Shown: in pieces, positions 1 to 64,000 of the stretch
Layout of the letters: each line of letters starts with the position of its first letter
Position numbering within the stretch: position 1 is the stretch's first letter
Assembly (NCBI RefSeq): GCF_014191715.1
Contig: NZ_JACHWY010000001.1
Location: forward strand, 744,001-808,000
Reading direction: 5' to 3'
DNA: 64,000 bases
DNA from: Litorivivens lipolytica
GTDB taxonomy: Bacteria; Pseudomonadota; Gammaproteobacteria; Pseudomonadales; Spongiibacteraceae
Translations under genes and position numbers: made by a program
Notes under the pieces: generated by a model
Seen by the model: the letters and a program-made list of their open reading frames with translations, nothing else
Database searches by the model: none
Told to the model about the DNA's origin: nothing

Positions 1-255
1 ATGACGCACCGCTTCTCCCAATCCGGGGTTAACCTCAACCTCCAGATCCAGGTGGGTATGAATATCGACCATGCCCGGCAGCAACCAAAGCCCGTCCGCG
101 TCTATCACTTCGCTGGCATTGCCGGCGGGCAAGGCTTCGCCACGTGCCATGATTCGGCCATGTCTTATCGCCACGTCCTGCACGGCGGGTTGCGCGCCAG
201 TCCCATCAAAAACCAGCGCATTGCGGATCAAGGTATCCCAGGTGGATTCAGTCAT
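1..255 (-). CDS. Amidohydrolase, N-terminal part (cut by window edge)
   Basis: The first 85 codons of a minus-strand gene that runs off the left edge. It begins MTESTWDTLIRNALVFDGTG and reaches a metal-binding HxH in DIHTHLD at residues 65-71. The opening beta-sandwich followed by the first HxH strand is typical of the amidohydrolase superfamily, most like N-acyl-D-amino-acid deacylases. These are zinc hydrolases of amide bonds, but the substrate cannot be told from this fragment. The ATG lies 10 bp after the stop of the WS/DGAT gene, so the two are probably one transcript. The rest of the catalytic site is outside the window. Confidence 0.8.
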   Translation of the reverse strand, partial: MTESTWDTLIRNALVFDGTGAQPAVQDVAIRHGRIMARGEALPAGNASEVIDADGLWLLPGMVDIHTHLDLEVEVNPGLGEAVRH

Positions 256-265
256 TGATGCCCCC

Positions 266-1753
266 TTACTGGCCACTGGAGGCTTTGCGTTTACGACTCT
301 TGCCGGACGCCTTCGTCTTCGGTTGACTCGCTTTGGCCGCGAGTGATTTCAGCTCTTCAAACGAGGCTTCGACATGTTCGCGATACTGCATCGGATCTTC
401 CAGCTGTTCACGATCAGCCAAGATTGAAATGGTGACGCTATCGCCAAAGGAAAATATCGCGTGGAACAGCCCTACACCGGGTGTCAGCACGCCAAGGCCG
501 TGATACCGAACCAGGCGGGCACCGGCGCAATACAGGTCAAAATTGGCGCCGGGCACGTTGGTCACCACGGTACTGATATTCACTGGCATATGGCGACTGA
601 TCTTGCCACTCGAATAGAGTTTCGCCCCACCCTTGGCAAACCACGGCGAGAACACTCCCACCAGTTTCATCGCGTCGACCAATGGCGACTTCTCGCCAAA
701 CTCTTTGGCGTCGGTTGCACTCTGTTGTATGGCTCTTAAACGCTCAACCGGATCGGCAATATCCGTGTGCAGTTTACAGAATACCGAGCCCACTTGATTG
801 TTGTCTTCATTGACCCCACGGCGGGTACGCATATTCATTGGTATGCCTGCAGCCAGGGAAACATCCGGCAATTCGCCCAACTGCTCCAGATAACGGCGCA
901 TGGCGCCAGACACGACGGCCAGTGCAACGTCGTTGATTTTGACGCCGAAGGCATTTTTGATCGCTTTAAAATCCTCCAGCGCGAAGGTCGCCGCCTCAAA
1001 GGCCCGGTGCTTGCCTACCGGCGTATTAAAACGGGTTTTCGGTGCATTGATGTCTGGCAGTGGGACGGTTTTCTTGAAAATACCGTAGCCCAATTTGGCA
1101 AAATCCCGCGCCAGCGAAACACTGCCGCTGGCCAGGGAAACGGTATTGCGGGTCTGATTGACCAGCGCCCGCGCCAGAAGCTCACCAGAATTGGGCTTGT
1201 GATCAATAACGATGGGCGCCTGATTGAGCATGGCGTCGGAGTTCTCTTCCGGTTCAGGTTCCAGATCGTGCAGCGCGGCCATAAACGATTGTCCGCCCGC
1301 CCCGTCAACCAGCGCATGGTGCATCTTGGTATAAACCGCAAAACTGCCCTCCGGCAGATCCGAGATGTTATCCAGGCCCTCAATGATATAGGCCTCCCAC
1401 AGCGGCCTGGACATATCGAGCGGGCGTGAATGCAACCGGGCTATCTGAATGCAGAGCTGACGCCAGTCACCGGGATGAGGCAGCGCGATGTGGCGCAAGT
1501 GGAACTCGACATCAAAATTCTCATCGACGACCCAGTAGGGCCGGTCCAGATTACCGGGCACCTGATGCAAGCGGGTTCGAAACAGCGGTAGACGGTGCAG
1601 ACGCTGCTCAAAATTGGCGATTACCTGTTTGAAACGTACAAAACCGCCGGGCGCGGTCGAAGGGTCATATATCCCCATGCCTCCGATATGCTGGGGAGTA
1701 TTGGTCTGCTCAAGGTTAATAAAGGCGGTGTCGAGTACGCCAAGTTGTTTCAT
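266..1753 (-). CDS. Wax ester synthase / diacylglycerol acyltransferase (WS/DGAT), copy 1
   Basis: A 495-residue WS/DGAT family protein, the usual length. These enzymes esterify acyl-CoA with a fatty alcohol (wax ester) or diacylglycerol (triacylglycerol) at the inner membrane and lipid-body surface. The catalytic HHxxxDG is HHALVDG at residues 145-151. The family ND motif is present (KINDVALAVV) and so is the C-terminal TNVPG. The last 25 residues are rich in Lys, Ser and Arg, a tail not needed for the fold. The start is ATG. It lies downstream of a pseudopilin gene and directly upstream of an amidohydrolase, neither of which explains its role. A second, divergent copy is at 56443-57834. The family call is firm; wax ester versus triacylglycerol preference is open. 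Confidence 0.92.
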   Translation of the reverse strand: MKQLGVLDTAFINLEQTNTPQHIGGMGIYDPSTAPGGFVRFKQVIANFEQRLHRLPLFRTRLHQVPGNLDRPYWVVDENFDVEFHLRHIALPHPGDWRQLCIQIARLHSRPLDMSRPLWEAYIIEGLDNISDLPEGSFAVYTKMHHALVDGAGGQSFMAALHDLEPEPEENSDAMLNQAPIVIDHKPNSGELLARALVNQTRNTVSLASGSVSLARDFAKLGYGIFKKTVPLPDINAPKTRFNTPVGKHRAFEAATFALEDFKAIKNAFGVKINDVALAVVSGAMRRYLEQLGELPDVSLAAGIPMNMRTRRGVNEDNNQVGSVFCKLHTDIADPVERLRAIQQSATDAKEFGEKSPLVDAMKLVGVFSPWFAKGGAKLYSSGKISRHMPVNISTVVTNVPGANFDLYCAGARLVRYHGLGVLTPGVGLFHAIFSFGDSVTISILADREQLEDPMQYREHVEASFEELKSLAAKASQPKTKASGKSRKRKASSGQ

Positions 1754-1834
1754 ATGCCATCCTGCTGCTAGAAATCGATATTGATGTACTTCTTAGCATA
1801 GACAAGACAGGCCGGAAAGCCTAACCACCGGAAT

Positions 1835-2263
1835 CTAGCGGCTGATACTGATATCTGCCGCCAGCCCGGTGCCGCCGGGGCTCATATCTGAACCCAACGT
1901 TTTGAGATCGTAGAATCGTCCGGCTTCGCGGCTCTCATAGAAATACGGTTGGCCCCAGGGGTCTAGCGGCACCACGCCGCGCGTAAGGTAGCCTTCAGGA
2001 TTCCAGTTCTTTGGAATCGGACCCGACCGGGGTTTTTCCACCAACGCAGACAGCCCCTGACGGGAGGTAGGATAGAAATGGTTGTCCAACTTGTACTGCT
2101 CCAGCGCGGCGGCAAGATCCTGCAAATCCGACTCCGCCTGCTCCTGCTGGTACTCGTCCAGCCGCTCGTTAACCACGGGGTACAGCAGGACCACAACCCC
2201 GGCAATCACCAGCAGCAGAAAGAGTATTTCCTGAATTGTCAGGCCGGCACAATTGCGAGAAAG
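1835..2263 (-). CDS. Type II secretion GspG-like pseudopilin (orphan)
   Basis: A small prepilin-like protein of about 142 residues. An N-terminal leader ends in Gly, followed by LTIQE with Glu at +5, then a long hydrophobic helix: the hallmark of substrates of prepilin peptidase PilD/GspO. The C-terminal part (DPWGQPYFY, then LGSDMSPGGTG) is the calcium-loop region of GspG, the major pseudopilin of the type II secretion pseudopilus. The first mature residue is Leu rather than Phe. Translation starts at a GTG, either the one at 2266-2264 (AGAGG six bases upstream) or one codon nearby; the listed start may be off by a codon. No other gsp gene is near, so it either serves a secretion system encoded elsewhere or has another role. 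Confidence 0.8.
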   Translation of the reverse strand, partial: LSRNCAGLTIQEILFLLLVIAGVVVLLYPVVNERLDEYQQEQAESDLQDLAAALEQYKLDNHFYPTSRQGLSALVEKPRSGPIPKNWNPEGYLTRGVVPLDPWGQPYFYESREAGRFYDLKTLGSDMSPGGTGLAADISISR

Positions 2264-2322
2264 CACGCACTACCTCTTGCGTTGAACGTTTGCATCAATC
2301 CCTTAAGATTAACGATACCACC

Positions 2323-3363
2323 TCAGAGCAGAGGCCGCTGACTCAAACGTGAAATCCATTTACCCAGCACCGCATCAAACGCGCCATGTGCTGCAACACC
2401 TACTTTTTCCGCCAAGGTTTTTTTGGCGACATATTTCACTTCGAAGAGATCACAGTCTCCGCGTTTCTGAAGAATATACTCGTCGCTGGTAGAAATGCTA
2501 TCAATCAGATTTTCGGCCAAAGCCTGCGAGCCGTACCACACTTCACCAGTAGCCACTTTTTCAATATTTACCTGAGGCCGGTTTTCACTCACAAACTGTT
2601 TGAACAGAACGTGCGTTTCCTCAAGCTCCTCACGGAATTTATCACGCCCCTCCTCCGTATTCTCACCGAATACGGTCAAGGTACGCTTGTAATCGCCCGC
2701 GGTATGCATTTCAAAATCGACGTTATGCTGCTTCAGCAAACGGTTGAAGTTCGGCAGCTGGGCAATGACGCCGATAGAGCCCAGTATCGCAAAGGGCGCA
2801 GCAAGAATACGGTTGCCGATACAGGCCATCATGTAGCCGCCACTGGCCGCCACTCGGTCAACGGCGATTGTCAGCGGGATGCCTTGATTGCGAATACGGG
2901 CCAACTGTGACGCGGCAAGTCCATAGCTGTGCACCATGCCACCTGCACTTTCCAGCCGCACCAAGACCTCATCGGTCTGCTTGGCCAGCGTCAGCACGGC
3001 AGAAATTTCATGGCGTAGATGCTCTACATCTGAAGCTTTTACATCGCCGTCAAAATCGAGCACGAAGAGTCGCGGCTTTTCATTTTCTTCCGCCCCGCTT
3101 TTCTTTTTGGCTTTGCGCTCGGCCTTGGCTTTTTTCTGGGCAGCCTTGCGTTCCGCCTTAAAGCTGGCTTCGTCCAGAACCACGGACTTGATCTGCTCTT
3201 CCCAGTCTTCGAAGCGATCATTTAACGCAGTCACTTCAATATGGCCCTCGTTATCGCGGCGCCGGCCGCCGAGCGAACTGAGCATGCCGATAATAAGTAA
3301 GGCGGCGACAACAAAAGTAACCGTTTTCGCGAGAAACAGACCGTAATCCGAGAGAAATTCCAA
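2323..3363 (-). CDS. sohB: SohB, membrane-anchored S49 family serine peptidase
   Basis: Inner-membrane signal-peptide-peptidase-like protease. A TTG start at 3363 has GGAG six bases upstream and gives the family N-terminus (M)EFLSDYGLFLAKTV at 346 residues, close to the 349 of E. coli SohB; longer upstream starts lack support. The order is one transmembrane helix, a Lys/Ala-rich charged segment around residues 90-115, then the S49 fold. The nucleophile Ser lies in AASGGYMMAC (about residue 173) and the general-base Lys in GDYKRTLTVF (about 224). It degrades membrane-associated peptides in the periplasm. It follows a small membrane-protein gene by 58 bp and may be cotranscribed with it. Confidence 0.93.
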   Translation of the reverse strand: MEFLSDYGLFLAKTVTFVVAALLIIGMLSSLGGRRRDNEGHIEVTALNDRFEDWEEQIKSVVLDEASFKAERKAAQKKAKAERKAKKKSGAEENEKPRLFVLDFDGDVKASDVEHLRHEISAVLTLAKQTDEVLVRLESAGGMVHSYGLAASQLARIRNQGIPLTIAVDRVAASGGYMMACIGNRILAAPFAILGSIGVIAQLPNFNRLLKQHNVDFEMHTAGDYKRTLTVFGENTEEGRDKFREELEETHVLFKQFVSENRPQVNIEKVATGEVWYGSQALAENLIDSISTSDEYILQKRGDCDLFEVKYVAKKTLAEKVGVAAHGAFDAVLGKWISRLSQRPLL

Positions 3364-3421
3364 ATTGTGCTCCGGGTTCAAATACGTGGGCGAGGCATAT
3401 TCGCGTCCGAGGGGCAGCCTG

Positions 3422-4072
3422 TCAAGAAGACCACTCTGCAACGGCAACAGCAGCCGCGTCATTTAATGGCCGTGCAATCAAGCCAAAACTGGTCATCGAA
3501 ACCTGAAAGCGCGCGCCGTCCGCCATAGGTAGATAGGCCGCGCTGCCGTAATCGGCGTCCGCAAATTGTGCAAGGCGTTCGTTCTGACGCAGCCAGTGCC
3601 ACAGATCGACTGCGCGCGACTCACCCAGCGCATGAACACTGCGCGGTTTATTCAATTCGTCACTGACCGTTGCATAGCGACCTGACAAACGCTCCAGTCG
3701 GAACAGCGGGTCAACGCCCAGCCTGGCCACCACCGATTGCCACTTGATCATGCGTGCATCGAGCTGCCACTGATCACCGTTCAGCACAAACTCCTGAACC
3801 TGGTCATCTACGCGGAGTTCAACCCGGTACTGCTGAGGCGCCTGTCGATGAAATACCAGCTCCGCCACTGGCGTCTCTTCCAGCAGGGCCCGGTAGGAAT
3901 ATAGGTCCCAGGCACTGAACAAAGCGACTCCGGCGAGCAAGGCCGCACTCAGCGCGACCGCGCCTTGAGCGAAATGTTTGAGTACTGGCAGGCTGAACAG
4001 CAAGCGGAATGCGAGCACCAGCAAGCCAATGGCGAGCAAAGTCAGAGCACAAACCAGCAGCATTAAACTCAT
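3422..4072 (-). CDS. Conserved two-helix membrane protein of unknown function
   Basis: A 216-residue protein with two hydrophobic helices in the first 60 residues (MSLMLLVCALTLLAIG, then the stretch around VALSAALLAGVALFS), followed by a soluble domain of about 150 residues. The soluble part has alternating beta-strand character and ends in SMTSFGLIARPLNDAA. Similar proteins next to sohB in pseudomonads are sometimes labelled as efflux pump components, but nothing in this sequence supports transport: it is too short and lacks transporter motifs. The ATG start lies 33 bp downstream of the fimL stop, so it probably belongs to the fimL-sohB transcript. Function unknown. Confidence 0.75.
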   Translation of the reverse strand: MSLMLLVCALTLLAIGLLVLAFRLLFSLPVLKHFAQGAVALSAALLAGVALFSAWDLYSYRALLEETPVAELVFHRQAPQQYRVELRVDDQVQEFVLNGDQWQLDARMIKWQSVVARLGVDPLFRLERLSGRYATVSDELNKPRSVHALGESRAVDLWHWLRQNERLAQFADADYGSAAYLPMADGARFQVSMTSFGLIARPLNDAAAVAVAEWSS

Positions 4073-4105
4073 CAGAGGCTAACCTCAGCAGGTCGGAGTG
4101 CAGGC

Positions 4106-5809
4106 TCAGGCGGGTTTAACCTGGTAGCCCAGCGCTTTCAGGCTTTCTTCCGCCAGTGACAGCAATTCTTCATCTGCGCGGTGGTGGCGGCTTAACTCAG
4201 TGAGGTAGTATTCCACGCTGATCAATGCATCGGCCAGGGTTTCCAGCAGCAGTTTTGCCTTATCCGGGCTGCGCATGTCACGTTTTTCGACAAAGTCGTT
4301 CACAAAGGTAACTGCAGCCGTCAGCACACGGGTAATACGCCCCATCGTCAGTACGTGGAAGGCGCCTCGAATGCTGTTAAGGGTCGTGCCGACGTTGTAG
4401 ATATGGGCGATATCGTAGTCGGAGTCGACGTAGGCACTGATGGCGCGTTTGGCCAGACTGATCCCGGATTCAGACTCCTTGAACACCAATAGCCGCGAGG
4501 TTTCCAGCTGGCTCATGCTACTGATCTGCAATTGCCGATCCGGGGTCAGATCGTCCAGATCTTCTACCGCGCCGGGATTGCGTTCCAGATTGTCGAGGGA
4601 ATGCTGGATAAAGAGAATGGCGTCGGCGATATTCGGCAAGGCCGCCAGCGTTGCCGTGTGATCCATATCCTTCAGGGCTCTGGCCTGATCCGCCTGCGCC
4701 CGAGCGTAACGCGCCAGCGTCGGCAGACCAAGCACCTGCAGTATGCCGCCCAGCTGCACCAGAATCTGACACAGCGGAGCAACCTCCTCTTCGTCAGTAC
4801 GCCCGCTCTGCATCAGGATTTCCAGCATATCGGTGGCATTGCGCAGTTCTTCTCGCAACTCGCGAATCACTGTGCTCATGGCATCCAAACCGGGACCAAA
4901 CATCCGCTGCATGGCGACTTGCATATCGCGATCCGTCACATCAAGCGGCGCGATGTCGGCGGCCTTGAGCAATCGTCCGGCAATAGACTCTGGGGCGCTG
5001 TCACTGATCTGCAGCAGGTACAGCATCTCCTGTTCGCAAGCTGGTGCATCGGGCACTACGGTGAGTTTTTGAGGGTCAGAGGACAAGGATCTGAACGCCT
5101 TGTCTAACACGGTAAAAATCCGCCGCCGGGTACTGTTAATCGCAAGCCTGCGCTCCTGGAAAGCATCCAGCACCGCGTTGCCCAACAGCCAAAAGCGCTG
5201 GGCCTCGCCGGGCGGAATCAAGGCACACAGCCGCTGCACGGCCCGGAACATCAATCGCAGGTGAAGGCTGACCTGTGAATCGCGGAGGACGCCGAGGAGC
5301 CCCACCTGATACATATGTCGCAGGCGCTTCAATGTTTCCTGGTCAGGCGTTCCCGCCTGAACCGGTACTTCGAGTGAAAATTCGCGGCTAAACTGCGGCA
5401 GCTTCAGGCCAAGCTGAGCGTGCTCGTAAAGGGGCTCTTTTCCATGAGCGGCTCGCAATTCATTGACCTGCGGCAGCAGGATGACCGCTATATCTGACTG
5501 GCGTGAGGCCACTGATTCCAGATAGCGCGGCAGCACAAACAAGGAAGTGCTAAGCGCTTCGGCCTGCTTTTCGTTCGGGCCACGACCGGAGGCGCAGCAA
5601 CTCTGCAAGGCCTGCTCAATATTCCGTGCCAGCAATGCGGCACCGGGCACTTGAATCAGATCCAGCGTGCCGGCGATCTGCCAGCTTAGCTGCGCACAGT
5701 CTTTGAGCTTGTCGAGCTTATCCGTATCAGAAATATACTCTTCAAAGGCATCTGTCGCTTCATCCAGCGTCGCCGCCAGTTCGGTCGACACCAGATCCAG
5801 AGAAGACAT
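4106..5809 (-). CDS. fimL: FimL-like scaffold protein (ChpA N-terminal homologue)
   Basis: An almost wholly helical 567-residue protein resembling Pseudomonas FimL, which in turn resembles the N-terminal phosphotransfer-like part of ChpA. FimL is a polar scaffold that links the Pil-Chp system to adenylate cyclase CyaB and so supports type IV pilus function. No phosphorylatable His motif (HTLKG type) is visible, as expected of FimL. I chose the ATG giving MSSLDLVSTELAATL; a TTG 45 bases further upstream is possible, and neither has a good ribosome binding site. It heads the minus-strand run fimL, membrane protein, sohB. No pil or chp genes lie in the window. Confidence 0.72.
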   Translation of the reverse strand: MSSLDLVSTELAATLDEATDAFEEYISDTDKLDKLKDCAQLSWQIAGTLDLIQVPGAALLARNIEQALQSCCASGRGPNEKQAEALSTSLFVLPRYLESVASRQSDIAVILLPQVNELRAAHGKEPLYEHAQLGLKLPQFSREFSLEVPVQAGTPDQETLKRLRHMYQVGLLGVLRDSQVSLHLRLMFRAVQRLCALIPPGEAQRFWLLGNAVLDAFQERRLAINSTRRRIFTVLDKAFRSLSSDPQKLTVVPDAPACEQEMLYLLQISDSAPESIAGRLLKAADIAPLDVTDRDMQVAMQRMFGPGLDAMSTVIRELREELRNATDMLEILMQSGRTDEEEVAPLCQILVQLGGILQVLGLPTLARYARAQADQARALKDMDHTATLAALPNIADAILFIQHSLDNLERNPGAVEDLDDLTPDRQLQISSMSQLETSRLLVFKESESGISLAKRAISAYVDSDYDIAHIYNVGTTLNSIRGAFHVLTMGRITRVLTAAVTFVNDFVEKRDMRSPDKAKLLLETLADALISVEYYLTELSRHHRADEELLSLAEESLKALGYQVKPA

Positions 5810-6160
5810 ATTGACAGGGACTTCATACTGCACGGAACACCCCCGCTCGGGCAAAAACCAGAATGACTGCCATCTATTCCCCTTGCCACCCCGGCTGCAT
5901 GGGCCGAGATGCTTTTATTGTCGAGCACTGTCTGTCGTAGCGCATTGATCCAAATACCGCCGGGCGCCTGCGCCGACCGGTTTGCCTCTCTTCAGAGGAA
6001 GCTGCTGAATTGATTAACGGTGCACGATAAGTGATTGTATTTAAACTTGTAACAGTTTACCTACCAGCGATAGCCAGCCTATGCCGATTGACGTGAATAG
6101 TGCCAAAATTCGGCACTCGTCAATGACAAACATAGCTGCTAACGCCTTGATGAGAGCATT
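5810..6160. other. Intergenic region between dnaQ and fimL (351 bp)
   Basis: No open reading frame of coding character here. It holds two dyads. One is CCTCT-CTTC-AGAGG at 5985-5998. The other is nested: TGACG and CGTCA arms (6089-6093 and 6118-6122) around AGTGCC-AAAATTC-GGCACT (6099-6117), with a five-base asymmetry on the left. Neither is followed by a T-run on either strand, so they are more likely operators or leader structure than terminators. The fimL promoter should lie here, but I could not place a convincing one. Confidence 0.5.
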
Positions 6161-6880
6161 TCAGGAGGGCTCAAGCCAGCGACACTGACCACCACTCGCC
6201 TTGTCAATGGCCTGCAGTTGCTGCTGGTGATTCGCCAGTTCGTCGTCACTGGCGCGCAGAACCTTTAGCGCAGGTCGCTGGGCCGCAACGCGTCTTATTT
6301 CAGTCACTCCGGAACCGCCCTCACCGGAGTTCGCGCTGTCTCCGGCCAGCGCCAGATCCGTTTGACCACCGGTCATCAGCAGATAGACATCTGCCAGAAT
6401 CTCCGCATCCAGCAAGGCACCGTGCAGATCGCGCTGGGAATTATCGACGCCGTAGCGGGAGCACAGGGCATCCAGACTGTTGCGCTGACCCGGATGCTTC
6501 TGTCGAGCCATCACCAGACTGTCAATGACTCGACAACTATCGGCTGTGCGCTCATCGCGCTGCAGCAACTTGAGTTCATGGTCGATAAAGCCAACATCAA
6601 AGGGGGCGTTGTGAATGACCAGCTCTGCGCCACGTATGAAATCCATGAAGTCGTCGGCGATCGCCGCAAAAACCGGCTTGTCGGCGAGAAATTCATTGGT
6701 TATCCCGTGAACTTCAATCGCCCCGGCCTCAACCTCACGCTCGGGATTGATGTACTGGTGGTAATGACGCCCGGTCAGACGGCGGTTGACCAGCTCTACG
6801 CAGCCGATTTCGATGATCCGGTGCCCCTGGGAAGGCTCAAGGCCGGTGGTTTCTGTATCCAGTACGACTTGACGTGTCAC
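6161..6880 (-). CDS. dnaQ: DNA polymerase III epsilon subunit (3'-5' proofreading exonuclease)
   Basis: A 239-residue DEDDh exonuclease that proofreads for the replicative polymerase. The catalytic residues are D8 and E10 (LDTETTG), D95 (HNAPFDVGF), H153 and D158 (LHGALLDAE). The C-terminal tail that binds the alpha subunit is present but diverged. The start is GTG with AGGAG six bases upstream. It lies 22 bp after rnhA on the same strand, the common gammaproteobacterial rnhA-dnaQ arrangement, although the two genes are often divergent in enterobacteria. Length matches E. coli DnaQ (243). Confidence 0.96.
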   Translation of the reverse strand: MTRQVVLDTETTGLEPSQGHRIIEIGCVELVNRRLTGRHYHQYINPEREVEAGAIEVHGITNEFLADKPVFAAIADDFMDFIRGAELVIHNAPFDVGFIDHELKLLQRDERTADSCRVIDSLVMARQKHPGQRNSLDALCSRYGVDNSQRDLHGALLDAEILADVYLLMTGGQTDLALAGDSANSGEGGSGVTEIRRVAAQRPALKVLRASDDELANHQQQLQAIDKASGGQCRWLEPS

Positions 6881-6902
6881 TCTTTACTCCTGACGGTGTC
6901 TT

Positions 6903-7337
6903 TCAGCGCGAAAGATTATCGATGCCGCGGTTGGCCAGCTGATCAGCAATTTCATTTTCCCGGTGACCACTGTGGCCCTTGACCCAGCGCCACTCAATCT
7001 TGTGCTGCTGGCTCAGCGCATCCAGCTTTTGCCAGAGATCTTTGTTCTTAACGGGCTTCTTGTCTGCCGTGCGCCAGTCGCGTCGCTTCCAGTTGGCAAT
7101 CCACTCGGTGATCCCCTTGCGCACGTATTGAGAATCCGTGGTAATAACGACTTCACTGGGGCGTCTCAGCGCCTGCAAGCCTTCGATGGCTGCCATCAGC
7201 TCCATTCGGTTGTTGGTGGTTTCGCGCTCGCCGCCGTAAAGCTCTTTTTCAACGCCCTTATAACGCAACAGGACGCCCCAGCCGCCGGGCCCCGGATTCC
7301 CTCGGCAGGCACCGTCGGTAAATACTTCAACTGTCAT
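6903..7337 (-). CDS. rnhA: Ribonuclease HI
   Basis: A 144-residue ribonuclease HI, which cuts the RNA strand of RNA-DNA hybrids in the cytoplasm. The metal-binding carboxylates are all present: D8 ([11 protein letters not shown]), E46 (NNRMELMAA), D68 (TTDSQYV) and D132 (NEIADQLA), with the catalytic-loop His in KGHSGH. The basic handle region (NWKRRDW) is retained. The start is ATG, seven bases after the stop of the upstream methyltransferase gene, so the methyltransferase, rnhA and dnaQ form one operon. Confidence 0.97.
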
Positions 7338-7344
7338 TTATTGC

Positions 7345-8133
7345 TCACTGATTGTGCTCACTTAGGGAGAAATTGCCCTGACGGGCCGCTCCTAGCGGGC
7401 GTACATTGACCACGGGCTCACGAATCCAGCGCGGGCGCACCGGCGTGACCGGAGCGCGGTATTTTGTCGCCGATAGCAGAAAAGTTCCACCCATGGGGAC
7501 TTTTCTCAGACTTACCGGCTCCATGGGGAGAGGCTTATTCAACCAATGCGGCTTATTCACCGGTAGCCGATGAAAGCCATACCAGCGTTTATCTACCTTG
7601 AATCCCAAAAGACCCAGCCAGTCTTCAAGCCGATACAGCGTCAGCCAGTGTTGGCGCCAGACACTGTTACTGGACAGGCGCCCTACCGCATGTAATTTCA
7701 GACCGAGCAACGAAAGCGGGTTGAAGCCGACAATCAACAGCCGCCCGTGAGGCACAATAACGCGCTCCAGCTCACGCAGCATATTGTGGGGGTTGGCGAT
7801 AAATTCCAGCAGGTGATGAACGATCACCACATCCTGACTTTCGTTGGCCACGGGCAAATCTGCGTAGCCACTCATCACATCCAGATGCTTGCCCAAATCG
7901 CGCTGCAAGGGTGGCCCCATGCAGTAGTGACGGCGAATGGCATCTGGGCGCGAGGCCAGGGTGCGACCACTAAGTCCCAGCTCCAGCAACGAGTGCCCAA
8001 AGGCACCTTCCAGCGCCGCTTCGATCAGCACGCGCTCTTCGTTCAGCAGCTGACGACCCAGCTCCGAGTCAAACCAGGCCTTCAGCTTTGGCAGCAGCTC
8101 CGCATCGGGAGCCTGGCGTCGCCATGTGGACAC
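7345..8133 (-). CDS. SAM-dependent methyltransferase, class I (substrate unknown)
   Basis: A 262-residue protein with a class I methyltransferase core. A glycine-rich SAM-binding strand is seen as LLELGLSG around residue 50, an acidic/aromatic loop DVVIVHHLLEFIANP around 100-115, and HGRLLIVGFNP thereafter, as in the methyltransferase-11 family. The first motif is degenerate compared with the usual ExGxGxG. The start is GTG with GAGGAG seven bases upstream. It is the first gene of the operon with rnhA and dnaQ and is divergent from gloB, an order I recall from Pseudomonas. Substrate unknown. Confidence 0.82.
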   Translation of the reverse strand: MSTWRRQAPDAELLPKLKAWFDSELGRQLLNEERVLIEAALEGAFGHSLLELGLSGRTLASRPDAIRRHYCMGPPLQRDLGKHLDVMSGYADLPVANESQDVVIVHHLLEFIANPHNMLRELERVIVPHGRLLIVGFNPLSLLGLKLHAVGRLSSNSVWRQHWLTLYRLEDWLGLLGFKVDKRWYGFHRLPVNKPHWLNKPLPMEPVSLRKVPMGGTFLLSATKYRAPVTPVRPRWIREPVVNVRPLGAARQGNFSLSEHNQ

Positions 8134-8169
8134 AGTGAAACTCCTCGCCCTGAATGCACTCTAATGCCA

Positions 8170-8207
8170 CTGTCGGCTGGCAGGAACTTTGCTTGCGTTC
8201 CCGACAG
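8170..8207. promoter_or_regulatory. Bulged dyad in the gloB / methyltransferase divergent region
   Basis: CTGTCGG (8170-8176) pairs with CCGACAG (8201-8207), and inside it GGAAC (8183-8187) pairs with GTTCC (8197-8201). Together they make an almost continuous stem of about 11 bp with one six-base bulge. It sits in the middle of the 115 bp between two divergent genes. No T-run follows on either strand. It could be an operator for one or both promoters; the function is inference. Confidence 0.3.
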
Positions 8208-8248
8208 CAGTCAATTAGCGTACCCCAAAATCCTGAATCTGAGTATGC

Positions 8249-9022
8249 ATGATTACTATAGAACCGATTTCAGCCTTCAGTGACAACTATATCTGGTGCC
8301 TGTCCGATTCTCAGGGGCAGGCTTGGGTAGTCGACCCTGGCGAAGCCGCCCCGGTAGAGCAGCACTTGCGTGCACGGGATCTGAGTTTGCAGGGGATACT
8401 CATTACCCATCACCACTTTGATCACGTTGGCGCCCTGCCCGAGCTGGTAAAAAGTCACAGTGATTTGCGCATCGTCGGCCCGGCAAGCTCTGCCCCGGAA
8501 ATCAACGAAGCTGTCAAAGACGGCGATCGCGTCGAACTGTTGGCACTCGAATTCGAGGTGCTAGCGGTGCCCGGCCACACTCTGGATCACATTGCCTTTT
8601 ACACGGCCCAGACCGACCAGCCAAGCCTGTTCTGCGGCGATACGCTGTTTGCCGGCGGCTGCGGCCGATTATTTGAAGGCACACCGGAGCAGATGCACCA
8701 CTCCCTCGGCCGACTGAAGGCCTTGCCGGGCGAAACGCGCGTGTATTGCGCCCACGAGTACACGCAAGCCAATCTGGCCTTTGCCCACGCCGTAGAGCCC
8801 CAGAATACCCAACTTGCCGAGCGCATACGCCAGGTCGAAGACCTGCGCAGTCAAAATCAGCCGACGGTTCCCTCAAGCCTCGCCGAGGAACGAGCAACCA
8901 ACCCCTTTCTGCGTGCCGATCAGGCCGCTGTACAAGTGTCCGCAAAGGAATATGCTAATATTCACATTGACAGGGAAGAAGACATATTTGCAGCGATAAG
9001 ACGCTGGAAGGATAACTTTTAG
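8249..9022 (+). CDS. gloB: Hydroxyacylglutathione hydrolase (glyoxalase II)
   Basis: A 257-residue metallo-beta-lactamase-fold enzyme that hydrolyses S-lactoylglutathione, the second step of methylglyoxal detoxification. The binuclear metal motif is THHHFDHVG (H54, H56, D58, H59), with further ligands in PGHTLDH, CGDTLF and the glutathione-side CAHEYT. The C-terminal glutathione-binding domain (ATNPFLR) is complete, which separates it from shorter relatives. The start is ATG. It is the first gene of a plus-strand run leading into mltD. Confidence 0.96.
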   Translation: MITIEPISAFSDNYIWCLSDSQGQAWVVDPGEAAPVEQHLRARDLSLQGILITHHHFDHVGALPELVKSHSDLRIVGPASSAPEINEAVKDGDRVELLALEFEVLAVPGHTLDHIAFYTAQTDQPSLFCGDTLFAGGCGRLFEGTPEQMHHSLGRLKALPGETRVYCAHEYTQANLAFAHAVEPQNTQLAERIRQVEDLRSQNQPTVPSSLAEERATNPFLRADQAAVQVSAKEYANIHIDREEDIFAAIRRWKDNF

Positions 9023-9094
9023 ACGATTGTTTTGCCTGGACTTTCAGCAGGCAAACCATTCAGTGACGCAGTATCAGCTGATGGTAAATTTTGT

Positions 9095-10714
9095 ATGAGA
9101 ATGTCGATTTCGAAGAATAAGTCAAAAGCCATTTTTCTTGTTCTTTCCCTGGTTATACTCGGCGCCTGTGCGCCGCAACCTCGTCAGGAAAGCAGTGCTA
9201 CCGAACCCAAGCTAAAAACCAGCTGCAAAAAAGGCTCGATCCGCCGCGGCGACTGCAAATTGCAGGGTCTTGCAGAGCAGACTCAAGAGGCCGACTCCGA
9301 CCTCTGGGAGCATATCACCAGCGGTTTCCAGCTGACTGACTACACGGACAACCCGCGGGTTCAGGAATATTTCGAATTCTATCGTGACCGCCCGGTATAC
9401 CTGCAGACAATTAGCGAGCGATCAAGCCGCTACATGCACTATATCGTTGAAGCCATCAACGAACGCAACATGCCCCTCGAATTTGCCCTGCTTCCGGCGA
9501 TCGAAAGCTCCTTTGACCCCTTCGCCTATTCCCATGGCCGGGCCGCCGGCTTGTGGCAGTTTGTGCCGGTAACCGCCCGGCATATGGGGTTGCCTCGAAC
9601 CTGGTGGTACGACGGTCGGCGCGATGTACTGGCGTCTACCGAGGCGGCTCTCGACTACCTGCTGGAATTGCATTCGCGCTTCGACGGCGACTGGCTATTG
9701 GCCATGGCAGCCTATAATTCAGGCGCCACCACCGTAAATCGCGCCATTCGCCGCAACCGCAAAGCCGGGCGGGATACCGATTTCTGGTCGCTCTCACTGC
9801 CCGAAGAAACAGAAGCCTATATTCCCAAGCTGTTGGCCCTCACCCAGCTGATTAAACGCTCAGAGGAAGAAGGCATTGCTATCGCCCCTATCCCGAATGA
9901 AGCGACCTTTGAAGTTATTGACACCGATGGCCAGATTGATCTGGCTCAGGCCGCCGAACTGGCGGGCATCAGTATTGATGAAATTTACCACTACAACCCC
10001 GGTTACAACCGTTGGGCCACAGACCCCAACGGCCCGCACCGCCTCGCCATACCGGTGCAAAGTGCCGAACAGTTTCGACAGGCACTGGCAGGCATTCCAC
10101 CCTCGCAGCGCCTGAACTGGCGTCGCTATCAGGTAGCTCCCGGTGATAGCCTCATCAAGATTGCCCGCCGCTTTAATACGGATATCGCCACAATAAAGGC
10201 AGCAAACGAACTGAAAAGCAACGCCATCCGTGCCGGTCAGACTCTGCTGCTACCGTCTGCGTCGATGGATGACAGTCACTATTCGCTGAGCGAAGGCCAG
10301 CGACTGGCCGCTGCCCAACAGAAGGGGCAAAGTACCGGCAAACAGGCTGTCTATCACCAGGTAAAATCGGGAGAATCTCTCTGGACCATTAGCCGTCGCT
10401 ATCGGGTTAATGTCAACGAGCTAGCGCGCTGGAATAACATGGTGCCAAAGGATCCGCTAAAGATTGGCCGCAAACTGGTTATCTGGCAGTCTGAGCCTAT
10501 CAGCGTCGCTTCCGGTGATCGCGGCAGCCGCAGTGTTATACGCTGGGTGTCTTACACCGTGCGCCGGGGTGATTCACTGGCGAGAATCGCAGACCGCTTC
10601 AGTGTTAACGTCAATGAAATTGCGCAGTGGAATAACATCGACACCAGCAAATACCTAAAGCCGGGGCAGGTGCTCAGCCTCTACGTAGACGTTACCCAGC
10701 TGTCCGGTCGCTAA
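9095..10714 (+). CDS. mltD: Membrane-bound lytic murein transglycosylase D (lipoprotein)
   Basis: An outer-membrane lipoprotein that cleaves glycan strands of peptidoglycan. The 539-residue reading from the ATG at 9095 gives a lipoprotein signal with lipobox ILGAC and lipidated C25; a TTG 63 bases upstream is less likely. The SLT catalytic domain spans roughly residues 100-250, with catalytic E137 in LLPAIESSFDP followed by GLWQFVP and AMAAYNSG. Three LysM repeats follow (about 343-388, 420-465 and 485-530), which bind N-acetylglucosamine. It lies between gloB and the yej operon, as I recall in pseudomonads. Confidence 0.94.
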   Translation: MRMSISKNKSKAIFLVLSLVILGACAPQPRQESSATEPKLKTSCKKGSIRRGDCKLQGLAEQTQEADSDLWEHITSGFQLTDYTDNPRVQEYFEFYRDRPVYLQTISERSSRYMHYIVEAINERNMPLEFALLPAIESSFDPFAYSHGRAAGLWQFVPVTARHMGLPRTWWYDGRRDVLASTEAALDYLLELHSRFDGDWLLAMAAYNSGATTVNRAIRRNRKAGRDTDFWSLSLPEETEAYIPKLLALTQLIKRSEEEGIAIAPIPNEATFEVIDTDGQIDLAQAAELAGISIDEIYHYNPGYNRWATDPNGPHRLAIPVQSAEQFRQALAGIPPSQRLNWRRYQVAPGDSLIKIARRFNTDIATIKAANELKSNAIRAGQTLLLPSASMDDSHYSLSEGQRLAAAQQKGQSTGKQAVYHQVKSGESLWTISRRYRVNVNELARWNNMVPKDPLKIGRKLVIWQSEPISVASGDRGSRSVIRWVSYTVRRGDSLARIADRFSVNVNEIAQWNNIDTSKYLKPGQVLSLYVDVTQLSGR

Positions 10715-10738
10715 AACTCAAACACCTGAAAGGACTCT

Positions 10739-11767
10739 ATGAGCGCCTATTTCATACGACGCTTTCTGCTGATTGTTCCTACATTTATCGGCATCACCCT
10801 CCTCGTCTTTGCGGTCACCCGGGTTGTGCCGGGCGGCCCGATAGAACGAATGATGACGGCGGCCATGATCAGCGGAGAGCAAGCCGGCGCCAGACGCGAC
10901 ACCCAAAGCGGCAACACCCTGTCGGAAGAACAGATTCAGCAACTGGAAGCTTACTACGGTTTCGACAAACCGATTCTGCAGAGTTACGCGGACTGGTTGG
11001 GAAAAGTACTGCAGTTTGACCTCGGTGAATCCAGCCGCTATCACGACCCGGTGTGGCATATCATCAAAGAGCGCTTTCCCGTATCCATATTTTACGGGCT
11101 GACCACGCTGATTATTACCTATCTGGTCTGTATTCCCCTGGGGGTCAGCAAGGCTCTGCATCACAACAGCTGGTTCGACAACGCATCGTCAGCTGTTATC
11201 TTTCTCGGCTACGCACTGCCCAGTTATGTAGTCGGCATCGCCCTGGTTTCGCTGTTTGCGGCGCATTGGGACGTATTCCCTCTGGGCGGTTTTGTCAGCG
11301 ACGACTATGACGAACTGAACACCTGGAATAAGTTCAAGGATATTCTGTATCACGGCACACTGCCTTTGATCGCCTATATGGCGGGCAGTTTTGCGGTTAC
11401 GACGTTCATGATGAAAAACGCACTGATGGACAATCAGGCCGCTGACTATATGCGCACCGCAGCGGCCAAGGGACTTACCCGCTCGAAAGCCGTCTGGCGC
11501 CACGCCTTTCGCAACAGCCTGATTCCGATTGCCACCTCCTTTGGCGGCAATATCGCCTTTTTTATGAGCGGTTCGTTTTTGATCGAAACCATCTTCAATA
11601 TCGATGGCATAGGACTGCTCGGTTACGAGGCTATTCTGGAGCGCGACTATCCCGTCGTGCTCGGTATTCTTGTTATCACTTCCTTGCTGTTTCTGATCGG
11701 CAATATCATTTCCGATTTTCTGGTCGCGCTCGTTGATCCACGCATCCGCTTCGGGGAGGCTCGCTGA
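10739..11767 (+). CDS. yejB: Peptide/microcin C-type ABC transporter permease YejB
   Basis: A 342-residue DppB/OppB-type inner-membrane permease. The N-terminus MSAYFIRRFLLIVPTFIGITLL is the typical first helix with its signature, followed by the periplasmic segment (VVPGGPIERMM), and the cytoplasmic EAA loop (RTAAAKGLTRSKAVWRHAFRNS) that contacts the ATPase. The periplasmic insert is longer than in DppB, as in YejB. The start is ATG with AAAGGA four bases upstream. Its stop overlaps the yejE start by one base. YejABEF in E. coli imports oligopeptides and microcin C. Confidence 0.92.
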   Translation: MSAYFIRRFLLIVPTFIGITLLVFAVTRVVPGGPIERMMTAAMISGEQAGARRDTQSGNTLSEEQIQQLEAYYGFDKPILQSYADWLGKVLQFDLGESSRYHDPVWHIIKERFPVSIFYGLTTLIITYLVCIPLGVSKALHHNSWFDNASSAVIFLGYALPSYVVGIALVSLFAAHWDVFPLGGFVSDDYDELNTWNKFKDILYHGTLPLIAYMAGSFAVTTFMMKNALMDNQAADYMRTAAAKGLTRSKAVWRHAFRNSLIPIATSFGGNIAFFMSGSFLIETIFNIDGIGLLGYEAILERDYPVVLGILVITSLLFLIGNIISDFLVALVDPRIRFGEAR

Positions 11768-12810
11768 TGCTGCGACTCAATCCCGTAGCGCGCAAACGCC
11801 TGGAACGTTTCAAGGCCATACGTCGGGGTTATTACTCGGCCATTATTCTGGCCGTATTGTTTGTACTCAGCCTAGGTGCAGAATTAATCGCCAGCCAACG
11901 CGCCCTGCTGGTGGTTTATGAAGGCGAGTGGTACTTCCCCACCTACGGCGACATTATTCCCGGCGAGACCTTTGGCTTCGACTACCGCTACGAAACGGAT
12001 TACAAAGCCCTCAAAACCCGTCTTGAAGCCAATGGTGAGGGGCTGGTGATCATGCCGCCCGTGCCCTACGGCCCTCTGGAAACTGATCTGGCGGTGGGTG
12101 ATTTCCCACCGCATGCGCCTTCGCTGGAGACCAAACACTATCTCGGGACAGACACCAGCGGTCGCGATGTACTGGCGCGCATTATCTACGGCTTTCGCAT
12201 CGCCCTGCTGTTTTCCCTCCTGCTGCTTGTTTTCAATTATCTGATCGGCGTCAGCATCGGTTGCCTGATGGGTTTTTGGGGGGGCAGCTTCGATCTGATT
12301 TTTCAGCGCATCATTGAGATCTGGTCAAACGTGCCCTTTCTCTACGTGATCATGATCGTGGCGTCGATCGTGCAACCGGGCTTCTGGACACTGGTGGCGA
12401 TCATGGTGTTTTTCGGCTGGACCGGCATCACCTGGTATATGCGCACCGCCACCTACAAAGAAGCGGCACGGGACTATGTTATGGCCGCGCGTGCGATCGG
12501 CGCGTCTAACAGCCGGATTGTGTTCCGCCATATACTGCCTAACAGTGTTTCCACACTGATTACCTTTGTGCCCTTCTCCGTCGCCGGCGGCATCACCTCA
12601 CTGACTGCGCTCGACTATCTGGGCTTTGGTTTGCCACCACCCACACCCAGCTGGGGAGAACTCCTTAAACAGGGCACGGAAAACCTCGATTCCCTGTGGA
12701 TGGTCATGTCCGTGGTGGTAGCCATGACGCTGGTGCTAATGCTGGTGACCTACATTGGCGAAGCCATTCGTGAAGCCTTTGATCCACGAAAGTTCAGTTA
12801 TTATGAGTAA
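11767..12810 (+). CDS. yejE: Peptide/microcin C-type ABC transporter permease YejE
   Basis: The second permease subunit, 347 residues. The N-terminal helix is preceded by a conserved basic segment (NPVARKRLERFKAIRRGYYS). A long periplasmic loop includes YPTYGDIIPG-type sequence and HYLGTDTSGRDVLARI, the family signature. The EAA loop is RAIGASNSRIVFRHILPNS and the protein ends FDPRKFSYYE, as in YejE. It is translationally coupled on both sides: one base shared with yejB and eight bases with yejA. Confidence 0.92.
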   Translation: MLRLNPVARKRLERFKAIRRGYYSAIILAVLFVLSLGAELIASQRALLVVYEGEWYFPTYGDIIPGETFGFDYRYETDYKALKTRLEANGEGLVIMPPVPYGPLETDLAVGDFPPHAPSLETKHYLGTDTSGRDVLARIIYGFRIALLFSLLLLVFNYLIGVSIGCLMGFWGGSFDLIFQRIIEIWSNVPFLYVIMIVASIVQPGFWTLVAIMVFFGWTGITWYMRTATYKEAARDYVMAARAIGASNSRIVFRHILPNSVSTLITFVPFSVAGGITSLTALDYLGFGLPPPTPSWGELLKQGTENLDSLWMVMSVVVAMTLVLMLVTYIGEAIREAFDPRKFSYYE

Positions 12811-14611
12811 GCTTTTGTCATTCATCACTTCGCTGGTCTTGGCCTTGCTGCTACAGCCGATTATGGCGCTCGCAGAAAATTCGACCCCGAATTTGCCAAC
12901 GAACCTCAAGTGGCAAACCAATCTCGATGATCCGATCTTCGCCTCGCCGGAAGCGGTGCGCGGCGGTCGCTTTCGCAGTTTTATCACCACCTTCCCGCTG
13001 ACCTTGCGACTGGTGGGCCCGGATGCGAATGGCAGTTTCGCGTATTTTCTCCGGGCCAACGCGCTGGGTCTGGTGGATTTTCACCCGAATACCCTGAACC
13101 CCATCCCCATGCTCGCCACGCACTGGGCCTTTGCTGAGGATGGCAAAACGGTGTATTACCGGCTTGATCCGCGCGCCCGCTGGTCTGACGGTGAACCGGT
13201 AACTGCCGACGATTACCTCTACACACTCGAGTTTATGCGCTCCGAACATATCGTCGCGCCCTGGTACAACAATCACTACAGCAATGTGATCGTCGACGTA
13301 AGAAAATTCGACGACCACACCATTTCTATCACGGGTGCGGTTCCCAAACCCCGTGAAGAGCTGCTCTACGAATACGGTCTGCGCCCTACCCCGGAACATT
13401 TTCATCAACTCGATGAAAACTGGGTGCGCAACTACAACTGGAAGATCGAACCCAATACCGGCCCCTACCAGATCAGCAAGATACGCAAGGGAAAGTACGT
13501 TGAGTTCGAGCGCAAAGCCGACTGGTGGGGCGATAGCAATCGCTACTTGAAACACCGCTTTAATCCGGACCACGTGCGGGTGAAGGTTATCCGCGATATC
13601 AACATGGCCTACCAGTATTTCGCCAAAGGTGAACTGGATACTTTCCCGCTGAATTCACCACGCTTTTGGCACAAAAAAGCCCAGGGCGATATTTATGAAG
13701 ACGGTCTGGTCGGCAAAATCAAATTTTATAACGACGTACCTCAGCCTTCCTCCGGCATGTACCTGAATGAAGACGACCCCATTCTGGGTGACATCAAGGT
13801 GCGCTACGCCATCGCCCATGCCACCAACGTGCAGAAGGTTATCGATACCGTGCTGCGCGGTGATTACGAGCGCCTCAACTCGCAATACGAAGGTTACGGC
13901 GACTATACCCACCCCGGTATTCGTGCCAGAGAATTTGATCTCGTCAAAGCCAATCAACTGTTGGATGAGGCGGGCTGGCAGGAACGCAATGGCCAGGGTA
14001 TTCGCATGAAAAACGGTCAGCAGCTGAGTCTGCGCATAACCTATTTCAGCAGTAATCACAGTGATCGACTGGTGATTATTCAACGCGAAGCACTCAAGGC
14101 CGGAATCGACTTCCAGCTGCAGTTGCTGGACGCATCAACCGGTTTCAAACAGGTACTGGAGAAGAAACACCAGATCGCCTGGATGGGCTGGTCCGGAGGT
14201 GGCCTCTCTCCGGTGTTTTGGGAGTTCTATCATTCCGATAATGCCCACAAGCCGCAGAATAACAACATCACCAACACCAATAACCCGGAAATCGACCGCT
14301 ACATTGGCGAGTACCGCAAAGCCACGGAAAAAGCCGAACGGGTGCGCCTTGCCCACAAACTGCAGGAACTGGTTCATGTCCAAGGGTCTTTTATCCCGAC
14401 CTTTAAAGTGCCTTACACCCGCGAGGGCTACTGGCGCTGGCTGAAGCTTCCCCCGGGCCATGCCACGCGCACCAGCGACTCGGTATTTTCCGTTATGGGG
14501 AGCACCGGCGGACTGTTCTGGATTGATACAGAAACCCGGCAACGCATTGAAGACGGCGACATTGAGCGCGCCAAACCCAGCCTGATCATTGACGAGACCT
14601 GGCGCAAATGA
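12803..14611 (+). CDS. yejA: Periplasmic extracellular solute-binding protein YejA
   Basis: A 602-residue family-5 solute-binding protein that delivers oligopeptide-type ligands to the YejBE channel. The ATG at 12803 gives a signal peptide (MSKLLSFITSLVLALLLQ, cut after about ALA); this start overlaps the yejE stop by eight bases, so the longer reading inside yejE is not needed. Family features include WSDGEPVTADDYLYTLEF and GPYQISKIRKGKYVEFER. It ends in an ATGA overlap with the first ATPase gene. Binding specificity cannot be read from sequence. Confidence 0.92.
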   Translation: MSKLLSFITSLVLALLLQPIMALAENSTPNLPTNLKWQTNLDDPIFASPEAVRGGRFRSFITTFPLTLRLVGPDANGSFAYFLRANALGLVDFHPNTLNPIPMLATHWAFAEDGKTVYYRLDPRARWSDGEPVTADDYLYTLEFMRSEHIVAPWYNNHYSNVIVDVRKFDDHTISITGAVPKPREELLYEYGLRPTPEHFHQLDENWVRNYNWKIEPNTGPYQISKIRKGKYVEFERKADWWGDSNRYLKHRFNPDHVRVKVIRDINMAYQYFAKGELDTFPLNSPRFWHKKAQGDIYEDGLVGKIKFYNDVPQPSSGMYLNEDDPILGDIKVRYAIAHATNVQKVIDTVLRGDYERLNSQYEGYGDYTHPGIRAREFDLVKANQLLDEAGWQERNGQGIRMKNGQQLSLRITYFSSNHSDRLVIIQREALKAGIDFQLQLLDASTGFKQVLEKKHQIAWMGWSGGGLSPVFWEFYHSDNAHKPQNNNITNTNNPEIDRYIGEYRKATEKAERVRLAHKLQELVHVQGSFIPTFKVPYTREGYWRWLKLPPGHATRTSDSVFSVMGSTGGLFWIDTETRQRIEDGDIERAKPSLIIDETWRK

Positions 14612-15609
14612 GTTTTTTACTGGACGTCCGCAATCTGCGCACTCGCATCCGCGGCGAACACGCTACCCATACGGTGGTTGACGGCGTCAGCCTGCAACTG
14701 CGTCCCGGTGAGACCCTCGGTCTAGTGGGTGAATCCGGAAGTGGCAAAAGTCTGACCGCCCTATCCCTTACCGGCCTGCTGCCAAAGCCTGATGTGTTTG
14801 TCGACGGTGGTGCGATGATTTTTCAGGATCAGGATCTTCGCGCCCTGAGCCCCAACCAATTTGCAAAACTGCGCGGCGACCGTATCAGCATGATCTTTCA
14901 GGATCCAATGACCGCACTGAATCCGGTGCACCGCATCGGCGATCAAATTGCCGAGGTTTTGACAGTTCATGGACGCGCGCGCAAGCCCGCGCAACAAAAG
15001 CAGCGCGTCATCGAACTGCTTAACAGCGTCGGCATACCGCAGCCGGAATCGCGCTTCGACAGTTACCCGCACGAACTGTCCGGCGGTCAACGGCAACGGG
15101 TTATGATCGCCATGGCGCTGGCCTGTGAACCCGCACTACTGATCGCAGATGAGCCAACCACGGCGCTGGACGTCACGGTACAGGCTCAGATTCTTCACTT
15201 GATCAAATGCCTGCAGCGCGAACACAACACCGCCCTGCTGTTCATCACCCACGATCTGGCGCTGGTTTCTCAAATCAGTGATCGCATTGCTGTTATGTAT
15301 GCGGGCCAAATTGTGGAAACCGCAGCCAGCAGCACCCTGTTTGCAGAGCCGCGCCACCCTTATACGCGCGCACTTTTAGCCTCAACACCAAGCGCAGCCA
15401 ACGGGCATAAACAGCGATTACCCGCCATTCCCGGAACCGTGGCCAAACCCGAGCAGTACGGCGAATACTGTCGCTTTCGTAACCGTTGTCAGCATGCAAA
15501 CGAACACTGTCGTACTGAAGCTGTTGTTATGGACGAGAGCGACAGCGCGCACCCGGTTCGCTGTCTGCGCTGGCGGGAACTGGCACAGGAGCTAGCCCAT
15601 GTCGACTGA
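14608..15609 (+). CDS. Oligopeptide-type ABC transporter ATP-binding protein (DppD-like, YejF N-half)
   Basis: A 333-residue ATPase subunit of the Yej importer. Walker A is GESGSGKS, the signature LSGGQRQR, Walker B LLIADEPTTALD, and the switch His lies in ITHDLALV. The C-terminal extension has the oligopeptide-ATPase cysteine cluster (CRFRNRC, then HCRTE and CLRW). In E. coli both ATPase halves are fused in one 529-residue YejF; here they are separate genes. The ATG shares ATGA with the yejA stop, and the gene end overlaps the second ATPase by 11 bases. Confidence 0.92.
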   Translation: MSFLLDVRNLRTRIRGEHATHTVVDGVSLQLRPGETLGLVGESGSGKSLTALSLTGLLPKPDVFVDGGAMIFQDQDLRALSPNQFAKLRGDRISMIFQDPMTALNPVHRIGDQIAEVLTVHGRARKPAQQKQRVIELLNSVGIPQPESRFDSYPHELSGGQRQRVMIAMALACEPALLIADEPTTALDVTVQAQILHLIKCLQREHNTALLFITHDLALVSQISDRIAVMYAGQIVETAASSTLFAEPRHPYTRALLASTPSAANGHKQRLPAIPGTVAKPEQYGEYCRFRNRCQHANEHCRTEAVVMDESDSAHPVRCLRWRELAQELAHVD

Positions 15610-16600
15610 CACGCTGCTGCGAACCGCATCCCTCAGCCTGCACTTCTATCAGCGCTACGGTGTATTAAAACAACACAAAAACACGATCAAAGCCGTCGAC
15701 GGAGTCAGCCTTGATATTCTGCCCGGCGAGACATTGGGTCTGGTCGGCGAATCCGGCTGCGGCAAAAGCAGTCTCGGCAAGGCCCTGCTCAACCTCCACG
15801 CGCCAACCGGTGGCGAGGTCTACTTTAAAGAGCATTGCCTCACAGGGCTGAATCAGAAACAGTGGCGCAATCTGCGACCGCAGATGCAAATGGTGTTTCA
15901 GGATCCGTTTGAATCGCTAAACCCTCGCCATACGGTTTCTCACATCCTCGAAGAACCGCTGATCGTGCACCAACGCGGCAATCAGGCTGAACGCCATCGC
16001 CGGGTAGAAGAATTGCTGGAGGTTGTCGGGCTCGGCAACGATGCGCTTAACAAATACCCCCACGAATTTTCGGGCGGCCAGCGTCAACGCATCGGTATCG
16101 CACGAGCCATTGCGCTGGAGCCGGAGCTGCTGATTTGTGACGAAGCGGTATCAGCACTCGATGTCTCCGTGCAGGCGCAGATTCTGAATCTCCTGCTCGA
16201 CATTCAACAGAAAATGCACCTGGCCATGCTGTTCATTTCTCACGATCTATCGGTGGTACAACATATCTCGGATCGGATCGCGGTGATGTACAAGGGCAAA
16301 TTGGTCGAGATTGGCGAGGCGCAGCGGGTCTGTGAATCACCAGCCCACCCCTACACACGCGCCCTGCTCAATGCCGTACCGGGATTCGGTAAAGACTGGC
16401 GCAAGGTGGAGATGGTACAGGGCGAAATCAGCACACGGGAGGCAGAAGCCGGTTGTGCCTTTGCGCCGCGCTGCCCGCATGCGCAAGCCCGCTGTCTGCA
16501 GGACGAGCCGGTCTTGCCTGAGACCAATGAAACGCACCGGCCTCGCGCTGCATGCCACTTTCCGCTGCCTCATTCTCAAGCAGGGATGGTCGATAGCTGA
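15599..16600 (+). CDS. Oligopeptide-type ABC transporter ATP-binding protein (DppF-like, YejF C-half)
   Basis: The second ATPase of the importer, also 333 residues. Walker A is GESGCGKS, the signature FSGGQRQR, Walker [13 protein letters not shown]. The DppF-type C-terminal cysteines appear as [14 protein letters not shown]. Note the Asp-Glu-Ala in Walker B where most family members have Asp-Glu-Pro; this Ala is common in DppF/OppF-type subunits. It is the last gene of the five-gene operon, which ends 78 bp before an AraC-type regulator gene on the same strand. Confidence 0.92.
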
Positions 16601-16678
16601 CCGATAATGCTATTATTTTGCCGCTTTTTGCACAGTTTGCCCGCCATATATCTACGACGGCGGCTTACATCACCATGA

Positions 16679-17806
16679 ATGCAACACTCAACGACTGGCC
16701 CTGATATGCGCCCAAAATCTGCACACCGCAACGACTACGTGCCGCTGAAATATGCCCGCACGATGCTGAGCGTTGCCGAGGCGCAGGGCTACGACCCCAA
16801 AACCCTGATCAAATCACTGAATTTACCGCAGGACCCCTTCGACCCGAACGCCGACCCGGAAACGCCCATCGACGCACACTACTACACCCTGATTTACGGG
16901 CGAGTGATGTGGTTATTGCAGGACGAATCCTTTGGTCTGAACCTGCAGCAACCGACGCCGACCGGCACCTTCCGTATGATGTGTATGTGCATTATCCACT
17001 GCACTACGCTGGAGAATGCATTGCGCCGAGCGGCAGAGTTTATGGGTTTCTGTCGCAGCATTACCGGGTTGTCACCCGTCAGCACCAAGCCGATCAAACG
17101 CACGGGCAATGGCCGCGCAACCTATACGTTTAACACCACCTACCTTCTGGAAGATCACCCGAGCCTAGACACCGACACCGTCGTGCACTGCATGGCAATC
17201 TGGCGTCGCTTCTGTTCCTGGCTGATCGGTCGCCATATCCAGCTTCACGAAGTGCGCCTGAAAGGCTCCGAGCCCGAGGACCCAAGTTACTACGAGCATA
17301 TTCTCGGCTGCGAGGTGTATTACGACCAGCTCGAAAATGCCTTTGTACTGCCAGAGCACTATCTCGATTGCCCACTGGTGCATACCGAAGACTCCCTGCG
17401 CGCATTCCTGCGCAATGCACCCTACTACCTGATGGTGTCGACCGACGACGAAGACACGTCTCTGCTAGCGCAGATGAAACGTATCGTCGGCAATGATCTC
17501 AGCCGCGATTTCCCGAGCGTTGTGGCCATGGCCGAGCAGCTCAACATGTCTGTTAGAACGCTGCGTCGCCGCCTGAAAGACTACGACACAACCTATCAGG
17601 AATTTAAGGACAACCTCCGCAAGGAACACGCCATCCGATGGCTCAATCAGCCCGAGCTGAAGATTAATGCGGTTTCTGCCCTGTTGGGTTTCGATGAGCC
17701 CAGCGCATTCCATCGCTCCTTCAAGAAATGGACGGGTATGACACCCGGGGAATACCGCGCCAGCCGCAAAAAGCAGGGTAAAAGCGCCGCTCCGGAAGAG
17801 AGCTGA
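16679..17806 (+). CDS. AraC family transcriptional regulator (paralogue A)
   Basis: A 375-residue regulator. Residues about 20-230 form the ligand-binding domain of the Arabinose_bd/OruR type, with the family stretch GTFRMMCMCIIHCTTLENA. Residues about 265-365 carry two helix-turn-helix units: VAMAEQLNMSVRTLRRRLKD, then INAVSALLGFDEPSAFHRSF and the end motif WTGMTPGEYR. The ATG at 16679 or another nine codons later could be the start; neither has a strong ribosome binding site. It follows the yej operon but may be independent. A clear paralogue is at 54437-55507. Target genes and effector are unknown; this subfamily often responds to small lipophilic or amino-acid-like ligands. Confidence 0.87.
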   Translation: MQHSTTGPDMRPKSAHRNDYVPLKYARTMLSVAEAQGYDPKTLIKSLNLPQDPFDPNADPETPIDAHYYTLIYGRVMWLLQDESFGLNLQQPTPTGTFRMMCMCIIHCTTLENALRRAAEFMGFCRSITGLSPVSTKPIKRTGNGRATYTFNTTYLLEDHPSLDTDTVVHCMAIWRRFCSWLIGRHIQLHEVRLKGSEPEDPSYYEHILGCEVYYDQLENAFVLPEHYLDCPLVHTEDSLRAFLRNAPYYLMVSTDDEDTSLLAQMKRIVGNDLSRDFPSVVAMAEQLNMSVRTLRRRLKDYDTTYQEFKDNLRKEHAIRWLNQPELKINAVSALLGFDEPSAFHRSFKKWTGMTPGEYRASRKKQGKSAAPEES

Positions 17807-17879
17807 ACAAGCCCCTCCGTTCGGGTGATGCAGCGCTTGCCGCTGCCGCCTACTCTGTGCCCTGTAGTCAGGAGTATCT

Positions 17880-18389
17880 ATGTCTTCCGCTGAAGCATCA
17901 CTAGAAAAAACGTCCGTCGGCGTATTGTTTGTCTGTCTTGGCAATATCTGCCGCTCACCCGCCGCTCAAGGAATTCTTGAAGATCGCGTTCGCAAAGCGG
18001 GTCTCACCGGGAAGATTCATGTCGATTCTTGCGGCACCGCCGCCTTCAATGTCGGCAAAGCCCCGGATGACCGCTCTCAGGCCGCGGCTCTGCGCGCCGG
18101 GTACGATATCAGCGCACAGATTGCCAGACAGATCTGCGATGAAGATTACGAGCGTTTTGACTACGTGATCGCGATGGACCGCATCAACCTGACCAATGTG
18201 GAAGCCTGGGCACCAAAAGACTTTGCCGGTGAAATCAATCTGTTTATGGCCTACTGCCAGAACGGCGGCAATGCCCAGATTCCGGACCCCTATTACAAGG
18301 AGGCTGACGCCTTCGACGGCGTGATTCAGGCTCTGGAGCGCGCCGCCGATGGTCTGCTCGCCCATATAAGATCAAAACACGGACTTTGA
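17880..18389 (+). CDS. Low-molecular-weight protein-tyrosine phosphatase
   Basis: A 169-residue phosphatase with the P-loop CX5R as CLGNICRS (C19, R25) and the general acid D136 in IPDPYYK, near the expected distance. It dephosphorylates phosphotyrosine or acts as an acid phosphatase in the cytoplasm. In exopolysaccharide loci such enzymes pair with a tyrosine kinase, but no kinase or polysaccharide gene is here. The start is ATG with AGGAG five bases upstream. It ends one base before the next gene, so the two are cotranscribed. Confidence 0.93.
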   Translation: MSSAEASLEKTSVGVLFVCLGNICRSPAAQGILEDRVRKAGLTGKIHVDSCGTAAFNVGKAPDDRSQAAALRAGYDISAQIARQICDEDYERFDYVIAMDRINLTNVEAWAPKDFAGEINLFMAYCQNGGNAQIPDPYYKEADAFDGVIQALERAADGLLAHIRSKHGL

Positions 18390-18390
18390 T

Positions 18391-19257
18391 ATGAAATTTG
18401 TTCTGTCTACTTCTTTCAGTACCGTCGCCCACCTCACTCAACTGGCGCCGGTCGCCGACGAAACCGGCTGGGAAGCGATGTCGTTTTCCGACCATGTGGT
18501 GCACCCGGAATCCATCCGCACACCCTATCCCTATACCGACGATGGCTCTCGCCGCTGGGAAGCCTTTACCGATTGGCCCGATCCTTTTGTGATGGCGGGC
18601 GCCTTGTCCACCATTACCAAGCGCCTCAAGTTCACCAACAATATTTTCGTGCTGCCCATGCGCAACCCCTTCCTGGTGGCCAAAGCGATCAGCACCGCAG
18701 CAATCATTTCCGACAACCGCATTATCCCTGCCATTGGTGTGGGCTGGTCGAAGGATGAATTTGAGCTGATGCAACAGGACTTCCACACCCGCGGCAAACG
18801 CGCGGATGAAATGGTCGAGGTCATGCGCCTGCTCTGGTCGGGCGAGATGGTCGAGTATCAGGGCAAGCACTATCAGTTCGACAAACTGGAAATGAATCCC
18901 GCGCCCACCGCCCACGTCCCGATCTGGGTTGGCGGCATCAGCGATGCCGCTATGAAACGCGCCGCCCGTCTTGGCGACGGCTGGGTCACCGACTTGCAGA
19001 CCTCGGACGAAATCATCGCCTGTATCGAGAAAGTTAAGGGCTACCGCAAGGAATACGGCCGCGATCACCTGCCCTTCAGTGTGATGGCCACACCCTCAGA
19101 TGCCTTCACCATTGATGGCTATAAAAAACTGGAAGACGCCGGTGTAACTCACATTCTGACCATGCCCTGGCCCTTCTACCACGGCGAAACCGACGATATC
19201 GAGAAAAAGATCGACGGCGTAAAACGCTACGCCGACGACATTATTGCTCACATGTGA
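18391..19257 (+). CDS. LLM class flavin/F420-dependent oxidoreductase
   Basis: A 288-residue luciferase-like monooxygenase family protein. It has the TIM-barrel start (MKFVLSTSFSTVAHLTQLAP), the conserved WEAMSFSDHVVHPE, the GVGWSKDEF loop and PIWVGGISDAAMKRAARLGDGW near the C-terminus. Homologues are often named F420-dependent, but whether this organism makes F420 is not shown; the enzyme could use FMN. The ATG is one base after the phosphatase stop. It ends tail-to-tail with the lipoprotein gene, with a hairpin at 19273-19292 between them. Confidence 0.85.
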   Translation: MKFVLSTSFSTVAHLTQLAPVADETGWEAMSFSDHVVHPESIRTPYPYTDDGSRRWEAFTDWPDPFVMAGALSTITKRLKFTNNIFVLPMRNPFLVAKAISTAAIISDNRIIPAIGVGWSKDEFELMQQDFHTRGKRADEMVEVMRLLWSGEMVEYQGKHYQFDKLEMNPAPTAHVPIWVGGISDAAMKRAARLGDGWVTDLQTSDEIIACIEKVKGYRKEYGRDHLPFSVMATPSDAFTIDGYKKLEDAGVTHILTMPWPFYHGETDDIEKKIDGVKRYADDIIAHM

Positions 19258-19272
19258 GCATGCGAAGACACG

Positions 19273-19292
19273 TGCGCCCTTGCTAGGGCGCA
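19273..19292. terminator. Possible bidirectional terminator between converging genes
   Basis: TGCGCCC-TTGCTA-GGGCGCA, a seven-base perfect stem with a six-base loop. It lies between the stop of the luciferase-like gene and the stop of the minus-strand lipoprotein gene, whose last codons it overlaps. No run of T follows on either strand, so termination here is only plausible. Confidence 0.35.
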
Positions 19293-21574
19293 AATTCAAT
19301 CCGCTGCTCCTCGCCCGCCGGCAAGCTCAGCGTCACAGTCCCAGCGCGGACTCTTTCACTCACCGCCCCACTGCTTACCTGAGTACCGTTTCTCAAGCCA
19401 GTCAGCGTTAACGCCACTGCATTACTGCTATCGAGCAGTATGACTTTATCGGCCCGACCTGCCACGCCGGCGCGCGCCATATCCAGCGTCAGCGCCGCTA
19501 CCTGCTCAAGCTTGATTGTAAGCACTCCACCCAACGCATCCGGTTCGCTGAATGCCCACGACTGCGCTTCGCGAATCGCTGGACTCAAGGTCACCTCGCT
19601 AGGTGCAAGGAACTCCGGATCGGCCGGAACCGCCTCAATAAGCGGCTCAGAAAGCCCCTGACTATCGAGGGTGATTTCTGCCCACTCAGCCCCTGCTACG
19701 GCAGCGATATCACTGAGCCACCAGGCGCCTTTGGGGCCAATGCCAAGTGCTTCATCTATCGCCGCGGGTTCCCAGCGATAACTAAAATTGCCGGGATCGA
19801 TCTTGCGCTGGCCAACTTCCGAAAGCCAGTCAACCATCCACTTGGCAGCCTCTTCAAAGGCGGAATAGCCGATGTCCTTAAGGGTCCAGATAACGTGGTC
19901 TTCGGCTATGTAGTGGTCAAACACATAGCGATAGCCATTATCCTTCATGGCATCGACCGTCGCCCGGGCATCAGCAAACGGCACTAGCTGATCAAAACTG
20001 CCATGAGCCTGATAATAGCCATTCCACTTCAGGTTTTTCATCAGCTCAGGGCCCTTCGGCTCTGAGCAACCGCTGCTGCCGGGTGAACAGGGCAATAGCG
20101 GGCTGTCTGCGTGCGCGCCTGCCAGTACCGCGCCGCCGGCAAACACATCTGGGTACTTGATCATCAGGTTAATGGTGCCGATGGCCCCCATCGAGTAACC
20201 GCTGCTGATCACCCGGTCCGGGTCGATCGTGAAATGGGTGGCAACATCCCGCCAAACCTCCCAAAAATCGAGTTCGGCGGAACCGCTATAGCCGCCCGCG
20301 CCACCCCGGCCCAGCGTGGTTGCACAGATGGACTGTCGCAGTTGCTCGCAGGCCGCTTCCAGAAAATTAGGCACCGTGGCACTGTATTGGTTGTGGTTCT
20401 GGGTCAGGCTGTGCAGTAGCCAGGTAAACAGGGTCGGGCTTGTCGGACTTGCCACGTAACTGGAAGGCACGTAGACCCCATAGGGCTGCACCGCGTCCAG
20501 ATACTGGGGTTGATTTACCGGGTTTGGCGTTCGATCAATACCGGCTGCCTGCCCGCCATCAGTGAGTTCTCTCCCCGACAGCGACGATACGTACCAGCGA
20601 TTGCTGTAGCCCAAAACCAATGGCTCAGGCTCGGTTTCCCCCATACGGGACCAGTCCAGTGTCAGCGAGAACTGGCTGATATCACCTTGATTCAGCGCCG
20701 TCGCTTGCGTCTGATCAAACCAGAAATTGTTTAAGGCAGGTTCGTCCTCATAGTCTCTAAAGGCGACATTGAACACCGGCGGCTGATGCGGCAGTTTGCG
20801 AAAAGCCTGATTATCATCCCGAAAGCCGCCACTGCCGTTATGAATGCCCGACACAAGGTACAACTGCCAGGTCCGGTCGTAGGAAAACACACCCTCGGGC
20901 AACAGGCCCACAAAAGAGCGCGACGCAAGATCGGTCTGCACCGTCCCCAGCGGTACCGGGCCGGCTCCATCAAGATTGTCGATCAATAAACCGCTGTCAG
21001 ACAGGAAGATCACCGCATCGATGCCGGGGGCCGACAGGTTTGAAATCCCGGGCACAGCGTCTTGACCACCCTCGCGAAAATCGATGGCAAAGGCAGCGAT
21101 GGGCACGGCGAGGTCAATCAGCGTTTGCCAATCAACCCGCAGCATCAGGTTGCCGTCAGCGCGGCCAATACCCACGCGAAAGATATCGGCGCCATTACCC
21201 GCCATCGCCGGCTCGCTATACTCGAAACTGCCGCCGGAGGGCGTTCCCACGCGGTAGAGCGGAGGGTTCGCACCCACTGCGCCATGCGCATCGTAGATAA
21301 AATCGGTCCAGTAAAACGCGCCGTGCGCATAACGGCCAGTACCGGATGTACGCGGGGCGCCTTCCGGAAAAGGCCACGCTGGCGGTACCACCAACGCCGG
21401 CTCCTGGCCCCGCGCAGCCTCTGGAACACCTTCGGGAAGACCTCTGGCAAGGGGCTCATCCACGACCGGAGGCGTCGAGGATCCCGGGCTAACAGGCGCA
21501 CTGCTGGAAGAGCTGGAACTACCGTTGCAGGCAACAAGCAACGGCAATAAGGTCACCGCGAGAAGAACGCGCAT
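19283..21574 (-). CDS. Secreted lipoprotein esterase-like protein (alpha/beta hydrolase)
   Basis: A 763-residue exported protein. The lipobox LLVAC places a lipidated Cys at residue 16, followed by a polyserine and proline linker. The middle holds an alpha/beta-hydrolase core with nucleophile elbow GYSMG (Ser about 459), a candidate Asp in HGSFDQLVPF (about 527) and His in EDHVIW (about 560). This resembles peptidase- or polyester-depolymerase-type esterases that work on extracellular substrates. About 350 residues precede the core and about 150 follow; I recognise neither. The start is ATG with AGGTGG upstream. The substrate is unknown. Confidence 0.75.
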   Translation of the reverse strand: MRVLLAVTLLPLLVACNGSSSSSSSAPVSPGSSTPPVVDEPLARGLPEGVPEAARGQEPALVVPPAWPFPEGAPRTSGTGRYAHGAFYWTDFIYDAHGAVGANPPLYRVGTPSGGSFEYSEPAMAGNGADIFRVGIGRADGNLMLRVDWQTLIDLAVPIAAFAIDFREGGQDAVPGISNLSAPGIDAVIFLSDSGLLIDNLDGAGPVPLGTVQTDLASRSFVGLLPEGVFSYDRTWQLYLVSGIHNGSGGFRDDNQAFRKLPHQPPVFNVAFRDYEDEPALNNFWFDQTQATALNQGDISQFSLTLDWSRMGETEPEPLVLGYSNRWYVSSLSGRELTDGGQAAGIDRTPNPVNQPQYLDAVQPYGVYVPSSYVASPTSPTLFTWLLHSLTQNHNQYSATVPNFLEAACEQLRQSICATTLGRGGAGGYSGSAELDFWEVWRDVATHFTIDPDRVISSGYSMGAIGTINLMIKYPDVFAGGAVLAGAHADSPLLPCSPGSSGCSEPKGPELMKNLKWNGYYQAHGSFDQLVPFADARATVDAMKDNGYRYVFDHYIAEDHVIWTLKDIGYSAFEEAAKWMVDWLSEVGQRKIDPGNFSYRWEPAAIDEALGIGPKGAWWLSDIAAVAGAEWAEITLDSQGLSEPLIEAVPADPEFLAPSEVTLSPAIREAQSWAFSEPDALGGVLTIKLEQVAALTLDMARAGVAGRADKVILLDSSNAVALTLTGLRNGTQVSSGAVSERVRAGTVTLSLPAGEEQRIEFAP

Positions 21575-21667
21575 ACATCCACCTACTGCATTTTTATTAT
21601 GATCAGCAGATGTTACGGCGCGGTATGCAGCGATACCAGCAAATACCGGCCTAATCTCGGCCCTGGT

Positions 21668-22948
21668 TCAACCTTGTGACCGAGTAAACAGCATCACCGC
21701 TTCCATATGGCGGGTTTGCGGGAACATATCCGCCCAGCAGGCCGCTTCAAGTGTATAGCCCCCCGCCTGAAGCAGCTTCGCATCGCGTTCCAGGGTTGAA
21801 GGATCACAGCTGACGTAGACCACACGCTCAACAGGCTGTCTTACCAGAGCCCGGCACAGACTTTCTGCCCCGGCGCGTGGGGGGTCCAGCACTACGGCGT
21901 CGAGGTCTCGCGGCAGCTCAAGCGAGTCTGAAAACAGATCCTGACAGCGAAATGTTATGCGCTCCGACACCACGTGCTCACGCGCCCGCGCAACCATCTG
22001 CGCGTCCCCTTCCAGCCCCAGTACGCGGGCTCCGCTCGCCAGCAGTTCACGGCTGAAGTTTCCAAGCCCCGAAAAGGCATCAAGAATAAACGCGTCCGGG
22101 GTGGGAGCCAGCCAGTCCATCACCTTCTGCAGCAACTGCGCGTTAATCGCAGGGTTCACCTGGGTAAAGTCACCTGGCCTGAATACGGTATCGCTGGAGG
22201 GATATTGAAGACTGACATCAGCACTATAAAGCACATTATCTTTATGCTTTATTTCACTGATAGTTATAGGTATTTTACTTACCATTCTATCCAGCAAGGA
22301 AGCCGACGGAGACTTCTCAAGGCGAATTCGGCAATGACAATAACCACCCTCACCCAGGGCAAGATCCACCTCGCCTCGATACATGGCGCGCAGTAATTCC
22401 TGCTGCCCAGCCAGTGCCTTAACGGCCTTGTTCAGAGCCGGCTGGCTGATCTCGCAGCACTCCAGCGCAACCACCTCATGACTGCGAGCGGCCCTTAAGC
22501 CCAATACGCCGGCCTGAAAAGCCAGCCGCAGCCGGTGGCGATAGCCAAAACGCTCGGCCAGCAAAGGCGCTTCGGCGACAGGCCCATCCAGCCGCGCCAA
22601 CAGCGCATCAAACAAGTCCTGCTTGAATCTAACCTGAGAGGCGTAGCCGAGATGTTGTAGCTGACAGCCTCCGCATTGGGCGTAATGCCGACATTCAGGC
22701 TCAATGCGCTCGACTGCAGGTACGCTTACCGAGAGACACTCGGCCTCATCAAAGCGCTTTGCACTCCGGTAGCGTTTAGCCACCACGGTTTCGCCCGGCA
22801 AGGCACGATCTACAAACACGACCTTACCCTGACGCTTGCCCACACCGCGGCCGTCATCTGCCAGCCGCTCAATCAGAATCTCGTCCTGCCACGGTTTATC
22901 CACGCTCGCTTTGCTGCGCTTGGGCTTGAACTCCCGCAAGCGGCTCAT
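21668..22948 (-). CDS. rlmD: 23S rRNA (uracil-1939-C5)-methyltransferase
   Basis: A 426-residue RNA m5U methyltransferase (RumA). It opens with a TRAM domain (about residues 20-75). The iron-sulfur cluster cysteines are C86, C92 and C95 in CRHYAQCGGC, with the fourth probably in ECCEIS around 160. The methyltransferase core shows DAFSGLGNFS, LDPPRAG and the catalytic SCDPSTLERD. It modifies U1939 of 23S rRNA. The ATG overlaps the stop of a small exported protein gene by four bases, so the two are coupled. Confidence 0.95.
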   Translation of the reverse strand: MSRLREFKPKRSKASVDKPWQDEILIERLADDGRGVGKRQGKVVFVDRALPGETVVAKRYRSAKRFDEAECLSVSVPAVERIEPECRHYAQCGGCQLQHLGYASQVRFKQDLFDALLARLDGPVAEAPLLAERFGYRHRLRLAFQAGVLGLRAARSHEVVALECCEISQPALNKAVKALAGQQELLRAMYRGEVDLALGEGGYCHCRIRLEKSPSASLLDRMVSKIPITISEIKHKDNVLYSADVSLQYPSSDTVFRPGDFTQVNPAINAQLLQKVMDWLAPTPDAFILDAFSGLGNFSRELLASGARVLGLEGDAQMVARAREHVVSERITFRCQDLFSDSLELPRDLDAVVLDPPRAGAESLCRALVRQPVERVVYVSCDPSTLERDAKLLQAGGYTLEAACWADMFPQTRHMEAVMLFTRSQG

Positions 22949-23214
22949 CGCTGAAAAGACCTTGGGGCGAAATTACGGTATTTTTCGAGACAAGCCTGTT
23001 TACGCGCTTGCAGATGAGCTTTTTCACCAGCGGTCAGCGCCTCGGCTCGACCCAGCTCGCGGCAGGGAATCGCTCTGTAAAAATCAGCGCCGCGATCCTG
23101 CTCCCGAACTTTTGGGCTCAGTTTTACTATTGGCCGCTCGTCCGGTTTATCTGCGAACACAGGATTCACCAAAAAAGCGAAAAAAATCAGGCTGTAAAGC
23201 CGGGTGTTTCGCAC
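22945..23214 (-). CDS. Small exported protein of unknown function
   Basis: An 89-residue protein with a clear signal peptide (MRNTRLYSLIFFAFLVNPVFA, cut after ALA-like VFA). The mature part of about 68 residues is charged and has two Cys (IPCREL and QACLEKY) that could form a disulfide. I do not recognise the family. The start is GTG with AAGGG about nine bases upstream. It shares ATGA with the rlmD start, so it is translated just ahead of rlmD, and it is divergent from the DAHP synthase gene. Confidence 0.65.
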   Translation of the reverse strand: MRNTRLYSLIFFAFLVNPVFADKPDERPIVKLSPKVREQDRGADFYRAIPCRELGRAEALTAGEKAHLQARKQACLEKYRNFAPRSFQR

Positions 23215-23296
23215 CGCATCGTACCCTTTGCCGCCGGTTTTGCGTTAGAATGCCGGGCTTTGCCAAAACTCACCCGGCGGGACGCGGGAATCTTAA

Positions 23297-24367
23297 ATGA
23301 ATACTGAAGCACTTGAAAATCTTAATGTCGACGCTCAGGAAATCCTGATCACACCGGCCAGCCTCAAATCTGAGCTGCCACTGTCTGAAACGGCTGCGGC
23401 AACGGTCAGCAAATCGCGTCAGATCATACGCGATATCCTGGACGGCAAGGATCAGCGACTGTTTGTCGTGGTTGGCCCCTGCTCTATTCACGATACCAAG
23501 GCGGCCATGGACTATGCCCAACGCTTGAAGGGCCTGGCTGAAAAAGTCGAAGACACTCTGCACTTGGTGATGCGCGTGTACTTCGAAAAGCCCCGCACCA
23601 CCGTCGGCTGGAAAGGTCTGATCAACGACCCCCACTTGAACGACACCTTCAAGATTCAGGAAGGTCTGCATATCGGTCGCGAGCTGCTGATTAATATCTG
23701 TGAGCTGGGTCTGCCCACCTCCACCGAAGCCCTCGACCCGATTTCGCCCCAGTACATGCAGGACTGTATTGCCTGGTCAGCGATTGGCGCGCGGACAACC
23801 GAATCCCAGACCCACCGGGAAATGGCCAGCGGCCTGTCCTCCGCTGTGGGCTTCAAAAATGGCACCGACGGCTCGCTGGAAGTGGCTATCAACGCCATGC
23901 AGTCAGCGTCCAAGCCCCACCGTTTTCTGGGAATCAACAACGACGGCCAGGTGGCGGTGATCCACACCCGCGGCAACCCCTATGCGCACGTGGTCTTGCG
24001 CGGCGGCAGCGCCGGCCCCAACTACGATTCCGTACACATCAAGCTGGCGGAAGCCGAGCTGGCGAAGCACAAGTTGCCCGCCAACATAATGGTGGATTGC
24101 AGCCACGCCAACTCCAACAAGCAACCGGAACTGCAGCCGCTGGTCATGGAAAACGTGACCAATCAGATTCTGGAAGGCAACAAATCCATCGTTGGCCTGA
24201 TGGTGGAAAGCCATATTCACGGCGGCAACCAGAAGATTCCTGACAATCTGGCCGACCTGAAATATGGCGTCTCCGTGACTGACGGCTGCGTTGGCTGGGA
24301 AGACACTGAAGCGGCCATTCTGGACATGCACAACAAACTGAAAGACGTGCTGCCAAACCGTCGATGA
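23297..24367 (+). CDS. 3-deoxy-7-phosphoheptulonate synthase, class I (AroF/AroG/AroH type)
   Basis: A 356-residue DAHP synthase, the first enzyme of the shikimate pathway, joining phosphoenolpyruvate and erythrose 4-phosphate. Family motifs are VVGPCSIHD (metal-binding Cys), MRVYFEKPRTTVGWKGL, GARTTESQTHREMASG, and CSHANSNK near the end. Length matches the E. coli isozymes (about 350). Which aromatic amino acid inhibits it cannot be told from the sequence with confidence. It overlaps mtnA by ATGA. Confidence 0.95.
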   Translation: MNTEALENLNVDAQEILITPASLKSELPLSETAAATVSKSRQIIRDILDGKDQRLFVVVGPCSIHDTKAAMDYAQRLKGLAEKVEDTLHLVMRVYFEKPRTTVGWKGLINDPHLNDTFKIQEGLHIGRELLINICELGLPTSTEALDPISPQYMQDCIAWSAIGARTTESQTHREMASGLSSAVGFKNGTDGSLEVAINAMQSASKPHRFLGINNDGQVAVIHTRGNPYAHVVLRGGSAGPNYDSVHIKLAEAELAKHKLPANIMVDCSHANSNKQPELQPLVMENVTNQILEGNKSIVGLMVESHIHGGNQKIPDNLADLKYGVSVTDGCVGWEDTEAAILDMHNKLKDVLPNRR

Positions 24368-25410
24368 GAGGCGATTTCCCCAAGGCTATCCGCTGGGAAA
24401 ATGGTGAGCTCTGGTTACTTGACCAGACTCGCCTGCCCCATGAGGTTGTCTACGAACAACAGGAAAGCGCCGAGCAAATTCACGCCAGCATTCACGCCCT
24501 GAAGGTTCGCGGCGCGCCTGCCATCGGTATCGCGGCTGCCTACGGCCTGTGCGTGGTATTAAAGCCCTTTATCGATCTTCCGCGCGCGGACTTTATCGCC
24601 GAGCTCCAGCGACAGGCGGACTATATCAACAGTTCTCGCCCAACCGCCGTCAATCTGCAGTGGGCACTGCAGCGACTGCGCTCAGTTGCAGATACCGCAG
24701 AGGGTGACAGCGAAAGCCTTTGGCAAACGCTGGTCATTGAAGCGCAAGCCATCCACGCGGAAGACGAAGCGCTTTGTCGCGGCATTGGCGTACACGCCCT
24801 GCCCCTGATTCGCGACGGCGTTGGGGTTATGACCCACTGCAATGCTGGCGCGCTGGCGACCGGTGGCATAGGGACTGCTACCGCCCCCCTTTACCTTGCT
24901 CACGAACAGGGCATCTCGTTTCGGGTTTTCGCCAACGAAACCCGCCCCCTGTTGCAGGGATCACGGCTGACCAGTTGGGAACTGCACTGTGCGGGTATCG
25001 ACGTCACCCTGCTGACCGACAATATGGCCGCCCAGACCATGGCCTCTGGCGCCGTTGATCTGGTGATTGTGGGAACGGATCGGGTAGTGGCCAATGGCGA
25101 TGTCGCCAACAAGATTGGCACGCTGGGTGTTGCCATACTGGCAAAGCACTACGGCATTCCGTTTTATGTTGCCTGCCCGTCGTCAACGATCGATTTGTCG
25201 ACCGCTGACGGCACACTGATTCCGATCGAACAGCGCGATAGCAGTGAGGTCAGACGCTTCGGCAGCCATCAGGCGACGCTCTCCGAGATCAAGACTCTTA
25301 ACCCGGCCTTTGATGTAACGCCCGCCGAACTGGTGAGTGGCATCATTACTGAAAAAGGGCTGATCAAACCGCCCTTTTCTTCCGGTTTGGCTGCGCTGTT
25401 TGATCGCTGA
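24364..25410 (+). CDS. mtnA: S-methyl-5-thioribose-1-phosphate isomerase
   Basis: A 348-residue isomerase of the eIF2B-like fold, converting methylthioribose 1-phosphate to methylthioribulose 1-phosphate in methionine salvage. The catalytic Cys is C159 in VMTHCNAGALATGG and the catalytic Asp D239 in IVGTDRVVANGDVANKIGT. The N-terminal VRGAPAIGIAAAYG substrate loop is intact. It is translationally coupled (ATGA) to the DAHP synthase gene, which is an odd partner. The preceding salvage enzyme, MTI phosphorylase, is encoded at 41957-42697. Confidence 0.96.
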   Translation: MRGDFPKAIRWENGELWLLDQTRLPHEVVYEQQESAEQIHASIHALKVRGAPAIGIAAAYGLCVVLKPFIDLPRADFIAELQRQADYINSSRPTAVNLQWALQRLRSVADTAEGDSESLWQTLVIEAQAIHAEDEALCRGIGVHALPLIRDGVGVMTHCNAGALATGGIGTATAPLYLAHEQGISFRVFANETRPLLQGSRLTSWELHCAGIDVTLLTDNMAAQTMASGAVDLVIVGTDRVVANGDVANKIGTLGVAILAKHYGIPFYVACPSSTIDLSTADGTLIPIEQRDSSEVRRFGSHQATLSEIKTLNPAFDVTPAELVSGIITEKGLIKPPFSSGLAALFDR

Positions 25411-25441
25411 GACCTCAGCTCATTCAGCTCAGTCTGACCTA

Positions 25442-26371
25442 TTATTTTTTACCCCACCGAGCGCGGTGACCACGCACATCCACGTGCACAAAGGGTCCGT
25501 GGGAACTGCTGGAACCGTACTCGCCCAGCCCGCCCGTCAGCCAGCCATGTTCACGGCTTAAACCCTCAATCATGTCGTACACCAGCGCCGCGTCTTTGCG
25601 GTCAATGCGGCCATCGCCATTGAGGTCATCCATACGCCCGTCGCGCGGCGACACATCCACAAAGAAATCTGCCGCCCCGCCATAGATATGACGCGAGTAT
25701 TTACGATTGCCGATGCTGTGATTGTAATGGGGGGTGCGGTAACCACTCATGATAAACAGAGTGTCGGCAGCTATCCCACGCTCGTTCAACTTCTGCAGGA
25801 TGGTTTCCAGCTTTAGCATCAGCTCGGGCCTGAACACCATAAACTGTTTACCATCCACGGCGGCCTGCTTGCAGAGAAACTGTTTGAGCTGAAAGTGAGG
25901 AGAGAGATAGACATCAAAAAGAGCCGGGGTAACCTCGATAAAACCTTCTGGCGGCTCATAGGCTTCAAACCCGCGATAGGCTTCCTGAGGGTAATTACCC
26001 ATACGGTAGCCGTCGATCACACCATTGCGAACGCTGGCGGCACGACGCAGCACAAAAATATTCAACTCGACAACGCGCCCTGCCGTGTCCGTTATCTTCA
26101 AGGTACTCATGCCCTTGTCAGGCGCGCGCCAGTGCCAGCGCTTGGGACCATCCTGATTAATGCGCCCACTGCTCGCCTTCACACGGCTTTTCGGAGGAAC
26201 ACTTAAGGTCAATGTGTCGCCGGGCATAGCGGTCAAACCCATGACACGAAAAGGTATTTGCAAACCGTCGACGGACACCGCAAAACCGGCTTCGCCCCGG
26301 TCAAAGGCATGACTCAGCGGGACAAAAAACAGACCAAGGACAAAACACAGCAGCACTGCGCCTTTATTCAC
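25442..26371 (-). CDS. MepK-like (DUF882/M15) murein endopeptidase with calcium-loop insertion
   Basis: A 309-residue periplasmic protein. The GTG at 26371 has GGAGGG nine bases upstream and gives a signal peptide ending SHAF; it overlaps the upstream stop by eight bases. After about 150 residues of beta-rich unknown sequence comes the catalytic domain: SGYRTPHYN, SRHIYGGAADFF and VHVDVRG (zinc ligands), as in MepK, which cleaves mDAP-mDAP crosslinks. An EF-hand/dockerin-like loop, DLNGDGRIDRKDA (about residues 247-260), interrupts this domain. It lies right after an LdtD-like gene, the same pairing as ycbB-ycbK in E. coli. Confidence 0.82.
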   Translation of the reverse strand: MNKGAVLLCFVLGLFFVPLSHAFDRGEAGFAVSVDGLQIPFRVMGLTAMPGDTLTLSVPPKSRVKASSGRINQDGPKRWHWRAPDKGMSTLKITDTAGRVVELNIFVLRRAASVRNGVIDGYRMGNYPQEAYRGFEAYEPPEGFIEVTPALFDVYLSPHFQLKQFLCKQAAVDGKQFMVFRPELMLKLETILQKLNERGIAADTLFIMSGYRTPHYNHSIGNRKYSRHIYGGAADFFVDVSPRDGRMDDLNGDGRIDRKDAALVYDMIEGLSREHGWLTGGLGEYGSSSSHGPFVHVDVRGHRARWGKK

Positions 26372-27899
26372 CTTGCATAGCCCTCCACACACGGGAATCG
26401 CGATCGTAAATGTCTTCTACAAAACGAATGTCGCCGGTCTCGTCATTCACGACAACCGTCCAGTACAGCAGGTGAACCGGCACTTTCTGGGCCAATCTGA
26501 CCGTCGTTTCCTTGCCGGATTCCACGATGTCTTCAATTTTTTTGCGACCCCACCCCGGCGAGCCCTGTAGCACCCAAACCGCCAAATCCAGCGGATCATT
26601 GACCCGAATACAGCCGGAGGAAAAATCGCGCCGGGTTTTGCTGAACAAATCCCGCGAAGGCGTATCGTGGAGATAGACCTGATGCTCGTTGGGGAACATG
26701 AACTTAACCCGGCCCAGTGCATTTTTCGCTCCCGGCGACTGTCGCACCCGGTATGGAAACCTGGACGAGCTTACGCTCTGCCAGTCAACGCTCCCGGGAT
26801 CGATAGGACGGCCATCGGTATCCAGAATCTGATAGCCCATATCAGTGAAAATACCGGGGTCAGCCTGAAATTTTGGCAGCAGATCGAGGCGCGCCAGCTT
26901 CCGCGGGGTCTCCCACCAGGGGTTAAGCACCAGATAGGACATTGAGCCGGAAAATACCGGCGTCTGCCGATAGGGCCGACCGACCACCACATCATAGATC
27001 TCCGTTACCTCGGCCCCTTCATGAGTTTCCAGTCGGTAATCGGCGATATTGACGCGGATATGTCGATGCCCCAGATCATCCGGCAGCCAGCGCCAGCGCT
27101 CCAGATTCACCTTGATCTGCTGCACCCGCTCGGCGGCGCTGAGATTCAGCTTTCGCAAGGTGCTCGGCCCGACGATGCCGTCTGGCTCGAGATTAGCGCG
27201 CCGTTGAAAAGTCTTTACCGCCTGTAAAAGCGCATCGTTATAGAAATCCGGATCGCCATCGAGATCAACCAGATCACCACTGGCGATCAATCGCTCCCGC
27301 AAGGAGGCAATGCGCGATGACCTCTCGCCCGGCTTCATCGCCGGGCCGGGAGGCACCTGCGACCAGGCGCCCTCCCGGGCAATAATTTCGTAGCGAATCA
27401 GCGCTTCCCTGAGGCGGTGGTAGCGTGGCTGAGCAGGAGCCAAAGCCTCCAGCGAGCGCGCGATATCGCTGTCTTTCTGTTCCAGAAAATAGGTTGCCAG
27501 ATCACGCTCGCGCCCTTTGGCGGTCCAGGTCGGCTCGAGAGTCACGGGGTTCACCATGCCGCCGAGCAAGTGGCCAGCCAGTGTCAGATAGGCGTCGGTC
27601 GCGTAAACCTCTCGAGCGACCGGATCGGTATCCGCTGCAATGAGTTGTCGTCGATGATAGTCATCAGGCGTTAGGCCGTGCGTGGCACTGTTTCGAATTG
27701 CATCGAGCAGCGCATCCAGACGCGGTACGTCCCAGTGTGGCCCAGCAGCCATATCGTAAACACGCAGCACAGAAGCCGGCGCATACAGACCACCGCTCTG
27801 GGCCAGAAGGTTCGCCTGCTCGATGGTTGAAGCGCCGAAGGCTCTTAAGGAGAACAGGACAAGGAAGACAGGTACAAAAATGAAAGGACGGAAAGTCAT
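26364..27899 (-). CDS. L,D-transpeptidase (LdtD/YcbB family)
   Basis: A 511-residue periplasmic enzyme that makes mDAP-mDAP crosslinks in peptidoglycan. Signal peptide (MTFRPFIFVPVFLVLFSLRA), a helical domain, a peptidoglycan-binding motif (VKTFQRRANLEPDGIVGPSTL, about 225-250) and the YkuD catalytic domain. The catalytic Cys is in SSGCIRV (about residue 428), and HDTPSRDLF supplies the His. I use the ATG at 27899; a TTG 33 bases upstream also exists and neither has a strong ribosome binding site. It overlaps the MepK-like gene by eight bases, so a synthase and the matching crosslink hydrolase are coexpressed. Confidence 0.92.
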   Translation of the reverse strand: MTFRPFIFVPVFLVLFSLRAFGASTIEQANLLAQSGGLYAPASVLRVYDMAAGPHWDVPRLDALLDAIRNSATHGLTPDDYHRRQLIAADTDPVAREVYATDAYLTLAGHLLGGMVNPVTLEPTWTAKGRERDLATYFLEQKDSDIARSLEALAPAQPRYHRLREALIRYEIIAREGAWSQVPPGPAMKPGERSSRIASLRERLIASGDLVDLDGDPDFYNDALLQAVKTFQRRANLEPDGIVGPSTLRKLNLSAAERVQQIKVNLERWRWLPDDLGHRHIRVNIADYRLETHEGAEVTEIYDVVVGRPYRQTPVFSGSMSYLVLNPWWETPRKLARLDLLPKFQADPGIFTDMGYQILDTDGRPIDPGSVDWQSVSSSRFPYRVRQSPGAKNALGRVKFMFPNEHQVYLHDTPSRDLFSKTRRDFSSGCIRVNDPLDLAVWVLQGSPGWGRKKIEDIVESGKETTVRLAQKVPVHLLYWTVVVNDETGDIRFVEDIYDRDSRVWRAMQGE

Positions 27900-27974
27900 A
27901 GGACGACAGAAGGCTCTAACGCGAAGCAACAATCGCCAGCCTAGCCCGTTTATCTGGGCTTTGCGAGGGGAAAA

Positions 27975-28286
27975 TTACAGCATCACACCGACTTCGCGTC
28001 CTTCCTCAATCAACGGATACACCCGCAATCGTCGGCAGCTTTCTTCGGTTGTCGCCAGCACCGCGCCGCTGCTGAGATTGAATTGATACTGGTGATGGGG
28101 ACAGGTAATCGTGTCGCCGAAAATCGTTGCGTCGATCAAGCTATGTTCGCGGTGGGGGCAAAAGGATTCGACCAGAAAGCGTTCACCTTCTTCCTGCACC
28201 AGGAGCAGGTGGTGGTCATCAATCTTGAAAGTCTTGCGATAGCCGTCGTGGAGGTTAATCAGTTTTTCCAGCGCAAAGTACCGCAT
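27975..28286 (-). CDS. Rieske-type [2Fe-2S] protein
   Basis: A 103-residue single-domain Rieske protein. The cluster ligands are C43 and H45 (CPHREH) and C62 and H65 (CPHHQYQFN), which places it with ferredoxin-like subunits of ring-hydroxylating or nitrite-reductase systems. No signal or membrane segment. No partner oxygenase or reductase gene is adjacent, so its electron donor and acceptor are unknown. The ATG has GGAG ten bases upstream. Confidence 0.85.
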   Translation of the reverse strand: MRYFALEKLINLHDGYRKTFKIDDHHLLLVQEEGERFLVESFCPHREHSLIDATIFGDTITCPHHQYQFNLSSGAVLATTEESCRRLRVYPLIEEGREVGVML

Positions 28287-28308
28287 GTAGGAGAACTCCC
28301 GAGAGCCA

Positions 28309-28328
28309 TTGGGTTGATCTTAACCCAA
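28309..28328. promoter_or_regulatory. Perfect dyad upstream of the Rieske gene
   Basis: TTGGGTT (28309-28315) and AACCCAA (28322-28328) flank six bases, 22 bp upstream of the Rieske ATG. On size and position this could be an operator or an early leader hairpin. No regulator has been identified. Confidence 0.3.
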
Positions 28329-28388
28329 GCGGCCCACGGGCGTCACGGCAGTGGCAGCCTATTCAGGAGAGCCACCTCAGGAAAGGAG

Positions 28389-28625
28389 TCAGCCGGCGTC
28401 GTAAAAATTGCTACGACCTTCTGCGGCCTTGGCCGTTCTGCCATTTTCCTCGTCGCACTTGTTGGGATCGTTGCCGCAGAGATCGCAAACATAATCCGGC
28501 TCATTCAGGGCATTGCCGACGCCCCCGCAGGAACCTTTGATGGGCTTGCGTCCCATCAGCACGCCAATCGCCATCATCGCGACCAGAAATAACATGACCA
28601 CAAACGTTAATAACAGCATCTTCAT
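28389..28625 (-). CDS. nqrM: NqrM, Na+-NQR maturation factor (DUF539)
   Basis: A 78-residue protein with one N-terminal transmembrane helix and four conserved Cys (C33, C47, C50, C57) in GSCGG and VCDLCGNDPNKC. NqrM is needed to assemble the Na+-translocating NADH:quinone reductase, probably by delivering iron for the Cys-ligated centre between NqrD and NqrE. It lies downstream of apbE at the end of the nqr operon, 27 bp away, as in many marine gammaproteobacteria. The start is ATG. Confidence 0.92.
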   Translation of the reverse strand: MKMLLLTFVVMLFLVAMMAIGVLMGRKPIKGSCGGVGNALNEPDYVCDLCGNDPNKCDEENGRTAKAAEGRSNFYDAG

Positions 28626-28652
28626 AACATCACCTCTGCCCTACCATACGCC

Positions 28653-29675
28653 TTAATCGAGGTAGGGTTCAAATGCCTTGCTCCAGCGAGTCGAAAAACC
28701 CGCATCGGTTTTTTCGATCACATAAACCGCGAGATTGTGGGTCTCCGCCAGCGTCAGAGCCTTGTCAGCGCCCAGCACCAGAAAGCCGGTCGCGAGCGCA
28801 TCTGCATAGCCCGCCGTTTCCGCGATCACCGTAACCGAGGCCGTAGTGTGATCTATCGGGTAACCGGTTTTGGGATCAAGGGTATGGGAATAGCGCTTTC
28901 CGTTTTCCTCGAAATAATTGCGGTAGTCACCCGACGTCGCGAGGCCAACACCATTAACGCGAATCGCCTGTTGCACACCGCCTGCTAGGCCTTTCGGCTT
29001 TTCAATGCCGACTCGCCAATCGTCACCCCGCGGGCTCTTACCGGCAGCACGGATTTCACCTCCGATTTCCACCAGATAATTTGCAACCTGCTGACGATCA
29101 AGCCATTCCGCTACGATATCTACACCGTAGCCCTTGGCTACGCCGGACAGATCAACCATAACCGGTTGCTTTAGCTTGATTCGCGGTTCCGTGAGATCCA
29201 GTTGAATATGCTTGAAACCGGTTTCTTTCAGTGCGGCCTCTATCGCCGATGCTGCTGGAACCTGCTGCGGCCGACGCTCGGCGCCAAACCCCCAAAGATC
29301 CACCAAGGGAGACACGGTGACATCAAAGGCACCGCCGGTCAGCCAGTTGACCTCAAGGCTGATCAGAAGCATCTCAGATAAGGTTTGACTGATATCCTGC
29401 CACTCATCCAGCGGCATGGCCGACAGCGCATTGACTTCTGACTTGGGCTCATAGGTCGACGCAATCTGATTGAAGATATCCAACAGTGCATCAAGCTGTT
29501 CCTGAGCTTCGTCGTCATCAAAACCCTTCGGTGGCAGCAGTGTGACCTGATACCGGGTGCCCATGGTCTCACCCTGCAGCTGGACAACGTCAGGCGAACG
29601 ATCACAGCCTGCCAGAACGAAAAAGAGCAGCCCGAGAGCTGCTCCTTGCATAAGGCGTTTGAAGAAATCAGCCAC
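28653..29675 (-). CDS. apbE: FAD:protein FMN transferase (ApbE), lipoprotein
   Basis: A periplasmic lipoprotein of about 340 residues that attaches FMN covalently to threonines of NqrB and NqrC. The GTG at 29675 gives a lipoprotein signal with lipobox LAGC (C24); a longer GTG at 29711 lies deeper inside nqrF and is less likely. ApbE features are [12 protein letters not shown] near the start, [11 protein letters not shown], the FAD-binding [12 protein letters not shown] and [11 protein letters not shown]. It overlaps the nqrF end by about eight bases, so supply of the cofactor is tied to the pump. Confidence 0.93.
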
Positions 29676-30891
29676 CGAAATCGTCCAGCAGAATGTTTTC
29701 TTTCTCGACACCGAGATCTTCCAGCATCTTGATACAGGCGGCGTTCATCATCGGCGGTCCACACATGTAGAACTCGCAGTCTTCCGGCGCCGGGTGGTCA
29801 CGCAGGTAGTTATCGTAGAGTACCTGGTGAATAAAGCCTTTCAGGCCATTCCAGTTGTCTTCAGGAAGTGGGTCAGACAGGGCCAGATGCCAGGTGAAGT
29901 TCTCGTTCTCTTCCGCCAGCTTGTCGAACTCTTCCACGTAGAAGGCTTCGCGCATAGAGCGGGCGCCGTACCAGAAAGAGATCTTGCGCGTGCTGCTGAG
30001 GCGCTTGAGCTGGTCAAAGATGTGCGAACGCATGGGCGCCATACCGGCACCACCACCAATAAAGACCATTTCCGCATCGGTTTCCTTGGCGAAGAACTCA
30101 CCAAACGGACCGTAGACTTTCACCTTGTCACCGGGCTTCAGGTTAAACACCCAGGACGACATGATGCCGGGTGGAACCGTCAGGTCACTCGGGTGCGGCG
30201 TAGCACAGCGAATGTTGAACTTAACAAGACCCTTTTCTTCAGGGTAGTTCGCCATGGAGTAAGCGCGAATGGTTGTTTCGTCGCACTTGGATTCCAGATC
30301 CAGAAAACCGAACTTCTTCCAGTCATCCAGATACTCTTCCTGAATATCAAAATCCTTGTATTTAACCAGGTGCGGCGGACATTCCAGCTGCACATAACCA
30401 CCGGCGCGGAAGTCGACGTTTTCACCTTCTGGCAGACGCAGGGTCAGCTCTTTGATAAAGGTGGCGACGTTCGGGTTGGATTCAACCGTACACTCCCACT
30501 GCTTAACCCCGAAGACTTCTTCCGGAATCTCGATTTTCATATCCTGCTTGACCGGAGTCTGGCAGGACAGACGCCAGCCCTGGCGGGCTTCGCGTGGTGT
30601 AAAGTGAGCTTCTTCGGTCGGCAGCATGGAGCCACCGCCCTCTTCCACGATGCATTTACACTGGGCACAGCTACCGCCGCCACCACAGGCAGATGCCAGG
30701 AAGAGGTTGTTGGAGGCCAGGGTACCGAGCAGCTTGTCGCCAGCCGGAACCGTTATGGTTTTCTCGCCATTAATTTCGATGTTCACATTGCCAGAGCTCA
30801 CCAAACGCGAGCGGGCAAACAGGATCACGGCAACCAGCGATAGCACCACTACCGTGAACATGCTGACACCGAGAACGATTACTGTATTCAT
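29668..30891 (-). CDS. nqrF: Na+-NQR subunit F (NADH dehydrogenase, 2Fe-2S, FAD)
   Basis: The 407-residue entry subunit, which oxidises NADH and passes electrons into the pump. It has one N-terminal membrane helix, a ferredoxin domain with [12 protein letters not shown], then a ferredoxin-reductase module with FAD-binding [11 protein letters not shown] and NADH-binding [13 protein letters not shown], ending DDFGG. Length matches Vibrio NqrF (408). The start is ATG, with GGGGAG 11 bases upstream. Confidence 0.97.
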
Positions 30892-30912
30892 ACTACGTCA
30901 GTCTCCCCTCGG

Positions 30913-31521
30913 TTACAGATCGATGCCGCCGAAGGACATAAAGCCCAACGACATCAAGCCAACAGTGATAAAGGTAATACCCAGACCGCGCAGGCCCTCG
31001 GGTACATCACTGTATTTCATTTTTTCACGGATACCGGCCAGCGCAACGATCGCCAACGCCCAGCCGGTACCGGCGCCAGCGCCGTAAACCACTGACTCAG
31101 CGAGGTTGTAGTCACGCTCTACCATAAACAGCGAGGCACCCATGATGGCGCAGTTTACGGTGATCAGTGGCAGGAACACGCCCAGCGCGCTGTAGAGCGC
31201 AGGCACGTATTTATCCAGGAACATTTCCATGATCTGAACAATCGCCGCGATAACACCGATGTAGCTCAGCAAACCGAGGAAGCTCAGGTCCACATCTGGG
31301 TAACCGGCCCAGGCCAGTGCGCCGTCAGCCAGCAGGTTGGTATAGATCAGATTGTTCACCGGTACAGTGATGGTCAGTACCACGATAACCGCGATCCCCA
31401 GACCCAGTGCCGCCTGAATTTTTTTCGAGATTGCCAGGAAGGTACACATGCCCAAGAAGAAGGCCAAGGCCATGTTCTCGATAAAAACCGAGCGAATAAA
31501 GAGGCTCAGATAGTATTCCAT
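30913..31521 (-). CDS. nqrE: Na+-NQR subunit E
   Basis: A 202-residue integral membrane subunit, six helices, homologous to NqrD and RnfA. With NqrD it holds an iron centre in the membrane between two Cys (here CAIMGASL and the CTFLA segment). Begins [20 protein letters not shown], a strong family signature. Its ATG follows the nqrD stop with no gap. Confidence 0.97.
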
Positions 31522-32181
31522 TTACACGGCCTCCTGCGCACGAGTGTTAGAACAGATCTTGAATTCAGGTTCTTCCACCTGATCTTTCTTCCAAGCCCGC
31601 AGTCCCCAGATGAAAAAGCCAATCAGGAAGAAAGCACTCGGGGGAAGCAGCATCATACCGTTAGGTACATACCAGCCGCCGTTGTTGACAGTTTCCAGAA
31701 TCTGAATACCGAACAGGCTGCCGGAACCGAAGAGCTCGCGGAAGAAAGCAACGAAAAGCAAAACCACACTGTAGCCAAGGCCGTTGCCGATACCGTCGAT
31801 GAAGCTCGCCACTGGGCCATTCTTCATGGCAAAACCTTCAGCGCGCCCCATAACGATACAGTTGGTAATAATCAGACCGACAAATACCGACAGTTGCTTA
31901 CTGATGGTAAAGAAGTAGGCCTTGAGCACCTGATCCACCACGATTACCAGAGAAGCAATGATGACCATCTGCACGATAATACGGATACTGCTCGGAATAT
32001 GGTGACGGATGCTTGATACCGCCAGGTTTGAGAATGCGGTAACGGCAATAACCGATACACACATAACCAGTGTGACGTTCAGGCTGGAGGTAACCGCCAG
32101 CGCGCTACAGATGCCAAGAATCTGCAGGGCAATCGGGTTGTTGTTGAATACTGGCCCCGTAAGGGTTTCCTTCATCGACAC
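31522..32181 (-). CDS. nqrD: Na+-NQR subunit D
   Basis: A 219-residue membrane subunit (RnfE-like), with [20 protein letters not shown] at the N-terminus and [19 protein letters not shown] in the middle. The start is GTG at 32181, chosen over an ATG two codons later because GGGGAGG sits seven bases upstream of the GTG. It follows nqrC by two bases. Confidence 0.97.
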
Positions 32182-32183
32182 GA

Positions 32184-32966
32184 TTACGCCTCCCCTGACT
32201 TCAAGTTAGCCAGAAACTGTTTGTAGCCCATTTCACCCATCCAGAACTGCACGAGGTTGGTGACACCGTTGCTGGTCAGAGTCGCACCGGACAAGCCGTC
32301 GACCTTGTGCTCAACATTGTTGGCGCCCGGATCAACGGCGCCCTTCACGACTTTAATCGCTACTTCACCGTCTTCATAGATTTCTTTACCGGGCCACAGG
32401 CCCTTCCACTTGGGGTTATCTACTTCACCGCCGAGGCCGGGCGTTTCGCCATGCTCGTAGAAGCCAAAACCCGCTACAGTGTTGAGATCAGACTCCAGTG
32501 CCAGAAATCCGTACAGAGTGGACCACAGACCGTAACCGTGTACCGGCAGGATGATCTTGTCCAACTCACCGTCTTTCTCTACGAGATAGACAATGCTGTA
32601 ATTTTCGCGGCGAGAGATATTGGCCTGATCTTCTGCATCGCTCAATTCAACCGAGGTGTTCGGGTCCTTGGCTATTTTGCGCTGCTCAAAGTTTTTCGGG
32701 TCGAACTTATCGGTATAAGTGCCCTGCTGCAGATCGACGATGCGCGGAGTAATCTTGGAGGCGTAGACCTCCTCGATTTCCGCACTGCTCTGACCCGGCT
32801 CCAGCATACCGGCGGCCGCCAAAATGTTGCTCTTGCGATCCAGCGCCTTGTTTTTGACCTGGGCCGGCTTCAGCAGTACCGCTGCACTGGAAACCACCAG
32901 TGAGCAGACGATACAGAGAGCAACGGCGACTACCAGCGTCTTCTTGATGGTATCGTTACTAGCCAC
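32184..32966 (-). CDS. nqrC: Na+-NQR subunit C (covalent FMN)
   Basis: A 260-residue subunit with one N-terminal helix and a periplasmic FMN domain. The FMN attachment motif is SGATLTS (Thr modified by ApbE). The start is GTG at 32966 with GGAGG seven bases upstream, giving (M)[12 protein letters not shown] as in Vibrio (257 residues). It overlaps nqrB by eight bases. Confidence 0.96.
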
Positions 32967-34158
32967 GCGCGAGCCTCCGTTTGATATTTGCTTCGACAAC
33001 GAAGTGGTCGATCAGCGGTGAGAACAGGTTGGCAAACAGAATTGCCAGCATCATGCCTTCCGGGAATGCCGGGTTCACGACGCGAATCAGAACGACCATC
33101 ACACCGATCAGGGCACCAAAGATCCACTTGCCGGTATTGGTCATGGACGCCGATACGGGGTCGGTTGCCATAAAGATCATGCCGAAGGCAAAACCGCCAA
33201 CCACCAGATGCCACTGCCAGGGCAGTGCAAACATTGGGTTGGTGGAATCGATGGCATTGAACAGGGATGACAGCGCCACCATGCCGATCATCACACCGGC
33301 AACAATGCGCCAGGAAGCGATGCGGGTCCACAGCAAGAAGGCACCACCAATCAGAATCGCCAGCGTCGAGGTTTCACCGATAGAACCCGGGATGGTACCT
33401 AGGAAAGAATCCCACCAGCTGAAGGTGTTTTGCAGCGTGGCTACGCCCTCACTGGCCGCAATCGACAGTGCAGTCGCGCCGGTGTAACCATCAACTGCTG
33501 TCCATACCGCGTCGCCACTCATGGCCGCCGGGTAGGCGAAGAACAGGAAAGCACGACCGGTCAGCGCCGGGTTCAAGAAGTTTTTGCCAGTACCGCCAAA
33601 GACTTCTTTACCGACGACCACACCAAAGGTGATGCCCAGTGCCACCATCCACAGCGGGATTGTGGGCGGACAGGTCAGCGCGAACAGAATAGAGGTAACA
33701 AAGAAGCCTTCATTCACTTCGTGGCCGCGCTTCATGGCGAACAGGACTTCCCAGAAGCCGCCCACTACAAACGTGACGAAGTAAACCGGAGCAAAGTACC
33801 AGAAGCCGTACCAGAAGTTATCCCACAAACTGGCCGGATCATTGCCAGCCAGCGCGGCGATCAGCGGTGTGCGCCAGTCGGCGTTCATCGCAGCACCGGT
33901 CTCCAGCAGAATGGAGTTGGCCTGGTAGCCCACGTTCCACATACCAAAGAACATGGCCGGGAAGGTACAGAACCAGACCGTAATCATGATGCGTTTCAGG
34001 TCGATGCCGTCTCGCACATGAGCGGTGGTCTTGGTGGTAGACCCGGGTGAATAGAAAATGGTATCAACCGCCTCATAGAGGGCGTACCACTTTTCGTAGC
34101 GACCGCCCTTATGAAAGTGCGGCTCCATCGAATCGAGTAATTTTCGCAGCCCCATCAT
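32959..34158 (-). CDS. nqrB: Na+-NQR subunit B (covalent FMN, membrane core)
   Basis: A 399-residue membrane subunit with about ten helices, binding a covalent FMN and riboflavin and forming part of the Na+ channel and ubiquinone site. The FMN Thr lies in YTGATALS. The segment [24 protein letters not shown] is highly conserved (split here by my reading; core [11 protein letters not shown]). The ATG shares one base with the nqrA stop. Confidence 0.96.
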
Positions 34159-35492
34159 TAACCCTCATGCTCGATACGCGTGAGGTTCTCACGCAGAATC
34201 GGACCATATTCGTATTTGCCTGGGCACACGTAGGTGCACAGCGCGAGATCTTCTTCATCCAGCTCCAGTGCGCCGAGTGACTGAGCCATCTGGGTGTCAC
34301 CCACGATCAGTGAACGCAGCAGCTGAGTCGGCAGAATGTCCAGCGGCATGATGTTTTCATACACACCTACCGGCACCATGGCACGCTCACTACCATTGGT
34401 ATTGGTGCTAAAGTTGAACAGACGCTTTGGCGCAAACTGGGACAGGTAAATTTTCAGCGTGGAGTGTTTCTGGGTACCCGGCGACAGCCAGCCCATAAAT
34501 TCACGCTCGGTGCCCTCTTTCAGCACACTGACCTGATTATGGAAGCGACCGAGGTAGGCAACCGGGCCACGCGCGGTGCGACCGCCCAGTACCGAACCGG
34601 AAATAACACGGTTGTCTTCGGGTTTGACCTGACCGGCGACCAGCTCGTCCAAGTGCGCGCCAACGCGGGTGCGAATCAGACGGGGATTTTCAACCTGCGG
34701 GCCGGCCAGCGCGATCACGCGCTCGGTCCACAATTGACCAGTGGTGAACAGCTTGCCGATCGCAATGACGTCTTGATAGTCCACTGTCCATGCGACTTTC
34801 TTGCTGGAGGCTCCCAGCAAGTAGTGCACGTGCGTGCCGGGCAGACCAGCCGGGTGCGGACCAGCGAATTCTTCTACCTTGGCCGACGCCGCTTCGGGGA
34901 TATCAGCACCCGGCGCCTTGCACACGAACAGGTTGCTGTTCAAGCGCGACAGAACTTTCAGGCCGTTAACAAAATCGTCGCGCTGCTCGGCAATCACCAC
35001 CTGCGGGTCACCCGCCAGCGGGCGCGTATCCATGGCATTGACGAAAATCGCAGCCGCTGAGGCGTCAACGGCGGGCGTCTTGCTGAAAGGACGCGTGCGC
35101 AATGCAGTCCACAGACCGGACTCGATCAGCTTGCTGCGAACCGCCGATTCTTCAAGAGTCTCCAGTTGAGACGCTTCCACTTTGCCAAAATCGACAAAGT
35201 CGTCGTCTTCCACGTCGATGACCACAGACTGCAGCACCCGGCGCTCGCCGCGATTGATCGCGGACACCACACCGGTCGCGGGCGCTGTAAAGCGCACACC
35301 TGCGGTTTTCTTGTCGGTAAACAGTAATTGACCGGTTTTAACCCGATCACCCACCGACACTTCCATCGTCGGCTTCATACCCACGTAGTCGAAACCGACC
35401 ACCGCGACCGTGCGAACCTTCGGGCCAGCATCTATCTGCTGAGCCGGGGCGCCGGTGATGGGCAAATCCAGACCCTTACTAATCTTGATCAT
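34158..35492 (-). CDS. nqrA: Na+-NQR subunit A
   Basis: A 444-residue cytoplasmic-side subunit, first gene of the nqr operon. The ATG at 35492 gives the family N-terminus [16 protein letters not shown], near the 446 of Vibrio; the 12-codon longer reading is not used. It contains barrel-sandwich (biotinyl-like) motifs ([18 protein letters not shown]) and ends [19 protein letters not shown]. It lies 165 bp downstream of the GAPDH gene, with three hairpins between (35528-35647). Confidence 0.97.
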
Positions 35493-35527
35493 CAGCCTGC
35501 CTAGCACTCTTGTTAATGCGAAAGCCA

Positions 35528-35548
35528 TTGGCTCGCAGGACGAGCCAA
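35528..35548. promoter_or_regulatory. Hairpin in the nqrA leader
   Basis: TTGGCTCG-CAGGA-CGAGCCAA, an eight-base perfect stem with a five-base loop, ending 36 bases upstream of the nqrA ATG. Read along the minus strand it is followed by GGCTTTCGC, not a T-run, so it is a weak terminator at best; an operator or leader structure is as likely. Confidence 0.35.
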
Positions 35549-35625
35549 CCGTTTGAGGGGGACGACACTCAGCAGCCCAGCGGTGACCCGCTGCGCTGCA
35601 AACTTGCCGGAGAGTTGCTGCTGCA

Positions 35626-35647
35626 CGGTAAGCTCCCCAACTTACCG
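35626..35647. terminator. Hairpin just after the GAPDH stop
   Basis: CGGTAAG-CTCCCCAA-CTTACCG, a seven-base stem with an eight-base loop, about 10 bp past the GAPDH stop on the minus strand. No T-run follows. It may end or protect the gap transcript. A smaller dyad, CAGCGG-TGAC-CCGCTG, lies at 35578-35593. Confidence 0.35.
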
Positions 35648-35657
35648 CACCCAGAAA

Positions 35658-37127
35658 TTAACTCTCTTTGGGGTAGATGGCGTAATCTACGCCAGCCATT
35701 TTTTCCAGAATACGGTGTACCTGGCAGCTGTAACCGAATTCGTTGTCGTACCAACAATAGATCACTGCCGAACTGCCATTCACAATGGTAGCTTCACTAT
35801 CGTAGATACAGGCATGGCGCGACCCAACGAAATCGCTGGAGACCACCTCTGGCGAGTTTGAGTAATCGATTTGCTTGCGCAGCGGCGAATGCAGCGCAAC
35901 CTTGCGCATGTACTCATTCACCTCTTCAACGGTTGTTTCGCGGCCGAGAGTCAGTTTCATGATCGCCATGGAAACGTTTGGCGTCGGTACTCGGATAGCG
36001 TTACCGGTCAGTTTGCCCTGCATCTGGGGCAACACTTTACCCACTGCTTTGGCCGCACCGGTTTCGGTGAGTACCATGTTCAGCGGGGCGCTGCGACCAC
36101 GGCGCTTGGCGCTGTGGTAGTTGTCAATCAGGTTCTGGTCATTGGTATAGGCGTGTACGGTCTCAACGTGACCGTTGATCACCTGGAATTCGTCATCCAG
36201 CGCCTTCAGCGGCGGCGCGATGGCGTTGGTGGTACAGCTCGCCGCAGAAATGATCGCGTCGTCATCACTGATTTCACCATCGTTGATACCGTAAACGATA
36301 TTCTTCAGATCGCCTTTACCGGGCGCGGTCAGAATTACCTTGGCCACACCGGGGCAGGCCAGATGCTGGGACAGACCATCACGGTCACGCCACTTACCGG
36401 TGTTGTCCACAACGATAGCGTCTTTAATACCGTATTCGGTGTAGTCAATTTCCTGGGGTGAGCCGGCGTAGATCACTTTGATCTCATTGCCGTTGGCCAC
36501 AAAGGAGCTGCGCTCTTCATCTACCCGGATAGTGCCGCGGAACTGACCGTGCACGGAGTCACGCTGCAGCAAGCTGGCGCGCTTGACCAGATCGTCTTCC
36601 TTGCCGCTCGGGCGAACCACAACCGCCTTCAGGCGCAGGTTCTCGCCGCCACCGGCTTTTTCAATCAGCAGACGGGCCATCAGGCGACCAATACGACCAA
36701 AGCCGTAGAGAATCACATCACGCGGCTCGCGCGTCGGCTCGGCAGAAGCGCCAATCAGGTCCGAAACCTGACTTTTTACGTATTCATCAACAGAAACGCC
36801 CTGCGCCTTGCCTTCGGTTTCATAACCAACAGCAATGCGACCGGCATCAATATGGGCCGTACCCAGATCCAGCGCGGCCAGCGCCTTGATCACGGGGAAG
36901 GTTTCAAATTCGGAGAGTTCGTTCTGTTCAACCTGACGCACAAAGCGATGCGCCTGCATGATTTCCAGAACCGACTTATTGACCAGAGCCTGACCGTAAA
37001 TGTAGGTCTTGACGTTGTTGTTGCGGTAAAGCTTGCCAACCAGAGGGATCATACCCTCTGCAAGCGCTTCACGCTCCTTCCAATCAGCGAAATAATCGGC
37101 CGGACGTGCACGTTTTCTCTCGGTCAC
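35658..37127 (-). CDS. Glyceraldehyde-3-phosphate dehydrogenase, long form
   Basis: A GAPDH of about 489 residues, against about 335 in glycolytic GapA. The GTG at 37127 with AGGG eight bases upstream is used; longer readings extend into the promoter. About 130 residues precede the catalytic part, then NAD-binding YGFGRIGRLMARLL (about 140) and the active-site Cys in SAASCTTNAIAPP (about 296), with the C-terminal YDNEFGYS. This extended form is found in Pseudomonas and relatives next to mfd; the N-terminal part (WKEREALAEGMIPLVGKLYR) has no known function to me. It may act in gluconeogenesis, but that is inference. Confidence 0.92.
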   Translation of the reverse strand: MTERKRARPADYFADWKEREALAEGMIPLVGKLYRNNNVKTYIYGQALVNKSVLEIMQAHRFVRQVEQNELSEFETFPVIKALAALDLGTAHIDAGRIAVGYETEGKAQGVSVDEYVKSQVSDLIGASAEPTREPRDVILYGFGRIGRLMARLLIEKAGGGENLRLKAVVVRPSGKEDDLVKRASLLQRDSVHGQFRGTIRVDEERSSFVANGNEIKVIYAGSPQEIDYTEYGIKDAIVVDNTGKWRDRDGLSQHLACPGVAKVILTAPGKGDLKNIVYGINDGEISDDDAIISAASCTTNAIAPPLKALDDEFQVINGHVETVHAYTNDQNLIDNYHSAKRRGRSAPLNMVLTETGAAKAVGKVLPQMQGKLTGNAIRVPTPNVSMAIMKLTLGRETTVEEVNEYMRKVALHSPLRKQIDYSNSPEVVSSDFVGSRHACIYDSEATIVNGSSAVIYCWYDNEFGYSCQVHRILEKMAGVDYAIYPKES

Positions 37128-37166
37128 TGCGGGTACCCTGTTGATTGCGCGGAAAAATGTGCGCGT

Positions 37167-37195
37167 ATTATCTTTATTCCGGCCCCGGAGTTCAA
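37167..37195 (-). promoter_or_regulatory. Sigma-70-type promoter for the GAPDH gene
   Basis: On the minus strand TTGAAC (37195-37190), a 17-base spacer and GATAAT (37172-37167). Both hexamers match the consensus at four or five of six positions. It lies 40 bp upstream of the chosen GTG. Confidence 0.5.
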
Positions 37196-37289
37196 CCAGA
37201 TCAACGGGTTTGACGACAACATTCCTATGTTTTACCGCCCGGAGGGCCACGCCCGGCGCCGCATTCACCCGGCCAATCAACACCATTCT

Positions 37290-37318
37290 GTGAAATTATG
37301 AGGCGCTCGGGCTAAAAT
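37290..37318 (+). promoter_or_regulatory. Sigma-70-type promoter for mfd
   Basis: GTGAAA (37290-37295), 17 bases, TAAAAT (37313-37318), 57 bases before the mfd GTG. It lies back to back with the GAPDH promoter. Confidence 0.42.
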
Positions 37319-37375
37319 GCGGCCCGCCTGAACAACCCACAGTCCCGAGGGACAAGCTGAGAGACCCCGCTTAAC

Positions 37376-40300
37376 GTGCTGACAACCGGTCTAGACCTCC
37401 AGATTCGCGCCGGTCGCAAACTGCGACTCGGCTCCGCCCACGCCGCCGCCCAAAGTCTGGCGATTGCCGAAATTGCCAGCCAGCGTCAGGGGCCGGTACT
37501 GCTGATTACTGACAACACCTCGGCGGCTTATCGCATGGAGCAGGAACTGCGCTTTTTTGCGCCGGAACTGCCCGTGCACTTACTGCCGGACTGGGAAACC
37601 CTGCCCTACGACGTCTTTTCTCCCCATCAGGACATCATTTCCGAGCGACTGCGCTGCCTGGCGGAGCTGCCGACAATGAGGCAAGGCGTTCTGGTGGTTC
37701 CCGTCACCACCCTGCTACACCGGCTGCCACCACTGGACTATATTCGCGGCCACAGTCTCCGGCTGGCGAAGGGCGAGGTTCTGGATCTCAAGGCCATGCG
37801 CCAGTCGCTGGAGAAAAGCGGCTATCGCCATGTCGACACGGTCTACGAACACGGCGAATACACCTTGCGCGGCGCCCTGCTCGATCTATTCCCCATGGGC
37901 AGCAAAGTGCCCTACCGGATTGACCTATTCGACGACGAAATTGACACCCTGCGCAGCTTCGACCCGGAAACCCAGCGCAGTATTGACCAGTTCGACAACA
38001 TCGACCTGCTGCCGGGGCGGGAATACCCCCTCGACGAAGCCGGCATCCGCAGTTTCCGGGACCGCTGGCACGCACGCTTTGATGTGGATCACCGCCAGTG
38101 CCCGGTGTATCAGGATATCTGCGACGGCATCCCCTCCGCCGGCATCGAATACTACTTACCTCTCTTCTTTAACGACTGCGCCACGCTGTTTGACTACCTC
38201 CCCGAGGACGCCACCATCGCCACCGGCGCGGGTATAGAAGCCGCTGCCGAACACTTCTGGCGCGACGCCCGCCAGCGCTTTGAACAGCGCCAGGGCGACC
38301 GGCAGCGTCCCGTGCTGACCCCAGCGGAAATCTTCCTCGCGGTTGAAGAGGTCTTTGGCAAGCTGAAAAAGCACCCGCAGCTTGTGCTGCACAGCGAAGC
38401 TTTGCCGATTGAGGGCGACAATATCAACCTGCCGTCGTCATCACCCCCGGCGCTGCAGATTGATGCTCACAATGAAGACCCGGCCGCGGCGCTGCGCAGT
38501 TTCAACGCCCAGCACCGGGTGCTGCTCTGCGCCGAATCCGCCGGGCGCCGCGAAGCCCTGTTGGAATTACTTGGCCGCCACAAGCTAAAACCGAAAGAAG
38601 TTAAAGGCTGGGAAGACTTTCTGACGGGTGCGGAGGCTTTGTGTATCACCACCGCGGCACTGGAACACGGTGTGGTACTGAGCGACGACAGGCTGGCCGC
38701 GGTTGCGGAAAGCCAGCTGTTTGGCCATCACGTGGCCCAGTCCCGGCGCCGTCGCAAGGCGACGACAACCACCGACCAGACCGTCAAGAATCTGGCCGAA
38801 CTGCGCATCGGTGCGCCGGTGGTCCATATCGATCATGGCGTTGGCCGCTATCAGGGCCTGCAGAGCATCGATGTCGACAACCAGACCGAAGAGTTTTTGA
38901 CACTGGAATATGCCGACGGCGCCAAGCTCTACGTTCCGGTCAGCGCCCTGCACATGATCAGCCGCTACAGCGGCGCAGACGCCGAGACGGCCCCACTCCA
39001 CAAACTCGGCACCGACCAATGGTCCAAGGCGCGCAAGAAAGCCGCCGAGAAAGTTCGTGATGTCGCCGCCGAGCTTCTCGACATTTACGCCAAACGCGAA
39101 GCCCGTCGCGGCTATGCCTATCCACTTGAGCGGGAAGACTACTTGCGCTTTAGCAGTGAATTTCCCTTTGAGGAAACACCAGACCAGGAACAGGCCATCG
39201 AGGCCGTAGTGCGCGATATGCAGGCGCCCAAACCGATGGATCGGTTGGTCTGTGGCGACGTGGGTTTTGGCAAAACCGAAGTGGCCATGCGCGCCGCATT
39301 CGTCGCCGTACAAAACAGCCGGCAAGTGGCGGTTCTGGTGCCCACCACTCTGCTCGCCCAGCAGCACTTTGAATCGTTCCGGGATCGCTTTGCCAACTGG
39401 CCGATTACCGTGGATGTGGTGTCGCGCTTTCGCAGTCAGGCGGAGCAGAGCGCCATTATTGAAAAACTGAACGCCGGCAAGATCGATATCCTGATCGGCA
39501 CCCACAAACTGCTCAGCAGCGACCTGAAATACAACAATCTGGGACTCGTGATTATCGACGAGGAACACCGCTTCGGCGTTCGCCAGAAAGAAGTGCTCAA
39601 GGCCCTGCGCGCGGAAGTGGATATCCTTACCCTGACCGCAACGCCTATTCCGCGAACGCTGAATATGTCCATGTCTGGGATGCGCGACCTGTCCATAATT
39701 GCCACTCCGCCAGCCCGCCGCCTCTCGGTTAAAACCTTCGTCCGGGAATACGACAGCGCACTGGTAAAAGAAGCCATCCTCCGGGAGATCCTCCGGGGCG
39801 GACAGGTGTATTACCTGCACAACGATGTCAAAACCATTGAAAAGGCAGCGCGGGAGCTCCAGGAATCCGTGCCGGAAATCCGGGTTGCAGTGGGCCACGG
39901 CCAGATGCGCGAACGCGATCTGGAACAGGTAATGAGCGACTTCTACCACAAGCGCTTTAACGTGCTGGTGTGCTCCACCATAATCGAGACCGGTATCGAC
40001 GTTCCCAATGCCAATACCATTATTATTGAGCGCGCCGATAAATTCGGGCTCGCCCAGCTCCATCAGCTGCGCGGCCGGGTTGGGCGCTCCCACCACCAGG
40101 CCTACGCTTATCTGCTGACGCCGCCCGCGCGGCAAATGACCCCGGACGCAGAGAAACGCCTGACCGCCATCAGCGAAGCCGACACTCTCGGTGCCGGCTT
40201 TACGCTCGCGACCCACGATCTGGAAATTCGCGGCGCGGGTGAATTGCTCGGCGACGAGCAGAGCGGGCAGATCAGCGCCGTGGGCTTCAGTCTTTATATG

Positions 40301-40810
40301 GAAATGCTGGAGCGCGCCGTTACTGCCATCAAGGAAGGCCGCACCGTCGATCTGGAAAAACCGGCGGCCAATACCGATATCAATCTGCGCTTGCCCGCCC
40401 TTATCCCCGATGATTATCTGCCGGACATTCAGGGCCGCCTGATTCTCTACAAGCGCATAGCCAGCGCTACCAGCGAAGACGATCTGCGCGAGCTTCAGGT
40501 GGAAATGATCGATCGTTTCGGCCTGCTACCGGAACCCACTAAAAACCTGTTCCGCCTGGCAAAGCTGAAACTGGATGCCGACCGGCTCGGGATACTCAAG
40601 GTGGAAGCCTCCGCACAGGGCGGTCGTCTGGAATTCTCCGATGAACCGCGAATCGACCCTGCGAACCTGGTCACGCTGGTACAGACCAAACCCGCCCGTT
40701 ATCGACTCGACGGCGCCACCGCCTTGCGCTTCTCGGAACCCTTGGCTGATAATGAGGCCCGCTTCCAGTTTGTCGAAAACCTAATAAGAGAGCTCGCTCC
40801 CGCCGCATGA
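37376..40810 (+). CDS. mfd: Transcription-repair coupling factor
   Basis: A 1144-residue protein that removes RNA polymerase stalled at DNA damage and recruits UvrA. N-terminal UvrB-homology region (LPDWETLPYDVFSPH), RNA-polymerase-interacting domain (PVVHIDHGVGRYQG), then the RecG-like translocase with Walker A CGDVGFGKTEVAMRAA, DEEH box (IIDEEHRFGVRQKE), TATPIPRTLNMS and QLRGRVGRS. The C-terminal TRCF domain is complete. Length matches E. coli (1148). The start is GTG, with only a weak ribosome binding site. It overlaps csiV by ATGA. Confidence 0.97.
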   Translation: MLTTGLDLQIRAGRKLRLGSAHAAAQSLAIAEIASQRQGPVLLITDNTSAAYRMEQELRFFAPELPVHLLPDWETLPYDVFSPHQDIISERLRCLAELPTMRQGVLVVPVTTLLHRLPPLDYIRGHSLRLAKGEVLDLKAMRQSLEKSGYRHVDTVYEHGEYTLRGALLDLFPMGSKVPYRIDLFDDEIDTLRSFDPETQRSIDQFDNIDLLPGREYPLDEAGIRSFRDRWHARFDVDHRQCPVYQDICDGIPSAGIEYYLPLFFNDCATLFDYLPEDATIATGAGIEAAAEHFWRDARQRFEQRQGDRQRPVLTPAEIFLAVEEVFGKLKKHPQLVLHSEALPIEGDNINLPSSSPPALQIDAHNEDPAAALRSFNAQHRVLLCAESAGRREALLELLGRHKLKPKEVKGWEDFLTGAEALCITTAALEHGVVLSDDRLAAVAESQLFGHHVAQSRRRRKATTTTDQTVKNLAELRIGAPVVHIDHGVGRYQGLQSIDVDNQTEEFLTLEYADGAKLYVPVSALHMISRYSGADAETAPLHKLGTDQWSKARKKAAEKVRDVAAELLDIYAKREARRGYAYPLEREDYLRFSSEFPFEETPDQEQAIEAVVRDMQAPKPMDRLVCGDVGFGKTEVAMRAAFVAVQNSRQVAVLVPTTLLAQQHFESFRDRFANWPITVDVVSRFRSQAEQSAIIEKLNAGKIDILIGTHKLLSSDLKYNNLGLVIIDEEHRFGVRQKEVLKALRAEVDILTLTATPIPRTLNMSMSGMRDLSIIATPPARRLSVKTFVREYDSALVKEAILREILRGGQVYYLHNDVKTIEKAARELQESVPEIRVAVGHGQMRERDLEQVMSDFYHKRFNVLVCSTIIETGIDVPNANTIIIERADKFGLAQLHQLRGRVGRSHHQAYAYLLTPPARQMTPDAEKRLTAISEADTLGAGFTLATHDLEIRGAGELLGDEQSGQISAVGFSLYMEMLERAVTAIKEGRTVDLEKPAANTDINLRLPALIPDDYLPDIQGRLILYKRIASATSEDDLRELQVEMIDRFGLLPEPTKNLFRLAKLKLDADRLGILKVEASAQGGRLEFSDEPRIDPANLVTLVQTKPARYRLDGATALRFSEPLADNEARFQFVENLIRELAPAA

Positions 40811-41967
40811 ATATCTTCCCTCGAATCCTGTTGGCTGCCGCGCTGACACTCTCCGGTCACAGCCTGCTCGCCGAAACGCCTGACAGCAAGGCGCTGGAAG
40901 GCTGGTACCAGATTCATCTGGCGGTCTTTGCCCACCGCACCGATGCCGGCGAGTACGATGAAATATGGCGCAACCAGCTGCAGCTGCGCTACCCGAAAGG
41001 TCTGACGCGTCTGAAAACGCGCGAAAAATTTCTGGCTGACCTGTGCTCACCCGCTGCTACCGCTGGCAGCGGTGAAAACCGCCTACTGGATATTCTCGAG
41101 CGGGTTGACTCCGGAGAGGGTTATCCCGACGACTACCGCGAACCGTCTGCCCCCGCCGGCGTGCAACAGGCTCTCGACCCTGCCTGTAAAGAGCTGTATC
41201 CGGAGCGCTTCCCAGAATCTGCAGAGGAACAGGCCAATGCCCGCGCCCAGGCGACCGTCGAAGAAGCGGCTTCGCTGCTGAGCGACCCGAACGCGCTCGG
41301 CACAACAACGTCCAACGGCGTTACCAAACCGCCGCTGCCGTTTATTCTGGCCAAGGAGAGTAGCGACGCAGAATTTGCCGGCATGGTTAAGAAGATTCGC
41401 GGCGCTCATCGCTATCGACTGCTGTTTAGCGGCTCTTGGCCACAGCGCCTGAATCCCCGCGACAGCGCCACCCCCATTCTGATTCAGGGCGGTGACCCGG
41501 TCGGCCAGCACTTTGAATTGGAGGGCTATATCAAGGTCGCACTGGAGCGCTACCTGCACATTGATACCGACCTGTGGCTGAGCGACTTTGGCCGCGGCGC
41601 AGCCATTTTGCAGTCAGCCCAGCGCTTTGAGCTCAGTGAAGAAGAACTGCAAGCGGCGCGACGGCGGGAATTTCCCGCCCTGCCAACCCCCTTCCCGGTC
41701 AATGACCCGGGCTTTAGACCCGAGCAGGAGAATCCGCTTCCCGAGGATGACATGGCGATGGAAAACGAACAGAACCGCCCTGCCAGCAACCTCGATGTCC
41801 TGATGGCCAATGACAGCAGCTACTATGTGGAACGCACCGTCGTCATGCGCCAAAACCGGCGCATGCGCAGTGGCGAGGTGCATTATCTGGACCATCCGCT
41901 GTTTGGTGTGATCGTCAAAATCACACCCATCACCGGCAAAGCCAGCGATAAAACGGCTATGCGCTGA
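40807..41967 (+). CDS. csiV: CsiV family periplasmic peptidoglycan-binding protein
   Basis: A 386-residue exported protein with signal peptide MNIFPRILLAAALTLSGH (cut near LLAE). The mature protein carries the CsiV features WYQIHLAVFAHR near the start and, at the end, a strand-rich part with MRQNRRMRSGEVHYLDHPLFG. In Vibrio CsiV is a cell-shape factor that activates LpoA/PBP1a in response to D-amino acids. It is coupled to mfd, a position that I recall is conserved in pseudomonads. Its 3' end overlaps the oppositely transcribed MTI phosphorylase gene by 11 bases. Confidence 0.82.
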   Translation: MNIFPRILLAAALTLSGHSLLAETPDSKALEGWYQIHLAVFAHRTDAGEYDEIWRNQLQLRYPKGLTRLKTREKFLADLCSPAATAGSGENRLLDILERVDSGEGYPDDYREPSAPAGVQQALDPACKELYPERFPESAEEQANARAQATVEEAASLLSDPNALGTTTSNGVTKPPLPFILAKESSDAEFAGMVKKIRGAHRYRLLFSGSWPQRLNPRDSATPILIQGGDPVGQHFELEGYIKVALERYLHIDTDLWLSDFGRGAAILQSAQRFELSEEELQAARRREFPALPTPFPVNDPGFRPEQENPLPEDDMAMENEQNRPASNLDVLMANDSSYYVERTVVMRQNRRMRSGEVHYLDHPLFGVIVKITPITGKASDKTAMR

Positions 41968-42697
41968 CCGCAGTCGCCAGCACCTGCTTTACCGTTTGCA
42001 TGCCGGAGTCAATTACCTTCTGGATATCGTCCATGGTAATCGGCTCACTGCTGAGACCCGCCGCGGGATTCACCACCAAGCACAGGGAGGCGTAATCAAG
42101 ACCGGCCTCCCGGGCCAGCCCGGCTTCCGGCATAGCGGTCATCCCCACCAAATCAGCACCATCGCGCTTCAAGCGCTGAATTTCGGCGGCCGTTTCCAAA
42201 CGTGGCCCCTGAGTACAGGCGTAAACCCCACCATCAACCAGCGCGACGCCCTCTGACTGCCCCGCCGCCAGAATGCGACGGCGCAAGGCCATACTGTAGG
42301 GCTCCCCCAAATCCACATGATCCAGACGACCATCACTGCCATCGTAAAACGTATGTTCGCGACCGTAGCTGTAATCGATGATCTGATCCGGTACCACCAG
42401 CGCACCGGTACCGCAGTCCGGATGAATCCCGCCCACCGCATTGACCGCAATAACCTGACTGATACCTAGCGACTTCAGACCCCAGATATTCGCCCGGTAG
42501 TTAATCTTGTGAGGCGGAAACTTATGACCGTCGCCATGCCTTGGCAGGAAGACAAACTCGCTACCTTGATAGCGCATACGCCGCAAAGGCGCACTGGCTT
42601 CACCGTATGGCGTCTCTATCGGCTCAGACGAAATGTGCTCCGCCCCCTGCCAATCACACAAACCGGTGCCGCCGATAATGGCAATCAGGTCACTCAC
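41957..42697 (-). CDS. S-methyl-5'-thioinosine phosphorylase (MTAP/PNP family)
   Basis: A 246-residue purine nucleoside phosphorylase of the MTAP family. It contains IIGGTGLCDW (phosphate loop), LPRHGDGHKFPPHKINYRAN and NAVGGIHPD. The purine-contacting residue is N210 in VVNPAAG, where MTA phosphorylases have Asp (as in DYD). Asn favours a 6-oxopurine, which fits methylthioinosine as in the Pseudomonas enzyme rather than methylthioadenosine. The start is GTG, sharing one base with the mscS stop. The next enzyme, MtnA, is at 24364-25410; the deaminase that would make methylthioinosine is not in the window. Confidence 0.88.
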   Translation of the reverse strand: MSDLIAIIGGTGLCDWQGAEHISSEPIETPYGEASAPLRRMRYQGSEFVFLPRHGDGHKFPPHKINYRANIWGLKSLGISQVIAVNAVGGIHPDCGTGALVVPDQIIDYSYGREHTFYDGSDGRLDHVDLGEPYSMALRRRILAAGQSEGVALVDGGVYACTQGPRLETAAEIQRLKRDGADLVGMTAMPEAGLAREAGLDYASLCLVVNPAAGLSSEPITMDDIQKVIDSGMQTVKQVLATAVSA

Positions 42698-43887
42698 TAC
42701 TCTGCTTCCTTGTGGCTGTTTTCGTCTGCATCTTGTTTTGCGCTGCCCGCTTTCGATTTGGATTCACTGGCACCTTCGCGTCCGTTTGCAGCCTGCTGTT
42801 CAATCTGCTGCGCGGTTTCCTGCTGCAACTTGATCGTCGATGTGGGGTAAGCCACGTCAGCCTCGTGCTTGTGAATGATTTCCAGAATATCGAGCAAGAT
42901 GGACTGCTTGATCGCGTGGTATTCAACCCACTTGGTGGTTTTGGTAAAGGTGTAGATAAAGAAATCCAGCGATGACGCGCCAAAACTGTTGAAATTCACA
43001 ATCAGGGTTTTGCCTTGATCAATCTCATCGTGCTGTTCGAGATAGCTGCGCACCTCATCAACGATACTGCGCAACTGCCGCGCATCGTCATAACGCAGAC
43101 CAATCGTTTCGTAAATTCGACGATTGAGCATCCGCGAGGGGTTTTCAACCGAGATTTGGGTAAAGGTTGCGTTGGGAACATAAAGCGGCCGCTGGTCAAA
43201 GGTGCGAATCCGGGTCTGACGCCAACCGATATTTTCAACGGTGCCTTCAATATTCTTGTCCGGCGAACGGATCCAGTCGCCCACCGCAAAGGGACGATCC
43301 AGATACACCATCAGACCACCAAAAAAATTCGCCAGCAGATCTTTTGCCGCAAAACCGACCGCGATGCCGCCTACGCCACCGAAGGCCAGTACCCCGGTAA
43401 TGCTGTAGCCGAGTGACTGCATTACCACCAGAAGCGCCGTGATAATAATGGCGGTTTTGACCAATTTACCCAGCGCCATCACCGTGGTCGGGTCAAAGGG
43501 CTGATCGGAACGAGTGTATTCACCGGACAGCAAGCGCTGCTCGACTTCCCGCACCAGCCCCACCAAAAACCAGGTCAGGATCAGCACGGCCATCACAGAG
43601 CGCAGTGAATTCAGCAGGGTAAAAATCTCGGCTTCGGAGGTCTGCAGAATTAATTGCAGCGCGTAACTGAAACCCACCAGCCAGATCATCCAGTACGCCG
43701 GCCGACGTACCGACGCTAGAACCGCGTCATCCCATACGTTGTGGGTCTTTTCCAAGTGGACTTGCAGGCGATTCAGCGCGCGCCCTACCAAATAATTGAC
43801 GATGGCCGTGGCCAGCACCGCCATAAACACCTTCCACAACCAAGGGTAGTCTCCCCCCGGTAATTTCTGCAGCCATTCTTCTATCAT
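42697..43887 (-). CDS. Mechanosensitive channel, MscS family
   Basis: A 396-residue inner-membrane channel protein. Four or five membrane helices cover the first 165 residues; the pore-lining helix and gate are in ITGVLAFGGVGGIAVGFAAKD (shown in part), followed by LLANFFGGLMVYLDRPFAVGDWI, the MscS-family signature. The beta domain (GTVENIGWRQTRIRTFDQRP) and the C-terminal mixed domain follow. The final 55 residues are Gln-, Glu- and Lys-rich and probably unstructured. It resembles YbdG/mini-conductance types and releases ions on osmotic downshock. The gene is divergent from the acidic-protein gene. Confidence 0.92.
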   Translation of the reverse strand: MIEEWLQKLPGGDYPWLWKVFMAVLATAIVNYLVGRALNRLQVHLEKTHNVWDDAVLASVRRPAYWMIWLVGFSYALQLILQTSEAEIFTLLNSLRSVMAVLILTWFLVGLVREVEQRLLSGEYTRSDQPFDPTTVMALGKLVKTAIIITALLVVMQSLGYSITGVLAFGGVGGIAVGFAAKDLLANFFGGLMVYLDRPFAVGDWIRSPDKNIEGTVENIGWRQTRIRTFDQRPLYVPNATFTQISVENPSRMLNRRIYETIGLRYDDARQLRSIVDEVRSYLEQHDEIDQGKTLIVNFNSFGASSLDFFIYTFTKTTKWVEYHAIKQSILLDILEIIHKHEADVAYPTSTIKLQQETAQQIEQQAANGREGASESKSKAGSAKQDADENSHKEAE

Positions 43888-44207
43888 TGTTGGTCCCCGG
43901 AATCAGCGCGACACAGCGTTTTAGTCGCTTGCAAAAAGTGCCCGCATCACAGCATGGCATTTTGTCCTAGAATATTTTTTTAGGACAGCCCCATCCGTTA
44001 TGCAAACTCCGAATAAAAAAAGCCCTTGCGCAGCAGGCTTCTACTCTCGAATAAAATTTAAACGAATGAAAAACCAGTGATTTTACGCGCAGTACGGGTT
44101 ATTGCGTAGGCCAGATGGCATGAATTTTTTGTGCAATTCCGGTGCTGGACAGCAAACACGCGAGTGATACTTTACAGGTGACACCACGCCACTTTGAGGA
44201 GTATCCA
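43888..44207. other. Intergenic region between mscS and the acidic-protein gene (320 bp)
   Basis: Divergent region, richer in A and T than its neighbours (clusters around 43970 and 44045). It holds the minus-strand terminator-like hairpin at 44014-44040 and A/T-rich TTTAAATTTTAT (minus strand, about 44047-44058) that could be a -10 region just upstream of it. The rest shows no coding frame or dyad that I can support. Confidence 0.5.
44014..44040 (-). terminator. Intrinsic terminator-like hairpin upstream of mscS
   Basis: On the minus strand AAGCC (44040-44036) pairs with GGCTT (44024-44020), with an inner TGC-TGC-GCA pairing, followed at once by a run of seven T (44020-44014) and ATT. This is a good intrinsic terminator form, but no minus-strand gene ends here; mscS starts 127 bp further on. 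It may be a leader attenuator or the end of a short RNA. Confidence 0.5.
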
Positions 44208-44513
44208 ATGAATAATGTCACACCCCAGGTGGGGAGCTGGTACAAAGACCTTCAACTCGGTTCGATCTTTGAAGTTGTCGCGATCGACGACGCGATTGAA
44301 ACCCAACTGCTGGACGGCGCGCTCTGCGAGTTCGACATGGAGAGCTGGGACGAACTGGTACTGGAACCCGTTGAAGAGCCGGAGGATTGGCGCAACCCCT
44401 TTGAGCTATCCGACGACGACTATCGCGATCCCAGCGACTATAACGGCGACGACTGGTCCAACCCGCTGGAAATCGAACCCGATACAATCAATGGTCTGAT
44501 CGACGATTTCTGA
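44208..44513 (+). CDS. Small acidic conserved protein (DUF6763-like)
   Basis: A 101-residue, strongly acidic protein. The ATG at 44208 has GAGGAG six bases upstream; the reading 22 codons longer lacks this. It begins with VGSWYKDLQLGSIFEVVAIDD, a small beta-strand unit, and ends in a long Asp/Glu/Trp-containing tail (EPEDWRNPFELSDDDYRDPS). I recall such proteins as DUF6763, common near lexA or topA genes in gammaproteobacteria. Function unknown; the charge suggests it binds a basic partner. Confidence 0.75.
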   Translation: MNNVTPQVGSWYKDLQLGSIFEVVAIDDAIETQLLDGALCEFDMESWDELVLEPVEEPEDWRNPFELSDDDYRDPSDYNGDDWSNPLEIEPDTINGLIDDF

Positions 44514-44525
44514 TCGACCCTTCCC

Positions 44526-44545
44526 GCGCGATCTCCCGGTCGCGC
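44526..44545 (+). terminator. Weak terminator-like hairpin after the acidic-protein gene
   Basis: GCGCGA-TCTCCCGG-TCGCGC, a six-base GC-rich stem, 13 bp after the stop codon, followed by a pyrimidine-rich CCTCTATCT. The T-content is low. Confidence 0.35.
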
Positions 44546-44615
44546 CCTCTATCTATATATCCGCCTATCGCGTACTCAAAGTTTCTTTAAAAAAAGCCTT
44601 GCAGAGACAACCTTA

Positions 44616-44631
44616 CTGTATATACTAACAG
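44616..44631 (+). promoter_or_regulatory. SOS box 1 (LexA operator)
   Basis: CTGTATATACTAACAG matches the LexA consensus CTG-N10-CAG with an AT-rich centre. It lies 30 bp upstream of lexA, as expected for LexA autoregulation. Confidence 0.9.
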
Positions 44632-44635
44632 CATA

Positions 44636-44651
44636 CTGTATATTCAGACAG
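44636..44651 (+). promoter_or_regulatory. SOS box 2 (LexA operator)
   Basis: CTGTATATTCAGACAG, CTG-N10-CAG, begins 20 bp after the first box, about two helical turns, so both lie on one DNA face. The tandem pair is as in E. coli lexA. Confidence 0.85.
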
Positions 44652-44660
44652 GTTATCGAT

Positions 44661-45263
44661 ATGAGCACACTGACCGCCAGGCAACAGGACGTTCTTAGCC
44701 TGATCAAGCAGTACATAGAAGAGACCGGCTATCCGCCGACCCGCGCAGATATTGCACGCGAGCTGGGCTTCCGCTCTCCCAATGCTGCAGAGGAACATCT
44801 CAAGGCCCTCGCCCGCAAAGGCGCTATCGAAATGATTGCCGGAGCCTCCCGCGGCATTCGACTGCCCGCCGCCAGCAATGGTATCCCCATTGTCGGCCGA
44901 GTTGCCGCAGGCAACCCGATACTCGCGGAAGAGCATATTGAGGATTACTGCGATATGCCCGGCTCAACCTTTTCGCCGCGTGCCGATTATTTCCTCCGGG
45001 TTCGCGGTGACAGCATGATAGAAATCGGCATTTACGAAGACGACCTGCTCGCCGTTCACCGCACTCAAATCGCAAATAAAGGTGATATTGTGGTCGCCCG
45101 AATCGACGACGAAGTCACCGTCAAACGGTTTCAACCGACCAAGAGCAAGCATCAGATACTGCTGCTACCGGAGAATAAGGATTACGCTCCGATCGAAGTG
45201 GACCTGCGCGAACAGGATTTCGCGATTGAAGGTCTGAGCGTTGGCATTCTGCGGAGACACTGA
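44661..45263 (+). CDS. lexA: LexA repressor
   Basis: The 200-residue SOS repressor. N-terminal winged helix-turn-helix ([26 protein letters not shown] in part), then the self-cleaving domain: cleavage site A83-G84 in VAAGNP, catalytic S118 (RGDSMIE) and K155 (VKRF). All three align with the E. coli residues. It represses itself and sulA through the two SOS boxes just upstream. sulA follows by two bases. Confidence 0.98.
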
Positions 45264-45265
45264 AG

Positions 45266-45670
45266 ATGATGGCACAACAACACCTGCTCGCCCCCAGCGA
45301 CGATCACAGCCGTATTGCTGAACTACATATTCCAGCCAGCAACCAGCTGTCCCGACAGCTGCTATTGAGCGGTATCCTGCGCGAACTTAACGACACTAAC
45401 GATAATCGCTGGGTGTGCTGGATTGGCGATATGTCCGTGAAAAGTTTTTTGAGTGACAGCGTGCGCAAGAGCGGACACCACCTGCTCCAGGTACTGTCTC
45501 GCACAGCCGATGACACAATGGGACTGACATTGCGCGCTCTGCAGGGTGGCAAGAGCCACACGGTCGTCATGATGGCTCGACGCCCGCTGAACGAAAGCGC
45601 TTATGCCCAACTAGAATGGGCGGCTCGTAAAGGTCAGGCAGAATGCCTGATCATCTATCTCGAAGGCTGA
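45266..45670 (+). CDS. sulA: SulA-like cell division inhibitor
   Basis: A 134-residue SulA family protein, coupled to lexA in one SOS operon as in Pseudomonas. SulA binds FtsZ and blocks septation during DNA damage. Family features are the RecA-like strand WVCWIGDM, the middle LQVLSRTADD and a C-terminal hydrophobic strand ECLIIYLEG. It lacks the long C-terminal tail of E. coli SulA (169 residues) through which Lon recognises it. Activity is inferred. Confidence 0.85.
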   Translation: MMAQQHLLAPSDDHSRIAELHIPASNQLSRQLLLSGILRELNDTNDNRWVCWIGDMSVKSFLSDSVRKSGHHLLQVLSRTADDTMGLTLRALQGGKSHTVVMMARRPLNESAYAQLEWAARKGQAECLIIYLEG

Positions 45671-45689
45671 GCCCGGCTTTCAAAGGCGA

Positions 45690-45953
45690 TTAGTGAACGG
45701 TTTTGCTAGCAACCGTTGAATCCAGCATCTCTTCGCCTTCCAGCTCTTCCTCGATGGCAATCTCGGGCGACTCTGAAGCCACTTGGATACCCGCCTGAAT
45801 CATGGCACGCGCCACCTCTAGAGGAGGCACAGCCATAAATTGACGGGATTCCTCGGAGAAGCTGATCACCACCAGTGGCTCGCTGTCATCGTCAGAGCGC
45901 TGCAAGACGATATCGCCGTTGGGGAGTTCCACGAGTTCGAGGTATGAAAACAC
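45690..45953 (-). CDS. Small conserved protein of unknown function
   Basis: An 87-residue acidic protein from the GTG at 45953, which has AAGG five bases upstream; a TTG 60 bases upstream is less likely. It begins FSYLELVELPNGDIVLQRSDD and has an SEESRQF-MAVPPLEVARAMI middle and a Glu-rich tail. No domain that I can name. It converges on sulA (19 bp between stops) and I recall a homologue in the same place in pseudomonads. Confidence 0.65.
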   Translation of the reverse strand: MFSYLELVELPNGDIVLQRSDDDSEPLVVISFSEESRQFMAVPPLEVARAMIQAGIQVASESPEIAIEEELEGEEMLDSTVASKTVH

Positions 45954-46107
45954 ACTGACACCTTGTATGACTGAAGCGGCAAATGTCGCCTCTGATAAGT
46001 TCGATTGTAACAACCCGAACTGCCGGGGCCAAGGAAGGGCAAAGAAAGGCTAAAGAAAGACGCAAGATTCCCGGCAACCCTATTCTGGGCGTCAGTACAC
46101 TTGCCGA

Positions 46108-46584
46108 TCAGTATTCTTGCTGAGTATCCCGATGCCGGGCAAATAGAGACGCCAATTCATCGGCAATCTGAGACAGTGCACGAGCTCCCGACAGCGCATT
46201 GGGACTGGACACGGGAATCAAATCGCTATTGTTTACAAGTGAAGCGGTTTCCACACCTGGAAGAAAGTTTTCCGACACCAGCGCTTTCAGCCAATCCTGC
46301 AGCTCTTCCTTTTCTGCCAGCTCGGCAATTTCCGGTATAGGCTCACCCTGAAGCATGGCAACTGCCTGCGCTGCCGTTACCGGGCGAAGTGTTCGCTGAC
46401 GCTGCTCGCAAAGATCCGCCAAGTGGCCGCGATAGGCCAGCTGCAGGTGAAAAACCGCATGATCCCGATCGACGGTCTCAGCGTGCTCCCCCCAAAACGG
46501 ATCTGCGGGCTGCTCTAGCCGCTCTATGCACTTGCGCGCCAGGAAAAGCTGAAGATTGGCGTGGGCACGAACGCTGGCCGCCAC
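46108..46584 (-). CDS. Conserved protein of unknown function downstream of topA
   Basis: A 158-residue mostly helical protein. The GTG start has GGGAG six bases upstream and lies just after the topA stop, so it is in the topA transcript. Begins AASVRAHANLQLFLARKCIERL; the central part contains HLADLCEQR and EIAELAEKEELQDWLKALV. Resembles the family I recall as DUF6586 beside topA in Pseudomonas. No membrane or signal segment. Confidence 0.68.
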   Translation of the reverse strand: MAASVRAHANLQLFLARKCIERLEQPADPFWGEHAETVDRDHAVFHLQLAYRGHLADLCEQRQRTLRPVTAAQAVAMLQGEPIPEIAELAEKEELQDWLKALVSENFLPGVETASLVNNSDLIPVSSPNALSGARALSQIADELASLFARHRDTQQEY

Positions 46585-46585
46585 G

Positions 46586-49306
46586 TCAGTCTCCCTTGGC
46601 CTTCGCGGGCGCTTTCTTTTTCGCCGGCGCTTTTTTCTTGGCAGTAGCCTTCTTCTTGGCTGGCGCTTTCTTTTTCGCCGACTTCTTCTGCTCTACCTGC
46701 CACTTGCCATCACGGTAGTAAGCGGCCCAACCGGTGGGCTTGCCGTCTTCTTCCGTCTGAACGTAGTGCTCCTGCGCCTTGCGACTAAAACGGATCACCG
46801 ACGGGCGACCGGCATCGTCGGCGACTGGCGCGGAAAACAGATAGCTGTATTTACTGTCGATGGCCTCTTTGTGCGGCAGGATTTCCGCCAGCAAGGGGGC
46901 ACGAGTTTCGCGGTTTTTCGGGAAGCCCTTGGCAGCGAGAAACAGTCCCGCCGCGCCATCGCGCAAAACGTAGTAATCGTCCACCTTTTCACAGGCCAAC
47001 TCGGGCATCGGCACCGGATCCATTTTCGGTGGCGCCGGCTCCCCGCTGCGCAGCAGCTTGCGGGTGTTCTTGCAGTCGTCAGAGGTACAACCGAAGTATT
47101 TACCGAAGCGCCCAGTCTTCAGCTGCATATCCGATCCACATTTATCGCATTCGATTACCGGGCCGTCATAACCCTTGATCTTGAACTGCCCCTGCTCTAC
47201 TTCAAAGCCACTGCAGTCGGGGTTGTTACCACACACATGCAGCTTGCGGGATTCATCGATCAGGTAGCTGTCCATCGCGGTATTGCACTTGGGGCAGCGA
47301 TGGCGATTGATCAGCAGGCGCGATTCTTCTTCATCATCGGCATCAGCCCGCACGACTTCATCGCCGGGAATGAGATTAATGGTTTGCTTGCAGCGCTCTT
47401 TCGGCGGCAGGGCGTAGCCAGAACAACCGAGAAATACGCCGGTGCTTGCCGTGCGAATCTGCATATTGCGGCCACAGGCGGGGCATTCAATATCAGTTTC
47501 CGAGGGCTGGTTGGCACGCATGCCCGCATCGTCAGCTTCGGCCTGTTCCAGACGCTTGGAAAAATCGCTGTAAAATTCGTTGAGCAGCTCGCGCCAGTCT
47601 TTTTTGGATTCCGCCACCTCATCCAGCGACTCTTCCATCTTCGCGGTGAAGCTGTAATCCAGCAGATCGCTAAAGCTTTCCACCAGTCGATCGGTCACGA
47701 TATCGCCCATTTTCTCGGCATAAAAGCGGCGGTTTTCAACCCGCACATAGCCGCGATCCTGGATGGTCGAAATAATCGCCGCGTAGGTCGATGGCCGACC
47801 GATCCCGCGTTTTTCCAGCTCTTTGACCAGCGAGGCCTCGGTATAACGCGGCGGTGGCTTGGTGAAATGCTGAGTCGGATCGATCTTGATCAAATCCAGT
47901 TCATCACCCACTTTCACATCCGGCAGCTCGGCGTCTTCGTCTTTCTTGCCCGCCTGAGGTTGTACCCGAAGGTAACCGTCAAAGCGCATCACACGGCCAC
48001 GGGTCTTAAGTTCGAAGTCACCTGCCGCAACGGTAACGCTGGTGCTGGTAAACTCGGCCGGGGTCATTTGACAGGCGACAAACTGACGCCAGATCAGGGT
48101 ATAAAGCCGCTCAGCATCGCGCTCCATGCCGCGCAGCTGGGTGGGCAACAAGGTGACATCGGAAGGACGAATCGCCTCGTGCGCCTCCTGCGCCCCTTCC
48201 TTGCTGCTATAGCGATTGGGCTGCTCCGGTAGATAGCGTTTGCCGTATTCCCCTTCGATATAGTCGCGACACTGGTTCACCGCGTCGGCACTCAGGTTGG
48301 TCGAGTCGGTACGCATATAAGTGATGTAGCCCGCCTCATAGAGCCGCTGGGCCAACATCATGGTCTTTTTGACACCAAAACCCATGCGGGTGCTGGCTGC
48401 CTGCTGCAGAGTCGAGGTAATAAAGGGAGCCGATGGCCGCGAGCTGGTGGGTTTATCCTCGCGCTCACTGACCTTGTAATTAGACCCGCGCAGCGATTCG
48501 ACCGCCGCCATGGTCTGGGCTTCATTGCTGGGGCGGAAGTTGTTGCCCGCCTGTTTTTTAACTTCAAGCCGCAGGTCGCCCTTGGCGTGTTTCAGGTCGG
48601 TGTGAACCTGCCAAAATTCCTCGGGGATAAAGGCGCGAATCTCGCGCTCGCGCTCGACGATCAGGCGCACGGCAACCGACTGCACTCGCCCGGCTGACAG
48701 ACCACGGGCGACTTTTGACCAAAGCAGTGGCGAGACCATGTAGCCCACCACGCGGTCGAGGAAGCGCCGTGCTTGCTGGGCATTAACGCGGTTCAGGTCG
48801 AGGTTGGACGGTTTGGAAAAGGCCTCGGTAATCGCTTTTTTGGTGATTTCATTGAAGACCACGCGACGATAACGGCTCTCATCACCGGCAATCGCTTCCC
48901 GCAAGTGCCAGGCGATGGCTTCTCCCTCGCGGTCCAAATCCGTTGCCAGATACACGTAGTCCGCGTCGCTGGCCAGCTTTTTCAGCTCGGCGACCACTTT
49001 TTCCTTACCGGGAAGAATTTCGTAGCGCGCGTCCCAACCATTGTCCGGGTCCACGCCCATGCGGTTGATGAGCTGCTCGCGGGCCTTCTTGCGTTTGTGT
49101 TCAGCCTTCTCTTCCGGCGACATCTTGCGGGTTTTGGCGGCCGCCTTGGCGCGGGCCTTGGGGTCGACCTGCTTGGAACCGCTGCCGCTGGTGGGCAGAT
49201 CCCGGATATGACCAACACTGGACTTTACGATGTAATCCGGGCCCAGATACTTGTTGATGGTTTTTGCTTTCGCGGGTGACTCCACGATTACCAGCGATTT
49301 GGCCAT
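46586..49306 (-). CDS. topA: DNA topoisomerase I
   Basis: A 906-residue type IA topoisomerase that relaxes negative supercoils. The ATG at 49306, with AGAAGGA upstream, gives [17 protein letters not shown]. The TOPRIM acidic residues are in [16 protein letters not shown], the catalytic Tyr in [12 protein letters not shown]. Three C-terminal zinc ribbons follow: [23 protein letters not shown] and [13 protein letters not shown]. The last 35 residues are a Lys/Ala/Pro repeat tail. Slightly longer than E. coli TopA (865) because of that tail and an insertion near residues 50-75 that is Lys-rich. Confidence 0.97.
46601..46690 (-). repeat. Lys/Ala/Pro repeat tract encoding the TopA tail
   Basis: Imperfect tandem coding repeats of AKKKAP units (five or six copies), giving a strongly basic C-terminus. 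It probably adds non-specific DNA or RNA polymerase contact. Repeats like this vary in copy number between strains. Confidence 0.7.
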
Positions 49307-49437
49307 AATTTCCTTCTGACATTGACGTTGCGATGACGTGCACCGCGCTGAACGAGGCGACATATATAAGGGGTCGCCTGCAAAGGGTCAAGCACACACC
49401 CCCTAAGTTGCTGAATTTGGGGGACGAGCGCACAATC

Positions 49438-49668
49438 TCATATCGGGTCGGCGGCGACAAGCGCAAATCGCGGTTGCTCACGACCCTCGTGGTTCACGGT
49501 TTCAGTAAACATCGTCAGCGGCCGCACCCAAAGCCCTCGCTCTCCGTAGAGGGGGCGATAGACCACCACCAACTCTTCCGTTTCACTGTGCCGAGCCACA
49601 CCCAGCACCTGATACTCACCACCTTTATAGTGCCGGTAGCGACCATTTTTGACCTCATTTGCGGACAA
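49438..49668 (-). CDS. DUF1653 domain protein
   Basis: A 76-residue protein of the DUF1653 family: NGRYRHYKGGEYQVLGVARHS, then VVYRPLYGERGLWVRPLTMF and a short end. The start is TTG, supported by AGGAGGAG six bases upstream. It overlaps the end of the next upstream gene by 14 bases. The function of this small beta-rich family is unknown. Confidence 0.85.
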   Translation of the reverse strand: MSANEVKNGRYRHYKGGEYQVLGVARHSETEELVVVYRPLYGERGLWVRPLTMFTETVNHEGREQPRFALVAADPI

Positions 49669-50146
49669 GTCGTTCTCCTCCTGCCAGTTGTCTTACATCC
49701 TCCAGCAAGGCCGCAACCCGGTCTACAGCCTCTTCCTCACCGCGCTCGCGCCAAAACACAGCATAACCTTCAGGTCCGGACTCCAAGGCCACCACATCCT
49801 CGGCCATGCGCGCCCGCAAGGCGTCTGCTTGCGCACTTACCGCCTTCGGACAATGAGGGGGCACATCGTCTTCCCCCTCTGGCGGCACTCGCCACAACAA
49901 CCACTGCGGGCGGTACACATTCTTCTCTCGCTTGATGGGCAGACAATAGCGCACACCCAGCTGGGCACCCTCTTTTCGCACTTGGGCACGCCGTGACTGA
50001 GGCAGTTCGACAATATTGATTGAAAGTCCAAGTGTGTGGGCGTGTTGACGAATTCGTGCCTGCCGACGCTGGGCCGGTGTTGGCATCACCCAGATTACTG
50101 GCGCAACCACAAACGCTACCACGAAAAACGCTATAAGCCAGGTCAA
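49655..50146 (-). CDS. Conserved membrane-anchored protein of unknown function
   Basis: A 163-residue protein with one N-terminal membrane helix (TWLIAFFVVAFVVAPVIWVM), then a basic stretch (PAQRRQARIRQHAHTLGL) and a soluble domain with NVYRPQWLLWRVPP. The layout is a single-anchor protein facing the cytoplasm or periplasm. The start is TTG with TAGGAGG five bases upstream, so the TTG is well supported. Cotranscribed with the DUF1653 gene and divergent from uspA. Not recognised. Confidence 0.68.
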   Translation of the reverse strand: MTWLIAFFVVAFVVAPVIWVMPTPAQRRQARIRQHAHTLGLSINIVELPQSRRAQVRKEGAQLGVRYCLPIKREKNVYRPQWLLWRVPPEGEDDVPPHCPKAVSAQADALRARMAEDVVALESGPEGYAVFWRERGEEEAVDRVAALLEDVRQLAGGERLVRK

Positions 50147-50228
50147 AATTGCCTCCTAAACACTGGACGTAAGGGCTATTCTGTATCTTAATGATTGAAC
50201 GCAAAGAACCTGCGGAGGGTAAACTCTC

Positions 50229-50663
50229 ATGCAAAACTACCAGTGCGTTGTGACGGCTATTGATCTGTCCGAAGAGTCTGCAGCGGTAGTCAATCGCGCC
50301 AATGATATTGCTGCACGCAATCAGGCTGCCCTGCATCTTGTTCACGTGATAGAACCCCTCAGCCTCGCCTATGGCGGCGACATACCAATGGATTTCTCGG
50401 GTGTGCAGGATCAGCTGCAAGAGCAGGCTGAGAAACAGCTGGAGCAGTTCGGTCGGCGCTATCAAATAGCCCCTGAGCGCCTGCATTTAATGATAGGCCG
50501 CCCGGAGAGTCAAATTCACCAGCTGGCGGAAGACATCAGCGCCGACCTCATTGTTGTCGGCTCACATGGACGTCAGGGGCTGGCCCTGATTCTGGGCTCG
50601 ACCGCCAACGGCGTCCTTCACGGCGCCCACTGCGATGTACTGGCAGTGAGGGTCGGCGAGTAA
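50229..50663 (+). CDS. Universal stress protein, UspA family
   Basis: A 144-residue single UspA domain. Starts YQCVVTAIDLSEES, with the C-terminal motif VVGSHGRQGLALILGSTANGVL; this resembles the ATP-loop pattern of ATP-binding members but has one residue fewer between the last two glycines. Cytoplasmic; role in stress survival is known for the family, the ligand here is not. The start is ATG. Confidence 0.92.
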   Translation: MQNYQCVVTAIDLSEESAAVVNRANDIAARNQAALHLVHVIEPLSLAYGGDIPMDFSGVQDQLQEQAEKQLEQFGRRYQIAPERLHLMIGRPESQIHQLAEDISADLIVVGSHGRQGLALILGSTANGVLHGAHCDVLAVRVGE

Positions 50664-50671
50664 GACGAGCG

Positions 50672-50914
50672 TCAGCCCTGCAGCCAGCGATGCAAGGTCA
50701 CGGCGTCGAAGGGCCACCCCAATTCCGCGTTGTCAGAGCGACGTCTGAGCACCGGGATGCGCACCCCGTAACGTTCCATCAAGGCATCGTCGTCGACAAT
50801 ATCGACTTTTTCGAACTGGATGGGAGCGCCCTGTGAGCGCGCCTCGTCCAGCAATTCCTCCGCCATCTCGCAAAGATGGCAGGCCGATGTGCTGTATAAA
50901 ATCAATTCCGTCAC
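50672..50914 (-). CDS. Glutaredoxin-like protein (DUF836)
   Basis: An 80-residue thioredoxin-fold protein. LILYSTSACHLCEMAEELLDE has the CxxC redox motif CHLC, followed by the cis-Pro region RYGVRIPVLRR and a short helix. Likely a thiol oxidoreductase. The GTG start lies three bases after the stop of the FHA gene; the two are one operon. Confidence 0.85.
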   Translation of the reverse strand: MTELILYSTSACHLCEMAEELLDEARSQGAPIQFEKVDIVDDDALMERYGVRIPVLRRRSDNAELGWPFDAVTLHRWLQG

Positions 50915-50917
50915 GAA

Positions 50918-51757
50918 TTAGAGCAACCGAAAGACCATGTTGACCTGACCGAGTGACAGCTTGTCACCGTCGCGCAATCGCCCTTTCATCTCCCGCCGGC
51001 CGTTGATCTTGATGCCATTGGTTGAATTAGTATCTGCCAATTCCCAGCTTCCCGCCAAATATTGCAGCACCGCGTGCTCGCTACTGACACTGGAATCCGT
51101 CAACGGAAACTGGCATTTCTCACTGCGCCCAATGGTCCAGCGCTGTGAGTCACCCTTGGCGATCAAGCCCACCACCCGGGATTTATGGTTGCCACTGGTA
51201 ATCACCAGCGCCGCATTGACCTTTCTGTCTTTTGGCAGACAGCTCTCCAGCAACTTGTCGATCTCTTCCTTGGAAAATGAACCACCACCAAAAGCCTGAC
51301 TGTTTTCGCCGGCCTCAGCCCAATCCGCGGGCAAAGGGAAGGCCTGATGGAAGGCCGTTTCGGAACCGATATCCTGCTCACCGTCTTCGATAACAATGGA
51401 AGAAGATGCTGGTATCTGACTGGTACTGCCGAGGTTGCGCATCACCAATGTCGAGCTGCCGCTTTCCGGTGACACAAGGTGGTAAGCCGCAGAATCGAAT
51501 TTGATCACATCACCGGGCTTTACCTGAATCGGCATGTCAATCTGGCGTTTATTGACGAAGGTGCCGTTGGTTGAGCCGAGGTCTTCTAGGGTGATCTGAC
51601 CGTCTTTCACCGAAATACGTGCGTGTTGACGTGATGGATAGCCTTCAGTGACCACCAGATCGCAATCAGGATTACGACCTATGGTGTAACTGCCTCCATC
51701 ATTTAGCGTGAACTCATCGCCGTTATCGACGGAAACCAGCAGAAATTTCGCGCCCAT
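50918..51757 (-). CDS. Protein with two FHA domains
   Basis: A 279-residue protein with forkhead-associated domains at both ends: residues about 22-90 (YTIGRNPDCDLVV, SRQHARI, LGSTNGTFVN) and about 205-275 (WTIGRSEKCQFPL, SSEHAVLQY, TNSTNGIKING). FHA domains bind phosphothreonine. Between them is an acidic, Ser-rich linker. No kinase or type VI secretion gene is near, so its partner is unknown. The start is ATG. Confidence 0.93.
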   Translation of the reverse strand: MGAKFLLVSVDNGDEFTLNDGGSYTIGRNPDCDLVVTEGYPSRQHARISVKDGQITLEDLGSTNGTFVNKRQIDMPIQVKPGDVIKFDSAAYHLVSPESGSSTLVMRNLGSTSQIPASSSIVIEDGEQDIGSETAFHQAFPLPADWAEAGENSQAFGGGSFSKEEIDKLLESCLPKDRKVNAALVITSGNHKSRVVGLIAKGDSQRWTIGRSEKCQFPLTDSSVSSEHAVLQYLAGSWELADTNSTNGIKINGRREMKGRLRDGDKLSLGQVNMVFRLL

Positions 51758-51834
51758 TTCTATTCCCCGACTGCCATCAACCTGGCACGTTGATTATGCA
51801 AATTTCGCGCAAGTATACCACGCAATCTCACCCC

Positions 51835-51868
51835 CAAAATAAAAACGCCCGGCAAGTGCCGGGCGTTT
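51835..51868 (-). terminator. Rho-independent terminator of amtB
   Basis: AAACGCCCGGC-AAGT-GCCGGGCGTTT, an 11-base perfect stem (51843-51868), followed on the minus strand by TTTTTATTTT. Strong terminator, 18 bp past the amtB stop. Confidence 0.92.
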
Positions 51869-51885
51869 CAGAGGTCGATGGCGAG

Positions 51886-53178
51886 TTAGATATCGTAACC
51901 GGATTCGTTGTGGCCGACGATGTCCAGCCCCTCGGTTTCCTCTTCCGGGCTAACCCGCAAACCGCAGATCAACTGCACCACTTTCAACAGAACAAAGGTG
52001 ACGATTGCGGTGTATACAAAGGTAGCGCCGATGCCGATCAACTGCACGCCAACCTGTGAAGACATGGTCATGCCCTCGGCGTAGCCTTGGCCACTGAACA
52101 GACCGAGCTGATCACTGGCAAAGATACCCGCCATAAAGGTACCCAGAATACCGCCGACACCGTGCACCGGAAATACGTCCAGCGAGTCGTCAATCTTCAA
52201 AACCTGCTTGATCGTCATGGTCGCGTAGAAACAGATCACACCCGCGCTGATACCAATCACCAACGCACCGGCAGGGCCAACAAAGCCAGAAGCCGGTGTA
52301 ATGGTACCCAAACCAGCCACCATACCGGTTACCGCGCCCAGCGCACTGGGCTTGCCGAAGCGAATCCATTCAATGGTTAACCAGGTGAAGGCGCCCGCCG
52401 CAGCAGACAGATGCGTAACCAGCATAGCCATCGCCGCATCGCCATTGGCCGCCAAGGCACTACCTGCGTTAAAACCAAACCAACCGACCCACAGCATGCC
52501 AGCACCGGTCATGGTCATGGTCAGGTTATGGGGAGGCATAGCCGTAGTCGGAAAACCATTGCGATTACCCAGCACAAGCGCTGCCACCAGTGCCGCCACG
52601 CCGGCAGTAACGTGCACCACGGTGCCGCCGGCAAAATCCAGCAGGCCCATTTCCGCGAGCCAGCCTCCGCCCCACACCCAGTGTGTCACCGGCGCGTAGA
52701 CAACCAGCAGCCACAGTGCGGAGAACAACACCACGGCAGAAAAGCGCATCCGCTCAGCGAAACCACCGACAATCAGCGCCGGCGTAATGATCGCGAAGGT
52801 CATCTGGAACATGACGAAAAGGGTTTCGGGGATGTCGCCTGAAAGCGTGTCTTCGCCCACCCCGACCAAAAAGGCCCTCGCACTCAGGCTACCCATGAAG
52901 GCATTACCCTCAGTAAAGGCAATGCTGTAACCCACAACAAACCACAGTACCGACGCCACGCAGGCGATGGTGAAACACTGCATTAGCACGCTTAGCACGT
53001 TCTTGCTGCGCACCAAGCCACCGTAAAACAGTGCCAGCCCCGGCAGGGTCATAAAAAGTACCAGCGCAGTCGACGTCAAAATCCAGCCGGTATTGGCTCC
53101 ATTCAACTCGTCAGCCGCTGCCGCGGTCGTCAACATCAGGCCAGCAGCCGCCAGCCCCCAGTGTTTGAGTGTTTTCAT
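51886..53178 (-). CDS. amtB: Ammonium transporter
   Basis: A 430-residue Amt/Mep/Rh channel. The ATG at 53178 with GGGGAG four bases upstream gives an export signal peptide ending AAAADE, then eleven helices. Family features are the twin-His pore (VVHVTAGVAA and DVFPVHGVGG), THWVWGGGWL and GMLWVGWFGFNAGS. The C-terminal tail contains GLDIVGHNESGYDI, the stretch that GlnK/GlnB contacts. No glnK is adjacent. Expression should depend on nitrogen limitation through the sigma-54 promoter at 53388-53403. Confidence 0.96.
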   Translation of the reverse strand: MKTLKHWGLAAAGLMLTTAAAADELNGANTGWILTSTALVLFMTLPGLALFYGGLVRSKNVLSVLMQCFTIACVASVLWFVVGYSIAFTEGNAFMGSLSARAFLVGVGEDTLSGDIPETLFVMFQMTFAIITPALIVGGFAERMRFSAVVLFSALWLLVVYAPVTHWVWGGGWLAEMGLLDFAGGTVVHVTAGVAALVAALVLGNRNGFPTTAMPPHNLTMTMTGAGMLWVGWFGFNAGSALAANGDAAMAMLVTHLSAAAGAFTWLTIEWIRFGKPSALGAVTGMVAGLGTITPASGFVGPAGALVIGISAGVICFYATMTIKQVLKIDDSLDVFPVHGVGGILGTFMAGIFASDQLGLFSGQGYAEGMTMSSQVGVQLIGIGATFVYTAIVTFVLLKVVQLICGLRVSPEEETEGLDIVGHNESGYDI

Positions 53179-53387
53179 AAATCTCCCCAGATTTCGCACC
53201 ATAACAGTGCTGAAATTCATTAAATCCCCACATCAGTGCACTACGCACCATTGTGGTTCGCGCCACCGCACCGAATTGAGGATAGACTGCTTTCAGCATT
53301 TCCTCACGAATATCAGACATCCGCAGGCATCAGCGAGGAATATCGCCCAATAATCGACCATCTGATCGGTGCTATGCGCCAGACTGG

Positions 53388-53403
53388 AGCAATAAGCGTG
53401 CCA
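53388..53403 (-). promoter_or_regulatory. Sigma-54 promoter for amtB
   Basis: On the minus strand TGGCAC-GCTTA-TTGCT matches the sigma-54 consensus TGGCAC-N5-TTGCW at all specified positions, with GG and GC of the -24 and -12 elements. It points to amtB, with the start expected near 53377 and a leader of about 200 bases. Nitrogen control of amtB through NtrC and sigma-54 is the known pattern; I could not place an NtrC site with confidence. Confidence 0.8.
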
Positions 53404-53456
53404 TTTAAGTGCAAGTGGGTGTAATAAAGCCCCAAACTCAATTACAGCAAATTCAT

Positions 53457-53485
53457 TTGTACCACTGTGCAGCGTGGTTTAAATT
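53457..53485 (+). promoter_or_regulatory. Promoter with overlapping dyad before the IclR-type gene
   Basis: TTGTAC (53457-53462), 17 bases, TAAATT (53480-53485). The spacer contains ACCAC-TGTGCAGC-GTGGT (53461-53478), a dyad positioned to block the promoter, as in autoregulated IclR genes. Confidence 0.4.
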
Positions 53486-53513
53486 TTTATCCCGACAGAG
53501 GTAAGCACAACTT

Positions 53514-54428
53514 ATGGCGTTATTTTCTAAACCCACAGCTCGCGCACTGGCCATCCTCGATCTGCTAACCGCCAATCCACAGGATGCGTTTGGCTTGACT
53601 GACATCACCCGCAAACTGGGCCTGAACAAAGCCACCTGCCACGCCATACTCACCACCATGGCCCACTACGGTTTTCTGGTTCAGGATCCGCGCAGCAAAG
53701 CCTATCGCCTAGGGCCCAATATTGTGGCGGCAGGGAATGCTGCGTTTGCCCTGTTTCCGGTGCTGGAATACGCCCGCCCCGAGCTGGAGAGTCTTGCCCA
53801 GCGACTGAATATGGGCTGTGGCGCCGCCGGCCGCAGCGGTCGCAATCTGGTACTACTCGCTCACTACGGTCATTCCAATCCCGCCCAATCGCCCTATCAG
53901 CTGGGTATGCGCCTGCCCTTCATGGCGCCACTCGGCGCCAGCTTCATTGCCTGGTCACCCGCACGGCAGCTCGAACAATGGCTGCAGACTGGCGAGCAGC
54001 AACTGGGGGAAGCGCTTGACGACAAGCTTGACCAGCAACTGCGCATCTCGGTCATCGCCATTCGCGCACGAGGTTTTGAGGTCACCCTGAAAACCGAAGC
54101 CGAAGAGACTCTGTTTGATGACCTCACCCAACTGCGAGGCACCTGGGATATCGAAACGCTTGAGCAGGTCACGAGTAAATACCAAAAAGCCCTGCTGCAA
54201 TCCCACTACCACCTGGACCGAATCGATCCCGGCAGCCGCTACCCCGTGTGCAACATTACCGTCCCGGTATTCGGTTATGATCAACTGCCCGAATTGATGT
54301 TCTCGACCGGCTCCATTAATCGCGATCTCAGTGGCAAGGAAATACTGGAGATTGCCGAACAGCTTAAAGCGGCCGCCGAAAGAGCCCGACTCGCTGCGGC
54401 CCGTGCCTACAACCGAACGCAGACCTGA
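53514..54428 (+). CDS. IclR family transcriptional regulator
   Basis: A 304-residue regulator. Residues 8-70 form a winged helix-turn-helix (ALAILDLLTANP, LTDITRKLGLNKATCHAIL); the rest is an IclR-type effector domain (about 80-250) and a helical C-terminus rich in Ala and Arg. The effector is unknown. The start is ATG with a weak ribosome binding site. It is followed eight bases later by an AraC-type gene, so both regulators are in one operon. Confidence 0.88.
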   Translation: MALFSKPTARALAILDLLTANPQDAFGLTDITRKLGLNKATCHAILTTMAHYGFLVQDPRSKAYRLGPNIVAAGNAAFALFPVLEYARPELESLAQRLNMGCGAAGRSGRNLVLLAHYGHSNPAQSPYQLGMRLPFMAPLGASFIAWSPARQLEQWLQTGEQQLGEALDDKLDQQLRISVIAIRARGFEVTLKTEAEETLFDDLTQLRGTWDIETLEQVTSKYQKALLQSHYHLDRIDPGSRYPVCNITVPVFGYDQLPELMFSTGSINRDLSGKEILEIAEQLKAAAERARLAAARAYNRTQT

Positions 54429-54436
54429 GCCCAGCA

Positions 54437-55507
54437 ATGGCAAGCGCAGAAAACCGCGACACCATGCCGGTCAAGGCTTTCCGCTCCCTGCTGCGGGTCG
54501 TGGCGAACCACGGTTATCAGGTAACAGACGTACTGTCAGACCTGGGGCTCGAAGACTACAACCTGCTCAACGCCAGTCCCGTCGACATCGACAACGTCCC
54601 AACTCGGGTATACAGCCGCCTCTACCGCCACCTCATGATCCTGCTTCAGGACGAAGCCTTTGGTATGATGACGCCCAATCGGGCCCCACCCGGCACCTTT
54701 CGAATGATGTGCCTGTTCATTCTCGGCTGTAAAACCCTGCGGCAGGGGATCATTCGCAACGCGGAGTTTCTGGATTACTGCGATCAGTTCCGCAGTGCCG
54801 GCAATCGCCGCATCCCGCTGACAGAAGATCATGAGAGTGGCCGCTGTCTGATTAGATTTAACCCCCCGAATAGCGAAGAGGCCAATGACGGTCACGCCTC
54901 GAAGGCCTCTACCCTCTATATGATGTGGCGCCTGTTCAGCTGGTTTACCGGCCACCCATTGACGCCGCTGGAGGTGCACTTTGTCAGCACGGACGAACGC
55001 CTGTGTCAGGAGTATGAAACGCTGTTTGGTGCCAGCGTACGTACCGACATGGACGATTACGCCCTGGTTCTACCGATCAATCTACTGGATATCCCTCTGG
55101 TTCAGACAGAAAGCACTCTGCAGAGTTTTCTGCGATCCGCCCCCTACCCCTTGATCAGCCGCAGCGATCCCCATGACAATGACGCTTGGCAGGAGAAGGT
55201 CAAAGCCATCTTCGCCCGCCACCCCGGCAGCGAAGTGCCCTCGGCCCAACGCATTGCCGAACACTTGAACATGTCAGTACGCACCCTGCACCGCCACCTT
55301 CAGAAAGAAGGCACGAGCTACCAGACACTGAAGGATGAATTTCGCAAGGAAACCGCACTGGCCTATATGAAACGGCGCGAACTCAAGATCAATACCATCG
55401 CCCTGCTGATGGGCTTTCAGGACAGCAGCGCGTTTCATCGCTCATTTAAGAAATGGACTGGCCAGTCTCCGGGTCAGTACCGCCGCCAACTGGACAGCCA
55501 AACGTGA
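54437..55507 (+). CDS. AraC family transcriptional regulator (paralogue B)
   Basis: A 356-residue regulator of the same Arabinose_bd/OruR-type layout as paralogue A at 16679-17806. The ligand-binding part includes QDEAFGMMTPNRAPPGTFRM (shared GTFRMMC); the C-terminal helix-turn-helix pair is IAEHLNMSVRTLHRHLQ and INTIALLMGFQDSSAFHRSF, ending WTGQSPGQYRR. Start ATG. Effector and targets are unknown. It shares GTGA with the start of the RNA methyltransferase gene. Confidence 0.87.
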   Translation: MASAENRDTMPVKAFRSLLRVVANHGYQVTDVLSDLGLEDYNLLNASPVDIDNVPTRVYSRLYRHLMILLQDEAFGMMTPNRAPPGTFRMMCLFILGCKTLRQGIIRNAEFLDYCDQFRSAGNRRIPLTEDHESGRCLIRFNPPNSEEANDGHASKASTLYMMWRLFSWFTGHPLTPLEVHFVSTDERLCQEYETLFGASVRTDMDDYALVLPINLLDIPLVQTESTLQSFLRSAPYPLISRSDPHDNDAWQEKVKAIFARHPGSEVPSAQRIAEHLNMSVRTLHRHLQKEGTSYQTLKDEFRKETALAYMKRRELKINTIALLMGFQDSSAFHRSFKKWTGQSPGQYRRQLDSQT

Positions 55508-56271
55508 CGCAACAGGATTCCGAGCAATACCGGGCCCGCAAACAGTTTTACGAGCAGATGCTCACCGTCTATGGACGCAAACCGGTACTTGAAGCTTTGC
55601 AGGACGAAAACCTCCCCGCCTATCGCCTTCATCTCGCAGACAGCAACCGCAAAGACGGAATTATTCGCGATATCCAGGCGCTGGCAGATAAACGCAACAT
55701 CGAAACCCAGTTTCACAGCCGCGAAGCGCTGGCGCGGATATCTCGCAACGGCAAGCAGGATCAGGGCGTGGCGTTGGATTTGCAGCTACCGGGCTATCGC
55801 GATATTAAGACTCTCTCCGAACCTCTACCTGGCGACTGCCGGCTACTGGCACTGGATCGCATTACCAACCCCCAGAACCTGGGAATGATTGTTCGCAGCA
55901 TAGCCGCTAGTGGCATAACCGGACTGTTACTGCCAAAAACGGGCTGTGCCAGCCTGGGCCCTCTGGTAATTAAGGCAAGCGCCGGCACACTGTTCAAAGC
56001 GCCGATCTACCACTGCCAGGAACTGCCGGATACGCTATCGACGCTGAAGGCGCGAGGTTGTCGCGTGGCAACACTGTCTTCTCACGCCAGTCACTCACTG
56101 CTGGAATGGCAACCCGAAGGACCGACCGTCTACGTGCTTGGCAATGAAACCGAGGGCGTTTCCAGAAAAGTCAGTCAGCTAAGTGATGTCAGTCTGGCCA
56201 TCCCTATGCATAACGGTGTGGAATCGCTTAATGTAGCAGTGACCGCCGCCTTGATCGCGTTCAAGCACTGA
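55504..56271 (+). CDS. SpoU/TrmH family RNA 2'-O-methyltransferase
   Basis: A 255-residue methyltransferase. An L30e-like substrate-binding N-terminal part (YGRKPVLEAL) precedes the SpoU knot: NPQNLGMIVRSIAASG, VLGNETEGVS and IPMHNGVESLNVAVTAAL, motifs 1-3 of the family. Resembles RlmB-type enzymes, but the target nucleotide is not known. The GTG at 55504 overlaps the AraC stop; a longer reading inside that gene is not needed. An ATG 18 codons on is an alternative. Confidence 0.88.
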   Translation: MTQQDSEQYRARKQFYEQMLTVYGRKPVLEALQDENLPAYRLHLADSNRKDGIIRDIQALADKRNIETQFHSREALARISRNGKQDQGVALDLQLPGYRDIKTLSEPLPGDCRLLALDRITNPQNLGMIVRSIAASGITGLLLPKTGCASLGPLVIKASAGTLFKAPIYHCQELPDTLSTLKARGCRVATLSSHASHSLLEWQPEGPTVYVLGNETEGVSRKVSQLSDVSLAIPMHNGVESLNVAVTAALIAFKH

Positions 56272-56272
56272 C

Positions 56273-56301
56273 CTGAAAGCTCGCCAGACTCGGTCTATAC
56301 T
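56273..56301 (+). promoter_or_regulatory. Sigma-70-type promoter for the WS/DGAT gene
   Basis: CTGAAA (56273-56278), 17 bases, TATACT (56296-56301). It leaves a leader of about 135 bases before the WS/DGAT ATG. Confidence 0.4.
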
Positions 56302-56442
56302 GGTTGAGATGCAAAGGCATATTAACTCAGATAATAATGTTTATAAGTTCATTGATTTGGAGAATAAGGAACAGGCACTCTAGACTCTCGCTAAAGGAAG
56401 TCCGCCGTAAGTCGTTATCGATACAGAAAAACCGGGGGTAGT

Positions 56443-57834
56443 ATGAGCAAGCTGTCCATGATGGACCTGGCATTTTTTTTAACCGAAACCGAGGCCAGCC
56501 CAAAACATGTGGGCGGCCTGATGATTTTCCGCAAGCCCAAAAACGAGGGGCCAGATTTCGTCAAAAATCTGCACGCCGAACTGCTGAATACCGCCGACCA
56601 AGTCAAACCTCCCTTTAATCAGGTCATTCATTTTCCTAAATTGGGGCGACCGGAATGGCGCCTCGCCGAAAACTTCTCACTGCACGATCATATTTTCTAC
56701 CGGGAGCTGCCGGCCCCCGGCAACCGCCGTGTACTGAACCGCCTCGCCGGTGAGCTGCACACGCCAAAGATGGATCGCAGCAGGCCCATGTGGGAATTTT
56801 ATTTGCTGGACGGCATGGACGGTGACCGCTTTGCGGTTTACTCACGCCTGCATCACGCCTATGCCGACGGGGTCACTATTACGCGATGGACCATTCGCAG
56901 CCTGTCGGAATCGGCGCGTCCCAAAAAGTTAACCCCTGTCTGGTCAGTGCCGAGCGATCGCGAACATCGCGACCGGGAACGCCCTTCCGTCACCAGCATC
57001 GTTCGCACGCTGTTCAGCAAGTCGCGAGATCAGCTAAAGATGATCGCTGGCTTGTCCAAACTCAGCACTCAATTGGTGCTGGAGCAGGTCAATCTCACTA
57101 AAAACGCCGTCGCGGTCCCCTTTAAACTAAGTCATAAAACCGTACTGACGGGGCAGGTATCGGCCGGTCGGCAAGTGTCCACCGCAACGGTGCCGATGGA
57201 ACGGGTTAATCGCCTGCGCAAGATCACTCGCTCCACACTGAATCACGTAGCCCTGAGCTGTATCGACGGTGCGCTGCATCGCTACCTTGAGGAATGCGGC
57301 ACCGATCTGGAAGAACCCATCACGATTCAAATGCCGGTCAACCTGCGCGCCGAGGGTGAAGCTGAGGGCGGCAACCGCATCGGGATTGTGCTGGTCGATC
57401 TGGCGCGCAAGACTAACGACCCGTACGAGCGCCTGCGCGAAATCGGCTTCACCCTGCGTAATGTGCGCTATCAGGTGGACGGTGTTGCACCCTCGTCGGT
57501 TATTGCCTACACCCTGACACTCGGCGTATTCGCCCAGCTGGCAGAACTGTTAAAACTGAGTGATGTACTGCCGCCGCTTGGCAACACTCTAGTATCTAAC
57601 GTGCCGGGGCCGCGCAATACGCTGTATATGGCGGGAGCACGGCTCGAAGAGAGCTATCCGGTGAGCGCATTGACTCCGGGCAATCATATGAACATCACGC
57701 TGTACAGTTACGATAAACATCTGCATTTCGGTCTGGTTGCTTCCCATGCCCTACCCAATCTGGACAAATTGGGCGGATACATCCACGATGCTTTTATCGA
57801 GCTTGAGCAAGCAGTCGACCTCACTAACGCATAA
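56443..57834 (+). CDS. Wax ester synthase / diacylglycerol acyltransferase (WS/DGAT), copy 2
   Basis: A 463-residue WS/DGAT. The catalytic HHxxxDG is HHAYADG (residues 137-143), and SNVPGPRNTLYM is near the C-terminus. The ND motif reads N267-H268 (TLNHVALSC), a change from Asp. Start ATG with GGGGG four bases upstream. It lies 89 bp before a fused acyl-CoA reductase gene, which supports wax ester synthesis: reductase makes fatty alcohol and this enzyme joins it to acyl-CoA. Divergent from copy 1 (266-1753) and without its basic tail. Confidence 0.92.
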   Translation: MSKLSMMDLAFFLTETEASPKHVGGLMIFRKPKNEGPDFVKNLHAELLNTADQVKPPFNQVIHFPKLGRPEWRLAENFSLHDHIFYRELPAPGNRRVLNRLAGELHTPKMDRSRPMWEFYLLDGMDGDRFAVYSRLHHAYADGVTITRWTIRSLSESARPKKLTPVWSVPSDREHRDRERPSVTSIVRTLFSKSRDQLKMIAGLSKLSTQLVLEQVNLTKNAVAVPFKLSHKTVLTGQVSAGRQVSTATVPMERVNRLRKITRSTLNHVALSCIDGALHRYLEECGTDLEEPITIQMPVNLRAEGEAEGGNRIGIVLVDLARKTNDPYERLREIGFTLRNVRYQVDGVAPSSVIAYTLTLGVFAQLAELLKLSDVLPPLGNTLVSNVPGPRNTLYMAGARLEESYPVSALTPGNHMNITLYSYDKHLHFGLVASHALPNLDKLGGYIHDAFIELEQAVDLTNA

Positions 57835-57923
57835 CAACGGAATCTAGACAACACGAACACTAAGTCCCTTATCGAAAACAACACCTAGAAAAACTGATAA
57901 TTCGTATTATTGAGGAGCAAGGC

Positions 57924-59915
57924 ATGAACTACTTCGTGACAGGCGGAACCGGATTCATTGGCCGCTTTCTGATCCAAAACCTCTGCAAGCGTGACGGCAC
58001 TATCTATGTGTTAGTTCGAAAAAGCTCCCGCCATAAAATACAAACACTGATCGAACAGTGTGGTGTGGACAAAGACAAAATTGTTGCGGTTAACGGCGAT
58101 CTTTCGAAAAAGCGTCTGGGGGTTTCACCCAAGGACATGAAAGCCCTCACCGGCAACATCGATCACTTTTATCACCTCGGCGCCATCTACGATCTGAAAG
58201 CCGATGCCGCCAGTCAGGAAGTTGCCAATGTTGAAGGCACCCGCAATGCAGTAGCCTGTGCAGAACAAATGCAGGCCAAATGCTTCCATCTGGCCAGTTC
58301 AATCGCAGCCGCCGGCATGTACCGCGGCACCTTCCGCGAAGACATGTTCGAGGAAGCCGAAGGACTCTCTCACCCCTACTTCCGCACCAAACATGTGAGT
58401 GAAGGCATTGTTCGCAAGGAGTGCTCCATTCCCTGGCGCGTGTATCGCCCGTCAATGGTAGTCGGTCATTCTCAGACCGGTGAAATGGACAAGATTGATG
58501 GACCTTATTACTTCTTCAAGGTACTCCAGAAATTCCGTCGCATGCTGCCACCCTGGGTTTCTCTGATCGGGGTTGAAGGCGGCCAAATGAACATTGTGCC
58601 GGTAGATTATGTTGCCGATGCCATCGACTACATCTCTCACAAACCCAAGCTCGACAATACCTGCTTCCACCTGACCGACCCGAACTCAAAACGGGTGGGC
58701 GAAGTGCTCAATATTTTTGCCGAAGCTGGTCACGCACCGCGCATGGCCCTGCGCATCGACACCCGCATGTTTGCCTTTATCCCGGAAGGCATCCGCTCCA
58801 TGCTCGGCAACTTACCCCCCATCAAGCGCATTATTCAGGCGGTCTTGGGTGACTTCGGCATTCCTGCCGATGCCCTCAAATTTGCCAACATGCAAACTCG
58901 CTACGATACCCGCGAGACTGAGCGCGCGCTGAAAGGCAGTGGTATAAGCGTGCCCTCACTGGAAAGCTACGCGCCAGCGATCTGGGATTACTGGGAGCGT
59001 AAACTCGATCCAGATCTGTTTAAGGACCGCACCCTCAAGGGGAACGTTGCCGGCAAGGTTGTGGTTATTACTGGCGCCTCTTCCGGTATCGGTAAAGCCG
59101 CCGCCCTGCAGCTGGCCGAAGCCGGCGCTCAGGTTGTACTGGTTGCCCGCAGCATCGAAAAACTGGAAGAAACCCAGAAAGAGATTAAAGAAATGGGGGG
59201 CACCTCATTCGCCTATCCCTGCGACGTCTCCGACATGGAATCCTGCGACAAGCTGGTGGAAACCGTCCTCAAAAATCACGGCCACGTGGATGTGTTGATT
59301 AACAACGCCGGCCGCTCGATCCGCCGCTCACTGGAACTGACCTTCGATCGATTCCATGACTTCGAGCGCACCATGCAGCTCAACTACTTTGGTGCCATCC
59401 GTCTGGTGATGGGCTTTGCGCCCTCCATGCTGGAGCGTCGCCAGGGGCACGTCATCAATATTTCATCGATCGCCGTTATCGTTGGCACCTCGCCCCGATT
59501 CTCGGCCTACGCGGCCTCCAAATCTGCACTGGATGCCTTCTCTCGCAGCGCGGCGGCGGAATTTTCGGATCGCAATATTGCCTTCACCACGATCAATATG
59601 CCCTTGGTACGCACCCCGATGATCGGCCCGACCTCGATCTATCAAGCCGTGCCGACCCTGACACCGGAAGAAGCCGCCAACATGATCGGCGAGGCCATTG
59701 TGAAACGACCCAAGCGTATCGCCACGCCACTGGGCATTACCATGCAGGTGCTCAACGCCATCATGCCGAAGGCGACCGAGATCATTATGAATATGGTTTT
59801 CAAAACCTTCCCGGACTCTGCTGCGGCCCAGGGCAGCGATACCGAAGGTTCCAAAACCGAGCCCTCCTCAGAGCAGGTGGCACTGGCCGCCGTCCTCAAG
59901 GGCATTCACGTCTGA
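57924..59915 (+). CDS. Fused fatty acyl-CoA reductase / fatty aldehyde reductase
   Basis: A 663-residue two-domain protein. Residues 1-370 are an extended short-chain reductase with GGTGFIGRFL (7-16) and YxxxK (Y152, K156). Residues 375-640 are a classical one with TGASSGIG (383-390), NNAG (460-463) and YAASK (Y529, K533). The layout and sequence match the Marinobacter enzyme (661 residues, as I recall) that reduces acyl-CoA or acyl-ACP to fatty alcohol with NADPH. RBS GAGGAG. Its partner WS/DGAT lies just upstream. Confidence 0.92.
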   Translation: MNYFVTGGTGFIGRFLIQNLCKRDGTIYVLVRKSSRHKIQTLIEQCGVDKDKIVAVNGDLSKKRLGVSPKDMKALTGNIDHFYHLGAIYDLKADAASQEVANVEGTRNAVACAEQMQAKCFHLASSIAAAGMYRGTFREDMFEEAEGLSHPYFRTKHVSEGIVRKECSIPWRVYRPSMVVGHSQTGEMDKIDGPYYFFKVLQKFRRMLPPWVSLIGVEGGQMNIVPVDYVADAIDYISHKPKLDNTCFHLTDPNSKRVGEVLNIFAEAGHAPRMALRIDTRMFAFIPEGIRSMLGNLPPIKRIIQAVLGDFGIPADALKFANMQTRYDTRETERALKGSGISVPSLESYAPAIWDYWERKLDPDLFKDRTLKGNVAGKVVVITGASSGIGKAAALQLAEAGAQVVLVARSIEKLEETQKEIKEMGGTSFAYPCDVSDMESCDKLVETVLKNHGHVDVLINNAGRSIRRSLELTFDRFHDFERTMQLNYFGAIRLVMGFAPSMLERRQGHVINISSIAVIVGTSPRFSAYAASKSALDAFSRSAAAEFSDRNIAFTTINMPLVRTPMIGPTSIYQAVPTLTPEEAANMIGEAIVKRPKRIATPLGITMQVLNAIMPKATEIIMNMVFKTFPDSAAAQGSDTEGSKTEPSSEQVALAAVLKGIHV

Positions 59916-59921
59916 CCCTCT

Positions 59922-59941
59922 TGGCCGCCCTCGGGCGGCCA
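59922..59941 (+). terminator. Terminator-like hairpin after the acyl-CoA reductase gene
   Basis: TGGCCGCC-CTCG-GGCGGCCA, an eight-base GC-rich stem, six bases after the reductase stop. Followed by TTCCCTCC rather than a T-run. Confidence 0.55.
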
Positions 59942-60082
59942 TTCCCTCCTTACCGACTAGAAACCTTTCGACTAAGCCCGCAAAAATATTTTGCCAAGGG
60001 TATTGACGCCGGGCACACTTAGCCCGACATTAGCGCCGTTTTTACCACCCCCCGGTTTTGGCCACAGGAGAGTCTGCCAGGC

Positions 60083-61174
60083 GTGTTGGAAATCGTTAAC
60101 GTATCACGCCGGTTCGGCGACTTTCAGGCACTGAACGAGGTCAGCCTTCAGGTACAGGCAGGGGAGTTCTTTACCTTGTTGGGGCCTTCGGGCTGCGGCA
60201 AAACCACCCTGCTGCGTTCCATTGCGGGTTTTGACACACCGGATAGTGGCGACATCCTCCTCGATGGCAAATCCCTGCTGGCCCTGCCGCCGGAAAAGCG
60301 GCCGGTGCACACCGTCTTTCAGAGCTACGCCCTGTTCCCGCATATGACGGTAGCTGACAATATCGCTTTTCCGCTGCGCATGAGTGGCGTCGGCAAGGCC
60401 GAGATTGAGCGCCGCGTTGCCGATGTCCTTGAGGACGTGCGCCTGCCCGACAAGGCCAAACATTTCCCGGAAGAATTGTCCGGCGGTCAACGCCAGCGCA
60501 TTGCTATTGCCCGCGCACTGGTCAATCGCCCTCGCCTTCTCTTGCTCGATGAGCCGCTATCGGCACTCGACGCAAAGCTACGCGAACAAATGCAGATTGA
60601 ATTGATCAACCTGCAGAAGGAAGTCGGCATTACCTTCGTTTACGTGACTCACGATCAGGGCGAGGCGCTGGCCCTGTCCCATCGCATTGCGGTCATGAAC
60701 AAGGGTGAGGTCAGCCAGATCGACGAGCCATCCCTGCTGTACAGCAGTCCGAAAAACCGCTTTGTCGCGGACTTCATCGGCCAGTGCAATCTGCTGGATG
60801 GTAAGGTCGTAAGCTGTGACGGGGCAACTACCCGAATCACAATCGATGGTCTCGGTGAACTCGCCGTGCAAAGCAATCCGAACATCCCGTTCAATGTCGG
60901 CGATGATTGCGCACTGACTTTGCGCCCGGAAAAGATTCGTCTGGCGAAAAGTGTTGCGCCCGAAAGCGACGAAGTCCACTTTCCAGGAACCGTTCACGAC
61001 ATGCTGTATCTGGGTGATGTAACGGTTTATATCATCGAGGTTAAGCGCGATGGCCATCCGGTACTGATCGAAGCCCTGCTCGCCAACAGCGCTCCGGGGC
61101 GCGCTCGCCTGCTCGATACCGGCGATGCCGTCGAAATCTGCTGGCCGCGTGACGCCGGCCATCTGGTTCGCTGA
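60083..61174 (+). CDS. potA: Spermidine/putrescine ABC transporter ATP-binding protein
   Basis: A 363-residue ATPase subunit. Walker A GPSGCGKTT, Q-loop VFQSYALFPH, signature LSGGQRQR, Walker B LLLLDEPLSALD, switch THDQGEAL, and a C-terminal TOBE domain (about 270-350) used for regulation. Gene order ATPase, two permeases, binding protein is that of potABCD. Start GTG; an AGGAG lies 17 bases upstream, so the start might be a little different. It energises polyamine uptake. Confidence 0.9.
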   Translation: MLEIVNVSRRFGDFQALNEVSLQVQAGEFFTLLGPSGCGKTTLLRSIAGFDTPDSGDILLDGKSLLALPPEKRPVHTVFQSYALFPHMTVADNIAFPLRMSGVGKAEIERRVADVLEDVRLPDKAKHFPEELSGGQRQRIAIARALVNRPRLLLLDEPLSALDAKLREQMQIELINLQKEVGITFVYVTHDQGEALALSHRIAVMNKGEVSQIDEPSLLYSSPKNRFVADFIGQCNLLDGKVVSCDGATTRITIDGLGELAVQSNPNIPFNVGDDCALTLRPEKIRLAKSVAPESDEVHFPGTVHDMLYLGDVTVYIIEVKRDGHPVLIEALLANSAPGRARLLDTGDAVEICWPRDAGHLVR

Positions 61175-61176
61175 CC

Positions 61177-62073
61177 GTGAAGCTCACGATGAAAAACGGT
61201 GCCAAGGCCCTGCTGACCCTGCCGCCGGCCGTATACCTCTTTCTGTTTTTTGCGGTACCCGGCCTGCTGATGCTGCTGGCCTCATTTCGCTTCCCCGGCG
61301 ACTACGGTGGTCTGGCTCCTTGGTATTACGTGGAAGACGGCGCGATAACCTTCGACCTGACACTGGAGAACTGGGCGCGCCTGTTTGAAACCACGCTCTA
61401 CCTGCAGCTGCTACTCAAATCCCTGCTGTTTGCCGTTCTGACAACGGCTATCTGCGCTTTACTCGCCTACCCGCTGGCGCTGACCATTGCCGCCAGCCCG
61501 AAAAAGCATCGCGATTTGCTGATCTTGATGGTCATCCTGCCGTTCTGGAGTAATTTTCTGGTGCGCATCTATGCCTGGATGATTATCTTCAGTCCGCAGG
61601 GCGCGCTGACCGAAGGCCTCAATCACATCACCGGCTTACTCGGTCTGGAACCCGTCAATCTGATGTTTAGCAGCGTGGCAGTTATCACCTGCCTGGTCTA
61701 CGTCCACCTGCCCTTCATGGTGCTACCGCTGTACGCCAATCTGGAAAAACACGATCCGGCCTTGCTCGACGCGGCACAGGACCTTGGTGCAACCCGCGCC
61801 CAGCGCTTCTGGAAGGTTACCTGGCCGCTTAGCCTGCCCGGCCTATACGCCGGCGCCGTGCTGGTGTTTATTCCAACGCTGGGCATTTTCGCCATACCCG
61901 ACTTGTTAGGCGGCACCAACGGCATCATGATCGGTAATGTGATCAAGCAACAATTTGTGGAAAGCCGCGACTGGCCCTTCGGCAGTGTGCTGTCGTTGGT
62001 ACTGACCGGTATTACCCTGGTACTGGTAGTTCTCGCCGGTCGCCTTGGGCGCACTCCGGGAGCCCTCACATGA
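61177..62073 (+). CDS. potB: Spermidine/putrescine ABC transporter permease
   Basis: A 298-residue inner-membrane permease with six helices. The N-terminal AVYLFLFFAVPGLLMLLASF, the segment ILPFWSNFLVRIYAWMIIF and the cytoplasmic EAA loop (AAQDLGATRAQRFWKVTWPL) are family features. The GTG at 61177 is three bases past the potA stop; an ATG four codons on is an alternative. Confidence 0.9.
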   Translation: MKLTMKNGAKALLTLPPAVYLFLFFAVPGLLMLLASFRFPGDYGGLAPWYYVEDGAITFDLTLENWARLFETTLYLQLLLKSLLFAVLTTAICALLAYPLALTIAASPKKHRDLLILMVILPFWSNFLVRIYAWMIIFSPQGALTEGLNHITGLLGLEPVNLMFSSVAVITCLVYVHLPFMVLPLYANLEKHDPALLDAAQDLGATRAQRFWKVTWPLSLPGLYAGAVLVFIPTLGIFAIPDLLGGTNGIMIGNVIKQQFVESRDWPFGSVLSLVLTGITLVLVVLAGRLGRTPGALT

Positions 62074-62092
62074 TGGCGCAGGAGATTTGGGC

Positions 62093-62863
62093 ATGAGGCG
62101 TCGCAACCCCTTGGTTACCAGCGCTGCCGTCGGCGTTTACGCCTTCCTCTACATTCCGCTGATTGTGGTAGCGATCTTTTCGTTTAACGATTCGCGCCTC
62201 AATGCGGAGTGGGTCGGCTTTACCATGAAATGGTATCGCCAGCTGATCGAGAATGATGCCATGCTGCAGGCCGCCGCCAATTCGTTGATTATTGCAAGCT
62301 GTGCCGCTATTGCCGCTGGCGTTCTCGGCACACTGGCTGGCGTTGCCCTGCACCGTTTTCGCCAGAAATGGCTGACGGCACTGGTGCTCGGCCCGGTCGC
62401 CATGCCCGACATCCTGATCGGTGTCAGCCTGCTGCTAACCTTTATGCTGATGAATATCAGCCTTGGCATGATGTCGATCATTCTGGCGCACGTCACCTTC
62501 TGTATTGGCTTTGTCGCCATGGCGGTACAGTCCCGGATGGCCGGCATGGACGACAGTTTGCTGGAGGCCGCCCGCGATCTCGGCGCAAGCCAATGGCAGA
62601 GTTTTCGCCTGATTACCCTGCCCCTGCTGATGCCTGGGATCGTGGCGGGCATGATGATGGCGTTCACGCTGTCGATTGATGACTTTGTCGTGACCTTTTT
62701 CACTGCCGGCGTCGGCAGCTCTACCTTGCCGCTGGAGATTTACTCCATGGTCAAGATTGCTGTCACTCCGGAAGTTAACGCGGTATCAACCCTGCTGATG
62801 TTGCTGACGCTGATATTGATTACCGCCCTGTCGCGTTTTTCACCGCAATCCCTTCGGAGCTGA
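62093..62863 (+). CDS. potC: Spermidine/putrescine ABC transporter permease
   Basis: A 256-residue permease. The ATG at 62093 has AGGAG eight bases upstream; a longer reading that overlaps potB is not used. Six helices; EAA loop EAARDLGASQWQSFRLITLP. Family segments include YIPLIVVAIFSFNDSR and SIDDFVVTFFTAG. It pairs with PotB. Confidence 0.9.
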   Translation: MRRRNPLVTSAAVGVYAFLYIPLIVVAIFSFNDSRLNAEWVGFTMKWYRQLIENDAMLQAAANSLIIASCAAIAAGVLGTLAGVALHRFRQKWLTALVLGPVAMPDILIGVSLLLTFMLMNISLGMMSIILAHVTFCIGFVAMAVQSRMAGMDDSLLEAARDLGASQWQSFRLITLPLLMPGIVAGMMMAFTLSIDDFVVTFFTAGVGSSTLPLEIYSMVKIAVTPEVNAVSTLLMLLTLILITALSRFSPQSLRS

Positions 62864-62868
62864 AAGCC

Positions 62869-63936
62869 ATGAAGAAACTTGTCACCGCTGTGGTTTTGAG
62901 TCTGACCGCGCTGGTCTCACCTGCGCAGGCCCAGAAAACGCTAAACCTGTTTAACTGGAACGACTATATTGCAGACGAAACCGTTGCCCGGTTCGAGCAG
63001 CAATGTGACTGCAAGGTTGTGCAGGACTATTTTTCTTCCACAGAAGAAATGATGGCCAAACTGCTCGCCGGCGGCGGTGATTATGATGTGGTCATTCCCA
63101 CCCAGAACGCGGTTGAAGCACTGATCAAGCAAGGCTTTCTGATGCCGCTGGATAAAAGCAAACTGGGAAATGTAAAAAACATGGGCCCGGGCTTTATGAA
63201 TCGCAGCTACGATCCAGGCAATCAGTACAGCCTGCCTTATGCATTCACCACAACCCTTATTGGCTACAACGAAAACAAGCTGCAGGAATTGGGCATTGAT
63301 CCGAGTGACTGGCGCGTGATCTTTGACCCCACGATACTGGCCAAAATCAAAGGCAAGGTGACCGTCATGGATGACTCGGAAGAACTGATAGCGGCCGCGC
63401 TTAAATATCTTGGTTACTCGGTGAATGACACTAACGAGCAACACCTCAAGGAAGCCCAAGCCGTTATTCTCAAAGCCAAACCTTTCTGGGCCGCGTTTAA
63501 TTCCTCAAGCTATATCAAGGAACTGACCGTCGGTAATATCTGGGTTGCCCACGGCTACTCCAGTGACATGTTTCAGGCACGTAGCGACGCCCAGGAAGCC
63601 GGTCGCCCGTTTACCGTTGGCTTTGTTCTGCCCAAACAGGGGGCGGTCTTGGCTCTGGATAACATGGTGATACCGAAAAAGGCCCGCAGCCCGGAACTGG
63701 CCCATCAGTTTATTAATTTCATGATGGCGCCGGAAAATGCCGCCGAGCTCACCAACATCGTTGGAACCGGCAACCCGAACGCCGAAGCCAAGCGCCTTAT
63801 CGAGCCTGAAATTCTCGCCATCAATGCAATTTTCCCCAGCGAAGAACAGCTCAAAACCCTGGAAACCATCAGCGCAAGAAATTCTAAAGAGCGCCGCTTC
63901 ACCAGTCGTCTGTGGACGGAAATCAAAGTTCGCTGA
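62869..63936 (+). CDS. potD: Spermidine/putrescine-binding periplasmic protein
   Basis: A 355-residue exported protein, signal peptide MKKLVTAVVLSLTALVSPAQ (cut near AQA). It begins KTLNLFNWNDYIADETVARFE, the PotD/PotF signature. Polyamine-contacting acidic and aromatic residues are likely in YSSDMFQ and VLPKQGAVLALDN. Binds putrescine or spermidine; which one is not clear. Last gene of the operon. Confidence 0.92.
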   Translation: MKKLVTAVVLSLTALVSPAQAQKTLNLFNWNDYIADETVARFEQQCDCKVVQDYFSSTEEMMAKLLAGGGDYDVVIPTQNAVEALIKQGFLMPLDKSKLGNVKNMGPGFMNRSYDPGNQYSLPYAFTTTLIGYNENKLQELGIDPSDWRVIFDPTILAKIKGKVTVMDDSEELIAAALKYLGYSVNDTNEQHLKEAQAVILKAKPFWAAFNSSSYIKELTVGNIWVAHGYSSDMFQARSDAQEAGRPFTVGFVLPKQGAVLALDNMVIPKKARSPELAHQFINFMMAPENAAELTNIVGTGNPNAEAKRLIEPEILAINAIFPSEEQLKTLETISARNSKERRFTSRLWTEIKVR

Positions 63937-63969
63937 TTCCAAGCATTTAGTTCTAGCCTTAACGTAAAT

Positions 63970-63993
63970 ATCGCACACCTGCCGGTGTGCGAT
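63970..63993 (+). terminator. Terminator-like hairpin after potD
   Basis: ATCGCACACC-TGCC-GGTGTGCGAT, a ten-base perfect stem, 33 bp past potD, with TTCGCAT after it. The window ends seven bases later, so the T-run cannot be fully judged. Confidence 0.6.
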
Positions 63994-64000
63994 TTCGCAT

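Follow-up and report, generated by a model that had tools for sequence, protein, structure and literature searches.

A conserved WS/DGAT–fatty acyl-CoA reductase gene pair in Litorivivens lipolytica and its family as a probable wax ester unit

A WS/DGAT-family O-acyltransferase gene and a two-domain fatty acyl-CoA reductase gene of Litorivivens lipolytica form a real, conserved two-gene unit that most likely provides a known kind of route to wax esters. Judging from sequence comparisons, we consider it likely that the two genes constitute a short wax ester unit that would act as a dedicated route, though not as the only one in the genome. The pair adds one more case to a pathway of known kind; it is not a new system and leaves the known pathway unchanged. 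Both genes lie within a 64,000-nucleotide stretch of contig NZ_JACHWY010000001.1 (hereafter the window), which belongs to a 3.49 Mb assembly in 9 contigs. The features discussed below are located as follows (positions in the window):

266–1753, minus strand: second WS_DGAT_C match in the window
54437–55507, plus strand: AraC-type regulator gene (Pfam), upstream of the pair, a candidate regulator only
55453–56271, plus strand: SpoU-type RNA methyltransferase gene (Pfam), between the AraC-type gene and the pair
56443–57834, plus strand: WS/DGAT-family O-acyltransferase gene, 463 aa (ORF, PF03007 and PF06974, TIGR02946)
56851–56871, plus strand: catalytic motif HHAYADG, residues 137–143
57241–57246, plus strand: motif II position, Asn267-His268 replacing Asn-Asp (alignment)
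57835–57923, plus strand: intergenic gap of 89 bp, with the WS/DGAT gene upstream and the reductase gene downstream
57912–57917, plus strand: GAGGAG preceding the reductase ATG, within the 89-bp gap
57924–59915, plus strand: two-domain fatty acyl-CoA reductase gene of the MAQU_2507 type, 663 aa (ORF, NF005539)
57936–58625, plus strand: N-terminal NAD_binding_4 domain (PF07993), residues 5–234, holding Y152/K156
59055–59627, plus strand: C-terminal short-chain dehydrogenase domain (adh_short), residues 378–568, with N487, S515, Y529 and K533

The ORF list bears out the coordinates, strand and lengths given for both ORFs in the initial annotation, which had proposed that the two neighbors form one storage-lipid module. 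One promoter-like match lies inside the 89-bp gap, and the number of promoter-like sites across positions 55400–60200 was within chance (4 against a mean of 3.1 in shuffled sequences). Terminator-like sites in the same region numbered 9 against an expected 5.3 (sd 2.3), with none on the plus strand of the gap between the two genes. A search of the whole window against Rfam at gathering thresholds returned no match. The two genes may be transcribed as a single message.

The reductase matched NF005539 over its full length (residues 1–662), scoring 970 bits where the cut-off is 549, and it is 64.5% identical over 662 aligned positions to the protein at locus L127 of M. nauticus DSM 50418. With the MAQU_2507-type reductase of Marinobacter it has in common the two domains, both YxxxK sites and the full-length match to this model. 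The two sites (Y152/K156 and Y529/K533) are intact and stand exactly where the initial annotation had placed them. These four residues, together with G7, S125, N487 and S515, are invariant in all 174 rows of reductase homologues, which include duplicates and correspond to 154 distinct sequences; homologues with inactive sites, named in the initial annotation as a finding that would speak against its reading, did not occur among them. The two-domain reductase is present as a single copy in the genome, where the other 64 matches span one domain at most. Maqu_2220, which we take to be 513 aa long, was considered as an identity for the fused reductase and was rejected. It is MAQU_2507 that represents the long type, since the 650-aa FCR1 is 40% identical to MAQU_2507 over 639 aa, as given in the passage of PMC3522743 on this enzyme.

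According to PMC7744569, MAQU_2507 and Maqu_2220 both use NADPH to reduce acyl-CoA to fatty alcohol, and the account of the Marinobacter enzymes in PMC3522743 has them yielding fatty alcohol without release of the aldehyde. By homology, the product of the second gene would use NADPH to convert acyl-CoA (or acyl-ACP) to an aldehyde and then to a fatty alcohol. The Acr1-like C-terminal domain would carry out the first step, from acyl-CoA to aldehyde, and the NAD_binding_4 domain at the N-terminus would carry out the second, from aldehyde to alcohol; this division of labor is suggested by the C-terminal position of the Acr1-like part of FCR1 (PMC3522743). The WS/DGAT encoded by the first gene would then esterify the alcohol with a further acyl-CoA. 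Wax ester would be the main product, which could act as a carbon store or as a sink for acyl-CoA. The initial annotation had stated that the two enzymes suffice to lead from acyl-CoA to wax ester, and this may be accepted in principle by analogy with other proteins, because Azotobacter produced wax esters when equipped with a fusion of the A. baylyi WS/DGAT and Maqu_2220; fatty alcohols were formed by a strain that had the reductase but lacked the WS/DGAT, as reported in the part of PMC12358690 that deals with these strains.

The family of the genome (f1) was represented by 21 genomes, including Spongiibacter and Zhongshania, with matches to records of Spongiibacter marinus DSM 17750 and Neomelitea. 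A full-length reductase was found in 20 of them, and the remaining genome, which is 70% complete, gave no reductase match at 1e-60. At all 20 loci, the WS/DGAT gene lies directly upstream on the same strand, and between 35 and 226 bp separate its stop codon from the reductase start (36 bp in the congener, L186). Such conserved adjacency and strand are expected of a wax ester operon, and the adjacency of the two genes in the family is not due to chance.

The comparison of gene neighborhoods suggested in the initial annotation returned this one order and strand throughout the family, with differing flanks. The AraC-type gene also precedes the pair in the congener, with 65% identity, and so does the SpoU-type gene; nine loci whose reductase has no adjacent WS/DGAT also encode an AraC protein of 28–31% identity upstream of it. 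The SpoU-type gene is not among the displayed upstream genes of the other 18 family loci (L097 displays no upstream gene) and probably stands outside the wax ester module. At 13 of these 18 loci, the pair is preceded by an opposite-strand gene from a cluster annotated as AhpC/TSA, and the genes downstream of the pair also differ among family loci. The pair is retained while its flanking genes change across the family. The polyamine transporter genes at positions 60083–63936 were considered as a further part of the module and rejected, as the congener has different genes in that place.

In a sample of 293 genomes from the order, 74 matched the reductase at 1e-100: 13 from the family, 57 others with full-length matches and 4 with partial matches only. 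From the 57 non-family genomes we retrieved all 62 full-length loci; the 93 matches listed also include 18 partial ones, which were left out. In f20, the group that contains Marinobacter, no WS/DGAT lies within 7 kb of the reductase in any of the 11 genomes, in line with the initial annotation, which gave the Marinobacter genes as not adjacent, whereas in the window the WS/DGAT lies 89 bp upstream. The 70 named non-family loci, mostly from Marinobacter and some with flanks shorter than 7 kb, likewise showed no WS/DGAT near the reductase.

Pairing recurs in the group f28, where a WS/DGAT gene is found directly upstream of the closest reductase copy in all 11 reductase-bearing genomes; for one genome the visible upstream sequence is no more than a 346-bp contig edge, which gave a 74-bit WS/DGAT match. 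Two f28 genomes have second, more distant full-length reductases (L184 and L185), which have no adjacent WS/DGAT. Three single loci carry a WS/DGAT downstream of the reductase, on the same strand in L084 and L087 and on the opposite strand in L067. In the class sample, the reductase was found at 1e-150 in 12 of 369 genomes, ten of them new, and tblastn detected no WS/DGAT at the ten new loci within flanks of up to 7 kb a side (less than 600 bp on one side in two cases). When the order, class and named loci were pooled into 154 distinct reductase rows, the WS/DGAT lay upstream on the same strand in 31, downstream on the same strand in 2 and downstream on the opposite strand in 1; a WS/DGAT was absent within 500 bp in 111 rows, and the flank was too short in 9.

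We further built trees of both proteins. The WS/DGAT tree comprised 39 rows, among them 13 of the 20 paired enzymes of the family and 9 of the 11 f28 enzymes, and was rooted at the midpoint. Here the paired enzymes of the family group together in a single clade (100/98), with f7 as its sister (100/100). The f28 clade is far removed from them (branch length 2.48), and the window enzyme is only 23–26% identical to the nine f28 enzymes compared. Two genomes (G026 and G068) contain the sister clade without figuring among the 74 genomes in which the reductase was matched at 1e-100. The reductase tree, built from 96 rows by a quick method with SH-aLRT support only, puts f1 and f28 in two different clades divided by unpaired lineages, and the label “unpaired” changes five times on it, with or without the six rows whose flank was too short to be scored. 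The change count alone cannot divide gains from losses, and it is the difference between the WS/DGAT subfamilies that argues for separate gains. A single ancestral pair for the family and f28, prompted by the common pattern HH[AS]YADG, was rejected: the WS/DGATs fall in distant clades, and the nine aligned f28 enzymes keep Asn-Asp at motif II and lack the YPVS block. Different WS/DGATs have thus probably joined the same reductase type more than once, given the distant subfamily in f28 and the three loci with a downstream WS/DGAT.

The WS/DGAT of the window matched PF03007 with 173 bits and PF06974 with 95 bits and passed the curated cut-off of TIGR02946 (342 bits against 310). The solved enzymes 6chj and 7nxg are presumably the WS/DGATs of Marinobacter aquaeolei and Acinetobacter baylyi, respectively. 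With these and the rest of the TIGR02946 family, the window enzyme has in common both Pfam domains, the HHxxxDG motif and the SNVPGP and YPVS blocks; it differs in belonging to its own clade beside f7 and in having Asn-His in place of Asn-Asp at motif II. The HHAYADG motif, already pointed out in the initial annotation, is present at residues 137–143 and is kept in all 20 family genomes (the window and 19 of 19 others). Asn-His is equally constant, occurring in the window, in each of the 19 other family genomes and in both sequences of the sister clade. Asn-Asp was found in 6chj, in the nine aligned f28 sequences and in five of the seven other WS/DGAT homologues of the genome. According to PMC4520822 and PMC5407786, motif II ND is characteristic of WS/DGAT enzymes, and the paired enzyme lacks the ND that the relevant passages of both papers set for activity-proven WS/DGATs. 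Motif I, described there as PLW, reads PMW in the window enzyme and also in 6chj. The Asn-His motif weakens the case for wax synthase activity in the predicted paired WS/DGAT but does not exclude such activity, and raises the question of what role the motif Asp plays. This departure is absent from the initial annotation.

The genome contains eight WS_DGAT_C matches, namely the paired gene and seven other WS/DGAT homologues; HHxxxDG is missing from two of the eight (L007 and L008). Five of the other homologues keep both HHxxxDG and Asn-Asp and score 397–450 bits on TIGR02946, compared with 342 for the paired enzyme. A second reductase, encoded away from the pair next to an RF3 gene, is 543 aa long and has NAD_binding_4 and Sterile domains. 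It is likely of the Maqu_2220 type, and matches 54–56% identical to it were found in all four Marinobacter-family genomes searched. The Maqu_2220 type has the overall reaction in common with the window reductase but has one reductase domain plus the Sterile domain, and its likely copy in this genome lies beside the RF3 gene and not beside a WS/DGAT. Because of these additional WS/DGATs and the second reductase, the pair is not the only possible route in the genome. At 1e-60, the second reductase type was found in seven of ten other genomes searched, with no match in two paired genomes (G018 of f1 and G084 of f28) or in G271. The reductase of the pair may therefore stand alone in G018. The eight WS_DGAT_C matches and the second reductase had not figured in the initial annotation.

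Several other explanations of the pair were weighed. That the two genes are neighbors through shared descent and drift alone, with no functional unit, is very improbable. The 20 paired reductases of the family form one clade and may go back to a single inherited event, but the pair stays while the flanking genes differ, and in f28 (11 of 11 genomes) a WS/DGAT of another subfamily occupies the same place, with three single loci carrying one downstream; the repeated pairing favors a functional unit. A functional unit need not be a wax ester unit, and the reductase could make alcohols or aldehydes while its partner acyltransferase now uses a different acceptor (diacylglycerol or another alcohol), or is mostly inactive owing to Asn-His, and the other WS/DGATs make the bulk of the wax ester. 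The constancy of Asn-His in the family and its sister clade (20 of 20 and 2 of 2), the five homologues that keep both motifs and outscore the paired enzyme, and the Sterile-type reductase are all in keeping with this explanation. On the other hand, the catalytic HHAYADG is retained in 20 of 20 family genomes, and in the same 20 its gene adjoins one for a reductase predicted to form alcohols, an unexpected arrangement if the acyltransferase did not accept the product of that reductase. On balance, we regard this explanation as unlikely.

The assignment as a wax ester unit, which we prefer, admits further readings of detail. The paired WS/DGAT could represent a distinct subfamily that evolved together with its reductase, in which the Asp-to-His exchange and the fixed linkage mark a specialization for the fatty alcohol of that reductase (dedicated or even physically coupled), different WS/DGAT subfamilies having been recruited to the same reductase several times in gammaproteobacteria; we hold this fuller scenario to be doubtful. 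Somewhat more credible, though still the lesser possibility, is that the wax ester is not a reserve but a sink that takes up surplus acyl-CoA when the cells grow on fatty acids or alkanes. The upstream AraC-type protein scored 158 bits against the GliR model (cut-off 570) and 99 bits against the CypR model (cut-off 500), and matches so far below the cut-offs lend the sink no real support; the data fit sink and reserve equally well. The sink is compatible with a wax ester unit, from which it differs in the role of the product alone. As for the single module proposed in the initial annotation, which is partly supported, the persistence of the pair in 20 of 20 genomes, its variable flanks and the pairing in separate lineages speak for it, and the departure at motif II and the parallel routes in the genome speak against it. 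The prevalence of unpaired reductases (111 of 154 distinct rows), the unpaired second copies in two f28 genomes and the presence of the sister WS/DGAT clade in G026 and G068 also weigh against a wax ester unit, whereas the missing second reductase match in G018 weighs in its favor.

The initial annotation had also called the arrangement informative. This holds to the extent that the Marinobacter genes are unpaired, but the arrangement is less novel than it appeared, as PMC10351704 describes MAQU_2507-like genes that have ws/dgat genes beside them or close by on beta- and gammaproteobacterial scaffolds from coastal sediment. On the gammaproteobacterial scaffold S1-6186, a gene 61.9% identical to MAQU_2507 adjoins ws/dgat, which gives the same two functions as in the window. 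The likeness seen here is one of function, and the section of PMC10351704 on these scaffolds treats them singly, without family-wide conservation or repeated pairing. Our literature search, which left most subscription journals outside its reach and is weak evidence in this respect, found no published account of family-wide conservation, repeated recruitment or the Asn-His motif, and within the same reach no literature on a Zhongshania wax ester synthase. For Spongiibacter and wax ester, it returned PMC10351704. That different WS/DGAT subfamilies have come to stand beside a single reductase type is independent evidence for a role of this reductase in wax ester synthesis. In Spongiibacter and Zhongshania, which are marine and culturable, the two genes occur as a small natural linkage whose product can be tested.

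The window carries a second WS/DGAT gene (L003), which belongs to a subfamily other than that of the WS/DGAT paired with the reductase and adjoins a peptidase gene:

266-1753, minus strand, second WS/DGAT (HHALVDG; motif II Asn-Asp)
2323-3462, S49 peptidase

The HHxxxDG motif is absent from two of the eight WS/DGAT homologues in the window's own genome, L007 and L008, where the aligned residues read HRALVDA and HRAIADN. Without the motif, the two proteins may be inactive or may have another function.

Outside this genome, a sister clade of the window's paired WS/DGAT was found in two genomes of family f7 (L182 and L183), with 45-46% identity to the window's enzyme, the motif HHCM[VM]DG and Asn-His at motif II. 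Neither of these genomes belongs to the set in which the search at 1e-100 matched a two-domain reductase.

Regulator-type genes also accompany reductase genes in other genomes. Nine loci in which no WS/DGAT adjoins the reductase (L043-L047, L052, L060, L142 and L167) carry an AraC-type gene upstream of it, and the encoded proteins share 28-31% identity with the AraC of the window (54437-55507, plus strand). In eight of these nine loci, a gene on the opposite strand lies beside the AraC-type gene, its cluster being annotated as an AMP-binding enzyme in L043.

Families f28 and f43 have TetR-type genes near the reductase that belong to one loose cluster. In f28, the second family with the WS/DGAT-reductase pair, such a gene precedes the pair in 9 out of 11 loci (within the range L050-L059), and in f43 it adjoins the reductase gene in seven loci (L072-L074, L076-L078 and L081), with the f43 members showing 30-35% identity to the f28 regulator of L050.
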